From Anaerorhabdus furcosa (GTDB taxonomy: Bacteria > Bacillota_I > Bacilli_A > Erysipelotrichales > Erysipelotrichaceae), in contig NZ_FUWY01000004.1 in the NCBI RefSeq assembly GCF_900167375.1, forward strand, positions 62,001 to 126,000: a stretch of DNA of 64,000 bases, written 5' to 3'. The notes beneath the pieces are model-generated. The model was not told the DNA's origin. It searched no databases and saw only the letters and a program-made list of their open reading frames with translations. Positions 1-64,000 of this stretch are shown here, in pieces. Each line of letters opens with the position of its first letter. Position 1 is the first letter of the stretch. Both the position numbers and the translations under genes were made by a program.

Positions 1-1
1 T

Positions 2-103
2 GTTATTCCTTTTTCTGATGAAGTCATTTCAAGACAACTTAATCATATTTTAGAAAGAATAAAAACAGAAGGAGTTCACAATGAAAAAAAATCCTGTATT
101 TAA
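2..103 (+). CDS. C-terminal fragment of an unidentified gene (partial)
   Basis: An open frame enters from the left edge and runs 33 codons to a TAA at 101-103, overlapping the first codons of the acetyltransferase gene in another frame. The tail is hydrophilic (it contains SDEVISRQLNHILERIK) and looks like an ordinary amphipathic C-terminus. A short 3' overlap of this kind is typical of translationally coupled operon genes, so the acetyltransferase may be the second gene of an operon. The family cannot be recognised from so little sequence, and it could be a chance open frame. Confidence 0.4.
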   Translation, partial: VIPFSDEVISRQLNHILERIKTEGVHNEKKSCI

Positions 104-749
104 TCCCATCGATAGAAACTCATACCCAAGATCTCAGCAGTTTTATTATTATACTGAAATGGCACCGACTACCTACTCAGTCAATGTGACACTAGATGTT
201 ACAATCTTAAGAAAAACATGCAAAGATAACCATATCAAGTTTTTTCCTACTTATCTTTATTTGGTTACACGTGCTATTGGAAAACAACAAGAACTACGCA
301 TGTGCATACACAATGGGGTACTAGGATATTGGGATAATCTAACACCCACCTACCCCCAATTTCACGATGATGATAAAACAACCTCTTTGCTGTGGACTGA
401 ATATGATGATAGTTTTCAAGCATTTTATACATGTTATTTAGAAGACATTGCAAAACATAAAGCGAGTCATGGTGTTTTATCATCAAAGGGTACTCCTTTA
501 TCAAATTCCTATATTATTTCATGTATTCCTTGGTTCACCTTTAATAGTTTTTCATTGCATAATCATGGAATCAAGGATTATTTTGTTCCAAGTTTTGAAG
601 CTGGTGGATTTGTAGAAAACAATGGGAAAATTACAATGCCTCTCTCGATTACAGTACACCATGCAACAACAGATGGATATCACCTCAATGTCTTTTTTAA
701 TGAACTACAAAGAACAATGAATCATCCTGATGAGTGGTTCTACCAATAA
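81..749 (+). CDS. cat: Chloramphenicol acetyltransferase (CatA-like)
   Basis: A 222-residue protein of the normal CatA length (about 215-220). Enzymes of this family transfer an acetyl group from acetyl-CoA to the 3-hydroxyl of chloramphenicol, as cytosolic trimers. The catalytic signature is present near the C-terminus (HHATTDGYH, around residue 193, containing the catalytic His and the DG pair). The YWD motif around residue 86 and the IPW motif around residue 148 also match the family. The start ATG has a good AGAAGGAG ribosome site (68-74). No promoter is visible in the 80 bases upstream, and it may be co-transcribed with a preceding gene. No insertion sequence or composition shift flags it as recently acquired, so it may be an intrinsic CAT-like acetyltransferase. 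Actual resistance is not established by sequence. Confidence 0.88.
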   Translation: MKKNPVFNPIDRNSYPRSQQFYYYTEMAPTTYSVNVTLDVTILRKTCKDNHIKFFPTYLYLVTRAIGKQQELRMCIHNGVLGYWDNLTPTYPQFHDDDKTTSLLWTEYDDSFQAFYTCYLEDIAKHKASHGVLSSKGTPLSNSYIISCIPWFTFNSFSLHNHGIKDYFVPSFEAGGFVENNGKITMPLSITVHHATTDGYHLNVFFNELQRTMNHPDEWFYQ

Positions 750-881
750 TTTAAACATATTTTCATGCTCATTAGATGCTTTGTTATCCATAGTGTTGGT
801 ATCATGAAGTGCTTTAGTCTATTTACAGCTACTGGATTCAACACCATTCTTGATCTTTATTTATACAATGATTTTTTGAAG

Positions 882-914
882 AAAAAAAGTTCTACCAAAC
901 TATGGCAGAACTTT
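882..914 (-). terminator. Rho-independent terminator of the met operon
   Basis: On the minus strand an 8-bp stem (AAAGTTCT/AGAACTTT) extended by three more positions with one mismatch closes a short loop and is followed by a run of T. It lies just downstream of the metQ stop. The 130 bases between the cat stop and this hairpin show no gene. Confidence 0.85.
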
Positions 915-920
915 AATTAT

Positions 921-1775
921 TTATTCAGCAGGAATTACTGAACCATCGCTATAAGTATCAAGAATGAATTGTTTAACTTCATCAGACTTTAATACTTCAA
1001 TTAATGTTTTAATTGCAGGATCATTTTCTTTTCCTTCTTGTACAGCAACAATATTTACATATGGATTTGTTGCATCAGCTTGTTCAAGAATAACTGCATC
1101 TGTAGTAGGATTTAATCCTGCTTGGATTGCATAGTTACCATTGATAGCGACTAAATCACCTTCACCTTGTTCAAATACTGTTGTTAATAATTCTGGTTTT
1201 ACTTCTTGGAATACTAAGTTTTTTGGATTTTCTTTAATATCTTTTGTTGTTGCATTTTGAGCATCAACACCATCAGCTAATGTAATAACACCAGCTTTTG
1301 CAAGAATTGATAAGATACGTCCATGGTCAGCTACAGAGTTTGAAATAATCACTGTTGCGCCATCTTTAATATCATCAACTGATTTTACTGTTTTAGAATA
1401 GAAACCAAATGGTTCAATGTGAATACCTGCAGCATTTACAATTTTATAACCATTTGCTTCTACTTCACCTTCGAAGAAAGGAACATGTTGGAAATAGTTT
1501 GCATCTACTTCACCATCATTTAATGCTTTATTGAAGATATAATAATCATCTAATACTGTAATTTCTAAATCGATTCCTTTTTCAGCTAAGATTGGCTTAG
1601 CGAATTCTAGAATTTTTGCATGTGGATCAAGTGTTGCAGAAACTTTTAATTTAGTTGTTTCACCTGTTGTAGGTTCAGTCGATGTTGGTGTTGCTTCTGG
1701 TGCTGGTTTGCTTGTACAAGCAGCTAGTCCTAAGACTAATAATCCAGCTAAACATGTTTTTAATAATTTTTTCAT
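921..1775 (-). CDS. metQ: Methionine ABC transporter substrate-binding lipoprotein MetQ
   Basis: A 284-residue NlpA/MetQ family lipoprotein that captures methionine at the outer face of the membrane and delivers it to MetI/MetN. The signal peptide starts MKKLLK and ends in a lipobox LAAC (Cys about residue 20), followed by a Pro/Thr-rich linker. The mature domain contains the family pattern LDPHAKILEFAKPILAEKG near residue 50. A longer open frame exists upstream, but the start chosen here has an AGGAAAAG-type ribosome site at 1781-1787 and puts the lipobox at the correct distance. It is the last gene of metN-metI-metQ, 16 bases after metI. Confidence 0.95.
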   Translation of the reverse strand: MKKLLKTCLAGLLVLGLAACTSKPAPEATPTSTEPTTGETTKLKVSATLDPHAKILEFAKPILAEKGIDLEITVLDDYYIFNKALNDGEVDANYFQHVPFFEGEVEANGYKIVNAAGIHIEPFGFYSKTVKSVDDIKDGATVIISNSVADHGRILSILAKAGVITLADGVDAQNATTKDIKENPKNLVFQEVKPELLTTVFEQGEGDLVAINGNYAIQAGLNPTTDAVILEQADATNPYVNIVAVQEGKENDPAIKTLIEVLKSDEVKQFILDTYSDGSVIPAE

Positions 1776-1791
1776 TTTCTTTTCCTCCAAT

Positions 1792-2457
1792 TTATCGTTT
1801 GTCAATTCGTTTGACGATGTAGTCACCAATTCCTTGTATTACAAATACAATGATGATGACCAGTACTGTTGAACTAAAGAGTACAACATTATCTCTTCTA
1901 GCAAAGCCATAGAGATAAGCAAGATTTCCAAGTCCTCCAGCACCAATAGCACCTGCCATTGCCGTGTAGCCTACTAAGGAAATCCCTGTTACACAAATAC
2001 CTGAAACTAAAGCGGGTAATGCTTCTGGAATAAGTACTTTGGTTATAATTTCAAATCTACTTGCTCCCATCGCTTTACTTGCTTCAATCGTTCCTTTATC
2101 AACTTCCGTAAATGCAATGACTGCAAGTCTTGCATAAAAGGGAGTCGCCGCAATGACGAGAGATGGAATGGCAGCTTTGGCCCCAAGCATTGTTCCAACT
2201 AACATCTTTGTAAACGGTATAACTAAAATCAATATAATAATAAACGGTATTGCTCTAAGAACATTAATAATAAAATCTGTACCTGCATTTAATATTTTGT
2301 TTTTATACAAACCTTCTGATTGAGTACTAAATAAGAGAACACCTATAATTAATCCAAATACGACCGAAAGTGCTAAAGAAGTAAATGTCATAAATAAGGT
2401 TTCATTGAGCGCTATAATCATTTGATCAACGTTAATCTGTTCTAATAATTGATTCAT
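1792..2457 (-). CDS. metI: Methionine ABC transporter permease MetI
   Basis: A 221-residue permease with about five predicted membrane segments. It forms the translocation channel of the D-/L-methionine importer with MetN and MetQ. The EAA loop characteristic of binding-protein-dependent permeases is seen around EASKAMGASRFEIITKVLIPEALP (split here: EASKAMGAS at about residue 125, then ALPALVSG). Its start overlaps the metN stop by 4 bases (ATGA), indicating translational coupling. Family length is about 215-220, so the protein is complete. Confidence 0.94.
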   Translation of the reverse strand: MNQLLEQINVDQMIIALNETLFMTFTSLALSVVFGLIIGVLLFSTQSEGLYKNKILNAGTDFIINVLRAIPFIIILILVIPFTKMLVGTMLGAKAAIPSLVIAATPFYARLAVIAFTEVDKGTIEASKAMGASRFEIITKVLIPEALPALVSGICVTGISLVGYTAMAGAIGAGGLGNLAYLYGFARRDNVVLFSSTVLVIIIVFVIQGIGDYIVKRIDKR

Positions 2458-3470
2458 AGAATATCCACCTTAACCCCTTCTTTTTCAAGCAAATCAGAAA
2501 ACTCACGATATTCTGCTTCACTTCCATCTGATACATGAGCATAGATAACACCCATGGGTCCAATTTGAGAATGTGTAATGTTGGAATTTACGATACTTAC
2601 AGGCAATGTTGTTTTACGAATCACATCCGCGATAATTGCCTTGTTGCTTATATCTCCTGTAAATCCAAGTCGCATGACTTGTCCATATGGATAGAGTTTC
2701 TTCAGTTCTTTTTTTATAACTTCAATGTTTTTACCTTCCACCGTTTGAACAAATCTTTTTGTTACTTCATTTTGTGGATGTTCAAAGATATCTTTGACTG
2801 TACCCTCCTCAACCACTTTACCATCACTCATTACCGCTACCTTATGACATAACTTTTGTACTACTTCCATTTGGTGAGTAATGATAATCATTGTGATGTT
2901 GTATTCACGATTAATACGATCTAATAATTCAAGAATCGAATCTGTTGTTTCAGGATCTAGTGCTGAAGTTGCTTCATCACAAAGTAGAATACTTGGATTA
3001 TTCGCTAATGCTCTAGCGATTCCAACTCTTTGCTTTTGACCCCCAGATAATTCACTTGGGTAAGCATTTTCTCTTCCTTCAAGCCCAACCAATCGAATTA
3101 ATTTTTGCACACGTTCTTTTCTTTCTTCTTTTGAAACACCTGCAATTTCTAATGGAAATTCAATGTTCTTTTCAACAGTTCTTGACCATAGAAGATTGAA
3201 ATGTTGGAATATCATACCAATTTTTTGTCGTTTTTTTCTTAACTGACTTGAACTGAATTTTTCAATTTCCTCACCATCGATAATCACTTTTCCACTGCTT
3301 TGTTTCTCTAGTTGATTGATGATTCTTACAAGTGTTGATTTACCAGCTCCTGAGTAGCCAATAATTCCAAAGATTTCACCATCCTGTATTTCTAGATTAG
3401 CTCCTCTTACCGCATGAATATCTTCACCTTTTGTAGAAAATGTCTTTACGATGTCTTGTATTTGTATCAT
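2454..3470 (-). CDS. metN: Methionine ABC transporter ATP-binding protein MetN
   Basis: A 338-residue ATPase that energises methionine import. Visible elements are Walker A GYSGAGKST (about residues 38-46), signature LSGGQKQR (about residue 139), Walker B ILLCDEAT, and a C-terminal NIL/ACT-like domain (about residues 265-338). In E. coli MetN this domain binds methionine and inhibits transport when methionine is abundant. The upstream-extended open frame (MIIGRVFY) lies inside the T-box terminator region, so the start at 3470 with a GAGGTCAG ribosome site is preferred. First gene of the operon, controlled by the T-box leader immediately upstream. Confidence 0.95.
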   Translation of the reverse strand: MIQIQDIVKTFSTKGEDIHAVRGANLEIQDGEIFGIIGYSGAGKSTLVRIINQLEKQSSGKVIIDGEEIEKFSSSQLRKKRQKIGMIFQHFNLLWSRTVEKNIEFPLEIAGVSKEERKERVQKLIRLVGLEGRENAYPSELSGGQKQRVGIARALANNPSILLCDEATSALDPETTDSILELLDRINREYNITMIIITHQMEVVQKLCHKVAVMSDGKVVEEGTVKDIFEHPQNEVTKRFVQTVEGKNIEVIKKELKKLYPYGQVMRLGFTGDISNKAIIADVIRKTTLPVSIVNSNITHSQIGPMGVIYAHVSDGSEAEYREFSDLLEKEGVKVDIL

Positions 3471-3490
3471 AACTGACCTCCTGTATAAAT

Positions 3491-3745
3491 AAAAAACCCG
3501 TCCTATAATCAAGGACGAGTGCTATTACCCGTGTTACCACCTTTGTTTATAATTACTTCACAGTAATTACCTTATCAAGTACATCCATACTTTATCACGT
3601 TAACGGGTGAATCCGTCATAGCCTTAGTTTCCCTCGGTATGCAACTCCAAGACCATTTTCATCTTGACTTCCTTTATCCCTTTTCAGCAACTGGGACTCT
3701 CTAAGAAATTCCATCAACATTACTTTTCTCTTCAATGTCTTTAAC
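3491..3745 (-). promoter_or_regulatory. T-box leader, methionine-specific (AUG specifier)
   Basis: The minus-strand leader of metN carries the T-box landmarks in order: a Stem I 5' side with GAAGAGAAAAGTAATG, the AGAGAG motif with the GTTGCTGAAA apical loop, the GAA-specifier region followed by GGAGTTGC, Stem III with CCGTTAACG, the antiterminator box GGTGGTAACACGG (TGGT at 3536-3539), and an intrinsic terminator (3497-3504 pairing with 3512-3519, then six T). Aligning on GAA...GGAG places the specifier codon AUG at 3654-3656. The variable T-box base is U, which pairs with the A discriminator of tRNA-Met. Uncharged tRNA-Met should therefore switch the transporter on. Confidence 0.9.
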
Positions 3746-3748
3746 AGT

Positions 3749-3777
3749 ACTTTACTCTTTTGAATGTAAGATGTCAA
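3749..3777 (-). promoter_or_regulatory. Promoter of metNIQ
   Basis: Minus-strand TTGACA (3772-3777), 17-bp spacer, TAAAGT (3749-3754). The predicted transcription start is just upstream of the T-box Stem I. Confidence 0.7.
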
Positions 3778-3793
3778 TATCTTTTTCTGAAAA

Positions 3794-4513
3794 TTATTTC
3801 AAAGTAATAAAGTCTTTTAATTTTTCTTCGTTATAGTTAAGAATTAACTCCTTAGGAAAGTTCAATTCTTCAATTAATTCATCAGCATAATTTGATTTAC
3901 CCACATCAAATGAAATATGAGCATCACTATTTAGTACAATCATGCACCCTACTTTCTTACATGCTTGCAAAATCTTGCGACAATTTTCAGGTCCATTAAT
4001 TCGACTCGCATTTGGACGAAGTGATGAATTATTAAGTTCAATCAACGTATTTGTTTCTTTTGCCATAAGGGCTAATTTTTCATAATCACATGGATATCTA
4101 CCATCATCAGGGTGTCCAATAATTTGAACATATGGATTCTTACATACTGCTTCATAGGCTTTCATATTGTCTTCTAATGAATGATCCGCGCTATAACAAG
4201 GAGAATGAAATGAAGCAATACAATAATCCAATGTCTTTAATATCTTCTTTTCTAAATCTACAGTCCCATTTTCATCAATTATATTTAACTCACAACCCCT
4301 TAAAACTCTAACTCCATCGATTTCTGTTGGAATTACCTCTAAGTTCTTAAAATGAAAAAAATGAGTTCCACCAGGGATTCCTGGTGCATGATCACTCATG
4401 CCATAATATTTTAAACCCTTACGTTTAGCTTCTTGAACATTCTCTTGTAATGTACTATAAGCATGACCACTACTAATTGTATGGGTATGTAAATCAAGTA
4501 TATTTTTCATCAT
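3794..4513 (-). CDS. PHP-domain phosphoesterase (YcdX/histidinol-phosphatase-like)
   Basis: A 239-residue single-domain PHP protein. The N-terminal metal motif HTHT (about residue 9), a second motif MSDHAPG (about residue 40), IIGHPDDGRYP (about residue 137) and the C-terminal SDAH (about residue 198) are the four PHP signatures that bind a trinuclear metal centre. The length and the SDHAPGIPGG-type motif fit the YcdX subgroup of phosphatases rather than a polymerase-associated PHP. No histidine biosynthesis genes are nearby, so assignment to HisK is not supported. An adjacent second ATG at 4510 has the better spacing to the GGAG site. It is transcribed toward metN but probably from its own promoter. 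Confidence 0.85.
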   Translation of the reverse strand: MMKNILDLHTHTISSGHAYSTLQENVQEAKRKGLKYYGMSDHAPGIPGGTHFFHFKNLEVIPTEIDGVRVLRGCELNIIDENGTVDLEKKILKTLDYCIASFHSPCYSADHSLEDNMKAYEAVCKNPYVQIIGHPDDGRYPCDYEKLALMAKETNTLIELNNSSLRPNASRINGPENCRKILQACKKVGCMIVLNSDAHISFDVGKSNYADELIEELNFPKELILNYNEEKLKDFITLK

Positions 4514-4534
4514 TATTCTCCAATCAACTTCACT

Positions 4535-4563
4535 ATTATAAGACTTTCAATGTGTAAATACAA
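4535..4563 (-). promoter_or_regulatory. Promoter of the PHP phosphoesterase gene
   Basis: Minus-strand TTGTAT (4558-4563), 17-bp spacer, TATAAT (4535-4540). It is divergent from, and only about 25 bases from, the -10 of the first FemX gene. Confidence 0.6.
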
Positions 4564-4583
4564 GAATACGCCTCCCCACTTTG

Positions 4584-4592
4584 TGCTATAAT
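4584..4592 (+). promoter_or_regulatory. Extended -10 promoter of first FemX gene
   Basis: TGCTATAAT at 4584-4592 is a TGn-extended -10 element. No good -35 is visible 17 bases upstream. The ribosome site AAGAAAGG follows at 4597-4604. Confidence 0.55.
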
Positions 4593-4614
4593 AATCAAGA
4601 AAGGTTGGTTGTTT

Positions 4615-5835
4615 ATGTACTTAAATTCAAATTGTAAAATATCTGATTTTGATGAATTTGTAAAAAATCATGAGTTTTCTCATTATATGAATACATCCAT
4701 GTGGGCTAAGACTTGTGATACCAATACAAAACCTTTTTATGTTGGATTTTATGAAGATGATGAACTTATTGGAACTGCATTAGTATTAAAGAAGAAATGG
4801 TTAAATAAAACATACCTCTATATCCCATGGGGACCCTGTTTGGATTATACAAATCAAAAAGAACTCCAAGAAGCACTAAACTTACTTAAAAAATTTACTC
4901 TCAATGAAAAATGTTTTATGCTTCGAATTGATTTTAATGTCGTTCGTGTTAGTAGAGATATTGATGGCAATATGATTGATGGAGTAAATAACGAACACAT
5001 TACACAGATCCTATTAGAAAATGGATTTAAGCATAAAGGATATGGTTATGCCTATAATGGCAGTTGGACAAATCGTTACACGCTAATTAAAGACATTTCT
5101 ATACCCTATGATGAATTAGTCCTAACCTATGCAAAACCTCGTCAAACCGCTTTAAAACGTCATCAAATCATTGGAGTCAGTACAAGAGTGGGTACAATCG
5201 ATGAGTTAGACTCACTATGTGAATTTGAAAAAGAACTTGCTGAAATTCAAGGATTCAAACCTCATCCAAAATCATATTTTCAAAAAATCATAACATCATA
5301 TCAAGATCATGCAAGATTCTATATTACTGAAATCAACTTAAAACAAATGATACAAGGTTTAGATGATGAAATACACTCTAAGAAATATGCAAAAGACAAA
5401 GAAGCTCTAACTTCAAAACAAAAAGAATACCAAGAAGCCATTCTTCTACAAAAACAATATGGCGATGTAGTAAAAATCGCTGCAGGCTTATTTCTTTATG
5501 TTGGAAATAAATCCTATGATTTATATACTTACAACAAGAAAGCCTTTGGTTTCGTAAAACCCGTTGATAATTTGCATTTGTTCGCTATGCAAGATATGAA
5601 GAATCTAGGTGTAGTCCATTATGATATGTGTGGATTTTCTGGATCTACTGATAAAAATGATCCCTATTATGGTCTATATAGTTATAAGAAATCATTTGGT
5701 AGTAACTTTACTGAATACATAGGTGAATTCGATTATGTTGCATCAAATAAAGATTACACAAATTTCATTAAGCAATATCGTCTTGTTAGTAAAGTAAAAC
5801 GAAAATTAAATTCCATTTTGAATAAGAAAAAATAA
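4615..5835 (+). CDS. FemXAB/MurM-type peptidoglycan bridge aminoacyltransferase (copy 1)
   Basis: A 406-residue member of the FemXAB family. These are cytosolic, membrane-associated enzymes that use aminoacyl-tRNA to add amino acids to the stem-peptide lysine (or equivalent) of lipid II, building the interpeptide bridge. Family features visible are the N-terminal SHYMNTSMWAK motif (about residues 23-33), the WGPCLDY and KHKGYGYAYNGSW regions, a helical coiled-coil arm (about residues 245-290, KKYAKDKEALTSKQKEYQ), and the C-terminal DMCGFSG...YGLYSYKKSFG block. The ATG at 4615 is chosen over an upstream TTG because of ribosome-site spacing. A paralogue follows directly downstream. Which amino acid is added cannot be read from sequence. 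Confidence 0.9.
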   Translation: MYLNSNCKISDFDEFVKNHEFSHYMNTSMWAKTCDTNTKPFYVGFYEDDELIGTALVLKKKWLNKTYLYIPWGPCLDYTNQKELQEALNLLKKFTLNEKCFMLRIDFNVVRVSRDIDGNMIDGVNNEHITQILLENGFKHKGYGYAYNGSWTNRYTLIKDISIPYDELVLTYAKPRQTALKRHQIIGVSTRVGTIDELDSLCEFEKELAEIQGFKPHPKSYFQKIITSYQDHARFYITEINLKQMIQGLDDEIHSKKYAKDKEALTSKQKEYQEAILLQKQYGDVVKIAAGLFLYVGNKSYDLYTYNKKAFGFVKPVDNLHLFAMQDMKNLGVVHYDMCGFSGSTDKNDPYYGLYSYKKSFGSNFTEYIGEFDYVASNKDYTNFIKQYRLVSKVKRKLNSILNKKK

Positions 5836-5872
5836 ACAACTCCTCGTCATATGACACAGAGTTGTTTTTTAT
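5834..5872 (+). terminator. Terminator after first FemX gene
   Basis: Stem AAACAACTC (5834-5842) with GAGTTGTTT (5859-5867), an inner GTCAT/ATGAC pairing, and a T run. It separates the two FemX copies into different transcription units. Confidence 0.8.
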
Positions 5873-5897
5873 TGTATATAAAAAAAGTCTAAAACTA

Positions 5898-5926
5898 TTG
5901 ACACTCTTGGTCTACGTGTGTAGACT
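5898..5926 (+). promoter_or_regulatory. Promoter of second FemX gene with palindromic operator
   Basis: TTGACA (5898-5903), 17-bp spacer, TAGACT (5921-5926). The spacer and -10 contain the inverted repeat GTCTACGTGTGTAGAC (5910-5925), two 6-bp arms around 4 bases. A repressor bound there would block RNA polymerase. The core TACGTGTGTA matches the TACANNTGTA BlaI/MecI half-site scheme at 7 of 8 defined positions. That match is the only hint of which regulator might act. Confidence 0.65.
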
Positions 5927-5949
5927 ATATACAGAGAGGTCACTAAACT

Positions 5950-7194
5950 ATGGAATTTCTTACACATATTCAATGCGATCAATTTGATACCTTTGTAAGT
6001 CATCACCCTTATAGCCATTATATGAAATTATCATCATGGGCTAAATACAAGTCACAAACTGAAGGAGCAATTATTCATTATGTGGGCTTACAAGAACATC
6101 ATACACTGATTGCAACTGCATTGCTACTGGAAAAACAAGAAAAAGATATCTCTTATTTCTATTGTCCTTGGGGATTGTGCACTGATTACAACAGTGAACT
6201 TGTTACCCGTTTCTTTTTACAAAAAATTAAAGAATATGCACATACATGTGAAATCGATTTTGTACGTATTGATTTAAATGTTGAAAGAAAACATCATGAT
6301 TTATTAGGAAATGATCTTGATGATGGTTTCAATAATGAATTTGTGACGGACTATTTCCTTGAAGAAGGTTTTAAACATAAAGGATATGGTTACGCCTATA
6401 ATGGTAGTTGGGTGAATCGATTTACGCTGGTTATTGATATTGATAAATCACTCGAGGATATAAAGTCTAGCTTTGATAAACCACGAAAAGCAAGAGTAAA
6501 TAATTTATCAAATCAAGGTTTATCAACAAAGATTGGAACTAGAAGTGATTTAATTTATATCGCACTTTTTGAAAAACAATTATCCATTCAAAAGGGATTT
6601 AAACCAAAGCCACTTTCTCATTTTGAAGAACTCATGGATAACTTGAAAGATTCTATTGTTTATTATGTCACTGAGTTCAATATCAAACACTACATCGAAA
6701 ACATCGATCACTTGCTTCAAACAAAAAAATATAAAACAGATTTAAAAGCTGCATACTTCAAAAGGGAAAAACAGAAAGAAGCACGAATCTGGTTGAACAA
6801 ATTTGGCGAAACTGTGGTGGTAGCGGCAGGTATGTTTGTTCGTGTGGAATCAAAGTGTTGGAATTTATACACTTATAACAATAAAAATTTTCCAACTATC
6901 CATTCTTCCGATTCATTGCATATGTTTGCGATAGAAGATATGAAGAATCATGGTGTTAAAGCTTACGACATGGTTGGTTTCTCTGGTTGCACCAACAAGT
7001 CCGACCCCTATTATGGTTTATATGAATATAAAAGTAGTTTTGGTCCCCGCTTTGTTGAGTATTTAGGCGAATTTGATTACATAATTAACGAAAAACGTTT
7101 TCAGAACTATTTCAAGAAAAAGAAGTTAATAAAAAGATTAAAAAATAAATTCTATGCAATCAAATGTAGAATAAAAAAAACTCCTCTTCAATGA
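5950..7194 (+). CDS. FemXAB/MurM-type peptidoglycan bridge aminoacyltransferase (copy 2)
   Basis: A 414-residue paralogue of the upstream FemX protein, sharing SHYMKLSSWAK, KHKGYGYAYNGSW, a central helical arm (about residues 250-290) and the C-terminal YDMVGFSGCTNKSDPYYGLY block. In family members with two such genes (FemA/FemB, MurM/MurN) each adds a successive residue to the lipid II side chain, so a dipeptide or longer bridge is plausible here. It has its own promoter with a palindromic operator, unlike copy 1, which suggests conditional expression. The stop codon lies inside the terminator shared with the convergent ftsZ gene. Confidence 0.9.
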   Translation: MEFLTHIQCDQFDTFVSHHPYSHYMKLSSWAKYKSQTEGAIIHYVGLQEHHTLIATALLLEKQEKDISYFYCPWGLCTDYNSELVTRFFLQKIKEYAHTCEIDFVRIDLNVERKHHDLLGNDLDDGFNNEFVTDYFLEEGFKHKGYGYAYNGSWVNRFTLVIDIDKSLEDIKSSFDKPRKARVNNLSNQGLSTKIGTRSDLIYIALFEKQLSIQKGFKPKPLSHFEELMDNLKDSIVYYVTEFNIKHYIENIDHLLQTKKYKTDLKAAYFKREKQKEARIWLNKFGETVVVAAGMFVRVESKCWNLYTYNNKNFPTIHSSDSLHMFAIEDMKNHGVKAYDMVGFSGCTNKSDPYYGLYEYKSSFGPRFVEYLGEFDYIINEKRFQNYFKKKKLIKRLKNKFYAIKCRIKKTPLQ

Positions 7195-7205
7195 GGAGTT
7201 TTTAT
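7177..7205. terminator. Bidirectional terminator between femX copy 2 and ftsZ
   Basis: Stem CTCCTC/GAGGAG extended by AAAA/TTTT on both sides (7177-7186 with 7193-7202) works on both strands. It includes the last codons of the FemX gene and abuts the ftsZ stop. Confidence 0.85.
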
Positions 7206-8263
7206 TAACGTAATTTGAAGAAACCAGGAATTTGGTTATCTTCTTCTTCCACGATGACTTCTTCTTCATAGTCACGTGCATAATTTGCTTGTGTTACAGG
7301 TTTACCTTGTGTAGGTATTTTTGCTTTTGGCAAATCAAATCCTGTTGCAATGACAGTAACGATGATTGCATCACCAATTTTTTCATTGATTGCTACCCCG
7401 AAGATGATATCAATATCATTTCCTGCAGCTTCACGAATAAATTCAACAGCTTCACTTGCATCATATACAGAAATTGATGCACCACCAGTAACATTAACAA
7501 TTGCATTCTTAGCACCAGTAATTTGTGCTTCCAATAATGGTGATTGGATTGCTTTTTGAGCAGCCTCTTGTGCTTTGTTATCGCCTTGAGACATACCAAT
7601 ACCAATTAATGCAGATCCTTGACCTTCCATAATTGAACGAACATCTGCAAAGTCTAAGTTCATTAATGCTGGAACAGCAATTAAGTCAGTAATTGTTTGT
7701 ACCCCTTGACGAAGTACATTGTCTGCTTCTTTAAATGCTTCTTCAAATGGAATATGTCCAATAACTTCTAATACTCTATTGTTTGATACGATGATTAAAC
7801 TATCTACGTATTCTTTTAATTGTTCAAGACCTTCTTCAGCTTGAATCATACGACGTTTACCTTCAAAACTAAAAGGCTTTGTAACGATACCCACAGTTAA
7901 AGCACCCATTTCTTTTGCAACTTTTGCAAATAATGGAGCAGCTCCAGTACCAGTTCCTCCACCAAGTCCAGCAGTAAGGAAAATCATATCAGCGCCTTCC
8001 ATTGCTTTCTTGATGTCTTCTTGGCTTTCTTCTGCTGCTTTACGTCCATTAAGAGGATTTCCACCAGCTCCTAAACCATCTTTACCTAATACAATTTTAT
8101 TTTCAACAGGCGAAACTTCCAATACTTGAAGATCAGTGTTTGCAATAAAGAACTCAACGCCTTGAACTCCTTCTTGAACCATACGGTTTACCGCATTATT
8201 CCCTGCACCACCAATACCAAATACTTTAATTTTTGCAACTTGATTATAAGCTAAATCTGCCAT
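7205..8263 (-). CDS. ftsZ: Cell division GTPase FtsZ
   Basis: A 352-residue tubulin homologue that polymerises into the cytokinetic Z-ring. The nucleotide-binding start [13 protein letters not shown] is at residues 16-28 and the tubulin signature [10 protein letters not shown] at residues 101-110. The T7 loop region [11 protein letters not shown] is about residue 205. The C-terminal linker is short and ends in the conserved FtsA/SepF-binding tail, here IPGFFKLR. The ATG has a GAGGAATAAG ribosome site. It follows ftsA by 12 bases, forming an ftsA-ftsZ pair without the rest of a dcw cluster in this window. Confidence 0.97.
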
Positions 8264-8275
8264 CTCTTATTCCTC

Positions 8276-9532
8276 TTACTTTCTTGCTTCAAAAAGCATA
8301 CCTTTCAAACGTTTTGTAATTGATTCTTCTTCTGAATCAGGATTTTGTTCTTTATATTGAACCGTCTTGCTAAATTGTTCCATATCAATACTATTTTCAT
8401 TCTGTCCATTTATTGGAAGTTGATCTTTATATGCAAAGAATAAACCTAAGCAAGTTGATAAACCACTATAACGTACACCCAATGTTTCTGGGGTATAATT
8501 TTTCACATCAACACCTAATTCTTTTGATAATAATGTTGATAAACCTTGTAGTTCTCCACCCTCACCCGTAATCATAACAGTCGTTTTATTTGAATTCAAG
8601 ATAGGAAGACAAATTGCTTTCATATCAGCTAACCATTTTCTTACATTTGGTTCAATGCAACCACACAATTCTTTTTCAGACATTGTAAAGGTTTCACCAT
8701 GATTTGCCCAAATATAGATTGGAGAATTTGTATAACTCGTTTCATCCAAACGAGCATTGTATTTTAATAAACGAGAAAGCGTATCTATAGGTAAATCAAA
8801 TTTTTCATTAATTGATTCAATCCATTGATCCAATCCTTGATCAAAGATATCACTATTTACAAGTTTACCCTTAGTAAGCAATCCCAATGTTGTTGATTGT
8901 CTCTCTAATTTTATAATAATTACATTTTGATCCATTGTTTGTTCAAAGAGAGCTGCTTCTTTCGCTATAGCGTAAGTATCAAGATAAATATCCATGACAT
9001 TTAATCCTGCTTCCTCAACACAACGAACATAATCAAATGCAACCTCACGATCAACACATAACAAATCAATATCTACTGTTAAATCAGTACATTTTTCATT
9101 TAAAGGCATACGTCTTGTTGAAATACCATTGCACGTATATTTTACACATACTGCTTGAATCATTGCTAATGAATCATCTATTTTTGTAGCCATAGCTTTC
9201 TTAACTGATCGACGAATGTCTTGAATTGTAACAACATTATCAATTGATTCTACCTTCGTATTCACTTTTAGTGGATAACGATGCATATTAACTGAAGGAA
9301 TACACAACAAAACGCGCTCAATTTTTGCTCCTACTGTACGAGCAGCATTATCAACCGCTTTCTTAATTGATTCTTGAATTGCTTCTGAATCAGTTATTCT
9401 GTTATTGCTTATCCCAAATGCTGGAACTCTTTCGACCTTGATTATATTAAAGCGAGTATTAAAAAATTCACCTAAAATTAACCTAATTTCGTGATCTGCT
9501 ATTTCTAGGGCAGCAAAGATTTGTTTGTCCAT
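8276..9532 (-). CDS. ftsA: Cell division actin-like ATPase FtsA
   Basis: A 418-residue divergent FtsA, the actin-like protein that tethers FtsZ filaments to the membrane. The N-terminal phosphate-1 region reads [19 protein letters not shown]. The 1C (SHS2) domain follows, with [26 protein letters not shown]. The ATP-binding [13 protein letters not shown] motif is near residue 330. The C-terminus ends in a basic amphipathic segment ([15 protein letters not shown]), the expected membrane-targeting helix. A longer frame upstream lacks a ribosome site, so the start at 9532 with AAGGAC was chosen. The assignment rests on the fold motifs plus the neighbouring ftsZ, because overall conservation appears low. 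Confidence 0.88.
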
Positions 9533-9649
9533 GTCCTTAGAAGACCCCCTTTTCAAATTCACAATGTTATAATAACACATTTATTCTATTATAAAAAGAG
9601 AATAGTCAATAAATTCACTAATTTTCACAAGAAATTATTGTTCAGGGAC

Positions 9650-9678
9650 TTGCAAAGAAATAATAGATATGTTATAGT
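9650..9678 (+). promoter_or_regulatory. Promoter of rpmB
   Basis: TTGCAA (9650-9655), 17-bp spacer, TATAGT (9673-9678), followed by an AGAGAGGGGG ribosome site. It is divergent from ftsA. Confidence 0.7.
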
Positions 9679-9718
9679 TTACAAGCGAATTACGAAAATT
9701 AGAGAGGGGGTCTACGGT

Positions 9719-9913
9719 ATGTCAAGAGTTTGTGCCGTATCCGGTAAAAAAGCATTATCAGGAAATAGACGTTCACATTCATTACGTGCAACTCGTCGTA
9801 AATGGAATGTAAATTTACAAAAAGTTAGAGTGATGATTGATGGGAAACCACAAAGAATCCGTATTTCCGCTCGTGCATTAAAAACTTTAAAAGCTGAACA
9901 AGCAGCAAAATAA
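9719..9913 (+). CDS. rpmB: Large ribosomal subunit protein bL28
   Basis: A 64-residue basic protein with the L28 pattern: [20 protein letters not shown] at the N-terminus and NVNLQKVRV in the middle. It is a structural protein of the 50S subunit. Only one Cys is retained in the region where the zinc-binding form has two CXXC pairs, so this is the zinc-independent type. An upstream-extended frame (from 9521) has no support. Its divergent position next to the thiN-rpe-rsgA block is the usual firmicute arrangement. Confidence 0.97.
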
Positions 9914-9914
9914 A

Positions 9915-9937
9915 AGAGTCTAACGACTCTTTTTTTG
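9915..9937. terminator. Terminator after rpmB, probably bidirectional
   Basis: AAAGAGTC-TAAC-GACTCTTT with seven T on the plus strand and four T on the minus strand. It lies between the convergent rpmB and thiN genes. Confidence 0.88.
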
Positions 9938-9944
9938 TTTGTTA

Positions 9945-10553
9945 TTAATCATTTGTTTGCATACACAATAATTTTCCTGAATGAACAACTATCTTCGCTA
10001 CTTCACCTTCAATCTCATTGGATAGCCCGATGAGATTTTTTGTACTCATAAAATACTCATGCAGAGGATACTTCACATCACTAAAGGTAACAACTGCATC
10101 TTCAATTGCAAATAATGATAAATATCGATAACCCTTCTTTTCTACAACGTGTTCTCCTTTGTTTAATACAAACATAAGGTTACACTCATCAATTAATTTT
10201 AAATTTAATTCTTCATTCATAAGTAAACCAACATTTACATAATGATGATCATATCGTTTACCTAAACCACCATAGAAAATTATTTCTTGATATCCTCTTT
10301 TTTTACATTCTTCAATTGCTGCTTGACTGTCACTAAAATCTTTCATTGGTTTTAGCTGTATTACTTCATTACTCATTTTATAAACCAGATGTTTTTCTTC
10401 TTCCATAATAGAATCAAAATCACCTATAGCTACAACCATGGGAATGTTTAATTTTGCCAAATGAAGTGCACCTTTATCAATACCAATATAATCTGCTTCT
10501 TCTTGCTTTATTTCAGTTTTAATATTCGCAACCAAAATTGCTTTGCTTAACAT
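9945..10553 (-). CDS. thiN: Thiamine pyrophosphokinase
   Basis: A 202-residue ThiN/YloS family enzyme converting thiamine and ATP to thiamine diphosphate and AMP. The family signature appears as GIDKGALHLAKLNIPMVVAIGDFDS (the IGDFDS nucleotide/metal motif at about residues 42-47). DSQAAIEECKKRG and YGGLGKRYDHHYVNV (about residues 93-108) follow. It overlaps the end of rpe by 7 bases, so translation is coupled. Last gene of the priA-to-thiN block. The product would serve the thiamine-diphosphate-dependent pyruvate:ferredoxin oxidoreductase encoded elsewhere in the window. Confidence 0.93.
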   Translation of the reverse strand: MLSKAILVANIKTEIKQEEADYIGIDKGALHLAKLNIPMVVAIGDFDSIMEEEKHLVYKMSNEVIQLKPMKDFSDSQAAIEECKKRGYQEIIFYGGLGKRYDHHYVNVGLLMNEELNLKLIDECNLMFVLNKGEHVVEKKGYRYLSLFAIEDAVVTFSDVKYPLHEYFMSTKNLIGLSNEIEGEVAKIVVHSGKLLCMQTND

Positions 10554-11191
10554 AAACTTGCTACAGCTTTCTCAATATCATTTTTAAATACGTAACTTCC
10601 TGCAACTAAAACATCAACACCTGCTTCTTTGCATAGATTTGCAGTATCTTGATTAATACCACCATCCACTTGAATTAATGTACTGTAGTTGTTTTCTACA
10701 ATGATTTGCTTTAATGCTTTGATTTTATCAATTGCACTCATCATAAATGATTGTCCACCAAATCCAGGTTCAACTGACATAACAAGTACTAAATCAAATT
10801 CCCCTACGATTTCTTTTAAAACTTGAACATCTGTATTGGGCTTAATACTAATCCCTGCTTTAACACCACGCTCATGAATATGGTGTGCGATGCGTAAGCA
10901 TTCCTCAACATCTTTACACACTTCATAGTGATATGTAATCATCTCAGCACCTGCATCAATAAAAACATCAGAGAAAAATAATGGATCACTTACCATGATA
11001 TGCACATCTAAAAAAAGTGGACTTAATTTTCTAAATGCCTTTAATATATCTGGCCCAAAAGTTAGATTTGGTACAAAATGGCCATCCATGACATCAAAAT
11101 GTAACCACTCTGCTTTTGACTCATTTAATGCATTTGTTTGTTCATTTATTTTTGTAAAATCCAATGATAATACTGATGGTGAAATAATCAT
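10547..11191 (-). CDS. rpe: Ribulose-phosphate 3-epimerase
   Basis: A 214-residue TIM-barrel enzyme interconverting ribulose 5-phosphate and xylulose 5-phosphate in the pentose phosphate pathway. Motifs seen are ISPSVLSLDF (start), HFDVMDGHFVPNLTFGP (metal-binding and catalytic Asp), VMSVEPGFGGQ, and QVDGGINQDT near residue 175. The longer frame beginning MFTTYEK overlaps rsgA and lacks a ribosome site. The ATG at 11191 has GGAGGAG. It lies 11 bases after rsgA. Confidence 0.96.
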   Translation of the reverse strand: MIISPSVLSLDFTKINEQTNALNESKAEWLHFDVMDGHFVPNLTFGPDILKAFRKLSPLFLDVHIMVSDPLFFSDVFIDAGAEMITYHYEVCKDVEECLRIAHHIHERGVKAGISIKPNTDVQVLKEIVGEFDLVLVMSVEPGFGGQSFMMSAIDKIKALKQIIVENNYSTLIQVDGGINQDTANLCKEAGVDVLVAGSYVFKNDIEKAVASLC

Positions 11192-11202
11192 ATTTTCTCC
11201 TC

Positions 11203-12051
11203 CTATTTTTTCATAAGTGGTAAACATTGTAGGTAGTTCTCATATCTTATCTTTGATACTTCCTGCTTCTCTACCGCCTCTTTAATTGCACATCCAGGTT
11301 CATTTACATGAATGCAATCTCTAAACTTGCATTTACCAATATAAGGCTTAAATTCAAACAATGAATTTGCACACTCAATTGGTGTTGTCTTTGTAAAGTC
11401 AAGAGATGAAAACCCAGGTGTATCAGCAACCCATCCACCAGCTACCTCATGAAGCTCGGTATGACGTGTTGTATGTTTTCCTCGTCCAAGTGCTTTTGAT
11501 GTCTCTTGGGTTCTTAGTTCAAAACTTGGATCTAATGAGTTGAGTAAAGTTGACTTTCCTACTCCACTTTGTCCTGTTAATACTGTTATTTTATCACACA
11601 AAACAGATGCAAGCTCGTCATCTACACTGTCTTTACCACAAAGTAAACATGTATAACCTGATTTTATATAATCATCAATTATTTTGTATAACTCATCATT
11701 TTGTTTTACTAAATCCATTTTTGTAATACATAAAATGGGTTGAATGTTTGCAATTTGTATCAAGAAAGATAATCGATCCACCAGTGTGGTACTAAAGTCT
11801 GGATCTTTACTAGACATTACAATAATCGCTTGATCAACATTTGCAATAGCAGGACGCACTAAAACATTCTTTCTTTCAAGAATTTTTTCAATGCCTACTT
11901 TATCGCCATATCTTTCTATTTCAACTAAATCACCAACAAAAGGCGTTGTTTGTAGTCGAACTTTTCCCATTGCAACACACAATAAACGCGTCTTATCTTC
12001 AGTTAAAACAGTATATTGATTAGAAATTATTTTAATAATTCTAGCTTTCAT
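11203..12051 (-). CDS. rsgA: Ribosome small-subunit-dependent GTPase RsgA
   Basis: A 282-residue circularly permuted GTPase that checks late 30S maturation. The domain order is an N-terminal OB fold (residues 1-65), then G4 TKMD, G1 GQSGVGKSTLLNSL and G3 DTPGF. A C-terminal zinc site of pattern C-x4-C-x-H-x5-C is visible in FRDCIHVNEPGC and the preceding Cys. All motifs are intact and the length is normal. In the operon it sits between the kinase gene and rpe, as in Bacillus. RsgA homologues are known substrates of the PASTA kinase in some firmicutes. Confidence 0.95.
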   Translation of the reverse strand: MKARIIKIISNQYTVLTEDKTRLLCVAMGKVRLQTTPFVGDLVEIERYGDKVGIEKILERKNVLVRPAIANVDQAIIVMSSKDPDFSTTLVDRLSFLIQIANIQPILCITKMDLVKQNDELYKIIDDYIKSGYTCLLCGKDSVDDELASVLCDKITVLTGQSGVGKSTLLNSLDPSFELRTQETSKALGRGKHTTRHTELHEVAGGWVADTPGFSSLDFTKTTPIECANSLFEFKPYIGKCKFRDCIHVNEPGCAIKEAVEKQEVSKIRYENYLQCLPLMKK

Positions 12052-12060
12052 CGAGCCTCC

Positions 12061-13749
12061 TTAATAATAGTAAAGAATAATATAACTTCCTTCTTCTTGA
12101 GTATAAGCACTACCTAGTGCAGGTGATGTATCTATCACCACACCCCATGATAAGTTTGCTCTTTCTTCATCACTCATACTACTTGTATCCATTGTACTTA
12201 ATCTTACATCAGCACCAAGTTCTTCTAGTGCATATTTGGCATCTTCAATTGGCATTCCTTTAATTGAATGAGGAATCACAATACTTGGATAACTTGAATA
12301 AACTAATCGCACCTCAGTTGCTGCTTCTGGATTAAATTCAGTATTCGGCAATAACAATTCTTGGCGAATAATTTGACCTGCAGGTACATCTGGATTTTCT
12401 TCAGAAACAGTGTAAATTCTCATATTCTTATATTGGCTTAATTCTGCTTTTGCTTCTTTTTGATTAGAACCAGTATAATCTTTCATTTTTATACCAATAC
12501 CACTTGAAACTGTTACTTGAATTCGTGATCCTTTATCCACATTAGTTCCTACCATTGGATTAACTTCAACAATCTGTCCCTTTGGTGTATTCTCAGTTAA
12601 TTTATAAGTAACATTGGATGTATCTAACATTACATTGTTCTCTGTACATACATCTTTTGCTTCTGTAATGGTTAGACCAATAATATTAGGTACTTCATAT
12701 CGTCGTGTTATTGGATCTAAAATTCCCGATAAAGAAATTAACATATATCCAACTCCTACAGTAAGTATTAGAATTAACGCTGTAATTACCTTAGGAAGAA
12801 TTGATTTTTTCTGTTTTACAGGCACCTTTTTCTTTTTTGTCTTTGGTGCATCTTGTTCTTCAATTTGATTAAACATAACCGTTTTATTGTCATTTGCTTT
12901 TGATGTAAACACAAGCTTTTTATCATTTGCATGAGTTGGCAACAAACATTGATTTAAATCATTTAACATTTCTAAACAAGATTGATAACGGTACGCTTTA
13001 TTTTTTACAGTTGATTTTATAATAATGTTTTCAATTGATTGTGGTAGAGATGGATTAAATTCTCTTACCGAAGGAATTTCATTGCGCATGTGCTTTAATG
13101 CAACTTGCACTGGTGCATCTGCTTGAAATGGTAATTCTCCCGTTAATAATTCAAAGAAAACAATACCCAATGAATAAATATCACTTTGGTTGGTTGCTGA
13201 TTCTCCACGGGCTAATTCTGGTGCCAAATAATGCACTGAACCCATAACAGAATCAGATTGTGTAAGTTGTAGTGAACCTTGTGCTAAGGCAATACCAAAG
13301 TCCAACATCTTAATTGTTCCATCTGCTTTAACAATTACGTTTTGAGATTTAATATCGCGATGGATAATCCCCTTACGATGTGCTTCCGCAGTTGCACTAA
13401 TTAATTGCTTCATGATATCGATTGCTTCTTCTTTGCACAAAGCACCACGTTGATTAATTAATTGTTTTAATGTCTTTCCTCTAATGTACTCCATAACGAT
13501 AAAATGTTTGCCATTTTCTTCGCCTACATCATAGATATCTACAATATTGGGATGTGTTAGAGCCGTTGAGGCACTTGCTTCACGTTGAAAACGCAATAAA
13601 TTGACTGGATCACTACTGAGTTCTCCACGAAGTATTTTTATTGCTACTTCACGATTTAGGATAATATCAACCGCAACATACACATCAGCCATTCCACCTT
13701 GTCCAATGTGTTTTGTTAGTATATATCGATTTGCTATAGTTTCATTCAT
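12061..13749 (-). CDS. pknB: PASTA-domain Ser/Thr protein kinase (PrkC/PknB/StkP type)
   Basis: A 562-residue transmembrane kinase that senses peptidoglycan or lipid II and phosphorylates cell-wall, division and translation proteins. The cytosolic kinase domain occupies residues 1-270, with GQGGMADVYVA (P-loop), catalytic Lys38, HRDIKSQN (130-137) and DFG (150-152). A basic linker precedes one membrane helix (about residues 320-342). Three PASTA repeats follow outside, starting near VPNIIGL, KMKDYTG and VIPHSIKG. Its start overlaps the phosphatase stop by 4 bases. Together with the FemX enzymes and M56 receptors it adds a third envelope-sensing element in the window. Confidence 0.96.
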   Translation of the reverse strand: MNETIANRYILTKHIGQGGMADVYVAVDIILNREVAIKILRGELSSDPVNLLRFQREASASTALTHPNIVDIYDVGEENGKHFIVMEYIRGKTLKQLINQRGALCKEEAIDIMKQLISATAEAHRKGIIHRDIKSQNVIVKADGTIKMLDFGIALAQGSLQLTQSDSVMGSVHYLAPELARGESATNQSDIYSLGIVFFELLTGELPFQADAPVQVALKHMRNEIPSVREFNPSLPQSIENIIIKSTVKNKAYRYQSCLEMLNDLNQCLLPTHANDKKLVFTSKANDNKTVMFNQIEEQDAPKTKKKKVPVKQKKSILPKVITALILILTVGVGYMLISLSGILDPITRRYEVPNIIGLTITEAKDVCTENNVMLDTSNVTYKLTENTPKGQIVEVNPMVGTNVDKGSRIQVTVSSGIGIKMKDYTGSNQKEAKAELSQYKNMRIYTVSEENPDVPAGQIIRQELLLPNTEFNPEAATEVRLVYSSYPSIVIPHSIKGMPIEDAKYALEELGADVRLSTMDTSSMSDEERANLSWGVVIDTSPALGSAYTQEEGSYIILYYY

Positions 13750-14495
13750 CGGTTGTCATTCGCCTCCAGTTCTATCAAAATAATTGTTACATTATCATAG
13801 CCCCCTACTTTTAAAGACTTATTAAGGAGGTTTCTTACTTTTAATGTTGTACTTAATTCTTTACTCATCATAATTTTTTGTATCACTTCATGTTCCACAT
13901 AGCCATACAATCCATCACTACAAATAAGGAATGAATTGATTCTTTCGGGATGTGGATCAATATCGATTCTCACATTATCCCAAACACCCAATGCGTTTGT
14001 TAAAACATTCTTCTTTGGATGAAATTCTGCTTCTTCAATACTAATTTCTCCTGTTTTAACCAAATCATTGACGAGTGTATGATCTTTTGTAATTGGTATA
14101 AATCGTCCATCTGGATAGGTGCAATAAACACGGCTATCTCCTATATTCACAACAAAACGACCTACTTTACAAATAAGAACCCCTACAAATGTTGTTCCCA
14201 TACCACGATAAACATTGGAAGTTGTTGATTTAGTAAAAATAATATCATTTGCCTTTAACAAATGGAATCGAATCCAACGTATTGCATCCTCTTCATCTTT
14301 AAAACCAGCATTCTCACTAAAAACTTCAGAGAAATAGTCAATCGCAATCTTGGAAGCAACATCACCAGCACGACCTCCACCAATACCATCACAAACAATA
14401 GCGAAAACGTCACCTACTTCATTTGAAGCGATGACATAATTATCTTGATTTGTTTTTCGGATGAGTCCCTTATCAGTTACTCCATAATAACGCAT
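13746..14495 (-). CDS. stp: PP2C-family protein phosphatase (PrpC/Stp)
   Basis: A 249-residue PPM phosphatase, the partner that reverses the neighbouring PASTA kinase. The metal-binding motifs are in order: TDKGLIRKTNQDN (residues 7-19), CDGIGG (35-40), GDSRVY, ICSDGLYGYVE (about 193-203) and GGYDNVTIILIEL at the C-terminus. It is soluble, with no membrane segment. The stop overlaps the kinase start, and it begins 7 bases after rlmN. This phosphatase-kinase pair is conserved in firmicutes. Confidence 0.96.
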   Translation of the reverse strand: MRYYGVTDKGLIRKTNQDNYVIASNEVGDVFAIVCDGIGGGRAGDVASKIAIDYFSEVFSENAGFKDEEDAIRWIRFHLLKANDIIFTKSTTSNVYRGMGTTFVGVLICKVGRFVVNIGDSRVYCTYPDGRFIPITKDHTLVNDLVKTGEISIEEAEFHPKKNVLTNALGVWDNVRIDIDPHPERINSFLICSDGLYGYVEHEVIQKIMMSKELSTTLKVRNLLNKSLKVGGYDNVTIILIELEANDNR

Positions 14496-14502
14496 TGAGA
14501 AA

Positions 14503-15537
14503 CTATCCCCTTTCGTGTTTTGCTCTTAATTGACCACAAGCCGCATCAATATCATCGCCATGTTTGGCACGCAAAGTAGCTTTAACCTTATTCTTCATCA
14601 AACAATCATAAAAGCGTAAAGCTGATTTAGAATCACATGTCTTGTAACCATGCTCATCTACTTGATTGTATGGAATTAAATTAACATAGGCATTCATACC
14701 TCGAATCAAATTCGCAAGATTTCTTGCATCTTGATCTGAATCATTAACACCTTTTAGTAGAACATATTCAAAAGTTAAACGACGATTGTTTTCTTCGCTA
14801 TATTTTCGTAATGCTGCCATGAGTTGATTCAATGGATAAGCATGATTAATCGGCATAATTTGATCACGCAATTCATCCGTTGGTGCATGCAATGAAATTG
14901 CTAAATTGTATTGTACATGTTCTTTAGAGAACTTTTCAATCATTGGTACAATGCCACAAGTACTTATTGTAATGTGACGAGCACCCAAAGCTAATCCTTT
15001 ATCATGATTAATTGTCCTACAGAAATTCATGACATTGTCATAATTATCAAATGGTTCTCCTGTTCCCATGATAACCAAGTTTGATATTCTTTTTTCTTCT
15101 TTATCTAACTCTTTTTGTACATACAGTATTTGTGCAACAATTTCACCACTTGTTAAGTCACGTTGCTTCTTCAATAATCCTGATGCACAAAACTTGCACC
15201 CCATATTACATCCAACTTGTGATGTAACACAAATACTTTCTCCAAACTCATAATGCATTAACACAGTTTCTATTAAGGATCCATCTTGTAGTTTAAATAA
15301 ATACTTTGCAGTTTGATCTTTTGCAACTTGTTTATCTACTAATTCAAGTGGATTAATACAATATTCATTTGACAACTTTTCAATTGCTTCTTTGCTCATA
15401 TCACTCATCTCATTAAAACTTGAAACGCGCTTGCGATAAAGCCATTGAAAGCATTGATCCGCTCTAAATTTTTTCCAACCCCAACCTAGAAACAAAGCCT
15501 CTAGTTCGGCATAACTATAATCATATATTGTCTTCAT
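14503..15537 (-). CDS. rlmN: Dual-specificity 23S rRNA (A2503)/tRNA (A37) C2-methyltransferase RlmN
   Basis: A 344-residue radical-SAM methyltransferase that makes 2-methyladenosine at 23S A2503 and tRNA A37. The radical SAM cluster motif CNMGCKFCASG binds the 4Fe-4S cluster. MGTGEPFDNY and ISTCGIVP are further family motifs. The two catalytic Cys positions are present, one at the start of the motif region near residue 118 and one in the C-terminal DIDAACGQLR. Length is typical. It lies 30 bases after rsmB in the same transcriptional direction. Confidence 0.96.
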   Translation of the reverse strand: MKTIYDYSYAELEALFLGWGWKKFRADQCFQWLYRKRVSSFNEMSDMSKEAIEKLSNEYCINPLELVDKQVAKDQTAKYLFKLQDGSLIETVLMHYEFGESICVTSQVGCNMGCKFCASGLLKKQRDLTSGEIVAQILYVQKELDKEEKRISNLVIMGTGEPFDNYDNVMNFCRTINHDKGLALGARHITISTCGIVPMIEKFSKEHVQYNLAISLHAPTDELRDQIMPINHAYPLNQLMAALRKYSEENNRRLTFEYVLLKGVNDSDQDARNLANLIRGMNAYVNLIPYNQVDEHGYKTCDSKSALRFYDCLMKNKVKATLRAKHGDDIDAACGQLRAKHERG

Positions 15538-15567
15538 TTTTTCACCACTGTACTATTTTACCACAAA

Positions 15568-16782
15568 TTACCCTTTTTTTAACAACTTCGCCATATAGAA
15601 GCCATCTTTTGTCGAATCTATAGGAAAAATAGTATTTTCATAACATAATTCGTATTCTGGATGACTGTTTATAAAATTTTGAATCTGTTTTTCGTTTTCT
15701 TTCTTATTAATTGTACATGTACTATAAACTAAAACACCCTCATTCTTCAAGAGTGACTGTACAGAATTTAGAATATTCTTCTGAAGTTCAACAATTTCAT
15801 CAATATTTTCTGGTTGTATTTTCATTTTAATTTCAGGTTTACGACGTAATACACCTAGTCCTGAACAAGGTGCATCCACTAAAATAGCATCAAATGATTC
15901 CTGCTCAAGAATTGTATTTAGTAAAATTGCATCTTCATTAATTACTTTTGTGTTTGTTACACCCAGTTTATCCATTGCTTCACTTACTAACTTTGCTCGA
16001 TGCTCATGCAATTCATTCGCAATGATTTCACCTGTATTATTTAGCATCATTGCGATTTGTGAAGTTTTTGTTCCAGGCGCACTACAGCAATCTAAAACTC
16101 TTGATTCTTCTTTTAAATTCATTATCTTTACAACTTGTTGACTTGATTCATCTTGAATGACAATTTTGCCTTCTTGAAATATTTCACTTTGAACAAGATT
16201 GAAATCAGCTACAAAAGCAAGTTCATCTAAAAAATGAATTCCTTCTATTTTTTCTAGTTCTTCTTTAGAACTTTTTAGTGTATTAATTCTACCTACAACC
16301 TGTGCATCCAAGTTATTTCCTTCAATAATCTCTAACATCTTTTCTTGACCATAATGTGCTTTCCACAAATTAATCAACCACTCTGGATGGCTTGTTTGTA
16401 TCCCAATATCATCTGAATGCATCTTGCCTCTTGCTTCAACTTTTCTAAGTATTGCATTTACAAAACCTTTGTTTGAGTTTGGTGCACAATCTACCGCTTC
16501 ATTAATAATCGCATAAGTCGGTACTTTATCCATAAAAAACAACTGATACACACTCATATCAAGAAGAATTGCTATTTGCTTTGAACAAGGCTTATCTACC
16601 AAATCATTCCATTGATAGCGACACAAACGATAATTACGTAGTGTACCATAAACAATTTGAGTAACTAATCCTTTATCTTTATCACTTACTTTATCTAGTG
16701 CTTTACGCATCATTAAATTTGCATATTGACCCTCAAGTATAATCTTGCATAAGCAATCATACGCTACAAATCGTGCATTCAT
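15568..16782 (-). CDS. rsmB: 16S rRNA (cytosine-967-C5)-methyltransferase RsmB
   Basis: A 404-residue protein with an N-terminal NusB-like RNA-binding domain (residues 1-125) and a C-terminal SAM-dependent methyltransferase domain. Motifs visible are LDCCSAPGTKTSQIA (SAM binding), DAPCSGLGVLRRKPE (catalytic Cys in the PCSGLG motif) and YSTCTINKKENE. The usual firmicute neighbours def and fmt are absent between it and priA. It follows priA by only 12 bases. Confidence 0.95.
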   Translation of the reverse strand: MNARFVAYDCLCKIILEGQYANLMMRKALDKVSDKDKGLVTQIVYGTLRNYRLCRYQWNDLVDKPCSKQIAILLDMSVYQLFFMDKVPTYAIINEAVDCAPNSNKGFVNAILRKVEARGKMHSDDIGIQTSHPEWLINLWKAHYGQEKMLEIIEGNNLDAQVVGRINTLKSSKEELEKIEGIHFLDELAFVADFNLVQSEIFQEGKIVIQDESSQQVVKIMNLKEESRVLDCCSAPGTKTSQIAMMLNNTGEIIANELHEHRAKLVSEAMDKLGVTNTKVINEDAILLNTILEQESFDAILVDAPCSGLGVLRRKPEIKMKIQPENIDEIVELQKNILNSVQSLLKNEGVLVYSTCTINKKENEKQIQNFINSHPEYELCYENTIFPIDSTKDGFYMAKLLKKG

Positions 16783-16794
16783 GTTGTATCTCCT

Positions 16795-18963
16795 CTATTC
16801 TAAAATCATTGGATTCACATCAACTTTAATCGTTGGACATCCACTAACTGAGCTTTTCTTTCTTACGACAAGACGAACACTTTCTTTCATCATCTCTAAA
16901 TCTTTTCCTTTAATTAGAACGCGATAACGGTAGGTATCCTTCAGTTTTAATAAAGTAGAAGGTCCAAGTATTTTATAATCACCATTTAACTCATCACGAA
17001 TCTCTTTGGCAACTCGTTTTGCTTTTTCTGTGTTTTTATCTTGAACTAAAATTGAAATCATATAGTTATATGGAGGATATCCTCCTGCATGTCTAAATTT
17101 CATTTCATGTTGAAAAAATGAGTCATAATCCTGCTTAATCGCTGTTTGAATCGCGTAATGTTCTTCATCAAATACCTGCAGCACAACTTCTCCTGGTAAG
17201 TCGCTTCTTCCACTTCTTCCTGATGCTTGGACAATCAAATCAAACGTAGTTTCAATACTACGATAATCCGTTCTACTTAAGCCAGCATCTGCATTGAGTA
17301 CACCAACAAGTGTTACACGAGGATAATCCAATCCTTTCGCAATCATCTGTGTACCGACTAATATATCTGCTTTACCCTCTTCAAACTGTTTTAATAAATT
17401 CTCATGACTATTTTTCTTTGAGGTTGTATCTGCATCCATCCTTATGATGCGACTAGTTGGAAAACGATGTTGTAGTTCTTCTTCCAATCGTTGCGTACCA
17501 AAACCAAATGTTGAAAATCCGGCATTTGATTTGCATGCTGGACAACTTTGGATATGACGAATTACTTCACCACATGTGTGACATTTTAATGTTTTATCAC
17601 TTGCATGATATGACATTGCTAAATCACAATGAGGACACATGATGACTTCTTGGCAAGCATTACAACGAAGCGTTGTACTATAACCTCTACGATTTAGTAG
17701 TAAGATAACTTGTTCTTTACGGTTTAAACATGCTTCAATTTTATCCTGTAAGAAATTACTCAAAATGTAAGACTCACCTTTTTTTACTGTTTCTTTTAAG
17801 TTTACACAATGAACCTTTGGTAATGTTTCATTAATTCTTTGATCCATCTTTACAAGTTGATAAACACCCTTCATCGCTCTTGCATAAGATTCTAAAGAAG
17901 GTGTAGCACTTCCTAAAATGACTTTACAGCCATATGTGTTTGCACGGTGAATCGCAATATCTCGGCAATGATATTGTGGTGTATTATCCTGTTTATAGGA
18001 TGAATCATGTTCTTCATCAAGGATGATTAGCCCTAAATTTTGAAAAGGCATAAATACAGCAGAACGAGTACCTACTACGACATTAACTACCCCTTCTTTA
18101 ACCAATTTATACTGCTCATACTTTTCTTGTGGATTTAAGCCAGAGTGATAAATCGCAACATGGCTTCCAAAACGACTTTTAACACGATTAACCATTTGTG
18201 GTGTAAGACTTATTTCTGGAACTAAAAATAAAACTTGTTTTCCTTCTGTACATACATCTTGAGCAAGTTGTAAATAAATCTCCGTCTTTCCACTACCTGT
18301 TAATCCATGAAGCAAAATCACATTCTTATCTGCATTTCTAATTTTATCAATGGCTTCTTGTTGGCACTTGGATAAATCCAAATTAGGACTTAGTTCTTGG
18401 TTATCACTTAGTGTTGCATTGGCTTCTTTCTCTATTTCAAGTAATGCCCCTTTATCAACACAGTTCTTAACATGCACTCCAAACTTTTCTCTTGCCTCAC
18501 TGTATCGAACCCACTCATGACTTGAAACATACTCATAGACTTCAAGTTGCTTCGGTGTCAACAAGACTTCAAGGTGACTAACTTGTAACCATCTTTCCAT
18601 TTTAATCGCTTGATTATTTGATGTTGGCTTTACTTTTGATGGAAGCATTGTTTTAAAACAACTAATTGTAGGTGAAACGGTATCTTTTGCCATCCATTTC
18701 GCAAGACTTACTAATTCTGGTGTTAAATATGACTCTTCATCCAACACACTTAAAATAGGTTTACATTCAAACCCTTTACTTTTATTTATTTCTTCTAGTG
18801 ATTCATAAGGTGTTACCGATTCCACAAACCCTATTATCTCTTTATGATTAAAATTGATAAGTACTCTTACACCAGGGACAATTGAATCATCATCTGTCAC
18901 ATAAGAATATGTTTTATCAAGTTGTAATAATGGATGTTCAATCCAACATTCGATTAGATTCAT
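16795..18963 (-). CDS. priA: Primosomal replication restart helicase PriA
   Basis: A 722-residue 3'-5' superfamily 2 helicase that reloads the replisome at stalled forks. Helicase motifs are GLTGSGKTEIY (Walker A, about residue 221), DEEHDSSYKQ (Walker B), GSATPSLES and QASGRSGR (motif VI). Between the helicase lobes lie the paired zinc-binding Cys clusters (CNACQEVIMCPHC and CHTCGEVIRHIQSCPAC). The N-terminal DNA-binding domain is somewhat diverged and the protein is slightly shorter than in Bacillus. It is the first gene of the eight-gene block ending with thiN. Confidence 0.96.
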   Translation of the reverse strand: MNLIECWIEHPLLQLDKTYSYVTDDDSIVPGVRVLINFNHKEIIGFVESVTPYESLEEINKSKGFECKPILSVLDEESYLTPELVSLAKWMAKDTVSPTISCFKTMLPSKVKPTSNNQAIKMERWLQVSHLEVLLTPKQLEVYEYVSSHEWVRYSEAREKFGVHVKNCVDKGALLEIEKEANATLSDNQELSPNLDLSKCQQEAIDKIRNADKNVILLHGLTGSGKTEIYLQLAQDVCTEGKQVLFLVPEISLTPQMVNRVKSRFGSHVAIYHSGLNPQEKYEQYKLVKEGVVNVVVGTRSAVFMPFQNLGLIILDEEHDSSYKQDNTPQYHCRDIAIHRANTYGCKVILGSATPSLESYARAMKGVYQLVKMDQRINETLPKVHCVNLKETVKKGESYILSNFLQDKIEACLNRKEQVILLLNRRGYSTTLRCNACQEVIMCPHCDLAMSYHASDKTLKCHTCGEVIRHIQSCPACKSNAGFSTFGFGTQRLEEELQHRFPTSRIIRMDADTTSKKNSHENLLKQFEEGKADILVGTQMIAKGLDYPRVTLVGVLNADAGLSRTDYRSIETTFDLIVQASGRSGRSDLPGEVVLQVFDEEHYAIQTAIKQDYDSFFQHEMKFRHAGGYPPYNYMISILVQDKNTEKAKRVAKEIRDELNGDYKILGPSTLLKLKDTYRYRVLIKGKDLEMMKESVRLVVRKKSSVSGCPTIKVDVNPMILE

Positions 18964-18983
18964 AGCTTCCCTCCTGTTTCATA

Positions 18984-19012
18984 ATTTTAACATAGAGCCT
19001 CACATTTGATAA
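18984..19012 (-). promoter_or_regulatory. Candidate promoter of the priA-thiN block
   Basis: Minus-strand TTATCA (19007-19012), 17-bp spacer, TAAAAT (18984-18989), upstream of the AGGAGGG ribosome site of priA. Confidence 0.5.
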
Positions 19013-19046
19013 GAAAAAGAAAAGGATGAACTCTTAGTTCATCCTT
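19013..19046 (-). terminator. Terminator of the blaI/M56 operon
   Basis: Perfect 10-bp stem AAGGATGAAC/GTTCATCCTT (19022-19031 with 19037-19046) followed on the minus strand by a pyrimidine/T-rich tail. Confidence 0.8.
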
Positions 19047-19069
19047 GGCACAACCATAACTATGTAATC

Positions 19070-20872
19070 TCACTTATTTGATATTTTATCAACTACTTGA
19101 AGATATTCATCAACCACAATAATATCATCAAAGTAGAAACCATCATATATTTTCCCAAATGGTCCTACTGGTTGAACACGAGTTCCTTTAATCGTTTGTA
19201 GAATATTATTCTCATCCTCTCGATCATATAAATAAACACTTCCACTTATACCACTATTTTGATTCGTCATTGTATCACATTCTTGATATACCACATTGTT
19301 TGATCCACTGCGATCATCGGGTGTTGTATCTAGAGGAATATTATTTAAGGGAATATCAACGTGGACATTATCCATATTTTGTTCAAGCTTATTTTGGGTA
19401 TAATACTCAAGATAAATTAAATCCTCACCATAACGACGAATCAAAGCACAAGAATTAAGTGAAGTGTTGTATACATCCTCTGTTAGATACATCTCATCAT
19501 GCAATATAACATAATCTTGAACGATTTCATTAACATTCTCACTTTGATAATTAAATGAATACAGTTTCTTTTGACCATTTGCATATTCCCTTGTTATTTC
19601 GTAATGATCATTGGTCGAATAAATAAGATCCATCAAAATCTCACCTGATGTTTTATCCACAAAACTAAATGCAATATCACCTTTTAGATATTTACCACCA
19701 TCTTCTTGAATGATTTCTGGTTTACTCATTTTAAATGGTGCTTCATTTAATACTTTTACTCCAAATTCTTGATTATAAATTGTAAAATAATACTCTGTTC
19801 CCTCCGTTGTGTCCAATCGATCTATTTTACGATTCGCAACGTTATTCTTAATTCCTGAACTTGAGCACGAAACTAACATTGAACTTATTAATACGATACC
19901 AATTGTACCCACAATGAAATTTCTACTAAGTTTCTTTACATTTGTATTAAGCAAACCCACGATTCTCTCTTTTACTACAAACTTATTCGAATTGAAATTT
20001 GTCGTCAATGACATATTAAACTTTTCATTTTGATTCTTTAATACATCCAATATCGTGAATCCATATTCTTTTCTATATTCCAATGATTTTTCTCTAAGTA
20101 TCATTTCATCACATGATAATTCTATATCTTTATCCGCTTCCTTATACAATAAAATCATAACTGGATTAAACCAGTAAAGCGAACGAACAAACATAAGAAT
20201 CCATTTGAATAGAACATCTTTTCTTTTATAATGCATTAACTCATGCATACAAATCATTGCGACCTGATCATGTGTCAATGGAATATTAGGAATTACAACA
20301 AATGGCTTTATTATTCCTACTAGCATTGGTGTGCCTAAGTTTTCAATCACATAGATAGGAATTCTTTTCTTAATCCCCATAGAGTCTTGTAGATTATTGA
20401 ACAAATTTATCAACGCTATGCTTGGTTTTTTATAATTTCTCTTCAACTTCTTTATATCATAATAATACGTCCCTATTCGAATTATAATTAATAATCCAGA
20501 AATAATTAAGCTAATGATTAAACCAATTTCAATAAAGCTAATTTCTCTCCCACTTTTCGCTAATGTATCCGCATCTTCAAAAGAATTAACAACTTCATAT
20601 TTTGTAGAAATCCTATTATCTAATTTAACTTGATTAAATTCATTTGTTTCACCAATATAGATTACTGGTAAATTGGGTTGTTCAATTTTAATGGAAGTAG
20701 GTAAAGAAAAATTGAATGGTATGATTAAACGTATTGCGATAGCATACCACAATAAATATCTAACATTAAATCCATATTTATTTTTCGTAATTTTTTTAAT
20801 TACACTTAAAACTACAATGCATAGTGACATTGTAAGCATAACCTCTAAAATCATCTTTACCATACTTTCCAT
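19070..20872 (-). CDS. M56-family (BlaR1-like) membrane metallopeptidase, third copy
   Basis: A 600-residue receptor-protease. N-terminal membrane helices lead to a cytosolic zinc protease with HELMHYKRKD (HEXXH) and the third-ligand/CDE region DIELSCDEMIL. A last helix follows (about residues 315-338), which ends in a lipobox-like LVSC, and then an extracellular region of about 260 residues. In the BlaR1 family, ligand binding outside triggers the protease, which inactivates the BlaI repressor. The extracellular part shows no penicillin-binding motifs and resembles that of the middle copy (NRKID and QEDGGKYLKGDI segments). The ATG at 20872 was preferred over a TTG at 20884 because GGAG then sits at normal spacing. 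Ligand unknown. Confidence 0.87.
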   Translation of the reverse strand: MESMVKMILEVMLTMSLCIVVLSVIKKITKNKYGFNVRYLLWYAIAIRLIIPFNFSLPTSIKIEQPNLPVIYIGETNEFNQVKLDNRISTKYEVVNSFEDADTLAKSGREISFIEIGLIISLIISGLLIIIRIGTYYYDIKKLKRNYKKPSIALINLFNNLQDSMGIKKRIPIYVIENLGTPMLVGIIKPFVVIPNIPLTHDQVAMICMHELMHYKRKDVLFKWILMFVRSLYWFNPVMILLYKEADKDIELSCDEMILREKSLEYRKEYGFTILDVLKNQNEKFNMSLTTNFNSNKFVVKERIVGLLNTNVKKLSRNFIVGTIGIVLISSMLVSCSSSGIKNNVANRKIDRLDTTEGTEYYFTIYNQEFGVKVLNEAPFKMSKPEIIQEDGGKYLKGDIAFSFVDKTSGEILMDLIYSTNDHYEITREYANGQKKLYSFNYQSENVNEIVQDYVILHDEMYLTEDVYNTSLNSCALIRRYGEDLIYLEYYTQNKLEQNMDNVHVDIPLNNIPLDTTPDDRSGSNNVVYQECDTMTNQNSGISGSVYLYDREDENNILQTIKGTRVQPVGPFGKIYDGFYFDDIIVVDEYLQVVDKISNK

Positions 20873-20884
20873 AAATTTCTCCAA

Positions 20885-21331
20885 CTATTTAATCTTGATA
20901 TCTAATCTATCCAATAAATCACTTCTTCTTTGATCTGTCCCTGGAAGTGTCATATACCCTATTTTATATTCTCCAACCTCTTTATACAACTCATGATATT
21001 TTGGAAGTTCTTGTTTGGTAATTGTTACATTAGCTCCTAAGGATTTATCCTCGTCATCAATAATAAAGAGTACTAAATCACCCGCTTGTGCCAATGTAAA
21101 CATGCTATTTTCATTGTACTCCGATATTTCAAGGATATTATCTAAATGAATTGAATCATCATTTCTTATCGTAATCACCACTTCACTCTCATTGAAGTCA
21201 TATACAACTCTATCATTGTATGTTCTCATTTTCAAATTATCACTAAATACTTCGGTTACATATTTTTCTTTTGTACAGCCAGTAAGTAATAGCAAAGTAA
21301 TAACACAAATAAATATGTTTCTTATTCTCAT
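20885..21331 (-). CDS. Small lipoprotein of unknown function within the M56 operon
   Basis: A 148-residue predicted lipoprotein. The signal peptide begins MRIRNIFICVITLLLL and the lipobox is LTGC (Cys19). The mature part is acidic and beta-rich, and no known family is recognised. It lies between the second and third M56 genes, with 14 bases upstream and 12 bases downstream, so it is co-transcribed. An outer-face lipoprotein next to membrane receptors could be a ligand-presenting or sensor accessory protein; that is inference. A good AGAGGAG ribosome site precedes the ATG. Confidence 0.75.
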   Translation of the reverse strand: MRIRNIFICVITLLLLTGCTKEKYVTEVFSDNLKMRTYNDRVVYDFNESEVVITIRNDDSIHLDNILEISEYNENSMFTLAQAGDLVLFIIDDEDKSLGANVTITKQELPKYHELYKEVGEYKIGYMTLPGTDQRRSDLLDRLDIKIK

Positions 21332-21345
21332 AAACTCCTCTTAAT

Positions 21346-22386
21346 CTATTGCACTTCATCCAAATAATTCAAATATTTTTCAGGAAGCATACTTTTATCA
21401 TCATTAATGTGAATTTCATTAATGGTAACACCCTCAATTAAAATATCAAATGGACCTAACAAACTATACTCTTGTGCCACAATCATTGATTTTATTTCAT
21501 CAATGGAATGTCCATTCTTGTAGATTGCACTAACTGTACTTTGATAGCTTGTACCAGGATCATCTAAAGAGAACATTTTCATAAACTTCATATGGGATTT
21601 TTGATCACCAAAAACGATTTTCATCGTTTCTTCACTATCATCAAACACATAACTAGTTAATCCTCTACTCTCTAAATTCTTCGAGATATTTGTATAAGTG
21701 TAAGGATAGATTGAAGAAGTATAAACTCTTATATCCGCAAACTCTTGATTTACATCAGTTAAAACGATACATACGTTAATCTTTGACAACAACTCATTAT
21801 CCGTTAGATCGTTGATAATCATAGAATCTTTTAGTTGTTGGTTGATTTGAGTTGAAGTCGTTTTAAGTAGTAAAGTTATACCCTGATTATAATCACTATA
21901 AATTGGCGTGTAGTTCTCATAATTGGACACATCTGATTTTGGGAAAACAATCTCGTTAACTACTTCCTTTGAACTCGAATCTAAAACAGGAATAACAATA
22001 TCTCCCTTAATATAGGGCTTACTATCTTCTTGAACAACCCAAGGTGTATCAAATGATACAGGCGAATTATCAAGTAACTTAATTTTTATTTCTTTCGTAT
22101 AAATTTGAAAAATATATTCTACTCCATCCTCTACAGAAACGATATCAATCTTTCGATTAGGAACTTTATTCAAAACTAAATTACTATTTACTGTGCAGGA
22201 TACAAGTGTAGATGATAGTAAAATCGTCAATAATGAAATGATAAATATTTTTGAATCTGATTTCTTATTTGTAATGTCGAAAAGTTTATTGAATCTTTCA
22301 TTTAATCCTGATCTTCTTGTACTAAACTCAGTAGTTAATGAGCTTTGATTATTAATCGATTTTCTTTTAATCATACTTAACATCAC
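21346..22386 (-). CDS. C-terminal half of the second M56 gene (interrupted)
   Basis: This frame holds the rest of a BlaR1-like receptor whose N-terminal half is encoded just upstream in another frame. It begins around RKSINNQSSLTTEFSTRRSG, which aligns with the post-protease segment of the intact copies (the sequence after their SCDE-EYRK motif). It then has one membrane helix (KIFIISLLTILLSSTLVSC, again with a lipobox-like LVSC) and an extracellular domain closely related to that of the third copy. The GTG at 22386 or ATGs at 22383 and 22374 could start it independently, since GGAGAGG lies at 22386-22392 and the upstream stop overlaps (TGATG). See the A8 slippery site for how one fusion protein could still be made. 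Confidence 0.7.
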   Translation of the reverse strand: MMLSMIKRKSINNQSSLTTEFSTRRSGLNERFNKLFDITNKKSDSKIFIISLLTILLSSTLVSCTVNSNLVLNKVPNRKIDIVSVEDGVEYIFQIYTKEIKIKLLDNSPVSFDTPWVVQEDSKPYIKGDIVIPVLDSSSKEVVNEIVFPKSDVSNYENYTPIYSDYNQGITLLLKTTSTQINQQLKDSMIINDLTDNELLSKINVCIVLTDVNQEFADIRVYTSSIYPYTYTNISKNLESRGLTSYVFDDSEETMKIVFGDQKSHMKFMKMFSLDDPGTSYQSTVSAIYKNGHSIDEIKSMIVAQEYSLLGPFDILIEGVTINEIHINDDKSMLPEKYLNYLDEVQ

Positions 22387-23162
22387 CTCTCCATTTTTTT
22401 TCTATATTCGATTGTTGTATTATTCAATAACATTTCATCACATGATATTTCCATATCATTGCACGCTCTTTTGTTCATATACCACAATAACGGATTAAAC
22501 CAATAAATACTTCTACATAGCATAAGTAACCATTTCGCAAGAATATCTTTACGCTTGTAATGAATAAGTTCATGTTTGAGAACCATATACAATGCCTCAT
22601 CATCTAATTCAATGTTAGGAATAAGTATCATCGGGTGAAATAGTCCTACTAGCATTGGCGAATCAAGTTCATCTACAACGTAAATTTCAATTTGCTGATA
22701 ACCTTCCTGAATTACAATATCATTCAAGTATGACTGAATTTGATTATCATGAAATCTAAGACTTTTAACTTTTCTCAAGAAGTTGAAGTAAGTAATAAAA
22801 CTATAGCCTATTAAACTACAACCGATGATAATCCAAGCCCCAAATATAAATAACATTGGATTTGTTGAATTATTTTGCGGGATAATTGTTATTTCACTAC
22901 CATTTTCCTGTGGTATTACATATGCCCCAGACATTTCATAAACAGGATACTTTTGTTCTTGATAAATGGATTTCACTTCAACTGGATGACTAATATTGAA
23001 ATTAATTGGAATCAGAATTCGAATAGCAACAGCTACCCAAAGAAAATAAATAAACCGTGTACTATATTTTCTTTTTAAATATGGACTAACAAATATGACA
23101 AGAATAATAACAATTGACATCGTAATCATAATTTCCGAAATAACCATTACTAACTCGTCCAT
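22383..23162 (-). CDS. N-terminal half of the second M56 gene (protease domain, interrupted)
   Basis: A 259-residue frame with four membrane helices and the M56 zinc protease core: HELIHYKRKD (HEXXH), a WFNP motif, and DMEISCDEMLL. It stops at MER* directly after EYRKK, where the intact neighbours continue with YGYTILQVL or YGFTILDVL. Reading one extra A in the preceding A8 run continues as EYRKKNGEVMLSMIKRK, matching the paralogues in register. So this is either a frameshifted pseudogene, a sequencing slip, or a gene that relies on slippage. The start ATG has GAGGGTG upstream, 12 bases after the first M56 gene. Confidence 0.8.
   Translation of the reverse strand: MDELVMVISEIMITMSIVIILVIFVSPYLKRKYSTRFIYFLWVAVAIRILIPINFNISHPVEVKSIYQEQKYPVYEMSGAYVIPQENGSEITIIPQNNSTNPMLFIFGAWIIIGCSLIGYSFITYFNFLRKVKSLRFHDNQIQSYLNDIVIQEGYQQIEIYVVDELDSPMLVGLFHPMILIPNIELDDEALYMVLKHELIHYKRKDILAKWLLMLCRSIYWFNPLLWYMNKRACNDMEISCDEMLLNNTTIEYRKKMER
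22394..22401 (-). other. A8 homopolymer / candidate slippery site inside the second M56 gene
   Basis: On the minus strand the codons read AGA-AAA-AAA-ATG, so the heptamer A_AAA_AAA is in the phase used by -1 programmed frameshift sites. A -1 shift, or one extra A by polymerase slippage, joins the two halves exactly at the homologous position. Without a shift, translation stops nine bases later at TGA, which overlaps an ATG preceded by GGAGAGG. Confidence 0.6.
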
Positions 23163-23173
23163 GTTTGCACCCT

Positions 23174-25417
23174 CTATCTTTCTCTAAATTCTATTTTGTC
23201 CTTTAAGAATTCTTGTTGTGAATAATATTCATTCCGTTCATTCTCACCTAAAACGATACTCATATCACCCCTACTTTCAATAATTCTATATCCATTGGAA
23301 AATTCTTTTACTAAATTGGAATCATAGTGATCAGAATCACAACACGAATAACCTTCATTAAAACCTTTTGATATGATAAATTCATAAATATCTTCATCAT
23401 TACCAGGATATTCAACACCTTTGAAGTAAACTCCAAATATGCCATTTTTTCCATATTGCCCAACTAAAATTCTATCAGTTACATCATCTGGAATAATGAT
23501 TTCTATGAAGTCATAATCACCTTGTAAGCGATATACTCTTTTACCTTCATCATTAAGTACATAATCTAAATATTGATTATTTGGATATCCTGGCCATTTT
23601 TCAAATTCACTTGGTTGATTAAACTCTGAATCTATATAGACATTGTCAACTTTAATATTTTGTTTCTCATGCAATTGATTAAATATTTCAAATTCCATGT
23701 TTTCTATTGTTTCTTTCACTTTTTCTAAACTATCACCATTTAGTGTAACAAATGACCTTAAAGATTGTGCATTTCTTCCATTAGCATTTAAATTACATTT
23801 TTTAAACAAATCTCCTTCAAAATCAAAATATTGTTCGAATGGTGCACGCTCATATACTGTATTTAAAGCATCAAAACTAAAATTAAAATCAACATTTTTG
23901 GTACGAAAATCACTTGGGTAACTGTATAAAATACTAATATACGCATTATCCTTATCTCCAGGTACAATAACTGCACAGCTTTCAATTTCTTTTATCGCAC
24001 GATTTAGTGAAATATCTTCACCTTGAGCTTTAAATATAATATTTCCAAATACTTTATCTACATTTTCTTGTGTCATTTCGTAGCTTTTATAACTACTTAT
24101 ACTTCCGTTATCACCATAAATAAGACCATCATAATCTTGTATATAGTCAAATGTTTTAGCTACTATAAAACTTGTAATTTCTTCTTTGGACTCGCTATCA
24201 ACTATACTAATAAATTGACTTCCAATTGCTTCTGATTCTTCGATTCCATGTAGATTATCATTCGTTATTTCTTCTACAAGTGCAAATTCAATGGGTCCAT
24301 CTTTTCGATAGCTTAATGTCAACGTATTATCATAAAATTCATAAATCATTTCTTGTTCTGTTTCGATTAAAGTAACTGATTCATTGATGGCTGTGGTTGT
24401 TTCTTTATATACACTTTTACTACAAGAGACTAATGTAGAAGCAATGATTGTAAGTATCAATGATACTAGTACTATTTTCTTACCACTTGATTTCTTTTTC
24501 ATATCAATCAAGTTCAATAATCTTTCTTTCACTGTTTTCTTTTCCTGGTTAAAACGAGTTGAAAGTACAGTACTACTTTTAATCGCTTGATTTTGTAATA
24601 CTTGAAGTATTGTATATCCATATTCTTTACGATATTCTAGATTCTTGTTTCTCAATACAATTTCATCACAAGAGAATTCTATGTCTTTATCTGCATCACG
24701 CATCATGACATAAACAAATGGATTAAACCAATGGATACAACTTGCGACCATTAATAACCACTTGAACAAAATATCATGCCTTTGAAAATGAACGACTTCA
24801 TGTTTTAAAATCATTTTCAATTGAGTATCACTTAATTCTAATGTATTCAAAACTATCTTAGGATGGATGAGTCCAATCAATAATGGACTGGATAAACACT
24901 TACTTTCCATAATTTGCAATCGTTCATCTTTAAATAATGAATTAAATATTGATTCCGTATGAGCATTTACAGGTTGTTGGCTTCTTTTTATCAAACGAGA
25001 AAATTTAAAGTAATTAACTAATTGATGGATAAGTGAAGTACTGCATCCAATTAGCCAAACAATGAAAAGAATTGTATAAATAGATACTTCTTTATTAACA
25101 CTGGCTTCTTCCGTTTTAACACTAACATATTTTGTATATTCTGAACTAGTTTCAGCAACTGGATTACTTTGATTATTAAGATTCGGATTAAATACTGGGG
25201 TATAGTTTATATTTTGGTTGGGTAACTCTATTGTTACGGAGTTGGGAAGTGAGATGTTAAATGGTAAGATTAATCGAATGGCAATAAATAACCACATAAC
25301 ATATCGAACAGTAGTTGCATATCTTTTCTTTGCTAGAGGTTTTGTTAGCATCATGAGAATGATAAGCACAGCCATTGTTACTGATACTTCAAATAATGTT
25401 AATATCCCCTTCTCCAT
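23174..25417 (-). CDS. M56-family (BlaR1-like) membrane metallopeptidase, first copy
   Basis: A 747-residue receptor-protease, the longest of the three. Four N-terminal helices enclose the cytosolic zinc protease HEVVHFQRHD (HEXXH) with DIEFSCDEIVL. A final helix (about residues 320-337, ending STLVSC) leads to an extracellular region of about 410 residues, larger than and different from those of the other copies. It follows the BlaI-type repressor by 2 bases, the normal partner arrangement. The tail contains a CC pair (GYSCCDSDH) that could form or exchange a disulfide. There is no Ser-x-x-Lys penicillin-binding arrangement that I can identify, so beta-lactam sensing is not supported. Ligand unknown. 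Confidence 0.87.
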   Translation of the reverse strand: MEKGILTLFEVSVTMAVLIILMMLTKPLAKKRYATTVRYVMWLFIAIRLILPFNISLPNSVTIELPNQNINYTPVFNPNLNNQSNPVAETSSEYTKYVSVKTEEASVNKEVSIYTILFIVWLIGCSTSLIHQLVNYFKFSRLIKRSQQPVNAHTESIFNSLFKDERLQIMESKCLSSPLLIGLIHPKIVLNTLELSDTQLKMILKHEVVHFQRHDILFKWLLMVASCIHWFNPFVYVMMRDADKDIEFSCDEIVLRNKNLEYRKEYGYTILQVLQNQAIKSSTVLSTRFNQEKKTVKERLLNLIDMKKKSSGKKIVLVSLILTIIASTLVSCSKSVYKETTTAINESVTLIETEQEMIYEFYDNTLTLSYRKDGPIEFALVEEITNDNLHGIEESEAIGSQFISIVDSESKEEITSFIVAKTFDYIQDYDGLIYGDNGSISSYKSYEMTQENVDKVFGNIIFKAQGEDISLNRAIKEIESCAVIVPGDKDNAYISILYSYPSDFRTKNVDFNFSFDALNTVYERAPFEQYFDFEGDLFKKCNLNANGRNAQSLRSFVTLNGDSLEKVKETIENMEFEIFNQLHEKQNIKVDNVYIDSEFNQPSEFEKWPGYPNNQYLDYVLNDEGKRVYRLQGDYDFIEIIIPDDVTDRILVGQYGKNGIFGVYFKGVEYPGNDEDIYEFIISKGFNEGYSCCDSDHYDSNLVKEFSNGYRIIESRGDMSIVLGENERNEYYSQQEFLKDKIEFRER

Positions 25418-25419
25418 TT

Positions 25420-25785
25420 TTACTTACCTGCTTTCTTTAAAATTTCCTCAAGTTCATCAATATCTGATTTAGTTAGTTTTGTTGAATCAATTAATGATGT
25501 AACTAAACTTTTCATTGAATTATTATGTACTTTGTTTAAAAACCATACAGTTTCTTGAGATTTATATTCATTTTCCTTAACAAGTGGTTGATAGTATTTA
25601 ATTCTTCCATCTTTTTCCAAAGTTACAAATTTTCTTTCAAGTAGCCTTGCTAAAAGTGCCTGAATCGTAGACATAGTCCAATTGTTTTGTTTGCAAAACT
25701 CTGCAATTTCACTTGTCTTTAATGGTCTATCCTCTCGCCACAATACATTCATTATTTCTAATTCTGCCTCTGGTAATTTTTTCAT
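25420..25785 (-). CDS. blaI: BlaI/MecI-family transcriptional repressor
   Basis: A 121-residue winged-helix repressor. The N-terminus KLPEAELEIMNVLW followed by the recognition region WTMSTIQALLARLLERKFV is the family hallmark. The C-terminal dimerisation helix contains the region cleaved by the cognate M56 protease (around FLNKVHNNSMKSLV, about residues 83-96). Such repressors bind dyads of the form TACANNTGTA and are inactivated when the receptor is triggered. Two such dyads overlap its own promoter, indicating autoregulation. First gene of the blaI-M56-M56-lipoprotein-M56 operon. Confidence 0.93.
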   Translation of the reverse strand: MKKLPEAELEIMNVLWREDRPLKTSEIAEFCKQNNWTMSTIQALLARLLERKFVTLEKDGRIKYYQPLVKENEYKSQETVWFLNKVHNNSMKSLVTSLIDSTKLTKSDIDELEEILKKAGK

Positions 25786-25805
25786 CGTTATGCCTCTCCT
25801 ATATT

Positions 25806-25849
25806 TACATTTGTCAATTTCATTATATCGTTATATCTACAATTGTCAA
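25806..25849 (-). promoter_or_regulatory. Autoregulated promoter of the blaI/M56 operon with two BlaI boxes
   Basis: Minus-strand TTGACA (25844-25849), 16-bp spacer, TATAAT (25822-25827). Box 1, TCTACAATTGTCAA on the plus strand (core 25838-25847), overlaps the -35. Box 2, TTTACATTTGTCAA (core 25806-25815), lies at about +10. The boxes differ at only two of 14 positions and are 32 bp apart centre to centre, i.e. three helical turns. Confidence 0.8.
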
Positions 25850-26022
25850 TAATCAATTTAAAGTCATTCCATATCTCACTTACTTCTTATATTTTTTTAT
25901 TCTCTTATAGCGGAAATATCATTATTTCGATAGTTCTAAGAAGTCCCTATACTTAGTTTTTTATTATGCTATATATATCTATTACTAGTCCATCTCTGTT
26001 AATGCGAAGGAAGTGAAACACT

Positions 26023-26088
26023 ATGGGGATGCTTGTAATATTGCATACTATCGTAGCAGGTATAATTCCTTATTATATTTGCAAATAG
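26023..26088 (+). CDS. Very small hydrophobic peptide ORF, possibly a truncated type I toxin-like peptide
   Basis: A GAAGGAAGTG ribosome site precedes an ATG and 21 codons encoding a hydrophobic peptide MGMLVILHTIVAGIIPYYIC plus Lys, then TAG. In the same frame the sequence goes on as LDRHVD before a second TAG. From memory, small firmicute membrane peptides often end in a YYICKWLDR-like motif, so the TAG may replace a TGG (Trp) codon. A strong terminator follows 40 bases later. The size, single hydrophobic helix and charged tail resemble Fst/holin-like type I toxins. No antisense antitoxin RNA could be demonstrated. Confidence 0.5.
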   Translation: MGMLVILHTIVAGIIPYYICK

Positions 26089-26124
26089 CTAGATAGACAT
26101 GTTGATTAGTAATTAGCATAAATG

Positions 26125-26157
26125 AAAAGGCAAGAGCAGCCCTCTTGCCTTTTCTTC
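26125..26157 (+). terminator. Strong terminator after the small peptide ORF
   Basis: Perfect 12-bp stem AAAAGGCAAGAG (26125-26136) with CTCTTGCCTTTT (26142-26153), 5-base loop. It shows that a short transcript is made here. The remaining 130 bases to the next gene show nothing recognisable. Confidence 0.88.
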
Positions 26158-26288
26158 TCCTATGGAGATGCTTGATAACATTATATTACCGATTTTTTAT
26201 TTTAAAGTCAATACGCTATTCACATTTCTCTAGAGTCGATATTTATTCATTTTCTAGCGTTAAGAGAGTATTTAATATTTTTTAATTA

Positions 26289-26954
26289 TCAGTTATTTTC
26301 ATTATTGTAAAACATAAATATAAAAGCAAAAAATAACAAAATAGAGCATATCAGTATTGATGCTTGTCCTAAGACACGAATTGAAACACTACCAAAGATT
26401 GCACCAATCACAAAGAATAGAATAACAAGTAGATAAAGAAGTCCCTTCTTTAGATCTTCTATATTCTTTGTATAAATATAATCACTAATGAATGAAGTTG
26501 CTGCTCTTAAATTTCCAACACACATTGTTGTTGATGCACCTAAGCCATGTATCTTTTTAAAACTTTCAATTTGGATACCACAACCTAATGAAATTAAACT
26601 GTTCGCAAACAAATTTAAATCTTGTGGAATAAAAGCTACAACAAACAATACAATTGCTTCAATTAAAATCGCAATTTGTCGCCAATGATATTTTCTTTGA
26701 TGCATTAATTTCCGATGAATTGAAGTTGCTAAAAAGACACCTACCATGAATGCCATAATTGGAACTAAGTATTTAATACAATTGCTCCATTCTTTTTCTA
26801 ATATACTTAGACCAAGTAAAAGCAAATTTCCTGTTTGAGCATTTGCAAATACTTTTGCTCTAAACAAATAAGAATAAGCGTCCATAAAACCACCACTTAT
26901 TGCAAGTAGTAGTCCCAATCGAATTGAATCAGAAATTTGCGAAGATTGTTTCAT
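26289..26954 (-). CDS. DUF1275 (YoaK) family membrane protein
   Basis: A 221-residue protein with six predicted membrane helices and the DUF1275 signature around residues 20-45 (SGGFMDAYSYLF then ANAQTGNLLLLG). The family is widespread in bacteria and sometimes called putative transporter, but no substrate is established. It follows the formyl-THF cyclo-ligase gene by 12 bases in the same direction, so it is probably co-transcribed. A recognisable terminator is not visible downstream. Confidence 0.85.
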   Translation of the reverse strand: MKQSSQISDSIRLGLLLAISGGFMDAYSYLFRAKVFANAQTGNLLLLGLSILEKEWSNCIKYLVPIMAFMVGVFLATSIHRKLMHQRKYHWRQIAILIEAIVLFVVAFIPQDLNLFANSLISLGCGIQIESFKKIHGLGASTTMCVGNLRAATSFISDYIYTKNIEDLKKGLLYLLVILFFVIGAIFGSVSIRVLGQASILICSILLFFAFIFMFYNNENN

Positions 26955-26966
26955 AAAACACCTAAT

Positions 26967-27503
26967 TTAAAATTCTGAATATTCTGTAATTATTTTATCC
27001 ATTGCTACATCATGTGCAGAACAGATGAAGTTTTCAACTTGTTGCATTGCATATGCAATTCCAATATGAGGACATGATACTTTATCTAGAATTGAATCAT
27101 AATACCCTTTTCCATATCCAATTCTATGTTTTAATGAATCAAATGCGACCATAGGTACAACCATATATTCTATTTTATTTAAATCGAATTCTTCATTTGA
27201 AATTGGCTCTAATAATCCAAATACACCATCTTCTAAATCATCAAATGATTTAATTTCTACAAAAATCAATGACTTTTTCACTACTTTAGGTACAACAATT
27301 GTTTTTCCCTCTTCAAGAAATTCTTTAATTAAATTTTGGGTATCTACTTCATCACCCTTACTTACATAAATACCGATAATTTGTTTATCAATACACTCTT
27401 TTTTTATCTCTTTCGCAATGATTTCACTTTTTTCTTTTCTATCTTCATTTGTTAGTTCACTACGTTTTTTTAGTGCTATTTCTCTTAGTGTATGTTTTTC
27501 CAT
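26967..27503 (-). CDS. 5-formyltetrahydrofolate cyclo-ligase
   Basis: A 178-residue YgfA/FAU1/MTHFS family enzyme converting 5-formyl-THF to 5,10-methenyl-THF with ATP, salvaging an inhibitory folate. The N-terminal REIALKKRSEL motif and the C-terminal phosphate-binding motif RIGYGKGYYDS (about residues 127-137) are both present. Length is normal. An extended -10 promoter lies just upstream, after the terminator of the SUF operon, so it starts a new unit together with the DUF1275 gene. Confidence 0.93.
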   Translation of the reverse strand: MEKHTLREIALKKRSELTNEDRKEKSEIIAKEIKKECIDKQIIGIYVSKGDEVDTQNLIKEFLEEGKTIVVPKVVKKSLIFVEIKSFDDLEDGVFGLLEPISNEEFDLNKIEYMVVPMVAFDSLKHRIGYGKGYYDSILDKVSCPHIGIAYAMQQVENFICSAHDVAMDKIITEYSEF

Positions 27504-27525
27504 TATATGTCCCTCACTTGCCTCT

Positions 27526-27534
27526 ATTATAGCA
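27526..27534 (-). promoter_or_regulatory. Extended -10 promoter of the formyl-THF cyclo-ligase gene
   Basis: Minus-strand TGCTATAAT (27526-27534). No strong -35 is seen. Confidence 0.5.
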
Positions 27535-27535
27535 C

Positions 27536-27568
27536 ATAAAAAGGTTCAATCTTAACCGATTGAACCTT
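27536..27568 (-). terminator. Terminator of the SUF operon
   Basis: AAGGTTCAATC (27541-27551) pairs with GATTGAACCTT (27558-27568). Five T follow on the minus strand. The sufB stop codon lies in the loop, so the last codons form part of the stem. Confidence 0.85.
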
Positions 27569-28955
27569 CCATATCTAATTTTAATAATTGATTTAACTCA
27601 ACTGCATATTCCATTGGTAATTCTCTTGTAAATGGTTCTAAGAATCCCATAACAATCATTTCTGTTGCTTGTGATTTTGTAAGACCCCTTGACATCAAAT
27701 AAAACAATTGTTCCTCTGAAATCTTTGATACTGTCGCTTCATGTTCCAGTGTACTTGTATGATTACTACTTACATTGGTTGGTATCGTATCACTTGAAGA
27801 TATCTTGTCCAAAATTAGTGTATCACACTCAATTTTAGATTTTGCATAAGCAGCTTTAGGACCATGTGAAACAAGTCCACGATAATTAACTGCACCGCCA
27901 CGTCTTGCAACTGATTTTGAAATAATTGTACTTGATGTATAGGGTGCTAAGTGAATCATTTTAGCTCCTGCATCTTGTATTTGGTTTTCACTTGCAACTG
28001 CAATTGATATAGTCATACCTCTAGCATATTCTCCATTTAGAATACATGCAGGATATTTCATTGTAATTTGTGAACCAATGTTTCCATCAATCCATTCCAT
28101 AGCACCATGTGCTTCTACTTTTGCACGTTTTGTTACTAGATTCAAAATATTGCTTGACCAGTTTTGAACTGTAGAATAGCGACACTTTGCACCCTCTTCT
28201 ACAAAGATTTCAACAACTGCTGCATGCAATGAATCTTTTGAATAATTAGGAGCTGTGCATCCTTCAACATAATGAAGATCTGCACCTTTATCTACGATGA
28301 TGCAAGTTCTTTCGAATTGCCCCATACGTTCAGAATTAATTCTAAAATAAGATTGCAATGGCTTATCTAAAACTACTCCTGGTGGTACATAAATAAATGA
28401 TCCACCTGACCATACTGCAGAGTTAAGAGCTGCAAACTTATTATCAGCACTCGATACAATTTTGCTAAAGTATTTTTTAAATAAATCTGGATACTCTCGT
28501 AAAGCACTATCTGTATCTAAAAAGATAACCCCTTTGTCTTCCACCTCTTGTAACATATTATGATAGACAACTTCTGATTCATATTGCGTTGATACACCAG
28601 CTAAAAACTTTTGTTCAGCTTCAGGTATACCGAGTCGATCAAATGTATTTTTTATCGTTTCGGGAACATCATCCCAGTTATTTTCTGTTTCATTGTTTGA
28701 ACGAATATAGTATGTATAATCATCAAAGTCCAATTCTTCTAGATTTGGTCCCCATGATGGCATTGGCATTTTCTCAAAAAGATGAAATGCTTTTAATCGA
28801 AATTCTAACATCCACTCTGGTTCATTTTTAATCTTAGATATTTCTCTAATTGTATCTTCAGTTAAACCTTTTTTTGTTCTAAAGATACTCACATCTTCAT
28901 CTTTAAAGCCATACTTATACTCATCTTGTGTTTTTAGTACATCATTGTGGCTCAT
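27552..28955 (-). CDS. sufB: Fe-S cluster assembly scaffold SufB
   Basis: A 467-residue SufB, the main scaffold subunit of the SufBCD complex on which 4Fe-4S clusters are built. Family landmarks are [17 protein letters not shown] near residue 85, [12 protein letters not shown] (about residue 184), [27 protein letters not shown], and the C-terminal [25 protein letters not shown] (two pieces of the same block). The start overlaps the sufU stop by 4 bases. Last gene of the operon in the firmicute order C-D-S-U-B. Confidence 0.97.
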
Positions 28956-29398
28956 TTCGCATTCTCTCTTTCATCAATCATTTGGCGAATAGCTTTCCAT
29001 CCTATGGTTGCACATTTAATACGATTAGCTTGTTTAGAAACACCTTTTAAAGCAATAGCTTCTTGAAGTATTTCTGGATCATATTCTTTTTCATCAATCA
29101 TAGCGTAGTAATTATCAATGATTAAATTTGCTTCATCAATTGTTTTACCTACTAAAAGCTCTGTCATCATTGAAGTGGATGCAGTTGCGATTGTACAAGC
29201 TACACCATCAAAACAGATATCTTGAATAAGATCTCCTTCAATCTTTGATTGGACAGTAATATCATCAATACATGAGTCAGAAGCCATATGCACAGATGCA
29301 TAGGATGTATCTTCTTTTAATGCATGATGACGTGGATATTGATAGTGATCCATAATGAGTTCACGAAGAACTTGTGGATCATTAAGTAAACTTGTCAT
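28952..29398 (-). CDS. sufU: Zinc-dependent sulfurtransferase SufU
   Basis: A 148-residue IscU-like protein. In Gram-positive SUF systems it accepts persulfide sulfur from SufS and passes it to SufBCD rather than acting as a scaffold. Three Cys positions expected for zinc binding are present: Cys43 (in DSCIDD), Cys68 (VAC) and a Cys in [10 protein letters not shown] near residue 129. The inserted segment between the second and third Cys is typical of SufU. The usual NPxCGD motif reads SDSCIDD here. It overlaps sufB and follows sufS by 10 bases. Confidence 0.94.
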
Positions 29399-29408
29399 AA
29401 CGACCTCC

Positions 29409-30626
29409 TTAGAAAAAGATGCCTACACAGTTTTCTACTGTTGTTTCTTTACATGCTTCTATAAACTGATCTACTTCTTCTTTTGTATTATAGAAATACA
29501 AAGAACAACGAATTGTTTCAGAAGCTTCAATTAATTCAATTAATATTTTAGCGCAATGGTTACCTGAGCGAACTGCTATGCCCTTTGTGTTTAAAAAACT
29601 TGCAGCATCTTGAGCAAACACACCATTTACATTGAATGTAAGAATTCCTGTTGATGCATTTGGATTATAGAATGTGATGTTATCTAATTCTTGTAGTTTC
29701 TTTGATGCATAAACACGCAATTCATGTTCATATTCATAGATATTTTTCATACCTATTGATCGAAGATATTCAACTGCTGCTTTTAATCCTAAGACTGCTT
29801 CAATTGCAGGAGTTCCTGCTTCAAATTTATAAGGTGCATCTTTTAATAAGATGTTTCCGCAAATATCAAAACGTGCATTACTTCCGCCACCTAGCATAAA
29901 TGGATCCATTTGTTGAAGTAAATCAAAACGTCCGTAAAGTACCCCAACACCTGTTGGGCCACACATCTTATGACCACTAAAGCCTAAGAAATCAACACCT
30001 GAATCTTTTACATCAATTGGTACATGCGGTACAGATTGAGCACCATCGCAAACAACCAACGCACCATATTCATGGGCAATTTGACATATTTCTTTCATTG
30101 GTTGAATATACCCCATGACATTGGAAACCTCTGCCATCGCAACAATTTTAACTTTATCATGCATTGCACCCTTAAAAGCTTCAATTGTCATTTCACCTTC
30201 ATTTGATAAAGGAATATATTCAATTACTGCACCAACTTCTTCACAAACCTTAAACCAAGGTAAAATATTAGAAGCATGTTCAGCTTCAGTAGACAAAATA
30301 ACATCACCCTTTTTTAAAAACTTACGACCATAGCCATAAGCTACTAAATTCAATGACATGCTTGCACCAGAAGTAAATATAATTTCTTTTGGTTCTGCAT
30401 GAATAAATTCTGCTACCGCTACTCTTGCATCTTCATATTCTTTTGATACTTGGTAGGATAAATCATAATCACCACGATGAACATTAGATGTTTGATGTGT
30501 GTAGTAATTTGTTACTGCATCAATAACACATTGGGGCTTGAATGTTGTTGCTGCATTATCCATATAAGCAACTTTGGCATTTTGAATCATAGGAAAGTCT
30601 GCTCTTATTTTATTTATATCGAACAT
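29409..30626 (-). CDS. sufS: Cysteine desulfurase SufS
   Basis: A 405-residue PLP enzyme, group II desulfurase, releasing sulfur from cysteine as an enzyme-bound persulfide for SufU. PLP lysine is in FSGHKMCGPTG (Lys220) and the catalytic cysteine is Cys357 in RSGNHCAK. YMDNAATTFKP at the N-terminus and TEAEHASNILPW near residue 113 also match. It overlaps the end of sufD by 13 bases, and the ribosome site AAGGTGG lies within sufD, so translation is coupled. Confidence 0.96.
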   Translation of the reverse strand: MFDINKIRADFPMIQNAKVAYMDNAATTFKPQCVIDAVTNYYTHQTSNVHRGDYDLSYQVSKEYEDARVAVAEFIHAEPKEIIFTSGASMSLNLVAYGYGRKFLKKGDVILSTEAEHASNILPWFKVCEEVGAVIEYIPLSNEGEMTIEAFKGAMHDKVKIVAMAEVSNVMGYIQPMKEICQIAHEYGALVVCDGAQSVPHVPIDVKDSGVDFLGFSGHKMCGPTGVGVLYGRFDLLQQMDPFMLGGGSNARFDICGNILLKDAPYKFEAGTPAIEAVLGLKAAVEYLRSIGMKNIYEYEHELRVYASKKLQELDNITFYNPNASTGILTFNVNGVFAQDAASFLNTKGIAVRSGNHCAKILIELIEASETIRCSLYFYNTKEEVDQFIEACKETTVENCVGIFF

Positions 30627-31426
30627 GACTCGACCACCTTACTTTCTATTTCTTTTCTTAATATTTGTTGAAGTTCTTCATTTTCTATAAAATCTGCAAT
30701 TGGCATTAAATAACCAACTGTTATTAAACTTAAAACTTGATTGTGCGTTAATCCTCTTGATTGTAAATAAATCATTTGATTCTCATCAATTTGACCAACA
30801 CTTGTGGCATGGCTTGCCTCTACATCATTCTCATCAATTAATAATTGTGGAATAATCGTAGCTTTTTGCTTTTCATTAAATGTTAATGCGCGCGATGTTT
30901 GGTGTGATCTAGAGTCATAAGCACCCTTTACAATCTTCCCCGTCGCATCCATTTTATACTCGCCATCTTCTAAAACAACACTGTAGTTTTCCATATTACC
31001 AACTGTGTGTGGTGCTAAAGACTCACAAGTAATTGATGAAATTTTCTTACTTTTGCATAGCGTAGCACTTTTGATAATTGCACTTGCTCCCGCTCCCATT
31101 AACGATACTTTTGAATTTCGATTTGTATCACTGACATTGCATTCACCATATGCTAAGTTTAGATAACTGCTCTTCTCTACAACATATGTTTCATCAAATT
31201 CAACCTTGGTTTCTGTGTTATTCCATATTAATAATGTACAACCTGCATTTTCAAGCACCGTCATTTTAATTTTTAGATTTGATGCTCTTTTTACATTCAT
31301 AAAAACACTAGATACCCCATCACATGTTAAATCCAATGTTAATGGGTCTAATGTATCAATAATCCATTCTTGATAGCCATCAGCAATAATTACATTATTT
31401 CTTCCACCAACATCAATTAATTTCAT
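30614..31426 (-). CDS. sufD: Fe-S cluster assembly protein SufD
   Basis: A 270-residue SufB/D-fold protein, the second subunit of SufBCD. It is shorter than the roughly 430-residue SufD of Bacillus because the N-terminal helical region is reduced. The C-terminal beta-helix is kept, with YDSRSHQTSRALTFNEK, a DENDVEASHATSVGQID block and YLQSRGLTHNQ at the end. The HATSVGQ motif contains the conserved His of SufD. It starts with a 4-base overlap with sufC. Confidence 0.92.
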   Translation of the reverse strand: MKLIDVGGRNNVIIADGYQEWIIDTLDPLTLDLTCDGVSSVFMNVKRASNLKIKMTVLENAGCTLLIWNNTETKVEFDETYVVEKSSYLNLAYGECNVSDTNRNSKVSLMGAGASAIIKSATLCKSKKISSITCESLAPHTVGNMENYSVVLEDGEYKMDATGKIVKGAYDSRSHQTSRALTFNEKQKATIIPQLLIDENDVEASHATSVGQIDENQMIYLQSRGLTHNQVLSLITVGYLMPIADFIENEELQQILRKEIESKVVESCSI

Positions 31427-32250
31427 ACCTGTTTACCTTTTGAAGAAGCAGCGCATGAACCCAGTGATAAAGGTGCCAATTTTTTCTCTTCTTGGATAGG
31501 AACAATATTGAATTCTTTATAAATCCAATCATATCCCTCTGTATCTATTTTTGTAACAAGTTCTTCATTTCCTTCAACTACAATTTTACCATCAACAAGC
31601 ACATGAGCATGTGTTGGTTTTAATAATTGATAGAATCTTTCATAGTGAGATACAGCTAAAATACCACAACCTATTTCTTTTTGTAGTTCAACTACACTGC
31701 TTGCGACAATTTTAAGTGCATCTACATCCAAGCCACTATCGATTTCATCCAACATAGCCATACTTGGTTTTAACATCTTCATTTGAACGATTTCATTACG
31801 TTTCTTTTCACCACCAGAAAAGCCTTCATTTAAAAAGCGATGTGCTAAATCTGGTTTCATTTCTAAATCTTTGACTGTTTTTTCCATTTCTTTAATAAAT
31901 GAAAACAAAGGAATTGGTGTTTCTCTACGAGCATTCATAGCTGCACGTAGAAAGTCACTGTTTGTTACACCTGGTACTTCTTGGGGATATTGCATTGCTA
32001 AAAAAAGACCTGCACGGCTTCTTTCATCAACACTCATCGATAAAACATCAACCCCATCTAAAGTAATACTACCACTTGTAACCATATATTTTGGATGCCC
32101 CATAATTGCAGACAACAATGTACTCTTACCATTTCCATTCGGTCCCATTAGAGCATGGATCTCGTTTGATTTTATTGCTAGAGAAACCCCTTTAAGGATT
32201 TCTTTATCTTCAATACTTACATGAAGATCTTGTATAATTAGTTCTTTCAT
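31423..32250 (-). CDS. sufC: Fe-S cluster assembly ATPase SufC
   Basis: A 275-residue ABC-type ATPase that powers conformational change in SufBCD. Walker A is GPNGNGKST (36-44), the Q-loop is MQYPQEVPGVT, the signature is FSGGEKKRNEI and Walker B is AMLDEIDSGLD. The protein is about 20 residues longer than usual, with a C-terminal tail ending CAASSKGKQV. An AGGAGG lies 8 bases before an upstream in-frame region, and GAGGAT sits next to the ATG used here. First gene of the operon. Confidence 0.96.
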   Translation of the reverse strand: MKELIIQDLHVSIEDKEILKGVSLAIKSNEIHALMGPNGNGKSTLLSAIMGHPKYMVTSGSITLDGVDVLSMSVDERSRAGLFLAMQYPQEVPGVTNSDFLRAAMNARRETPIPLFSFIKEMEKTVKDLEMKPDLAHRFLNEGFSGGEKKRNEIVQMKMLKPSMAMLDEIDSGLDVDALKIVASSVVELQKEIGCGILAVSHYERFYQLLKPTHAHVLVDGKIVVEGNEELVTKIDTEGYDWIYKEFNIVPIQEEKKLAPLSLGSCAASSKGKQV

Positions 32251-32272
32251 ATCCTCATAAACCTCCTAAAAG

Positions 32273-32281
32273 ATTATAGCA
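32273..32281 (-). promoter_or_regulatory. Extended -10 promoter of the SUF operon
   Basis: Minus-strand TGCTATAAT at 32273-32281. No consensus -35 is visible. No IscR-type or other operator was recognised. Confidence 0.55.
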
Positions 32282-32368
32282 TATTATGGCTTTTTTGCGA
32301 AAATAACGCATTTTTTTCACATTTATTCCTTGTTCACACAAAATTCAGACATCGAATGGCATAAGAAA

Positions 32369-32397
32369 TTGCAAAAAATATAGAAATACCCTATAAT
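32369..32397 (+). promoter_or_regulatory. Promoter of the parvulin gene pair
   Basis: TTGCAA (32369-32374), 17-bp spacer, TATAAT (32392-32397), then an AAAGGAGG ribosome site. Confidence 0.8.
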
Positions 32398-32424
32398 TAG
32401 TAAGCGTTTCAAAGGAGGAAAGAC

Positions 32425-33396
32425 ATGAAAGACATGTTCAAAAAGTACGGAGTCGTAATTCTTATTAGTGTATTCTTTGTAGGAATTATCGCTTACTTCG
32501 GCTATGATCAAACAAAAAATATTGTTCAAGGTAAAAAAGCAAATGGTGAAGATGTTATATTCACAATTAACAATGAGGATGTAACAGCAAATGAATTTTA
32601 CGACATCTTATATAAAGATTTAGGAATTCAAACAGCATACACACAATTTGAAAAAGCAGTTGTTAACGGTAGCGTTGAAGTTACTGATGAAATGAAAGCA
32701 ACCGCTGATGAGTATGCTGCAAATATCGTAAGTAGTTTCCAATCTCAATATGGAGCAACTTATGAACAAGAATTAGTGAAAATTCTTAAAACACTTGGTT
32801 ATGAAAATGCCAGTGACTTAAACTTATACATGTTAGACGGTTTAAAGAAGAACACATTAATCGAAAACTATGTATTAGAAAATAAGGATACAGTATATAC
32901 TCCATATGCTGAAGCTAAGAAACCTCGTGTTGTTAGCCACATCTTAATTAAGATGGTAGATCCTACAAATCCTACTGAAGAAGAAAAAGCAAAAATGGAT
33001 GCAGTTAATGCTGCATTAGCTGAAGGTAAACCTTTTGCAGATGTTGCTACTGAATTCTCAGAAGATACTGGAAGTGCAGTACAAGGTGGAAGCTTAGGCT
33101 TTATGGATGCTGATACACAATTTGTACCAACATTCTTAGAAGGTGCATTAGCACTTGAAGCTGGGCAACGAAGTGAGTGGATACAATCTGATTATGGATA
33201 TCACTTAATTGTATGTGATGCTACTGATTTTGATACCTTAGCAACATACCCTGATTTCTATACTCAATTAACTACATTTACTCCAGAAATTCAACCTAAA
33301 GCAGTATGGGCTAGTGCTCAAAACCTAGGTCTTGATTTTAAAGAAAACGAAGAATTCAAAACAGCTTTATTAAGCTATATGGGAATTAGTGAATAG
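32425..33396 (+). CDS. Membrane-anchored parvulin-type peptidyl-prolyl isomerase (PrsA-like)
   Basis: A 323-residue extracytoplasmic foldase. A single N-terminal membrane helix (residues 9-28, VVILISVFFVGIIAYFG) anchors it; unlike PrsA there is no lipobox. A SurA-like helical N-domain follows, then a parvulin domain at about residues 170-265 with SHILIKM, EFSEDTG, GGSLGFM and YGYHLIVCDA. PrsA-type proteins help exported proteins fold at the membrane-wall interface. It is co-transcribed with the lipoprotein paralogue 11 bases downstream. Confidence 0.88.
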   Translation: MKDMFKKYGVVILISVFFVGIIAYFGYDQTKNIVQGKKANGEDVIFTINNEDVTANEFYDILYKDLGIQTAYTQFEKAVVNGSVEVTDEMKATADEYAANIVSSFQSQYGATYEQELVKILKTLGYENASDLNLYMLDGLKKNTLIENYVLENKDTVYTPYAEAKKPRVVSHILIKMVDPTNPTEEEKAKMDAVNAALAEGKPFADVATEFSEDTGSAVQGGSLGFMDADTQFVPTFLEGALALEAGQRSEWIQSDYGYHLIVCDATDFDTLATYPDFYTQLTTFTPEIQPKAVWASAQNLGLDFKENEEFKTALLSYMGISE

Positions 33397-33407
33397 GAGA
33401 GAAAACA

Positions 33408-34259
33408 ATGAAGAAAATTTTATTAAGTTTATGTGCTTTACTCCTATTAACAGGATGTAGTGATGCATATGGTAAATTAACTGATGGTAATACAGTATTG
33501 TTTACAATTGGTGATACACAAGTTACAAAAGATGATTTATTTAAAACAATGAAAGCTCAAGCATCTGGTTATGCTGCCATTTCTGAAGCAACACGTGTTA
33601 TTTTAGAAAATGAAGTTCCAGTTACACCAGAAATTGAAGAAGCTGCAAAAGCAAGTTTAGAAACATATCGTGCAACTTATGGTGAATCATTCCCATTAAT
33701 GTTACAAAGTTATGGCTATGCTGATGAAGATGATTTTTATACCAACTCATTATTAGTTAATGCTCAATTAACTGAACTTACTAAAAAGTATGTTACAGAT
33801 AACTTTGATCAACTTGTAAAAACACATGATCCAAAAGAAGCAATTATTCTTACATTTGCAACTGAAGCAGATGCATTAGCTGCAAAAGCTGACTTGGAAA
33901 GTGGTATTGATGGTATTACTGTTGGTAGTACTTATAACTCGTCATCTGCTGGTGCTGAAAGAATTATAACAACTTCTACCGATTTAGATACAAATGTAAA
34001 ATCATTTATTCAAAATGCAACTGAAAATACAATTTCGGATGTAATTGTTGGTTCTGAAAATGAAACTTACTCAATTGTACAAATTACAGAAGTAGATCCT
34101 AATAATCTTAAAGATGAAATCACAACTGTATTAGCTAACCTTGATACTACAGCTTCTGAAAGTGATGTATTCTATTTCAAGAAATACGGATTCAAAATTT
34201 ACGACAAAGATTTATTTGATAACATTCAAACAAATTATCCAAGTTATATTCTTGACTAG
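33408..34259 (+). CDS. Lipoprotein with degenerate parvulin/SurA-like domain
   Basis: A 283-residue lipoprotein. Signal peptide MKKILLSLCALLLL with lipobox LTGC (Cys17). The following segment (TVLFTIGDTQVTKDDLFKTM) matches the N-domain of the upstream foldase (VIFTINNEDVTANEFYDIL), so the two are paralogues. The C-terminal part has the outline of a parvulin fold (IILTFATEADALAAKADLESG ... TYSIVQI) but lacks the conserved isomerase residues, suggesting chaperone rather than isomerase activity. It shares the promoter of the upstream gene and ends in a terminator. Confidence 0.78.
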   Translation: MKKILLSLCALLLLTGCSDAYGKLTDGNTVLFTIGDTQVTKDDLFKTMKAQASGYAAISEATRVILENEVPVTPEIEEAAKASLETYRATYGESFPLMLQSYGYADEDDFYTNSLLVNAQLTELTKKYVTDNFDQLVKTHDPKEAIILTFATEADALAAKADLESGIDGITVGSTYNSSSAGAERIITTSTDLDTNVKSFIQNATENTISDVIVGSENETYSIVQITEVDPNNLKDEITTVLANLDTTASESDVFYFKKYGFKIYDKDLFDNIQTNYPSYILD

Positions 34260-34283
34260 GTGCAAATTGCACCTTTTCTTTTG
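34258..34283 (+). terminator. Terminator after the parvulin gene pair
   Basis: AGGTGC-AAATT-GCACCT followed by TTTTCTTTT. It begins at the stop codon of the lipoprotein gene. Confidence 0.8.
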
Positions 34284-34325
34284 TCTTCTTAAACCTTATA
34301 ATAAAGGACATAAGGAGAAAACTGT

Positions 34326-35435
34326 ATGACAAAATCAAAAGTATATTTCACAGATTTCAAAGCTAATGTTGGCGATAGTCACTTAATGAAGCTAGCACGC
34401 CTTGTTAAACAAGCAGGTATTGAAACAATTGACATGAAGGACAAATATGTTGCGATTAAGATTCACTTTGGAGAACCTGGTAATCTTGCATTCCTTCGCC
34501 CTAATTACGCAAAAACAATCGTAGATATCATCAAAGATAATGGTGGTAAACCTTACCTTACAGATTGCAATACACTTTATGTAGGAGGAAGAAAGAACGC
34601 ACTTGATCATATTGAAAGTGCTTATACAAATGGATATAGTCCATTTAGTACTGGATGTCATATTTTAATCGGTGATGGATTAAAAGGAGCTGATGAATCC
34701 ATTATTCCAATTAATCAAGAATGTGTAAAAGAAGCTAAAATTGGACGTGCTGTTATGGATAGCGATATCTTTATCTCACTAACTCACTTCAAAGGACATG
34801 AATCTACTGGTTTTGGAGGAGCATTGAAGAATATTGGTATGGGATGTGGTTCTCGTGCTGGTAAATTTGAAATGCATAGTAATGGAAAACCGGTAGTTGA
34901 TGAAGAGGTATGTAAATCATGTGGTATGTGTATTAAACAATGTGCTCATGATGCCCTACACTTCAACGAAAACAAAAAAGCACACATCGATGTAAACAAA
35001 TGTGCAGGATGTGGACGTTGTATTGGTGCATGTGGATTTGATGCCATCTCAACAATGGATTGGGAAGCAAATGATATTCTAAACAAGAAGATTGCTGAAT
35101 ACACACTTGCTGTAGTAGACAACAAACCATGTTTCCACATTAGTATTGTATGTGATGTTTCACCATGTTGTGATTGTCACTCTGAGAATGATATTCCTAT
35201 TATTGCTGATGTTGGTATGTTTGCATCATTTGATCCAGTAGCACTAGATCAAGCATGTGCAGATGCATGTTTAAAATCACCTATCATTGATGGTAGTGTT
35301 CTCTCTCATAAAGAACATCACCACCATGATCCATTCAAAGATACTCATCCTGATACAAATTGGGAAGTATGTGTTGAACATGCTGAAAAAATTGGATTGG
35401 GTACTAGAGAATACGAAATCGTTGTGGTTAAATAA
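34326..35435 (+). CDS. DUF362 family iron-sulfur protein with two 4Fe-4S ferredoxin motifs
   Basis: A 369-residue protein: an N-terminal DUF362 domain (residues 1-185, with SLTHFKGHESTGFGGALKN) followed by a ferredoxin insert carrying CKSCGMCIKQC and CAGCGRCIGAC (about residues 196-240). DUF362 then continues with CDVSPCCDCH and a His-rich stretch (KEHHHHDPF). Such proteins are common in strict anaerobes and are presumed electron carriers or oxidoreductases, but no reaction is established. It is upstream of the HIT gene by 9 bases. Two 4Fe-4S clusters fit with the SUF operon and PFOR in the same window. Confidence 0.87.
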   Translation: MTKSKVYFTDFKANVGDSHLMKLARLVKQAGIETIDMKDKYVAIKIHFGEPGNLAFLRPNYAKTIVDIIKDNGGKPYLTDCNTLYVGGRKNALDHIESAYTNGYSPFSTGCHILIGDGLKGADESIIPINQECVKEAKIGRAVMDSDIFISLTHFKGHESTGFGGALKNIGMGCGSRAGKFEMHSNGKPVVDEEVCKSCGMCIKQCAHDALHFNENKKAHIDVNKCAGCGRCIGACGFDAISTMDWEANDILNKKIAEYTLAVVDNKPCFHISIVCDVSPCCDCHSENDIPIIADVGMFASFDPVALDQACADACLKSPIIDGSVLSHKEHHHHDPFKDTHPDTNWEVCVEHAEKIGLGTREYEIVVVK

Positions 35436-35444
35436 GGAGACTTT

Positions 35445-35840
35445 ATGTGTATATTTTGTAAAATTATTGAAGGTGAATTACCTTCATCTAAAGTATATGA
35501 GGATGAACACATTGTTGCTATTTTAGACATTGCACAAGTTACATATGGACATACTTTGGTTATTCCTAAAAAACATTGCAGTGATATCCTAGATGCTGAT
35601 GAAGAAACAATGATTCATATCGCTAAAGTATTACCTAAATTAACAAATCAAATTGTTTGTAATTGCAAAGCTTGTGGATCGCATATCATTAGCAATCAAG
35701 GTGCTATTTCAGGGCAAACAGTTGACCATCTACACTTTCACATCATTCCTCGCTATAGCGAAGACGATGCCATCATTGTTAAATTCAATGAAACTGAAAA
35801 ACCTGAATTAAGTGAAGTATTAAAAACAATTCAAGGATAA
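35445..35840 (+). CDS. HIT-family nucleotide hydrolase (HinT-like)
   Basis: A 131-residue histidine-triad protein. The catalytic motif HLHFHIIPRY (His-x-His-x-His, about residues 98-107) and the N-terminal CIFCKIIEGELPSSKVYED are intact. HinT-type enzymes hydrolyse adenosine phosphoramidates and aminoacyl-adenylates. The usual second zinc ligand context is present (FCKI and later His residues). Co-transcribed with the DUF362 gene and terminated by the hairpin right after the stop. Confidence 0.92.
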   Translation: MCIFCKIIEGELPSSKVYEDEHIVAILDIAQVTYGHTLVIPKKHCSDILDADEETMIHIAKVLPKLTNQIVCNCKACGSHIISNQGAISGQTVDHLHFHIIPRYSEDDAIIVKFNETEKPELSEVLKTIQG

Positions 35841-35878
35841 TAAAATGGAGTATCTCAAATGAGATGCTCCATTTTTCT
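35841..35878. terminator. Bidirectional terminator between the HIT gene and the ABC transporter
   Basis: A 12-bp stem with one G-T position (35845-35856 with 35861-35872), loop AAAT, flanked by AAAA on one side and TTTTT on the other. It serves the two convergent units. Confidence 0.85.
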
Positions 35879-35888
35879 AATCATTGAT

Positions 35889-36569
35889 CTATCCAATATC
35901 AATTAATTTACCTTCTTGTAAAAAGACACGATAATCTGATAATTTAGAAACTTCATTGCTATGTGTTACAACAATAACTGTTTTATTAAACTTTTCAGTT
36001 AACATTCTAAAGATTTGAATAATTTCTCTCTCTGTTGCAGTATCCAAGTTTCCTGTTGGCTCATCCGCAAAGATTAAGTCTACGTTTGCCGCAAGTGCCC
36101 TAGCAATTGCGATACGTTGTTGTTCACCACCAGATAAATGAGTAACAAGTCGATTTGCTTTGGATTTGGTAATCCCAAACTTTTCAAGTAATGCATAACC
36201 AACTTCCTTTTGATTCTCTGGAATTTCATTATCTGTTTCAGCCATTGCTAGTTCAATATTCTCAATTCCTGTTAAATATTGAACTAAATTATATGCTTGA
36301 AAAACTACACCTATTTTATTTCTACGATACTTATATAATCCAATTTCTTTCAAATCCTTATTTTGAAAATAAATTGTCCCACTCTCTTGTGTATCGAGTC
36401 CAGCAAGAATACTAAGTAATGTTGTTTTTCCACTACCTGAGGGTCCTAAAATTGTATAGAACTTCCCTTCTTTAAACTCATAACTTAAATCAGTTAATAT
36501 TTCTCTTCTAAATCCACCATCAACATAGCCATAATTGATATGTTCAATTTTTAATATTGTGTTCATCAT
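35889..36569 (-). CDS. ABC transporter ATP-binding protein (MacB/LolD type)
   Basis: A 226-residue ATPase: Walker A GPSGSGKTTLL (about residue 43), Q-loop VVFQAYNLVQ, signature LSGGEQQRIAIARALA, Walker B LIFADEPTGNLD, and switch His in VVTHSNE. These sequence features place it with the MacB/LolD/FtsE group whose partners are FtsX-like permeases. The second of two adjacent ATGs (36566) has the better spacing from AGGAGG. It follows the permease gene by 6 bases and is transcribed from the same BlaI-boxed promoter. Confidence 0.92.
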   Translation of the reverse strand: MMNTILKIEHINYGYVDGGFRREILTDLSYEFKEGKFYTILGPSGSGKTTLLSILAGLDTQESGTIYFQNKDLKEIGLYKYRRNKIGVVFQAYNLVQYLTGIENIELAMAETDNEIPENQKEVGYALLEKFGITKSKANRLVTHLSGGEQQRIAIARALAANVDLIFADEPTGNLDTATEREIIQIFRMLTEKFNKTVIVVTHSNEVSKLSDYRVFLQEGKLIDIG

Positions 36570-36575
36570 TACCTC

Positions 36576-38138
36576 CTATGAAAGCATAATTCGCTTCGGG
36601 CTAAGCTTCATAATCATATAAGTTGGTACAAGAATACTAATAAACACGATACCTATTCCAAACAAATATATTTGTAGTATTAGTATTGGATTAATTATAA
36701 CTTTGTATCGACTTAGCATATCTTCTTGCGTTATCTCGGTGAAGTATTCTTTATAACCAACCCAATTTGGTTTAAAATTCTCTTCTTGTACAATTTCAGG
36801 TTCAATTGCAACTTGATTTTCCAAGACTTGTTGACCCACTTTTCCAGCTACCATGCTTCCAGTAACCACCGCACAAGTAAAGGATACAAGCAAAATTATC
36901 AATAGTTCAACGAAGAACTGCAATACAATTTTTATACGGCTTACACCTAATGATAAGAGAACACCAATCTCAAATTCACGTGACTTTAATGTAAGTGCTG
37001 TGATGAGTGTAATAATAAATATTGCAGTTATTGAAATAATCAATAAGATAACATCTGCAAAATAAGTTAAGTTATCTAGCGGTCTTGAAAATTGATCAAA
37101 CTGTTTATTATTAGCATCGAAATAAATATATTCTGTTTCAATATTTTTATAATCATCCATAAAACTCTCAATTTTTAAAGGATCGTCTAATAAGATGTTT
37201 ACCTTACTCGTATTCAACATTTGTTGCTTTATATCTTCAAGTGGAATTTCATTTACATTAGTGCCCATCCCACTATTTCCGTATTGATTAAATAATTCAT
37301 ACTGCACTAATTCTCCTTCGATTAGAGTTATTAGTGGTACATAAACATTATTTTTAGGATTTTCACTCCCTGTTATATAGGCAATACGTACACTTGTCAT
37401 ATCGACTTCTTCAATGGTCGTATAGATTCCAATAATTTCAAATTCTCTGTTTAAATCATCTCGCTTTAGTCCATTTAACTCCATGCTTTGAATGATTTCT
37501 TCTGTTCCTGCTCGAAACGAAATTTTATCACCTAAAGTAAATCCATTGATGTCAGCAACATCTTTTGAAATTACAGCTACAAGATTTGCATTCTCAATAT
37601 CATTTTGATTAAAAAATCTACCTTCTACCAGTGTACATGTACCATCATGAAACTCAATCATTTCTGGGTACAAATTACCGATCAACATAAAATTTGGTTG
37701 AAGGTAACTATTTTCTATTGAGGCACCATTGGGATTAAAAGAATCTTCTCTAAATTCTTCATTTCCAATTAATACGCTATCAAATCCCAAGGAGAATGTT
37801 TGTCTTGAAGACAAATAATTAGCTGCTTTGATTCTTTTATCCTTTAATACATCCTTCACTGTATCAATACCAATTACTGGTGAATTTTCATAGGCAGCAT
37901 TTTTTTCCTCTTCTGATTCTAAACTATCTATATATGCTGAGTGTTTCTGATAATCGACATTTAAGTTTACCACTGCTTTCATACTAAGACGTGTCATCGT
38001 TTTAGCATTTGACGCTGCTTGTGTAATACCTAATCCAATTAATACAAGATTTCCTATTGCAAAAAAAGTTAATCCTAATAAGATTGATTTGGATAGTTTT
38101 CTAGTAACATACAACCATGCTCTTCTAATATAGTTCAT
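36576..38138 (-). CDS. FtsX-like/MacB-type ABC transporter permease
   Basis: A 520-residue permease: one N-terminal helix (about residues 18-40), a large extracellular MacB-type periplasmic-core domain (about residues 45-345), and three C-terminal helices (about 350-385, 400-432, 485-515) with the FtsX segment SREFEIGVLLSLGVSRIKIVLQF split around ISLGVSR. MacB-type pumps do mechanotransmission rather than classical transport. Firmicute versions commonly handle antimicrobial peptides, lantibiotics or lipoprotein cargo. The substrate is unknown here. The -35 box overlaps a BlaI-type operator, linking it to the M56 system. Confidence 0.88.
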   Translation of the reverse strand: MNYIRRAWLYVTRKLSKSILLGLTFFAIGNLVLIGLGITQAASNAKTMTRLSMKAVVNLNVDYQKHSAYIDSLESEEEKNAAYENSPVIGIDTVKDVLKDKRIKAANYLSSRQTFSLGFDSVLIGNEEFREDSFNPNGASIENSYLQPNFMLIGNLYPEMIEFHDGTCTLVEGRFFNQNDIENANLVAVISKDVADINGFTLGDKISFRAGTEEIIQSMELNGLKRDDLNREFEIIGIYTTIEEVDMTSVRIAYITGSENPKNNVYVPLITLIEGELVQYELFNQYGNSGMGTNVNEIPLEDIKQQMLNTSKVNILLDDPLKIESFMDDYKNIETEYIYFDANNKQFDQFSRPLDNLTYFADVILLIISITAIFIITLITALTLKSREFEIGVLLSLGVSRIKIVLQFFVELLIILLVSFTCAVVTGSMVAGKVGQQVLENQVAIEPEIVQEENFKPNWVGYKEYFTEITQEDMLSRYKVIINPILILQIYLFGIGIVFISILVPTYMIMKLSPKRIMLS

Positions 38139-38182
38139 AGTTTATTTCCTTTCCAGTACCTTAGTCTATTAGTGTCGACTCA

Positions 38183-38211
38183 ATCATATATCACCGCTCT
38201 ACATTTGTCAA
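38183..38211 (-). promoter_or_regulatory. Promoter of the ABC transporter with a BlaI-type box
   Basis: Minus-strand TTGACA (38206-38211), 17-bp spacer, TATGAT (38183-38188). The plus-strand sequence TCTACATTTGTCAA (38198-38211) overlaps the -35 and matches each of the two boxes at the blaI promoter in 13 of 14 positions. Confidence 0.75.
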
Positions 38212-38220
38212 CTTAGCGAA

Positions 38221-38245
38221 TAAAAAAAAGGAGATTCATCTCCTT
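38221..38245 (-). terminator. Terminator of the flippase-GT/RecX-yhaM-PHP operon
   Basis: AAGGAGA (38228-38234) pairs with TCTCCTT (38239-38245). Eight T follow on the minus strand. Confidence 0.82.
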
Positions 38246-38987
38246 AAATCTTATACTCATCCCCTGTGATACTACAATTTGGATTATCAACGCAAACTCT
38301 TCTAGCAAATTCTGGTGAAATTTCTTGTTCAAGTATTTCATAAATATCATCCAAACGATTGATACGCATTCCAATATATCCGTGCGCATCACTTGCGATG
38401 ACATCACAATAACCTTCTTTCACCATACGCCATGCAACATCTTGTACATGGGGAGCCTCACCATTCTTGATTAGACTTGTACGATTTACTTGAAAGAAAC
38501 AGCCCATTTCTCTCCATCGCTTCAATGTAGTAAAATCTTTTTGGACACTTTCATATCGTTCAGGATGCGCTACAATAACACGATATCCTTCATCAAGTAA
38601 AAGTTGTAGGTAATATTCTTCACTATGACTTGTTTTACCACCATAGTACCAAGGCAATTCTGCTAGAACTCGATTTGTTTTATTTAGGGTAACTACTTTA
38701 TGCTCTTTGATCCATTCAATTGAGTCATCTGTTGCCTGAAATTCAGAGCCTAGATAAAGTTCAATTGGATAATTACATTCTTCTATTTTAGCTTTCAAAA
38801 CCTCAAAATTCTTACTTAAGTATTCTAATGTATTTCGTTGGTACCGATGCCCAGGAATTGAATGAGGCGTACATAGAATCTTTGTCATCCCATGCTTAAC
38901 TGCCACATCAATCATGCGTAGAGAGTCCTCTATGCATTGTGCTCCATCATCAACACCAAATACTACATGGCAATGAGTATCAATCAT
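38244..38987 (-). CDS. PHP-type protein-tyrosine phosphatase (CpsB/YwqE-like)
   Basis: A 247-residue manganese-dependent PHP phosphatase. Motifs in order are MIDTHCHVVFGVDDGA (metal-binding HxH), LCTPHSIPGH, IVAHPERYE and IASDAHG (about residue 195). CpsB-type enzymes dephosphorylate bacterial tyrosine kinases that control capsule export. No tyrosine kinase gene is in the window. A longer open frame (from 39023) was rejected because it runs back through yhaM. The chosen ATG overlaps the yhaM stop by 8 bases and has only a weak ribosome site, so it relies on translational coupling. Confidence 0.87.
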   Translation of the reverse strand: MIDTHCHVVFGVDDGAQCIEDSLRMIDVAVKHGMTKILCTPHSIPGHRYQRNTLEYLSKNFEVLKAKIEECNYPIELYLGSEFQATDDSIEWIKEHKVVTLNKTNRVLAELPWYYGGKTSHSEEYYLQLLLDEGYRVIVAHPERYESVQKDFTTLKRWREMGCFFQVNRTSLIKNGEAPHVQDVAWRMVKEGYCDVIASDAHGYIGMRINRLDDIYEILEQEISPEFARRVCVDNPNCSITGDEYKI

Positions 38988-39921
38988 TTTTCGGCTTATA
39001 GAACGCACGATTTTCCATTGCAAAGATTCGTTGCGTAAACTCTCCTGGTGTAATTGATTCTAAAGCTGATTCTAATGTATTAAGACGAGCATCCAAGTTA
39101 TCAATAAAACTAAGTACTTCTGCTTCTTGAACTAAAGGAACAACTGGTGATCCATATTCAAGTTGCCCATGATGTGATAAGACACAATGACGAAGCAATA
39201 TTGCTTCTTCACTATCACCAATATTTAACTCATCAGCAATTTGCATTAATCGACCATGCAATATTGAAATGTGTCCAGTTAATTTTCCCTCAAGCGTATA
39301 TTCTGTTGTGATTGGTCCTGATAATTCAATCATTTTACCCAAGTCATGTGCAAGAACACCTGATACTAATAAATCACGATTAAGTTGAGGATATAGTTCA
39401 CACAAAGCATTCGCTAACTTCACCATACCAACTACATGGGTTGCAAGACCACCTAGAAAACTATGATGATTCTTACTTGCTGCTGGATACTCATAAAATG
39501 CTTCTCCAGCCATTTCATACAGTCCATTAATTAGAGCTTGATAATTTTTATTTTGAATCGATGCAATTGTAGATGTAATTGCCTCTTTTAAATCATCTTT
39601 GCTTACCTTTGAAGCAATAACATATTCACTTAAATCTATTTCATTTTGATTCATTGGCTCAATTTTATGAATACGTAATTGAAGTGAGTTATTATATTTT
39701 AATACCTCACAAGAAATTTTTTCCACTTGTCCAATTGCAATTGCAGCTTCTTGCTCTGGTTTGATGTCCCATATCTTTCCATCAATTGTTCCTGTTTTAT
39801 CCTGTAAGATAACAGAAGCATAAGGAGCACCTTTTTGTGTAATCCCCTTTGTAATACTTTTGATTAACAAAGGTAATTCAAGACTCTCCTTCTCTTGAAA
39901 ATCACTAATATATTTATTCAT
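38980..39921 (-). CDS. yhaM: 3'-5' exoribonuclease YhaM
   Basis: A 313-residue protein with an N-terminal OB-fold nucleic-acid-binding domain (residues 15-90, with KGAPYASVILQDKTGTIDGKIW) and a C-terminal HD phosphohydrolase domain. HD landmarks are HHSFLGGLATHVVGM, SGVLAHDLGK, and LRHCVLSHHG. YhaM trims RNA 3' ends in firmicutes. The start codon and GGAGTGGAAAG ribosome site lie inside the end of the upstream glycosyltransferase-RecX gene (8-base overlap). Length and domain order match the family. Confidence 0.93.
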   Translation of the reverse strand: MNKYISDFQEKESLELPLLIKSITKGITQKGAPYASVILQDKTGTIDGKIWDIKPEQEAAIAIGQVEKISCEVLKYNNSLQLRIHKIEPMNQNEIDLSEYVIASKVSKDDLKEAITSTIASIQNKNYQALINGLYEMAGEAFYEYPAASKNHHSFLGGLATHVVGMVKLANALCELYPQLNRDLLVSGVLAHDLGKMIELSGPITTEYTLEGKLTGHISILHGRLMQIADELNIGDSEEAILLRHCVLSHHGQLEYGSPVVPLVQEAEVLSFIDNLDARLNTLESALESITPGEFTQRIFAMENRAFYKPKND

Positions 39922-41899
39922 CTTTCCACTCCATTTCATCTAATATGACATAGATATCTTCCATATCATAACCCATCGCTGCACAATATCGAAAGACTGT
40001 ATTTCTCAGTTTAAACCCACTGTACTTTCTTTCATATCTTTTTTTTGCTTTATTTGCTACTTTTCTTAGATTATCAATCTCTGATCTTTCATCATCAACA
40101 AAATTTAAATTGTTCATAACTTGATCAATAATTGATTCACTGAAGCCTTGAATAATCAATTTTTGACGGAGTATTTTCTTCTTCATCTTCACTGATTTTT
40201 CTTTAATTGATGGTTTAACTTTTTCTGCCCATTTTATTGCATTAGTTAGTTCAGTATCATCATCTTCACTCATCACTTCTTCAATCATTTCAATAGGAAT
40301 GCCTTTTTTCTTCAAGTTACGTTGAATTTTATTTTCACCTGTTAAGGTTAACTTCATGGAATAAACAGCATTCTTTGCATATTTTAAATCATCAATAAAT
40401 CCATGTTCTTCCAACTTCTCAACTATTTTATTAATAATATCAATTTCTAATGTTGTATTTTGTGTTAACCAATCATAAATTTCCTTACGTGTTCGATCTT
40501 TTACTGCAATTTTTCTTATACAAGACTGATAGGCTTTTACACCCTCTTCTTCTTTTTGCAATTCTTCAATTTCTTCTTGAGATAATTTGAATCCTTTGCG
40601 GTACCCACTATTAAAATATCGATCTAAAGAAACAATAATTTTAATGCTTTCTGAACTTGGTGAATCCAAATAAATTTGTATGAAATCATTCTTTGGCTTA
40701 ATTTGTTCAATCACATACATTTGACTATAGTTAGCAATTGCAGACTCATAAACATGATAAATTTTACGATAAAACTCTTGTGAATCATATGGTTTTGCTT
40801 TTTCAATAGCATTGACTACCATTTGTTTTTTATGATCATCACTATCCGCTAAATATTCTTTTAGTTTTTCTGCTAATTCTTGTGGTGTTTTAAAATAGTA
40901 TCCTGTTTCATCTTCTACTACTAACTCTTCTAATACATTATCAGGACGTGCAAATAATGGAAGACCACTAGCCAAAGCTTCAATATAAGTCATTCCTTGT
41001 GTTTCCGTAATTGATGCTGAGACAAAGCAATTACTTGCATGGTAAAAACTTGGTATTTCAATTGCCGGTTTTTTTCCTGCAAACTTGACCATATCTTCTA
41101 ATGCTAATTCTTTTACTTTTTGTCTCAATATTTCATCATCAGGACCTGCACCAACAATTAATAACTTACATGGTAATCCCATTTTCTTTACAAAAGTAAA
41201 TCCATCAATCACAAAATCGATACTCTTCTCTTGCGCAACACGACCTACAAAGGTTACTAGTGTTTCGTTATCTTGTACTCCATATGTACTTCTAATTTCT
41301 TTGATTTTTTCTACACTTGTGCGCTTAGGATTAAAACGATCCAAATCCAGTCCTGTTGGCACCACATAAATTGTCTTCTTAATACCATATCGAAGTAACA
41401 TATCTTTTGTTTTTTGGCTTGGTGCAATCATTTCAGTACTTGAATCACCATACAATCGACTCAAACTTGCAACTGCTTTTTTCGCAAGCTTATCTACTGT
41501 ATCCGAATTAATGATATTGACATAATGTGTATAGTCTTCATAAGTTGTGTGGTATGTACTTACAAGTGGTAAACCTTGTAACTTCGCTACAATACGCGCA
41601 AAAATGCCCACACTGAACTCAGTATGTGCATGAACTAAATCAAGATTAATCTCTTTTATCTCATTGTATGCAGAGATATGAATAGGACTAGTTAAAACAT
41701 AGCCGTATAGTTTCTTTAATTCAATCCCTGATAAACGTAGAACATAAGGATCATCCTCTACAATCCCATTTTCTGGCTTAGTTGTAATTACATAAACCTT
41801 ATGACCATTCTTAACTAATTGTTCACGTAAAATATGAACACTTGATGCGACTCCATTAATCTCTGGAAGATATGTATCTGAAAACAATCCGATTCTCAT
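39914..41899 (-). CDS. Glycosyltransferase (GT4, glucosyl-diacylglycerol synthase-like) fused to RecX
   Basis: A 661-residue two-part protein. Residues 1-390 form a complete GT-B glycosyltransferase: MRIGLFSDTYLPEINGVASS, HAHTEFSVGIFAR, STYHTTYEDYTHYV, FVGRVAQEKSID and ETQGMTYIEALASGLP, closest in memory to monoglucosyl-diacylglycerol synthases. Residues 398-661 form a complete RecX: a beta start (IQIYLDS), YRKGFKLSQEEIEEL, then three-helix repeats with RTRKEIYDWL, GFIDDLKYAKNAVYSMK and IQRNLKKKGIPIEMIEEVM, ending AAMGYDMEDIYVILDEM. RecX modulates RecA filaments. No stop, frameshift or start lies between the parts. I do not know such a fusion as a standard architecture. Confidence 0.87.
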   Translation of the reverse strand: MRIGLFSDTYLPEINGVASSVHILREQLVKNGHKVYVITTKPENGIVEDDPYVLRLSGIELKKLYGYVLTSPIHISAYNEIKEINLDLVHAHTEFSVGIFARIVAKLQGLPLVSTYHTTYEDYTHYVNIINSDTVDKLAKKAVASLSRLYGDSSTEMIAPSQKTKDMLLRYGIKKTIYVVPTGLDLDRFNPKRTSVEKIKEIRSTYGVQDNETLVTFVGRVAQEKSIDFVIDGFTFVKKMGLPCKLLIVGAGPDDEILRQKVKELALEDMVKFAGKKPAIEIPSFYHASNCFVSASITETQGMTYIEALASGLPLFARPDNVLEELVVEDETGYYFKTPQELAEKLKEYLADSDDHKKQMVVNAIEKAKPYDSQEFYRKIYHVYESAIANYSQMYVIEQIKPKNDFIQIYLDSPSSESIKIIVSLDRYFNSGYRKGFKLSQEEIEELQKEEEGVKAYQSCIRKIAVKDRTRKEIYDWLTQNTTLEIDIINKIVEKLEEHGFIDDLKYAKNAVYSMKLTLTGENKIQRNLKKKGIPIEMIEEVMSEDDDTELTNAIKWAEKVKPSIKEKSVKMKKKILRQKLIIQGFSESIIDQVMNNLNFVDDERSEIDNLRKVANKAKKRYERKYSGFKLRNTVFRYCAAMGYDMEDIYVILDEMEWKDE

Positions 41900-41912
41900 T
41901 GAATAATACCCC

Positions 41913-42950
41913 CTAATCCACTAAATCTGGTTTTGCTTTAGCATAAATAAATGTTAAACCGCCTAAAATCATGACAAAGTAATAAGTGATAAATCGCCAT
42001 AGAATCATAATACTTGAAGCACCTACACTACCAAAGATGGTAGAGAACATAAGTATAAAGGTTGCCTCTGTACCACCACTTGCTCCTGGTATGGGTATAA
42101 AACAGTTGATCATTGAAACAAATGATGATAATGCAAGAATATCCAAAATTAGATTTGCATCAACTGGAATATTTAATGCCAACGCACAGAAGTAAGGAAT
42201 AATATAATAAACAAATAATCTTACGAAATTTGCTAGAATAACTAAAATAATTGTCTTTCGATGCCCTTTTAATTTCTTTGTTTCTGATGCAAACCGTTCC
42301 AATTGGATATCTAGATTCGCAAGTGCTTTTTCTCTATCTTTTACAATATGCAATTTAACTCCAATTAATATCCCTTTAGTACTTAACCAAGTATAAACTT
42401 TTGGAAATGTTACTAATGCCCATAGTCCAATAATGATTGCACCATTAATCATAAATCCTACAAGGACAAGCAGAAAGAATTGTGAGTAATGTGCATAAAA
42501 ATAAGTAAATCTTAATAGAATCAAGATAAAAACGGAAGCAACCATTGTCGATTGATAAATAATGAAATCCATCCACAAAATACTTGCAGAATCACTTACA
42601 CGAACTCCTTGTTTCTTAAAAATATAAATTTGCGCAAATTGACCACCTGAAGCACTTGGTGTTACACCATGAAAGAAGCTTGCTACAAACGCATTCACTA
42701 CACCTTGTGACAATTTATATTTTGGATTACTTAATAATGTTAACCTCTTTAGAATCCAACCAATAATAACTTGATACAGTATAGCCAAAGCAGGTATCAC
42801 AAGTAACCAACCTACATTTGCTCCTCTAATCATTGCTAAAATTTCTTGATAGTTGTCTTTTAAAGTAAGCCAAAGAACAAATCCTGTGAACCCTACTACT
42901 AAAGCTATATTAAAAGCGTAACTTTTTACTATTTTTTTCCATGTTTTCAT
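41913..42950 (-). CDS. Flippase-like integral membrane protein (lysylphosphatidylglycerol synthase TM/UPF0104 family)
   Basis: A 345-residue protein with eight or more membrane helices, matching the MprF N-terminal flippase-like family without a catalytic domain. Recognisable motifs are SGGQFAQIYIFKKQG (about residues 100-114), SASILWMDF and CFIPIPGASGGTEA (about 285-298). Next to two glycolipid-type glycosyltransferases it may translocate a glycolipid; this is inference. No ribosome site precedes the ATG, and the promoter -10 ends only 6 bases before it, so the mRNA may be leaderless. It starts the four-gene operon ending with the CpsB-like phosphatase. Confidence 0.87.
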   Translation of the reverse strand: MKTWKKIVKSYAFNIALVVGFTGFVLWLTLKDNYQEILAMIRGANVGWLLVIPALAILYQVIIGWILKRLTLLSNPKYKLSQGVVNAFVASFFHGVTPSASGGQFAQIYIFKKQGVRVSDSASILWMDFIIYQSTMVASVFILILLRFTYFYAHYSQFFLLVLVGFMINGAIIIGLWALVTFPKVYTWLSTKGILIGVKLHIVKDREKALANLDIQLERFASETKKLKGHRKTIILVILANFVRLFVYYIIPYFCALALNIPVDANLILDILALSSFVSMINCFIPIPGASGGTEATFILMFSTIFGSVGASSIMILWRFITYYFVMILGGLTFIYAKAKPDLVD

Positions 42951-42956
42951 GCGATT

Positions 42957-42985
42957 ATTATACCATTTGTACTAACCATAAACAA
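42957..42985 (-). promoter_or_regulatory. Promoter of the flippase operon
   Basis: Minus-strand TTGTTT (42980-42985), 17-bp spacer ending TGG (extended -10), TATAAT (42957-42962). Seven bases beyond the -10 is the A of the initiator ATG. Confidence 0.75.
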
Positions 42986-43035
42986 TGTTTCAGTTCTTTG
43001 TTAAGAGTTTCTTAAGAATTAATGGCTTATCGTAT

Positions 43036-43066
43036 ATAAAAAGGTATTGTCATTCAACAATACCTA
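43036..43066 (-). terminator. Terminator after the prepilin-like gene
   Basis: AGGTATTGT (43042-43050) pairs with ACAATACCT (43057-43065). T run on the minus strand. The hairpin starts at the stop codon of the prepilin gene. Confidence 0.82.
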
Positions 43067-43852
43067 TGTTATTTTCTCAAATTTAGTTTGAAGCAACATT
43101 TTAATATCACTTGCTGTATATTTTTGGAAATTATACATTTGAACAGTTCCTTTTGTACATTTATACCAAGATCCTTCATAATAAAGTACTGGAACATCTG
43201 CCCATCCCCCACCATTGATTGCATTACTTTGATTTGCAAAAATGATTGGTTCTCCTGATTCACAATAATAGGGTCTAACATAGTAAGTGCCCGTTATTCC
43301 AGCCAATGCCTTTATATCTTCACCCAGTGTTTTCCATGCACCACCAAGTTCTTCATAGTATTTCTTGCTTGAAACGTCATTCGAGAAGAAATGAGTATTG
43401 AATAATGCTGTAAAACATTGACCTCTTTGTGTGGTATCTGTCATCAATTTACATTTCTCAATTTCAGGCTGATCTCTAAGCATCTTATCATATAATTCTT
43501 TTGCCTCTGGCGAGATAACTGTTCCTCCACCACTTTCACCAGAATTACCTTTATGCTTTGTACATACAATAACATTGTCTATAACAACATATTCGCCATC
43601 AGTTGGACACTCAGCCAAACCACCAAAGTATTTACCTGTTCTATCATTTAGGATTTCTTGTGGTGTTAATTTTTCATCCATTGCAGATGCTTGACGATAA
43701 ATACGATTCAACAAATTCACATTACTGTTGCATACTACATCCTTTGATGAACTAACATAACCACTTACATTGGGTATCAAAAGCGTGCCTAAAACAGCTA
43801 ATATTGCTATTACTGTAATTAGTTCTATCAATGTAAATCCACGTTTATTCAT
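43064..43852 (-). CDS. Orphan type IV prepilin-like protein
   Basis: A 262-residue protein beginning MNKRGFTLIELITVIAILAVL, the class III signal: a basic leader, cleavage between Gly and Phe, Glu at position 5 of the mature protein, and a hydrophobic helix. The rest is an extracellular domain of about 225 residues with several Cys (CNSN, CPTDG, CTKH, CKLMTD, CFTALF, YYCES, YKCTK), likely disulfide-linked. No prepilin peptidase, assembly ATPase or other pilins are present nearby. It follows the glycosyltransferase gene by 23 bases and may be co-transcribed. It is larger than competence pseudopilins; function unknown. Confidence 0.82.
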   Translation of the reverse strand: MNKRGFTLIELITVIAILAVLGTLLIPNVSGYVSSSKDVVCNSNVNLLNRIYRQASAMDEKLTPQEILNDRTGKYFGGLAECPTDGEYVVIDNVIVCTKHKGNSGESGGGTVISPEAKELYDKMLRDQPEIEKCKLMTDTTQRGQCFTALFNTHFFSNDVSSKKYYEELGGAWKTLGEDIKALAGITGTYYVRPYYCESGEPIIFANQSNAINGGGWADVPVLYYEGSWYKCTKGTVQMYNFQKYTASDIKMLLQTKFEKIT

Positions 43853-43875
43853 TCTCTGCCTCTTTCAAAACTAAT

Positions 43876-44883
43876 TTAATGATTCTTTAATACACTTTCA
43901 TAAATTTCCTTTAATTGTTGGCCTACAGAACTGATGCTTCTTTCTTCAGCTGTGCGCCTTCCCTCTTCACTTGTTTTTGGAAGTGTACATTCAACTATTC
44001 CTTTAATCTTCTCAATGAATTCTTCATTGGTACTTGCTTTATAACAATTCACTCCATCAACTAACCATGGATCAAATACACCAATATCTCTTAATAACAC
44101 TTCTTGTCTTGCCGCTAATGCTTCAAGAACAACAATACCCTCTGTTTCCTCATAAGATGGAAAGAAGAAACAATTAGCGCCTGTATAAGCACCTTCAATA
44201 ATAGGCCCTTTAACATATCCTGGAAAAATAACATTGTCTGGATAATCATCCACAACATCTCTTACAGTTTTTGGAATCATAACTCGATTTGTATAACCAA
44301 ACCAAATAAACTTATATTCAGGACATTGCTTCGCAATTTCTATAAAATCCAATATTCCTTTTCTTTCAAAATATAATCCAACTGATAAAACAACTTTATC
44401 TGTATCTTTCAAACTAAAATATTTTTTAAATGCTTTTATCTTCTCTTCATTGTAGTCATATCGACTCAATTGAATACCATTAGATACTGCATAAATAGGT
44501 AATGTAATACCATACCCCTCCAGCAAAGACTTTGAATAGGGAGTTGGGGTAATAATTGCATCTGCTTGTGTATAGAGACTAACCAGCCTTTTCTTAAATA
44601 TGGGTGCAATTTGATTCGATAAAATAAAAGAATTACGAAAATCCTCCTCCGTAGAATGAGCATGGTAAATTACTGGTTTCCCATCATTTCTCGTTTTCTT
44701 TATAATTGATTCACTATTCAATCCTACAGTATTAATATGCAGAATATCATAATCATCATCCCAAGGATCAGTTGTATACTCAATACCTGCAGATTCACAT
44801 GCAGCTATTTGATGTTTTAAAGCTCTTCCAATGCCTGAATTTTGTAAAGCTTTTTCACTTTCAAAATATAATAGTACTTTCAT
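43876..44883 (-). CDS. Glycosyltransferase family 4 (CpoA-like glycolipid synthase)
   Basis: A 335-residue GT-B enzyme. The N-terminus MKVLLYFESEKALQNSGIGRALKHQ and YTTDPWDDDYDILHIN resemble streptococcal CpoA, which adds a second sugar to monoglucosyl-diacylglycerol. Further motifs are VIYHAHSTEEDF (split from the preceding GKP), VSNGIQLSRYDY, LSVGLYFERKGILDF and SYEETEGIVVLEALAA with the EX7E donor-binding pair. Together with the GT-RecX and flippase-like proteins about 1-3 kb away it probably makes membrane diglycosyl-diacylglycerol. Substrate sugar unknown. Confidence 0.85.
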   Translation of the reverse strand: MKVLLYFESEKALQNSGIGRALKHQIAACESAGIEYTTDPWDDDYDILHINTVGLNSESIIKKTRNDGKPVIYHAHSTEEDFRNSFILSNQIAPIFKKRLVSLYTQADAIITPTPYSKSLLEGYGITLPIYAVSNGIQLSRYDYNEEKIKAFKKYFSLKDTDKVVLSVGLYFERKGILDFIEIAKQCPEYKFIWFGYTNRVMIPKTVRDVVDDYPDNVIFPGYVKGPIIEGAYTGANCFFFPSYEETEGIVVLEALAARQEVLLRDIGVFDPWLVDGVNCYKASTNEEFIEKIKGIVECTLPKTSEEGRRTAEERSISSVGQQLKEIYESVLKNH

Positions 44884-44899
44884 TTAATCACCTAATACA

Positions 44900-44928
44900 A
44901 TTATAGTCTAATTTACTAAAACTTCCAA
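44900..44928 (-). promoter_or_regulatory. Promoter of the CpoA-like glycosyltransferase gene
   Basis: Minus-strand TTGGAA (44923-44928), 17-bp spacer, TATAAT (44900-44905), then an AGGTGAT ribosome site. Confidence 0.72.
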
Positions 44929-44950
44929 CACACAATCCATTTTCCCATAA

Positions 44951-44981
44951 GAAAACCTCAAATTAAATGGATAATTTGAGG
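44951..44981 (-). terminator. Terminator after the 132-residue unknown gene
   Basis: CCTCAAATTA (44956-44965) pairs with TAATTTGAGG (44972-44981). T4 follows on the minus strand. Confidence 0.8.
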
Positions 44982-44988
44982 CTACTGA

Positions 44989-45387
44989 CTATTTTATAAT
45001 TCCAAATGCTACAACTTGATTTGGTTCAATCTTAATCTTGTCATACATATCATCTACTTCAGAGAAATCTCTAACTTGATAAAATTGAATATCATTCATT
45101 GTTTTACTAGGGTCCCAACAAGCTAAGAAATCCTCAACTGCTACGCTGTGATCATGAACTCCTACGATTGTAGTATTCACTGAATTCTCATCTAAGTAAT
45201 TCCATCCTTCGACAAAGTTACCCTTAGGTAATGCATCTTTGTATAAGAATAATAAATATTCAGATCCATCTCTACCATTATAGAAGAATGAATGTGCAAT
45301 ATGTACTATACCTTGAGCATCTTTATGTGCCAACACGATTCTTTCAAAATTATTTAAGTCTGTTACAATTTTAACTGTTTGAGTCAT
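44989..45387 (-). CDS. Conserved-looking protein of unknown function (132 aa)
   Basis: A 132-residue soluble acidic protein starting MTQTVKIVTDLNNFERIVLAHKD, with no signal peptide or membrane helix. The segment HIAHSFFYNGRDGSEYLLFLY and a Trp-rich centre look globular, not like a random frame. An AGAGGTGAT ribosome site precedes it, and it has its own terminator. No family is recognised. Neighbours are PFOR upstream and a glycosyltransferase downstream, each separated by a terminator, so context gives no function. Confidence 0.75.
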   Translation of the reverse strand: MTQTVKIVTDLNNFERIVLAHKDAQGIVHIAHSFFYNGRDGSEYLLFLYKDALPKGNFVEGWNYLDENSVNTTIVGVHDHSVAVEDFLACWDPSKTMNDIQFYQVRDFSEVDDMYDKIKIEPNQVVAFGIIK

Positions 45388-45435
45388 AACCTATCACCTC
45401 TTGTATTTATTCTAACATACTGATACTACCTATAA

Positions 45436-45466
45436 AAGTAAAAAGCTACCACGAATGGTAGCTTTT
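45436..45466 (-). terminator. Terminator after pyruvate:ferredoxin oxidoreductase
   Basis: AAAAGCTACCA (45441-45451) pairs with TGGTAGCTTTT (45456-45466), loop CGAA, with T-rich sequence beyond on the minus strand. Confidence 0.88.
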
Positions 45467-45474
45467 AGTAAACA

Positions 45475-48400
45475 CTAGTCTTCTAGTTTTTTAACTAGTT
45501 CAGCATAACGTTTTTGAGCGTCTGCTTTTGTTTTATCGAACATCTTTTGAGCTAAGTCATCACCTTTTAACTTAGTTAATTGGCTATAACGAGTTTCGTT
45601 CATTAAGAATTCTTGGAATTTATCCCATTGAGGTTCTTTAGAATCGATTGTAAGCGGTTTTTCGTTACGAGGATCGAAACGATATAGTGCTAAATATCCA
45701 CATTCAACTGCTTTAGCTTGTGTTCTTTGGTGATTAGATAATCCACCTTTGATACCATGTTCAACACATGGAGAGTAAGCAATAATTAATGATGGTCCTT
45801 TATAGCTTTCTGCTTCTTTAATTGCTTTTAATGTTTGGTTCTTATCCGCACCCATAGCAATTTGAGCTACGTATACATGACCATAAGCCATTGCAATTTG
45901 CCCTAAGTCTTTCTTAGCTGTTGGTTTACCACCAGCTGCAAACTTAGCAATAGAAGCTGCTTGAGAAGCTTTAGAAGATTGTCCACCAGTATTTGAGTAA
46001 ACTTCTGTATCAAGTACTAGAACATTTACATTTAAGTCATTAGCAAGTACATGGTCTAATCCACCGTAACCGATGTCATAAGCCCATCCATCTCCACCGA
46101 TGATCCATACTGATTTACCAACAAGATCTCTTTCAAGTTTAAGAAGTTCTTTCACTTCTTTACATTTACTCATCTTAACACCAGCAATGATGTCTTTTAC
46201 AACTGTACGTTGGATCTCACGATCACCATCAGCTGCGATGTATGTTTCAAATGCTTTCTTTAATGGAGCTTCAACTTTATCTAAGTTTGTTTCCATTAAT
46301 TCAAGAATTCTTGATTCTTTAACATTTTGAGCGATAGCCATACCGAAACCATATTCAGCATTGTCTTCGAATAAGCTATTTCCCCAAGCAACACCTTCAC
46401 CGTTTTTGTCATTAACAAATGGAGAAGATGGAGTTGATGAACAGTAAATCATTGAACATCCAGTAGCATTAGCTACTAACATATCACGACCAAATAATTG
46501 TGATACTAATTTATAGTATGGAGTTTCTCCACATCCAGGACATGCCCCAGATACTTCAAAGTAAGGTCTTAGGAATTGAGAACCTTTTACTGTTGTAGTT
46601 GGGAAGAATTGAGTTTTGTATTCAACTTCATTGTATAGGTAATCTGCAAGAGGTTCTTGATCAAGCTTAGTATTTACATCAGCCATAGCAAGAGCTTTGT
46701 TACCAGCTTTACCTGGACACTCAGTAACACAAAGTCCACAACCTACACAGTTTGCAGGAGATACTTGTACACGATATTGCATCTTTTCAAGATCTTTACC
46801 CATAGCAGGAATTGTCTTGAAAGGCATTGGTGCATCTTTAACTTCTTCTTCACTTAAGATAAATGTACGGATTGTTCCATGAGGACAAACATAACTACAG
46901 AATCCACATTGGATACAGTTATTTGGATCCCATGTAGGAACTTGAGTAGCAATTGTACGTTTTTCTTTTAATGAAACGTTATTACGGATAGAACCATCAA
47001 GTAAGTTGTATTTAGTAAATGCACTTACTGGTAAATCATATCCACCCAATGCGTTAATCACAGCAACATGTTCATCAAAGTATTTATCTTTAGTGTTCTT
47101 AGCTTTGTCATTAACTTTAAGGTTTAACCATTCCTTCTTAACAGGAATTTCAACTAATCCATCTTTACCAGCATCAATTGCTTTGTAGTTTAATTGAACA
47201 ACTTCATCACCCTTTTTAGAGTAAGACTTTTTAGCAGCAGTTTTCATATAACCAACTGCTTCTGCATAAGGCATGATTTGTTCATTTAACGCAAAGAATG
47301 CAGATTGTAGGATTGTATTTGTACGACGACCCATACCAATTTCTTGAGCAATCTTAGTTGCATCAATAATATAGAATTTAGCTTTCTTTTCAGCTAAGTC
47401 TCTTAACATACGGTTTGGTAAATGTTTTTCAAGTTCTTTTGCATCAAATGTTGTATTTAATAGGAATGTTCCACCTTTTTTAAGGCTTCTAACCATATCA
47501 TATTTAAATACATAAGCATCTAATGAACAAGATACGAAGTCAGCACTATTTACATAGTAAGTAGAACGGATTGGAGTAGGACCGAATCTTAAGTGAGAAC
47601 GAGTAACTCCTCCAGCTTTCTTAGAATCGTATGCAAAATATGCTTGAGAATATAAATCAGTGTTATCCCCGATAATCTTAATTGCATTTTTGTTTGCTGA
47701 TACTGTACCATCTGATCCAAGACCATAGAATAAACATGAAGTATAATCAGGTTTGATATTTAATGTAGCTGGTTTTAGTGATAATTTAGTTACATCATCT
47801 TCAATACCAATTGTAAATTCATCTTTTGATTTAGGTTTCTTTAAATCATCATATACTGCTTTGATGTGGCTAGGATTAGTATCTTTAGATCCCATACCAT
47901 AACGTCCACCTGTAATAACAAGTTTCTTATTATCCTTAAGAGCATTAAGAACATCTAAGTATAATGGTTCACGAGAACCCATTTCTTTTGTACGATCCAA
48001 TACAGCAATTTTCTTCACTGTCTTAGGAAGTACTTTTGTTAAATAGTTACTAGCGAAAGGACGGTATAAATGAACTTTAACTAGACCTACTTTTTCACCT
48101 TTTTCAATTAAAGCATCAATTGTTTCTTTAATTGTTTCAGTTACTGAACCCATAGCAATAATCACGCGGTCAGCATTTTTAGCACCATAATATGTGAAAG
48201 GAGCATATTCACGCCCTGTATGAGCACTGATTTCCTTCATATATTTAGCAACTACATCTGCTACTTTGCCATAATGTTCGTTTTGAGCTTCTCTTCCTTG
48301 GAAGAAAATATCATCATTTTCAGCACCACCACGAACTACTGGGTTAGTGTGAGGGTTTAGTGCACTCTTCTTGAATGCTTCAACCTTTTTCATATCTGTT

Positions 48401-48993
48401 AGACTCTTTAGATAGTCATAATCCATAACTTCAATCTTTTGAATTTCATGAGATGTTCTAAATCCATCAAAGAAATGGATAAATGGAACTGAAGCATCGA
48501 TTGCACTTAAATGAGCAACTCCAGCTAAATCCATACATTCTTGAACAGAATGTGAACAAATCATAGGTACACCTGTTTGACGACATGCATAAATGTCTTC
48601 ATGGTCACCAAAGATGTTTAAAGCACGACCAGCTAAAGCACGAGCTGCTACGTGAATAACTCCAGGTAAAAGTTCCCCAGCCATTTTGTAAAGGTTAGGA
48701 ATCATTAACAATAATCCTTGTGAAGCTGTAAATGTAGTTGCTAAAGCACCACCTTGTAATGCTCCGTGAACTGCTCCAGCTGCTCCACCTTCTGATTGCA
48801 TCTCTACAACTTTAACAGTTGTATCAAAAATGTTTTTACGACCTTGTGATGCCCAAGCGTCAACTACTTCAGCCATTGGCGAAGAAGGAGTAATTGGATA
48901 GATACCAGCTACTTCACTAAATGCATAAGCAATATGTCCTGTAGCAGTATTTCCATCCATTGATTGGAATACTTTTTTTGATGTCTTACTCAT
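45475..48993 (-). CDS. nifJ: Pyruvate:ferredoxin (flavodoxin) oxidoreductase
   Basis: A 1172-residue single-chain PFOR that oxidatively decarboxylates pyruvate to acetyl-CoA and CO2, reducing ferredoxin. Domains in order are an N-terminal pyrimidine-binding domain (YPITPSSPMAEVVD near residue 33), a transketolase-C-like domain, a CoA/gamma-linker domain, and a 2x4Fe-4S ferredoxin domain with CIQCGFCSYVC and CVGCGLCVTEC (about residues 690-760). A C-terminal TPP-binding domain carries CPGCGETPYYKL, GGDGWAYDIGYGGLDH and EVYSNTGGQSSK. This is the central energy enzyme of a fermentative anaerobe. The second ATG at 48993 has the better spacing from AGGAGG. Confidence 0.97.
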   Translation of the reverse strand: MSKTSKKVFQSMDGNTATGHIAYAFSEVAGIYPITPSSPMAEVVDAWASQGRKNIFDTTVKVVEMQSEGGAAGAVHGALQGGALATTFTASQGLLLMIPNLYKMAGELLPGVIHVAARALAGRALNIFGDHEDIYACRQTGVPMICSHSVQECMDLAGVAHLSAIDASVPFIHFFDGFRTSHEIQKIEVMDYDYLKSLTDMKKVEAFKKSALNPHTNPVVRGGAENDDIFFQGREAQNEHYGKVADVVAKYMKEISAHTGREYAPFTYYGAKNADRVIIAMGSVTETIKETIDALIEKGEKVGLVKVHLYRPFASNYLTKVLPKTVKKIAVLDRTKEMGSREPLYLDVLNALKDNKKLVITGGRYGMGSKDTNPSHIKAVYDDLKKPKSKDEFTIGIEDDVTKLSLKPATLNIKPDYTSCLFYGLGSDGTVSANKNAIKIIGDNTDLYSQAYFAYDSKKAGGVTRSHLRFGPTPIRSTYYVNSADFVSCSLDAYVFKYDMVRSLKKGGTFLLNTTFDAKELEKHLPNRMLRDLAEKKAKFYIIDATKIAQEIGMGRRTNTILQSAFFALNEQIMPYAEAVGYMKTAAKKSYSKKGDEVVQLNYKAIDAGKDGLVEIPVKKEWLNLKVNDKAKNTKDKYFDEHVAVINALGGYDLPVSAFTKYNLLDGSIRNNVSLKEKRTIATQVPTWDPNNCIQCGFCSYVCPHGTIRTFILSEEEVKDAPMPFKTIPAMGKDLEKMQYRVQVSPANCVGCGLCVTECPGKAGNKALAMADVNTKLDQEPLADYLYNEVEYKTQFFPTTTVKGSQFLRPYFEVSGACPGCGETPYYKLVSQLFGRDMLVANATGCSMIYCSSTPSSPFVNDKNGEGVAWGNSLFEDNAEYGFGMAIAQNVKESRILELMETNLDKVEAPLKKAFETYIAADGDREIQRTVVKDIIAGVKMSKCKEVKELLKLERDLVGKSVWIIGGDGWAYDIGYGGLDHVLANDLNVNVLVLDTEVYSNTGGQSSKASQAASIAKFAAGGKPTAKKDLGQIAMAYGHVYVAQIAMGADKNQTLKAIKEAESYKGPSLIIAYSPCVEHGIKGGLSNHQRTQAKAVECGYLALYRFDPRNEKPLTIDSKEPQWDKFQEFLMNETRYSQLTKLKGDDLAQKMFDKTKADAQKRYAELVKKLED

Positions 48994-49023
48994 CATAAAC
49001 CTCCTAGTTGTTTAAACATTATC

Positions 49024-49050
49024 ATTATAGAACAAATGAAAACGTTTTAA
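49024..49050 (-). promoter_or_regulatory. Promoter of PFOR with a cre-like sequence
   Basis: Minus-strand TATAAT at 49024-49029, with a weak -35 near 49047-49052. Just upstream, the plus-strand sequence ATGAAAACGTTTTAA (49036-49050) fits the CcpA cre consensus WTGNAANCGNWNNCW at all defined positions but one. It would overlap the spacer and -35. No other element was recognised in the remaining 130 bases to the divergent gene. Confidence 0.45.
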
Positions 49051-49172
49051 AAGTTTATCATCGACATTTTTTCATAAAATTTGAGATTTCAAAACAAATA
49101 TGGAATAACATATTAAAAATTAATAGAATTTTCTAACTAATCCCTTCTTTTGCCTTATAAAGCTTAATAATT

Positions 49173-49180
49173 GGTATACT
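49173..49180 (+). promoter_or_regulatory. Extended -10 promoter of the 107-residue gene
   Basis: TGGTATACT-type extended -10 (TATACT at 49175-49180), followed by an AAAGGAGG ribosome site at 49186-49193. Confidence 0.55.
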
Positions 49181-49199
49181 ATAGAAAAGGAGGTTACCT

Positions 49200-49523
49200 A
49201 TGGACAAGTTCGCAATTTTTGATAATTTTACAAATCCTTATCGACAAAAAGGAAGTTCATCAGTTGACTGTGCTGGAGCTATCGCACAAGATCAAAATGG
49301 TAAAACCAGTTCTTTCGAAGATGTAGTTGAAGCATTTTCAGCAGCAGGATTTCCACCTCTAGACACACTAAAAGCAAGTATTGAATTCTCCTACCTAGTT
49401 GGTGGAAAAGAAAAAGTTGTCGCAACAATCATCCTCATGAAAAAACTAAATTACCCAGAAACAGAAATTGAAGATGCTTTAACGATGTACTTTACCAAAA
49501 ATGAAATTAAACAATTATTATAA
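49200..49523 (+). CDS. Protein of unknown function (107 aa)
   Basis: A 107-residue soluble protein starting MDKFAIFDNFTNPYRQKG. The sequence has a helical C-terminus (EDALTMYFTKNEIKQLL), a perfect ribosome site and its own terminator, which supports it as a real gene. No family is recognised, and there are no metal-binding or catalytic motifs. It is divergent from PFOR and convergent with the PTS operon, so no operon context helps. Confidence 0.72.
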   Translation: MDKFAIFDNFTNPYRQKGSSSVDCAGAIAQDQNGKTSSFEDVVEAFSAAGFPPLDTLKASIEFSYLVGGKEKVVATIILMKKLNYPETEIEDALTMYFTKNEIKQLL

Positions 49524-49524
49524 C

Positions 49525-49556
49525 AAGAAAGGATAATCTCTCGATTATCCTTTCTT
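49525..49556. terminator. Bidirectional terminator between the 107-aa gene and the PTS operon
   Basis: Perfect 14-bp stem AAGAAAGGATAATC (49525-49538) with GATTATCCTTTCTT (49543-49556), loop TCTC. T-richness is modest on both sides. Confidence 0.75.
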
Positions 49557-49561
49557 ATGTT

Positions 49562-49864
49562 TCATTTGTTTATTAGTTCAATCATCGTCATCGATAAATC
49601 TTTAATTGTTTCTGCAGAGCTTAGAATCGTTTCCGCATGAATAAGTAATAAACCAAAATCCAATTGCTCTTCCGCCTCTAATTGTAATGCTTTTGCATGA
49701 GAGCGAGCTGCATTCGTAAATGTGATATTGCCCTCATGAATTAACTCTTCAAAGGAATTACCTTCTTTTGCCGCCTCAATTGCTTCCAAATAACTACTCT
49801 TAGCAGAACCAGCTGCAGATATTATTTCAAAACAAATTGACTCATATTGTGATTTATTTCTCAT
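49562..49864 (-). CDS. PTS lactose/cellobiose-type EIIA component
   Basis: A 100-residue all-helical EIIA of the lactose/cellobiose family (ChbA/LicA size). The phosphorylated His is in LLLIHAETILSSAETI (about residue 77). It takes phosphate from HPr and passes it to EIIB. It overlaps the EIIB gene by 11 bases and is the last gene of the GH4-EIIC-RDD-RpiR-EIIB-EIIA operon. Length and motif are intact. Confidence 0.93.
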   Translation of the reverse strand: MRNKSQYESICFEIISAAGSAKSSYLEAIEAAKEGNSFEELIHEGNITFTNAARSHAKALQLEAEEQLDFGLLLIHAETILSSAETIKDLSMTMIELINK

Positions 49865-50165
49865 TATTTAATGCCATTTCCTTTACTTTATTAAATACTG
49901 CTTCACCATCCATCATGCCATAAGTTGCCATATCTATTGCTTCAACTGGACGACCATCAGCTGCCTCAACTATTTTTTTCAGCATATATCTGATTTGTGG
50001 TCCCAATAAAATTATATCCGATTTTTCTATTTCATCATTTGCTGTAGCTAATGATGTGGCCCAAATATTGATATCATAATTTTGTTGATCCGCAGCTTTT
50101 TTAATCTTTTCGCACAATGCTCCTGTAGAAGCACCCATCGAACAGATTAGAAGTACATTTAACAT
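49854..50165 (-). CDS. PTS lactose/cellobiose-type EIIB component
   Basis: A 103-residue EIIB with the N-terminal active-site motif LLICSMGASTGALCEKI; Cys8 is the phosphorylated residue. Phosphate goes from EIIA through this Cys to the sugar bound by EIIC. It follows the RpiR gene by 3 bases and overlaps EIIA. The family is that of cellobiose, chitobiose and lichenan transporters; the exact sugar cannot be read. Confidence 0.93.
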   Translation of the reverse strand: MLNVLLICSMGASTGALCEKIKKAADQQNYDINIWATSLATANDEIEKSDIILLGPQIRYMLKKIVEAADGRPVEAIDMATYGMMDGEAVFNKVKEMALNNEK

Positions 50166-50168
50166 AAT

Positions 50169-50894
50169 TCAATCTCCTATCTTTTTAAAATCACTTATTA
50201 TTTCAGTAATTTTCTCTGTTAATACGATTGCATTCCCAGTAAAATAACTACCCTGTTGATTTATCTTCAATTCATTTTTTTGTGTTATAACAATCGAATT
50301 TTGAACTAACTTCGATAATTTACTCTTTTCTTGTGATGTGATTGCATAGATGAGACAATTGTCATTTTTACATGATTTTACTATTTTTATAATATCTTCT
50401 GTTTCACCAGAATTACTCACAACAAGAAGAATATAATTTTCATCACTTCGATGTACATCAGAAGGATTTAAACACGCTGCAAATATACCTAATCCAATCA
50501 ACTTATCTCTAAAATATTCGCATACATAATTTGAAAAACACAAGCCTTGCAGGTAAATTGTCTTATAGTTTTTAGAAGTTATGTCTTGAATCAATTGATC
50601 AATAACCTTTAAACTATTTTCTAAAATAACTACTGTTTCCAAACTATCTTTGAACTTCAACTCAACGATTTCATCTCGTTGTTTTCGAAATGAAAAGAGC
50701 ATATCACTGTAACCATAAAAACCTATTTTCTTTGCGAATCGAACTATTTTAGATGGCGAACAATATGTTAGTTTGGATAATTCACGAACAGTTATATTCG
50801 TATTCCCATTCTCAATTTGTTTACCAAGAACAGTAATAATGTTTTTCTCATCATTATCAAAATTTGATTGTTTCAATATTTCATTTATGTTCAT
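50169..50894 (-). CDS. RpiR/MurR-family sugar-responsive regulator
   Basis: A 241-residue regulator with an N-terminal helix-turn-helix (about residues 5-75, TVRELSKLTYCSPSKIVRFAKKIGFYGYSD region) and a C-terminal SIS sugar-isomerase-fold domain. The SIS domain carries YLQGLCFSNYVCEYF, LVVSNSGETEDIIKIV and AITSQEKSKLSKL. The SIS domain binds phosphosugars as effectors. It is embedded in the PTS operon and probably controls it. Candidate operators (TGTTTCA repeats) lie upstream of the first gene. An upstream-extended frame overlaps the RDD gene and was rejected. Confidence 0.91.
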   Translation of the reverse strand: MNINEILKQSNFDNDEKNIITVLGKQIENGNTNITVRELSKLTYCSPSKIVRFAKKIGFYGYSDMLFSFRKQRDEIVELKFKDSLETVVILENSLKVIDQLIQDITSKNYKTIYLQGLCFSNYVCEYFRDKLIGLGIFAACLNPSDVHRSDENYILLVVSNSGETEDIIKIVKSCKNDNCLIYAITSQEKSKLSKLVQNSIVITQKNELKINQQGSYFTGNAIVLTEKITEIISDFKKIGD

Positions 50895-50898
50895 ATCA

Positions 50899-51435
50899 TC
50901 ACCTAGTGGTTTGAATAACTTTAGTATTTGCAACCAAATCATGAATCATTCTATTATTCTTTATAAATCTTGCAATTACAATTGAAACTAAAGCCATCAT
51001 GTACCACATCCATTGTAATTCTATAATATCACCAAATTGAATTGCAAGAAATGTTCTAAAATAACTACTTATCGGCGAAAAATACCCTTCAATAAGAATG
51101 ATTCCAAGAAATTCTCGTAACAGTAATTGAACACTTCTTACTGGTTGATCATTTTTAGAAACAATTCTTAGATGAAATAATTTCTTTCCAATTGTTTGTC
51201 CCTTTAGTAATTTACATAAAACAACAAAAACAAGGAAATGAATCATGAACATGAGTGCCATGACGACATATAAATTCTGTTTATCATAAATCTCAAGCGT
51301 CATGTAATAAGTTGGCTCAATTCCATTCATTGTTGAATAAATAGTATTGAAGCTAATTAATACTACTGCGTAAAGATACCAATCTACTGCGTATGCTCCC
51401 AGTCGTTTAAAAAGAATTTTCAAATTACTTTTCAT
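50899..51435 (-). CDS. RDD-family membrane protein
   Basis: A 178-residue protein with about four membrane helices, an RDD-like start (KRLGAYAVDWYLYAVVL; the defining Arg and Asp are at about residues 11 and 18) and the family motif KGQTIGKKLFHLRIV (about residues 79-93). Function is unknown in general; some RDD proteins are ion exchangers or associate with exported substrates. Its position inside the PTS operon, with an 11-base overlap to EIIC and a 4-base gap to RpiR, is unusual. Confidence 0.85.
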   Translation of the reverse strand: MKSNLKILFKRLGAYAVDWYLYAVVLISFNTIYSTMNGIEPTYYMTLEIYDKQNLYVVMALMFMIHFLVFVVLCKLLKGQTIGKKLFHLRIVSKNDQPVRSVQLLLREFLGIILIEGYFSPISSYFRTFLAIQFGDIIELQWMWYMMALVSIVIARFIKNNRMIHDLVANTKVIQTTR

Positions 51436-52732
51436 CTATACGCTCATTCATTTTAGCGTTTTCTTCTTCCTTATATTTTTTATCCAACGCTTTAATGAAA
51501 GGATAATAAATAAGACCCGATATTAGAAGTAGTACAATTTGTAAAAGTCCTCCTGTCCAACTTCCCGTCATCATCCAACCACCAAACGGTGCTGGTAAAG
51601 TCCATGGTACAGGGGTTCCTGTGGGACGAGGAACAAAGCCAAAATTCATCGCTGCATACGCAAGCGAAACACATATAACAGGTGATAATACGAATGGTAT
51701 TAACATCACTGGATTCAATACGATTGGTAAACCGAAGATAACTGGTTCATTAACATTAAATATTCCTGGTATTAAAGCTGTCTTCCCTACCGCTTTAATG
51801 CGTGCAGATTTGCACATAAAGATCATTTCAATTACAAGTGGTAGTGTCAATCCCGTACCTGTTAAAAATATAACCATATCTCCAAAAGCATCTGTTACTA
51901 TATACGGTCTAATTGCCGCAGCATTTTGAATATAGACTTGTAAATTAGCATCACGAGCAGCTTGCCATAATGGAGTCCAAACTGTTTGAATTACATTTGT
52001 TCCATGAATTCCAAACATCCAAATCAATGAATTAAGAATTGTACAAACAATTGTTCCCACAAATGATGTTCCCAAATTTGTTAGAGGTGCTTGTAATATT
52101 GTATAGATAATATTTGATACTGTTCCAAAATTTGAATTTGATGCAACTACACGAATTATCAAGAAGAGAACACAACAGATAGCAGCAGGTATTACTGCAG
52201 TAAATTGTTGTGATACAAATGCAGGTACTGATTCTGGCATCTTAATTGTGATGTTCTTCTTAATACAAAAATTATAAATTGCTTCTGTTCCTATCGAAAT
52301 AATTAAAGCTAGAAATAAATTTCTTGCGCTAAACTCAGAAAATAAGAAACCACTTCCATCCGATGTAAATGCCATGACTAAGAAAAAACTCATCAGTGCT
52401 ACGATAACAGCAGGAATAGGATTTACTTTGTCTTTTCTAGCTAATTCATAGGTTGTACCAATAATTGCTGCAATTGAACTAATTCCCATTGTTGCAACAT
52501 TGATGTATCCCCAGTTCCAATTTGCCCATAATTCTTGACCAAAAACACCTGCCATAAATGTTTGATATGCTTCTAGTGGAAAATCACTGATAACACAACA
52601 GAAAGCACCCACCATCATTAATGGCATCATACACATCATTCCATATTGTATGGCTGATAAATACTTATTCGATTGTACAATCTCTACTAATGGTAGTAAT
52701 TTATTTTCTATTTTATCAAAGAATTTGTTCAT
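51425..52732 (-). CDS. PTS cellobiose/lichenan-type EIIC permease
   Basis: A 435-residue membrane permease of the ChbC/CelB/LicC type with about ten helices. Signature segments are FGIHGTNVIQTVWTPL (about residue 220), IPGIFNVNEPVIFGLPIVLNP (split: GIFNVNEPVIFGLP at about residue 320, containing the catalytic Glu of the family) and PAPFGGWMMTGSW. It forms the sugar channel and performs transport-coupled phosphorylation with EIIB. It follows the GH4 gene by 15 bases and has a GGGGGTAT ribosome site. Confidence 0.94.
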   Translation of the reverse strand: MNKFFDKIENKLLPLVEIVQSNKYLSAIQYGMMCMMPLMMVGAFCCVISDFPLEAYQTFMAGVFGQELWANWNWGYINVATMGISSIAAIIGTTYELARKDKVNPIPAVIVALMSFFLVMAFTSDGSGFLFSEFSARNLFLALIISIGTEAIYNFCIKKNITIKMPESVPAFVSQQFTAVIPAAICCVLFLIIRVVASNSNFGTVSNIIYTILQAPLTNLGTSFVGTIVCTILNSLIWMFGIHGTNVIQTVWTPLWQAARDANLQVYIQNAAAIRPYIVTDAFGDMVIFLTGTGLTLPLVIEMIFMCKSARIKAVGKTALIPGIFNVNEPVIFGLPIVLNPVMLIPFVLSPVICVSLAYAAMNFGFVPRPTGTPVPWTLPAPFGGWMMTGSWTGGLLQIVLLLISGLIYYPFIKALDKKYKEEENAKMNERIDEK

Positions 52733-52747
52733 AATTTATACCCCCTT

Positions 52748-54154
52748 CTATTTGAACTCTGGCCAATAATCACCATTTGCTTCTTTGAAATCTTCAATCA
52801 TTGCTTTTGCAACTTCAGCATCCCCAACTAATCTATTCTCTGTAAATGCTTGAAGTAATTTTTGATAGTTATTTTCTAAAATAGCTTCTACCAATAAACT
52901 CTCACAAGCATATTGATTTTCCAATAATCCTTTTTCAAATTGTCCTACTGTTCCATGCTTTAATGGAAGTATTTGTTCTTTCCCAATGATGGATGTAGCT
53001 TCTAACATCATGCCTGGATCTAAATTCTCTACAATCCCATTATTTTCAATCATAACTAATGCCAACTCTTTTTTATTGTTGATTATTGATAATACCAATT
53101 CAACTAAATATGCTGCATGTACATCGTTATCGGAGTAAACCGTTTCTGAATGCATCTCTCCTGTAAATTCTGTGTAAGGACTTATTTTATTTGTTATATC
53201 AAATTCAGTACCTTTCATTTTACCAAGACGAGCTACATTCTTACAAAATCCAAAAACACTCGCTTCTCTACCCTCAATAACTTCATCATATCGTGTACGG
53301 TTTAATGAATAGTGTGAATATGAAAGCTTTGGATATACATAATACAAGTTATAGGTATTAGGTAATGAATAAGGGAAATCCTTAATCATTTTTAGATGAT
53401 TGTAGAATACAATACCCCAATGATCATCATCATTTCTTATTCTTTCTTTTGCTTGTGCACGTAGTTCCTCATAATGTTCTACAATATACTCAAGCAATCC
53501 TGGTAACAAATCTTCGCCTGTCTTCTTATCTAATACTGCTGTAAACCAACCAAAATGATTTAATCCAAAATAAATGCAATCTACTTCACTACGTTTTTTA
53601 CCTATCAATGGTAAGTAACGTCCAATTACATCCGTAGGCATATCACATATATTTACGATTTTCTTATCATTAGGGAAAACTTTTTTACATGCTTCAGCTA
53701 CAATTGCAGCAGGATTTGAATAATTGATGATCCATGCATCTTTTGCATATTCTCTAACATCCTTAATAAGCTCTATCATTTGTACTACACTTCGTACTCC
53801 ATAAGATAATCCACCTGCACCACATGTTTCTTGTCCGATTCTTCCATATTTATATGGAATTTTCTCATCGTTCTTTCTTTGTTCCAAGCCCCCTGCACGA
53901 ATTTGTACAAAGACGAAATCCATTCCTTCAAATGCTTCCTTTTTATCTGTAGTATAGTAGAATTCAACCTCTGGATAATATTCTTTAAAAAGAACTTTCC
54001 CAAATTCCCCTACTATCGATTGACGCTCAGCATCAATATCGTATAAAACCACTTTATTCAATGGAAATGGTTTTTGTAACATGACAAGTAATTCCATCAT
54101 ATCTGGTGTATAGGTACTACCACCCCCACAAATAACAACATTGTACTTCTTCAT
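52748..54154 (-). CDS. 6-phospho-beta/alpha-glycosidase, GH family 4
   Basis: A 468-residue GH4 hydrolase (LicH/CelF/ChbF group) that uses NAD+ and a divalent metal to split phosphorylated disaccharides imported by the PTS. The N-terminal NAD-binding motif is VVICGGGSTYTPDMMELL. The metal-binding region has NICDMPTDVIGRY and FGLNHFGWFTAV with the conserved Cys, His and Asn. CNICDMP and NYSNPAAIV also fit. The beta-glucoside assignment is inferred from the cellobiose-type EIIC; other phosphodisaccharides are possible. First gene of the operon. Confidence 0.93.
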   Translation of the reverse strand: MKKYNVVICGGGSTYTPDMMELLVMLQKPFPLNKVVLYDIDAERQSIVGEFGKVLFKEYYPEVEFYYTTDKKEAFEGMDFVFVQIRAGGLEQRKNDEKIPYKYGRIGQETCGAGGLSYGVRSVVQMIELIKDVREYAKDAWIINYSNPAAIVAEACKKVFPNDKKIVNICDMPTDVIGRYLPLIGKKRSEVDCIYFGLNHFGWFTAVLDKKTGEDLLPGLLEYIVEHYEELRAQAKERIRNDDDHWGIVFYNHLKMIKDFPYSLPNTYNLYYVYPKLSYSHYSLNRTRYDEVIEGREASVFGFCKNVARLGKMKGTEFDITNKISPYTEFTGEMHSETVYSDNDVHAAYLVELVLSIINNKKELALVMIENNGIVENLDPGMMLEATSIIGKEQILPLKHGTVGQFEKGLLENQYACESLLVEAILENNYQKLLQAFTENRLVGDAEVAKAMIEDFKEANGDYWPEFK

Positions 54155-54248
54155 AATTCCTCCTTTTTCTGTTCAACTAATTTACCGGCATGTATTGATC
54201 AGTCTTCTATGCTTTCATTCTAGTTGATAAAATTCGGAAATAAATAGC

Positions 54249-54294
54249 TGAAACAGAGATAGGTTTTTGTTTCAATATGTTGGTACATGTTTCA
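54249..54294 (-). promoter_or_regulatory. Candidate operator region of the PTS operon (TGTTTCA repeats)
   Basis: TGAAACA at 54249-54255 faces TGTTTCA at 54268-54274 (inverted repeat), and a second TGTTTCA lies at 54288-54294, exactly 20 bp after the first. They lie about 95-140 bases upstream of the GH4 start. A convincing -35/-10 pair could not be fixed. Confidence 0.45.
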
Positions 54295-54310
54295 CTATAA
54301 AACTAAATAA

Positions 54311-54350
54311 ACAAAAAAAGTAGTAGTATCTATTTAGACACTACTACTTT
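54311..54350 (-). terminator. Terminator after pyrR
   Basis: AAAGTAGTAGT (54317-54327) pairs with ACTACTACTTT (54340-54350). Seven T follow on the minus strand. Confidence 0.88.
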
Positions 54351-54360
54351 ACAAGTTATA

Positions 54361-54870
54361 CTATTCAATACAAATACTATCTACTTCATCAACTTCCGCC
54401 ATTTTAACTGAAACGATTTCTTTTTTAGATGTTGGTAAATTCTTTCCCACATAATCAGCACGAATCGGTAATTCTCTATGACCTCTATCCACCAAGACAG
54501 CTAAATGAATCTCAGCAGGACGAGCATAGCTCATAATGCCATCCATCGCCGCACGAATCGTACGTCCAGAGAAAAGAACATCATCTACTATAATGACGAT
54601 TTTTCCCTTTAGATCAACATCAATTGCAGGTATCTCTCCTACCTTTTTCTTTTCATCATCTCGCCAGTAGTTGATATCAATACCTACATAAGGAACTGAT
54701 GTTTCTTCAAATAGACTAATTTTCTCAGCTAAACGCTTAGCTAAAAACTCTCCTCTTGTTTTAATACCAACAAGTACAATGTTATCAGTACCTTTGTTCT
54801 TTTCTATTATCTCATGCGCAATTCTTGTAATGGAACGAGACATTCCTATAGCATCAACAATTTCTTTCAT
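54361..54870 (-). CDS. pyrR: PyrR bifunctional regulator/uracil phosphoribosyltransferase
   Basis: A 169-residue PRTase-fold protein. The PRPP-binding motif is VIIVDDVLFSGRTIRAA (about residues 92-108), and RDDEKKK plus LVDRGHRELPI are typical PyrR segments. PyrR binds pyr mRNA leaders to terminate transcription when UMP is high and has weak UPRTase activity. It stands alone here: no pyrimidine genes and no visible PyrR-binding leader in the window, so it acts elsewhere. Separated from the upstream gene by about 50 bases. Confidence 0.92.
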   Translation of the reverse strand: MKEIVDAIGMSRSITRIAHEIIEKNKGTDNIVLVGIKTRGEFLAKRLAEKISLFEETSVPYVGIDINYWRDDEKKKVGEIPAIDVDLKGKIVIIVDDVLFSGRTIRAAMDGIMSYARPAEIHLAVLVDRGHRELPIRADYVGKNLPTSKKEIVSVKMAEVDEVDSICIE

Positions 54871-54919
54871 AGTTATTCCTCACAAAGGATATCATAGCAT
54901 ATTTCGTTTCAATAATTAA

Positions 54920-55423
54920 CTATTTCTCGTTCATTAAGTTAGTATATTCTTTGATTTTATCTTCTATTTTTGATTTATCATCATAAAGATTAGACTTCTC
55001 TTTTAAGAAGTCAATTGTTTCCTTATACCCTTTATCATTAGCAATATCTTTAGCTTCATTCAAAACTAAGTCTAAATAAGAATTAAGTGCAGATGTCTTT
55101 AAATTATTAACATGATATAAACTTTGTTCTTTCTTGCTTAATCCATTGATATAATTAATCGTATTTAAATATCTTGCATCTCTCATATATGACATAATAT
55201 CTTCAACAATTTCATCTTCTCTATCTTTGGTAAGTTCACAGTTTTTTCCAAAAAAAGTACATAACTCAATTTGAATCTTATCTAAATTGATATAGGTGAA
55301 CATTCCAATAATTATTGATACACCTATTGCTGCAGACACAAAAATTCTTACATTCTTCTTAAAAACAAATGCAAAGATTAGTAAACCTAGAAAAATAAGA
55401 ATCAACAAGATTAAGTAAATCAT
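54920..55423 (-). CDS. Membrane protein of unknown function with helical tail (167 aa)
   Basis: A 167-residue protein with two N-terminal membrane helices (about residues 2-22 and 28-47). A lysine/glutamate-rich, probably coiled-coil region ending KIEDKIKEYTNLMNEK follows. Two Cys (CTFFGKNC) follow the second helix. No family is recognised. It lies 14 bases after the UDP-sugar dehydrogenase gene, so it belongs to the polysaccharide operon by transcription. Any role in polysaccharide export is speculation. Confidence 0.68.
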   Translation of the reverse strand: MIYLILLILIFLGLLIFAFVFKKNVRIFVSAAIGVSIIIGMFTYINLDKIQIELCTFFGKNCELTKDREDEIVEDIMSYMRDARYLNTINYINGLSKKEQSLYHVNNLKTSALNSYLDLVLNEAKDIANDKGYKETIDFLKEKSNLYDDKSKIEDKIKEYTNLMNEK

Positions 55424-55437
55424 ACTACCTCCTAGAA

Positions 55438-56622
55438 TCAGTCTCTACTAAACAAATCTCTAGTATATACTTTTTCCTCAACATCTTTAATTTCATCTGA
55501 TAATCGATTTACAACAATTATATCAGATATTTGCTTGAATTCATTCAAATCCTTAATAACTTTAGAGTTAAAAAAGAAATCTTCATTCATAGCAGGCTCA
55601 TATAATACAATTTCAATACCCTTAGCCTTAATTCTTTTCATTACACCTTGAATCGCAGACTGCCTAAAATTATCTGAATCCATTTTCATTGTTAATCGAT
55701 AGATTCCAACTATTTTTGGATTTCGTCTAATGATCATATCTGCAATATGATCTTTGCGTGTCCGATTTGCATCAACTATAGCAGACATAAGATTTTGTGG
55801 CACATCTTCATAATTTGCAAGTAGTTGTTTTGTATCCTTAGGTAAACAATATCCTCCATAGCCAAATGAAGGATTATTATAATGTTCTCCTATTCTTGGA
55901 TCTAGGCAAACCCCTTCGATTATTTGGCTAGTATTCAACTCTCTTAGCTCAGCATATGTATCTAACTCATTAAAAAATGACACTCTCAGTGCCAAATAGG
56001 TGTTCGCAAATAATTTAATCGCCTCTGCTTCTGTAAATCCCGTATAGCGAACTTCAATATCTTTTTTCAATGCACCTTCTTTTAATAAATTGGCAAATAT
56101 TTTCGCAGCTTCAACAAGTTTTGAATCATTTAAATCTGTTCCAACAATAATACGGCTTGGATATAAATTATCATGTAATGCTTTACTTTCTCTAAGAAAT
56201 TCTGGGCTAAATAATATATTTTTATTCCCTGTTTTTTCTCTTATGCATTCTGTATATCCAACAGGAATTGTAGATTTAATTATAATTATTGCCTTTGGAT
56301 TAATCCTTGTTACATCCTCAATAACACTTTCAACAGAAGATGTATCAAAGTAATTCTTTTGCGAATCATAATTTGTTGGTGTAGCAACAACTACAAAATC
56401 TGCCATTTTATATGCATCAGTAGCATTTAATGTAGCAATTAGATTTAAATTCTTTTCATTAAAAAATCTCTCAATTTCATCATCTTGAATTGGAGAGATT
56501 CTCTTATTAATCATATTCACTTTATCCTCTATTAAATCTACTGCTATTACTTGATTATTTTGTGATAATAACGTAGCAATTGATAATCCTACATATCCTG
56601 TGCCTGATATAACAATATTCAT
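55438..56622 (-). CDS. UDP-glucose/GDP-mannose 6-dehydrogenase family enzyme
   Basis: A 394-residue nucleotide-sugar dehydrogenase. Rossmann motif [15 protein letters not shown] at residues 7-21, STIPVGYTE (about 120), and the catalytic cysteine in [14 protein letters not shown] (about residue 252). It makes UDP-glucuronate (or a similar uronic acid) for an acidic surface polysaccharide. The short-form length, [19 protein letters not shown] and [10 protein letters not shown] match the UDP-glucose 6-dehydrogenases of capsule clusters. The start at 56622 has AGAGG. The 215 bases upstream contain no gene. Confidence 0.92.
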
Positions 56623-56855
56623 ATTATTACCTCTTTCCATCGATATAAAAATCTGTGTATAATTTTAAAAATAATCTTCAACAGTTAATTATAATTGTAT
56701 TCGCTTTATAAATATCTCAAAATAATAATAAAGTAAATTTAATTAGCGAATATACTCCAATATTATATTACTATTTTTTCATTAATTATTACGAACATAT
56801 TTTTATACATAATTCTCAACTAAATACTAATAAGAATGTATATAAAGATATTTTA

Positions 56856-57431
56856 TTAAAAAAATTTAAAATCTCCCTCTTTAAATTCTTTAAAAGTAGG
56901 ATGTTTTTTATCTTTCTCACTAACTATAATTTCATCAATAATACTTATTGGCCAATCTATAGCTATTTCTTCATCATTCCACAATAAGCCACCTTCATCT
57001 TCAGGATGATAAAAATCTGTACATTTATATGAAAATATCGCTTCATCAGAAAGAGCAACAAAACCATGTGCAAAACCCTTTGGTATATACAATTGAAAGT
57101 GATTTTCACTTGTTAACTCTATTCCAAAATATTTACCATAAGTCGGACTTCCACTTCTAATATCTACAGCAACATCAAATACAGAACCCTGGATTACTCT
57201 TACTAATTTTGCTTGCGAAAATTTTTTTTGAAAATGTAACCCTCTCAATACACCTTTAGTTGATAAACTTTCATTGTCTTGAACAAAATCAATATTAACA
57301 CCAAGATTATACATTACACTTTTATTATATGTTTCACAAAAATAGCCTCGTTCATCTAAAAATACTCTTGGTTTTATTACTATTAAACCTTCAATATTAT
57401 TAGGATTTTTTTCTATTGATAATTGTTTCAT
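56856..57431 (-). CDS. rmlC: dTDP-4-dehydrorhamnose 3,5-epimerase
   Basis: A 191-residue cupin-fold epimerase of dTDP-L-rhamnose synthesis. Motifs are FLDERGYFCETYN, QDNESLSTKGVLRGLHFQ (catalytic His in RGLHFQ), KLVRVIQGSVFDVAVDIR, and PKGFAHGFVALSD. The ATG at 57431 has a GGAGG ribosome site, preceded by a hairpin GACCACG/CGTGGTC (57444-57462). It is separated from rmlD by an IS110 remnant. rmlA and rmlB are not in the window. Confidence 0.94.
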   Translation of the reverse strand: MKQLSIEKNPNNIEGLIVIKPRVFLDERGYFCETYNKSVMYNLGVNIDFVQDNESLSTKGVLRGLHFQKKFSQAKLVRVIQGSVFDVAVDIRSGSPTYGKYFGIELTSENHFQLYIPKGFAHGFVALSDEAIFSYKCTDFYHPEDEGGLLWNDEEIAIDWPISIIDEIIVSEKDKKHPTFKEFKEGDFKFF

Positions 57432-57462
57432 TTTTTCCTCCATGACCACGCTTTACGTGGTC

Positions 57463-57732
57463 TCAAATAGTTCACCAAACTCATCTCATCTTGCAGTTGT
57501 AGAAAGTCCTTATTATGATACGTGTAAGGAGTGATAAACTACAGAGAACGAAAAGGAAAGTAGGTAATTTGTACCTTGAATATCCTGAATAATTATAAGT
57601 CGCCGCCATCTTTACAAGCACAAATAAATAGGACTCAGAGCCTGGACACTTATCATTGATTTTATCAATTGAATAAAGTTCGCTAGATGGCAGTCAATGT
57701 CACTCCTCCATTTTTTAAGGGAGGGGTTTTTT
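57463..57732 (+). ncRNA. Probable IS110 left-end non-coding region (bridge-RNA locus)
   Basis: IS110-family elements encode a structured guide (bridge) RNA between the element end and the transposase gene. This 270-base stretch occupies that position, is less AT-rich than its surroundings and has no convincing ORF. No start, end or fold of an RNA could be demonstrated. Confidence 0.4.
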
Positions 57733-58231
57733 ATGAAAGTGATTCGACCCATTTGTTGTGGCATAGATGTCCACAAAAATCTTGTTGTCGCTATCATCGC
57801 AACGACCGACAACTCAGGTATTGCACAGTATCTTCAATCATCCTTTTCTACTCAAAACTATGACTTGCTTAACCTTAAGTCTTGGTTGAAAAGAATTAGA
57901 CAATCATATTGTTTGATTCTTTCTTCCACATCACCAAATTACCTGGTATCTCATCGATTACTGCTATTAAATCTAAACAAGAATCTTATTTCAGAATCAA
58001 ATACAATTGTATCAAGAAACGTCGTGGTCACAAGAAGGCACTTGTTGCAACTGCCATAATGCTACTTGTTTCTATCTATCATATGATTCAAACAGGTGAA
58101 GACTTTCATCCTTCTGATTACGATCCTCTTAAAATCCTACTCCTGTAAAATCTGTTTTAACTCCTGAAATTGCTTTAGACTATTTAAAGTCTCTTGGTGT
58201 TGATATTTCTTCTCTTCAACTCCCTGCGTGA
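57733..58231 (+). pseudogene. IS110-family transposase, internally deleted and frameshifted
   Basis: The N-terminus MKVIRPICCGIDVHKNLVVA carries the first catalytic Asp (GIDVHK) of the DEDD domain. After about 57 codons the reading moves to another frame, with ITKLPGISSITAIKSKQ then KKRRGHKKALVATAIM and IYHMIQTGEDF, the C-terminal IS110 block. A third frame ends ALDYLKSLGVDISSLQLPA and TGA at 58229. Roughly 165 of about 400 residues remain, in three frames, so it cannot be active. A GGAGGGG ribosome site still precedes the ATG. Confidence 0.85.
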
Positions 58232-58304
58232 CTCTTTTTCAGGCTATTTTCAAATACTCGACTTGGTTCGTTCTTTTTTTCGTGCTCACTTTTGCTAATT
58301 TGTT

Positions 58305-59225
58305 TTACACTTCTAACTCCTTTAAGAATCGACTGACTGCATCCTTCCATACTGGCAAAGGTTTAAATCCATTTTCAATTATCTTCTCCTTATTTAATCT
58401 ACTATTCAAAGGTCTAATAGCCTTATTAACACCATACTGTTCGGTTGATACAGGTATAATTTTTGTTGAAATTTCCTTTTGGAAAAAAACTTCTTTTGCT
58501 AATTCATACCAGCTTATATACTCTCCCTCATTAGTTATATGGTAATATCCATATTTATCAGTTTCAATCATATCAACAATTAAACGAGAAAGATCGAATG
58601 AATAAGTAGGTGAACCGATTTGATCATTTATTACTTTTATTTCATTATGCACTTTGCTTAATTCAAGGATTGTCTTAATAAAATTCTTACCATTTTTCCC
58701 AAAAACCCACGATGTTCTAACAATAAAATATTTTTCAAGAGCATTAGTTATTTTCATTTCTCCATATAACTTAGTTAAACCATAGAAATTTAAAGGATTA
58801 TAATTATTACAATCTGGCTTCCATGGATCCACACCCTCTCCATCAAATACATAATCAGTGCTAATATAAACTATTTTTATATCCAAATCTTTGGCGCAAG
58901 ATGCTAACACTTTAGTACTTTCAACATTTATCTTTCTAACTAATTCTTGATTTTCTTCAAATTCTGCCAAATCAACCGAAGTCCAAGCAGCACAATGAAT
59001 AATTATATCTGGAGTAACTTTGTTAATAACATCCCTAAGAATGTCTTCATTTTTAATATCTAATTGAAAATACATTATTTCATCATTAAATTTAGTTAAT
59101 AAATCATAGTCACATAATTCACATAAATCTGTCGCAATTACTTCATATTTTCTATTTAGTAGTTCATTTACTACATCTACACCTATTTGGCCACAAGCAC
59201 CAGTAACAAATATTTTTTTACTCAT
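58305..59225 (-). CDS. rmlD: dTDP-4-dehydrorhamnose reductase
   Basis: A 306-residue short-chain-dehydrogenase-type enzyme, last step of dTDP-L-rhamnose synthesis (reduction with NADPH). Motifs are VTGACGQIGVDVV (NADP binding), HCAAWTSVDLAE, YISTDYVFDG and the catalytic FYGLTKLYGE (Tyr-x-x-x-Lys). The C-terminus ends WKDAVSRFLKELEV. The ATG has AAGGAGG upstream. It is separated from rmlC by the IS110 remnant, so the two may no longer be co-transcribed efficiently. Confidence 0.93.
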   Translation of the reverse strand: MSKKIFVTGACGQIGVDVVNELLNRKYEVIATDLCELCDYDLLTKFNDEIMYFQLDIKNEDILRDVINKVTPDIIIHCAAWTSVDLAEFEENQELVRKINVESTKVLASCAKDLDIKIVYISTDYVFDGEGVDPWKPDCNNYNPLNFYGLTKLYGEMKITNALEKYFIVRTSWVFGKNGKNFIKTILELSKVHNEIKVINDQIGSPTYSFDLSRLIVDMIETDKYGYYHITNEGEYISWYELAKEVFFQKEISTKIIPVSTEQYGVNKAIRPLNSRLNKEKIIENGFKPLPVWKDAVSRFLKELEV

Positions 59226-60396
59226 GTTATCCTCCTTTTTATATAAAAATTATTTATTTAAAATCATTTTAAACTATATTTTGATAGTAACTTTTTGTTA
59301 TCTCTCATATTTATTTTTATTTTATCGAAATTGAGTAGATATTATAATCAAAAATATAATTTTGTAATATTTGTAATTCTAAAACATTTACATTTAAGGT
59401 AATGTAATTTTTGTCAATAAAAACATAAAATGATGACAAATAATTAAAACTTATTAATAATTAGATAAATGCATATACAACTTAAATTTATAGCTTTAAG
59501 ATAATTTAATTTTCTTAATGATTTAGTTATACTTTAATGTCATAACAATTAACCTTTAAAAACCATATGATTCTATTCTCTTTCCCTCACTTATCACGAC
59601 AACCACTTTGTAGAAATTTTAATGACTGTCTTTTCAAAAACTCTTTTGAATATTGCTTCAATCATAAATCTAAAAATATATAAACCATCTTTAAAATGAT
59701 AGATTCATTCAGATATTCAATAACTTTTTCTTTTAAATTTTTTGAATAGATATTTGTATAATTAGAATTAATTCAGGCATGAAGTTAGTGATATATATGG
59801 GGTTTTCTTCTTAGCTCAAAATATTTCTCTCGAGTTGGAAATTAATGAAGCTAAGTACTTGAATAATACTTAGAATTATATAAACAAATGATTGTTATAA
59901 ATATATGATTTTCATGCAATATTTTGGTTTTCTAAAATTATCATAATTACGCCAAGTATACAATTTACTTCTGAAAAATTAATAAGTAAGTTATCGACTA
60001 TTTATTAGAAAATATTTTACTTTTCTACTTGTTAATATAGTTATCTATAATATATTTAGATAAAAATCATACATGTCGAATATTTACAATTTATAGCAAT
60101 CATTACATTGGCTATCAAACGCATACCCATAATAAATACGAAAATATTAGCATATTTTATACTCTGCATATATTAATATTCTGAAAAATAATAATATATG
60201 CATTATCAAAAATAAAAGCACCCAATAGAAGTGCATTGATAAACTCAAAAATAATATGCAGTAAATCAAACCAATTCACTTACAGTAACCTTAAAAGTAT
60301 AGATTCTCTCGTAATTATATGATGCAAAATATTCATAATAATTAAGAATATTTTAATATAAGATCCTCTATTTTTCTTTTCCTCCTTCATACATTC
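59226..60396 (-). other. 1.17 kb AT-rich gap, probably decayed polysaccharide gene(s)
   Basis: No convincing gene is present on either strand. Two hints of decay on the operon strand are an AAGGAGG ribosome site just after the Wzx stop (about 60385) with no ORF behind it, and a 36-codon open stretch at 59594-59705 with a protein-like composition (containing DGLYIFRFMIEAIFKRVFE) but no start. Both are weak. The rest is low-complexity AT-rich sequence. Confidence 0.35.
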
Positions 60397-61857
60397 TTAA
60401 TTTCTTTTCAAATATTTATTCAACGTAATCTTTACTCGATTAGCTAATAGTGAATTAGAATTAAACAAATACACTCCTATGCCCACGCAATACACAATGA
60501 TTCCGAAAATCACTTGAACAATTAGTGATGTTAATGTTATTCCCAAATACCTCCCAATACCTCTCGTAAATATTGACATCGCAAAACCAGGAATAATGAA
60601 TATAATACTATTCTTAAAAAACATATAGACCGGTAGTTCTTTCCTTACTGCCCAAGTTTGTATGAATGCTACAACGAATTCAGCAAATATAGTTCCAACT
60701 ACTGCCCCAATATCTTTTAATCTAGGGATTAAAATTAAATTTACAATTAAATTTACTATAGCTCCGACACATACAGATAAAATATATATCTTATCCTTAC
60801 CACACGGTATAAGATATTGTGTGCGGATTACATTTGCCCATGCAATAAATATTATCGTGATTGAAAAAAGCTCCATCATAAAACTGGTTCCCTGAAATTC
60901 TCCTCCAAAATAAATAATCGTAAATGTTGGTGCAATTGCTGCTAATCCAAAAGCAATAGCAACTGAAAAAAAAGAAGAAAACTGCATAGACATATCAATG
61001 TAAGTATTTACTTCATCTCTTTTACCATTTGCTACAAGATTCGCTATTCTTGGAAGCATAACAATTCCCAATGCAGTAACCAATCCAGTCGGTATTGTCA
61101 TTATTTTTTGTACATTATCATAGAAACCTAAGTTTTGCATTCCAGACATTTGACCAAGCATTATTTTATCCATTACTGTATAGATACTAACTGCAATAAC
61201 TGGAATAAAAAGTATAAAATTCGACTTAAAATGTGAATATACCAAAGAGATTCGTGGTAATTTGAACGATACATATCGATGTAATTTTGTCCATAAAACC
61301 ACTGCGCTCAAAACAAAGCTTCCAGAAATCAGTGCAATATATATATTTATATCATTTTGAGAACGAACAAATAAAAATATTCCTATAGTGGTTAGTATCT
61401 TGATTACAACATTTCTAAATACTGTAATAGAAAATTTTTCGATTCCCCAAAAAAACCAATTTATATCAAAAAGTCCGGAAATAACATATGGACTCCAAAT
61501 TACTGATGGAATAAAATATATACTAGTTGTCGTATATAAATATATTAAGTATAAAATATATATACTCGCTACTATAATACCGAAAGATATCTGCATAACT
61601 ATTAGTTCTGAGAATACCGTATTCATTTTTTTTTTATCATCTCTAACGCTAGCAATAGATCTATTTCCATAGTTAGAGATTCCTAGCATAGCAAACAAGT
61701 AGAAATAATAAGCAACAGAATTGGTATATGAATATATTCCTAATTTTTTTGCTCCCATTACACGGGTCAAATAGGGAGCTGTAATCAATGGTACAATTAT
61801 AATCAGTATTTGATATAAAACACTATATATGTAATTTTTTTTAATACTTGATTTCAT
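60397..61857 (-). CDS. Wzx-type polysaccharide repeat-unit flippase
   Basis: A 486-residue MOP-superfamily protein with about 14 membrane helices. It begins MKSSIKKNYIYSVLYQILII, followed by VPLITAPYLTRVMGAKKLGIYSYTNS (typical Wzx start, in two pieces). It flips undecaprenyl-linked repeat units to the outer face for polymerisation by Wzy. A polymerase gene lies just upstream, and uronic acid and rhamnose enzymes follow, so a rhamnose- and uronate-containing heteropolysaccharide is likely. The 245 bases between it and the polymerase gene hold no gene that I can see. Confidence 0.9.
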   Translation of the reverse strand: MKSSIKKNYIYSVLYQILIIIVPLITAPYLTRVMGAKKLGIYSYTNSVAYYFYLFAMLGISNYGNRSIASVRDDKKKMNTVFSELIVMQISFGIIVASIYILYLIYLYTTTSIYFIPSVIWSPYVISGLFDINWFFWGIEKFSITVFRNVVIKILTTIGIFLFVRSQNDINIYIALISGSFVLSAVVLWTKLHRYVSFKLPRISLVYSHFKSNFILFIPVIAVSIYTVMDKIMLGQMSGMQNLGFYDNVQKIMTIPTGLVTALGIVMLPRIANLVANGKRDEVNTYIDMSMQFSSFFSVAIAFGLAAIAPTFTIIYFGGEFQGTSFMMELFSITIIFIAWANVIRTQYLIPCGKDKIYILSVCVGAIVNLIVNLILIPRLKDIGAVVGTIFAEFVVAFIQTWAVRKELPVYMFFKNSIIFIIPGFAMSIFTRGIGRYLGITLTSLIVQVIFGIIVYCVGIGVYLFNSNSLLANRVKITLNKYLKRN

Positions 61858-62102
61858 GATATTACCTTTATACTTCCTAAATTGCTATACTAGAATACTA
61901 TTGTATATAGAAGAAATTCTTTAATCCAAAAAGTATTCCAATAACGCAAATATGCTATAATTATCTCTTTTTACTCAAAAGCGAAATAACCAATTTCAGC
62001 ATGTATCTAAATATTACTGTATTTGATGTTATTTTTTCATTCACTGTAGTTCCTTATTCACTTCTAATCTCTAGACTGCAGTAATTTGATTGGGTAAGCA
62101 AT

Positions 62103-63395
62103 CTATTTTCCCCTCTTATAACAAAAATTCATATAAAAATATGCAAACGCAAAATAGACAAGCGATGGACTGAATCTTATCATACTAGTTGCAATATATA
62201 TTATAATCAATAGATATTTTGCAAGCCTCTTTTTGTTATATTCCCTCACGCTTTTAAAGAATACAGTTCCACAAAATAGCCCATACAAAAATGATTCAAT
62301 AACAACCGCTATCACCCCACCATCAAAATAAAAATAATAAAATGGAAGAACAAAAGCATTAAATGTATGCCCCTCACTTATCTTTACTGCGGTTTGAAGC
62401 GTGACCCCAATATCAATTGTTCTTTGATAAATAGCAGGAAATTGACCACTTCCCAAATATTTTAAAACAAGCATAATCGGTCTTAATAGTCCTGAGATAA
62501 AAGTCATTCCATATGTGTAATCAAAATTTACAGTTTCTAATCTCAACGAAGTATGTGGCATACACCCACAAAAATAAACATATATCTGATAAAAGAATTC
62601 ATATGTTCCACTACCAGTTCTATTTATTGATAATTGATACATCACATACACCAAGAACGCTAAAACAATTAAAATAACAATATTACGTTTATTGTTACGT
62701 AGTTTAACACGATTACTATTTTTTATAAATCGATGGGATAAAAAAGCCATTACTAAGACAACTGATAAATTATAAATTAACACACGCCCACCCGAAACAA
62801 TACATGACAGCACAATCCAGACTAATGCTATTACTATGGTTCTAGTTCTCAGCTCTTTTTCTTTCTTACCATGAGTTAACTCTATTGATACTATAGGAAT
62901 GAGTGCATAGAGAAATGGTAAATTGACAAACATTTCAACAATCGTATCAATTCTATTATAAGAATAGCCTGCTACATCATTACCGAAATATACCATTCTT
63001 ATCATATCTAATGAATAACCACCACGCAACATTGGCAAAACCATTGTTACAAAACGATATAAAGTCCAAATTAGCAAAACTGTAACCAGAGCAAAAATAA
63101 ACTTATCATTTACAATATTTCTCTTAGTTCCTAACAAATCTAATTTCTTGTTATTTATCTTGAATGTATATTTATGGCTAATAGATACTCCAATAGAATA
63201 AAAAACAACACCTAGTATTACCAGAATATATGTAAAATCACTTGTTTGTGATAATCCGAAAAGTCTCAAACAAGACAAAAATGAAATTATTCCTATAAAT
63301 CCACAGAAAAGTACTTGGGGATTCATAATATTCTTATAAGCTATCAATGCAAATACCGCACAACCTATACATATAATTGTGGTTAACAATCCCAT
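62103..63395 (-). CDS. Wzy-type oligosaccharide repeat-unit polymerase
   Basis: A 430-residue protein with about eleven membrane helices and one larger extracellular loop (about residues 255-340, containing YEFFYQIYVYFCGCMPHTS). These polymerases are poorly conserved; the call rests on topology, length and the neighbouring Wzx. It polymerises flipped repeat units. An unusual CGC and Cys-rich spot lies in the loop. It starts 33 bases after the glycosyltransferase gene. Confidence 0.82.
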   Translation of the reverse strand: MGLLTTIICIGCAVFALIAYKNIMNPQVLFCGFIGIISFLSCLRLFGLSQTSDFTYILVILGVVFYSIGVSISHKYTFKINNKKLDLLGTKRNIVNDKFIFALVTVLLIWTLYRFVTMVLPMLRGGYSLDMIRMVYFGNDVAGYSYNRIDTIVEMFVNLPFLYALIPIVSIELTHGKKEKELRTRTIVIALVWIVLSCIVSGGRVLIYNLSVVLVMAFLSHRFIKNSNRVKLRNNKRNIVILIVLAFLVYVMYQLSINRTGSGTYEFFYQIYVYFCGCMPHTSLRLETVNFDYTYGMTFISGLLRPIMLVLKYLGSGQFPAIYQRTIDIGVTLQTAVKISEGHTFNAFVLPFYYFYFDGGVIAVVIESFLYGLFCGTVFFKSVREYNKKRLAKYLLIIIYIATSMIRFSPSLVYFAFAYFYMNFCYKRGK

Positions 63396-63428
63396 AAGTT
63401 ATAACCCCCTTGCAATGTTTTTGATAAA

Positions 63429-64000
63429 TTATTCATTTTTCAAAAAATCTAAAACAGATTTCATTGTTATTTCATAAGTAAAATGATCATTTGCATATTT
63501 TCTAATCTCGCTTCTTACATCAACTGTATTTTCTCCACAATAGATTTCATCACAAAAATTATGTACCTGTTCAAAGTCAACAGGTGTATCATCTGCAGGA
63601 ATTCTCTTATAATATTTATATGTTTTATCATAATCTAACTCTGTTTTTACTCCAGAAATAATAGGTAAGCCTTTTGCAACATATTCTTTTCCTTTTAAAG
63701 AACTATTATAACTAATACCCGAACGATGACGCCCCATACTATCAAACCCAATATCACATTGTTCATATACCAAATCCAATTTTTTGCCAAATAGTTTTCC
63801 ATGTAAAATAACATTGTTATTTAAGTCATAGGAATTAATCATTTTTTTCAACTTGTTATACTCCTCTCCATCTCCAACTATATGTAATATGAAGTTGACT
63901 GTTCCACCATTCTTATAATATTCATTTAAGCCTTCAATAGCCCTATCATAACCATGCCAATAAGACAATGTAGCACATAACATTACATTTATTTCGCTTG
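63429..64000 (-). CDS. Glycosyltransferase family 1/4, partial (N-terminus beyond the window)
   Basis: The C-terminal part of a GT-B glycosyltransferase. The frame is open to the right edge, and the sequence before the first internal Met (SEINV, then MLCATLSYWHGYDRAIEGL) is already conserved, so the gene continues beyond 64000. HIVGDGEEYNKLKKMI, NNVILHGKLFGKKLDLVYEQCDIGFDSMG and LKGKEYVAKGLPIISG are typical donor-domain segments. It probably builds the repeat unit of the surface polysaccharide. Confidence 0.85.
   Translation of the reverse strand, partial: SEINVMLCATLSYWHGYDRAIEGLNEYYKNGGTVNFILHIVGDGEEYNKLKKMINSYDLNNNVILHGKLFGKKLDLVYEQCDIGFDSMGRHRSGISYNSSLKGKEYVAKGLPIISGVKTELDYDKTYKYYKRIPADDTPVDFEQVHNFCDEIYCGENTVDVRSEIRKYANDHFTYEITMKSVLDFLKNE

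Follow-up and report, generated by a model that had tools for sequence, protein, structure and literature searches.

BlaI dimers that sit on the -35 and the start region keep RNA polymerase away, and the activated M56 receptor brings about the cleavage of BlaI. In a DAP-seq study of C. thermocellum, BlaI_0696 bound three promoters, of which two lie outside its own operon; all three carry two dyads, and a lone site was held to be insufficient (PMC8457756). The biochemically defined operator of the CopY family is RNYKACANNTGTMRNY, and the two operators of CopY/CopR promoters are commonly 24-39 bases apart (PMC7253601). M56/BlaI pairs that lack a beta-lactam sensor occur commonly in Erysipelotrichaceae; we found no paper that names what such pairs sense or control, and searches of open-access literature gave no described case of an ABC transporter controlled by BlaI and M56 proteins.

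The DNA analysed here, a 64-kb stretch of the Anaerorhabdus furcosa genome (the window), holds a blaI operon and, with its operator-like box 12 kb from the blaI gene, an ABC transporter which, judging by its promoter sequence, is very probably under BlaI control. The two promoters contain the following elements:

25822..25849, minus strand: blaI promoter, TTGACA-16-TATAAT
25836..25849, minus strand: blaI promoter, BlaI box 1, TTGACAATTGTAGA, spanning the -35
25804..25817, minus strand: blaI promoter, BlaI box 2, TTGACAAATGTAAA, 32 bp away from box 1 and located at the predicted start of transcription
38183..38211, minus strand: sigma-70-type transporter promoter, -35 TTGACA at 38206-38211, 17 bp, -10 TATGAT at 38183-38188
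38198..38211, minus strand: BlaI box 1 of the transporter promoter, predicted operator, TTGACAAATGTAGA on the minus strand, spanning the -35
38165..38178, minus strand: transporter promoter, BlaI box 2 (degenerate), TCGACACTAATAGA, located at the predicted start of transcription

The three 14-mers on which the earlier note had based its proposal are all present, namely TTTACATTTGTCAA at 25804-25817, TCTACAATTGTCAA at 25836-25849 and TCTACATTTGTCAA at 38198-38211, and the same three sites are the only matches to TNTACANNTGTCAA in the window. Its placement of the -35 within two of them is also correct: on the minus strand, the -35 lies inside 25836-25849 for blaI and inside 38198-38211 for the permease, while 25804-25817 coincides with the predicted blaI start or lies immediately behind it. 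Written along the coding (minus) strand, the sequence is TTGACA-ATTGTAGATATAACGA-TATAAT-GAAATTGACAAATGTAAA at the blaI promoter and TTGACA-AATGTAGAGCGGTGATA-TATGAT-TGAGTCGACACTAATAGA at the transporter promoter. Compared with RNYKACANNTGTMRNY, both blaI boxes match at 16/16 positions and the transporter box at 15/16. The degenerate transporter box 2 lies exactly 33 bp downstream of box 1, which is the offset used in blaI operons, and agrees with the blaI box at 9/12 informative positions and with RNYKACANNTGTMRNY at 14/16, one half-site being good and the other worn. The probability of finding such a site by chance is 0.0006 for one offset and 0.002 for three adjacent offsets; its presence at the right distance makes a chance resemblance of the whole transporter promoter unlikely. 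The sequence supports the view that the transporter promoter has the layout of the blaI operons, including a degenerate second box at the 33-bp offset.

The genes of the blaI operon are these:

25420..25785, minus strand: BlaI/MecI-family repressor, 121 aa (Pfam PF03965, 4.8e-28)
23174..25417, minus strand: M56 membrane metallopeptidase receptor 1, 747 aa, with an HEVVH motif (PF05569, 1.1e-50)
21346..23162, minus strand: M56 receptor 2, broken by a frameshift in an A run, which leaves the reading frames 22383-23162 and 21346-22386
20885..21331, minus strand: small putative lipoprotein of the blaI operon, 148 aa, with a lipobox-like LLTGC
19070..20884, minus strand: M56 receptor 3, 604 aa (Pfam PF05569, 5.5e-43)

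The repressor matches the structures of MecI (1sd6, 2.4e-17) and BlaI (1sd4) over its full length, with the Penicillinase_R winged-helix domain covering the whole protein, and the TACA/TGTA-type dyads present in its own promoter are conserved in the orthologues. In M56 receptor 1, the residues H206, E207 and H210 are invariant. The frameshift in M56 receptor 2 (window 22383-22400) could reflect a pseudogene, phase variation or a sequencing error, and the family search gave no confident assignment for the 148-aa lipoprotein. A penicillin-binding sensor was looked for with Pfam, which finds no transpeptidase domain in the M56 proteins, and the BlaR1 models do not align beyond about residue 340 of the M56 proteins, scoring 130 bits against a cut-off of 400. 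The M56 proteins are therefore not recognisable beta-lactam sensors.

The boxes were compared with those of Holdemania filiformis, H. massiliensis, a Holdemania sp. and two Erysipelotrichaceae MAGs (G069 and G120), which carry the closest BlaI relatives (46-51% identical), each alongside an M56 gene. The conservation check suggested in the earlier note came out in favour of the blaI boxes, the pair being kept in the orthologous operons of Holdemania and the two MAGs; the blaI/M56 operons of all three Holdemania species and both MAGs have two boxes 33 bp apart with the -10 in between. The blaI promoters of Holdemania, G120 and G069 contain TTGACAAATGTAGA, the very 14-mer of the transporter box. 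Such a box is absent from the related permease promoters in other genera and from both paralogous copies in this genome. When a scoring matrix was made solely from the blaI operator boxes of the other genomes, with the window sites excluded, the three window sites came out on top at 18.5, 18.3 and 18.0 bits, the transporter box being the second best, and the next best site in the window scored 12.3, a gap of 6 bits. These comparisons support the box as a genuine BlaI-family operator. Among 273 family genomes, the two-box pattern marks the blaI/M56 operons of A. furcosa (two), Holdemania (three), G069 and G120, with two matches in the reversed control, and the remaining matches are mostly a different palindrome beside a DUF134-like gene.

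The two-box matches of genus g32 (TTGACATATGTCA pairs) were rejected as belonging to an unrelated regulator; they adjoin a DUF134-like and then a chromate-transporter-like gene, identities that we presume from the sequence. In the same genus, TGACATATGTCA palindrome pairs about 34-36 bp apart lie by the DUF134-like gene (L203-L207), an arrangement resembling another autoregulated system. Holdemania has two ACTACANNTGTAGA-like dyads, spaced by 25 bp (L105 11323-11361, L106 14289-14327, L107 11794-11832), between the blaI-M56 operon and two FemAB genes, which encode peptidoglycan cross-bridge enzymes, and this position suggests that cell-wall genes are under control of the BlaI type. Three Holdemania species also retain one BlaI-like box at the apparent -35 of a gene of the VanW family that is divergent from an M18 aminopeptidase gene (L134 4697, L133 4350, L136 3776). 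At C4:429682-429709 of A. furcosa, the promoter TTGACATCTACAAATTGTAGAATATAAT has between its -35 and -10 a palindrome with a 3-nt spacer, TCTACAAATTGTAGA, which is probably the site of another repressor.

From the sequence of the A. furcosa genome, the BlaI regulon would comprise about five promoters, i.e., those of two blaI/M56 operons, a lipoprotein, a polytopic membrane protein and the transporter, the last being the weakest of the five because of its degenerate box 2. The gene for the 194-aa lipoprotein is preceded by two perfect BlaI boxes 36 bp apart (C4:470206-470255; L098 6207-6256); the family of its product is unassigned, and it weakly resembles the lipoprotein encoded in the Holdemania blaI operon (E 2.6e-4), mostly in the signal peptide and linker. 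Two BlaI-type boxes, the second 37 bp downstream of the first, stand before the gene for a 566-aa polytopic protein (C4:300914-300961; L128 3915-3962) with about ten TM segments and a weak DUF6541 match, and a similar 565-aa protein comes next. The earlier claim that the transporter is the output of the M56 system has to be narrowed: it stands as a candidate BlaI target but not as the sole output, given the lipoprotein, the membrane protein and the second operon.

This second M56-blaI operon (C2:371293-373921; L094 9285-11922) has a reversed gene order, and its promoter carries TTGACAAATGTCGG followed by CTGACAAACGTAAG 33 bp on, so that operator and layout are as in the window. The two BlaI proteins are 53% identical with a similar recognition-helix region, and cross-talk between the C2 operon and the window BlaI is likely on these grounds. 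As the operator is the same, the second repressor may also act on the transporter. The transporter could even be controlled mainly by the C2 BlaI, or by both repressors, which we rate at somewhat less than an even chance and regard as a variant of the main explanation, not exclusive of it. The shared 33-bp layout and the resemblance of the two proteins speak for this variant, whereas the window blaI is 12 kb off, its own boxes are the closest matches, and no sequence feature separates the specificities of the two BlaI proteins. Altogether, four BlaI-type genes were found in the genome, each beside an M56 gene and none CopY-like, and the promoters of the two others are unlike those of the window and C2 copies. 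BlaI-type genes occur in 52/146 family genomes.

The genome-wide tests were pattern searches over the 2.4-Mb genome. The exact palindrome TYKACANNTGTMRA has six sites, found in the blaI promoter (twice), the transporter promoter and the promoters of the 194-aa lipoprotein and the 566-aa membrane protein, with four sites in the reversed control. The genome-wide scan proposed in the earlier note thus gave a divided answer: all six sites lie in four intergenic promoter regions, although non-coding DNA makes up only about 8% of the window, but their number is not clearly above the control. The motif count alone being uninformative, position, layout and relatives were used instead. The concern that the -35 part inflates the matches was examined among the 26 promoters of the form TTGACA-N16-18-TATNAT in the genome; the continuation NNTGTAGA follows in only two of them, those of blaI and the transporter. 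A scan for two dyads, GACANNTGT-N19..30-ACANNTGT, with a GACA start returned three sites, all of them regulon promoters, and none in the control, and with a TACA start the same three sites plus two inside reading frames.

These numbers bear on a second reading, in which the match at the transporter box is accidental, NNTGTAGA standing behind a strong TTGACA -35 by coincidence and BlaI having no regulatory part. About 0.6 sites scoring at least as high as the transporter box are expected per genome, and the exact count of six against four, together with the degenerate state of box 2, leaves this reading some room. We nevertheless consider it unlikely, as only 0.016 such sites are expected per 64 kb, every exact motif falls in promoters, 24 other strong promoters have no box, and a second box stands at the right offset (P about 0.001-0.002). 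That the box belongs to a copper repressor of the CopY type and the transporter is metal-responsive is very improbable: CopY recognises the same KACANNTGTMR core (PMC7253601), but the C-terminal CXC motif occurs in 0/4 of the BlaI-type genes found, all of which lie beside an M56 gene, the window BlaI scores below the cut-off of the curated CopY/TcrY model (78 vs 122 bits), and a MacB/FtsX-type transporter is not a copper ATPase. Control by BlaI is preferred because the relatives have the same boxes, the matrix ranks the transporter box among the blaI sites, only 2/26 promoters carry the continuation, and box 2 occurs at 33 bp; on this evidence, the transporter is very probably a BlaI target.

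The transporter consists of two genes:

36576..38138, minus strand: ABC transporter permease, 520 aa, with Pfam FtsX C-terminal and MacB_PCD domains
35889..36569, minus strand: ABC transporter ATPase, 226 aa, MacB/LolD-like

Four TM segments are predicted in the permease, starting at 19, 363, 408 and 485, with a large loop after TM1, and its family profile matches the FtsX, MacB and LolC structures. By these predictions the pair is of the MacB/LolCDE type (type VII), which combines a four-TM permease whose extracellular domain lies between TM1 and TM2 with a MacB/LolD-like ATPase. The likeness to Bce-type modules drawn in the earlier note survives as an analogy only, the permease with its four predicted TM segments and large loop after TM1 being of the MacB/LolC/FtsX type.

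Beside uvrB on C2 (L093 2973-9403), a gene for a PASTA-domain protein without a kinase is followed by two FtsX/MacB-type permease/ATPase pairs. The window ATPase is 85-87% identical to these two paralogues. For the permease the identity is just 46-50%, and the loop after TM1 is one of its most divergent parts; the window copy has no PASTA neighbour. Permease homologues are present in 48/146 family genomes, and the scan of named genomes found no close ones. In a tree of 38 permeases, the window copy clusters with the C2 copies of its own genome (support 100/99). Its branch measures 1.59 changes per column compared with 0.3-0.5 for its sisters, a length that makes its placement less sure. By these comparisons, the window transporter is a genus-restricted, fast-evolving third copy, and the simplest reading is that a duplicated copy had its extracellular part changed and was brought under BlaI control. 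It would illustrate how a transporter from a widely kept cluster passes through duplication, loss of the PASTA-protein neighbour and inducible control by a repressor.

We propose that BlaI from the window, possibly also its C2 paralogue, occupies the inverted repeat 38198-38211 that spans the -35, the weak second site at 38165-38178 probably assisting, and that the bound repressor would block transcription of the permease/ATPase pair (38138-35889). BlaI would also repress its own operon and with it the three M56 receptors, one of which has a broken frame. An extracellular signal would then activate an M56 receptor, BlaI would be cleaved or released, and the receptors, the lipoprotein, the polytopic membrane protein and the MacB/FtsX-type transporter would be co-expressed as a cell-envelope response. 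In this scheme, repression and proteolytic induction are inferred by analogy with the BlaR1/BlaI family, and that the transporter expels or neutralises an envelope-active compound is a guess. We tentatively hypothesize, with rather more doubt than confidence, a self-contained envelope-stress circuit in which several M56 receptors that do not sense beta-lactams and two BlaI paralogues with one class of operator control a lipoprotein, a polytopic membrane protein and a fast-evolving, lineage-specific MacB-type exporter, a one-step proteolytic counterpart of the two-component/Bce modules.

At the sequence level, the analysis establishes the operator, the promoter layout, a small regulon and the lack of a recognisable beta-lactam sensor domain. 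The defined operator and the five-promoter regulon provide a concrete, testable set of outputs, and the promoters of the transporter and the lipoprotein are possible reporters to screen for the M56 signal.

Among the known systems, BlaR1/BlaI and MecR1/MecI of Staphylococcus and Bacillus licheniformis share with the A. furcosa locus a BlaI-family repressor of about 120 aa, an adjacent M56 receptor with HExxH, and a promoter under autoregulation whose TACA/TGTA dyads lie at the -35 and around the start. Unlike BlaR1 and MecR1, the A. furcosa M56 proteins have no recognised penicillin-binding sensor domain, and the regulon found here includes no gene for a beta-lactamase or PBP2a and has a MacB/FtsX-type transporter as a predicted target. 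BceRS-BceAB is alike in concept, with an envelope sensor driving the expression of an ABC transporter, but the A. furcosa system has no two-component system, and its permease has four predicted TM segments in a MacB topology. In permeases of the BceB type the TM segments number about ten, with a large extracellular domain placed between TM7 and TM8. CopY/CopR shares the operator RNYKACANNTGTMRNY and its pairing, yet it is metal-responsive, has a CXC tail and targets a copper exporter, none of which applies to A. furcosa. In C. thermocellum, the operator is a GTCTAT repeat with a 5-nt gap that differs from the A. furcosa box, and no ABC transporter is described among the distal targets (PMC8457756); its targets have two good dyads each, whereas the A. 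furcosa transporter has one clean and one degenerate. Like the A. furcosa system, BlaI_0696 has a blaI operon, there with two BlaR1-type genes, and a small regulon that includes distal promoters (PMC8457756).
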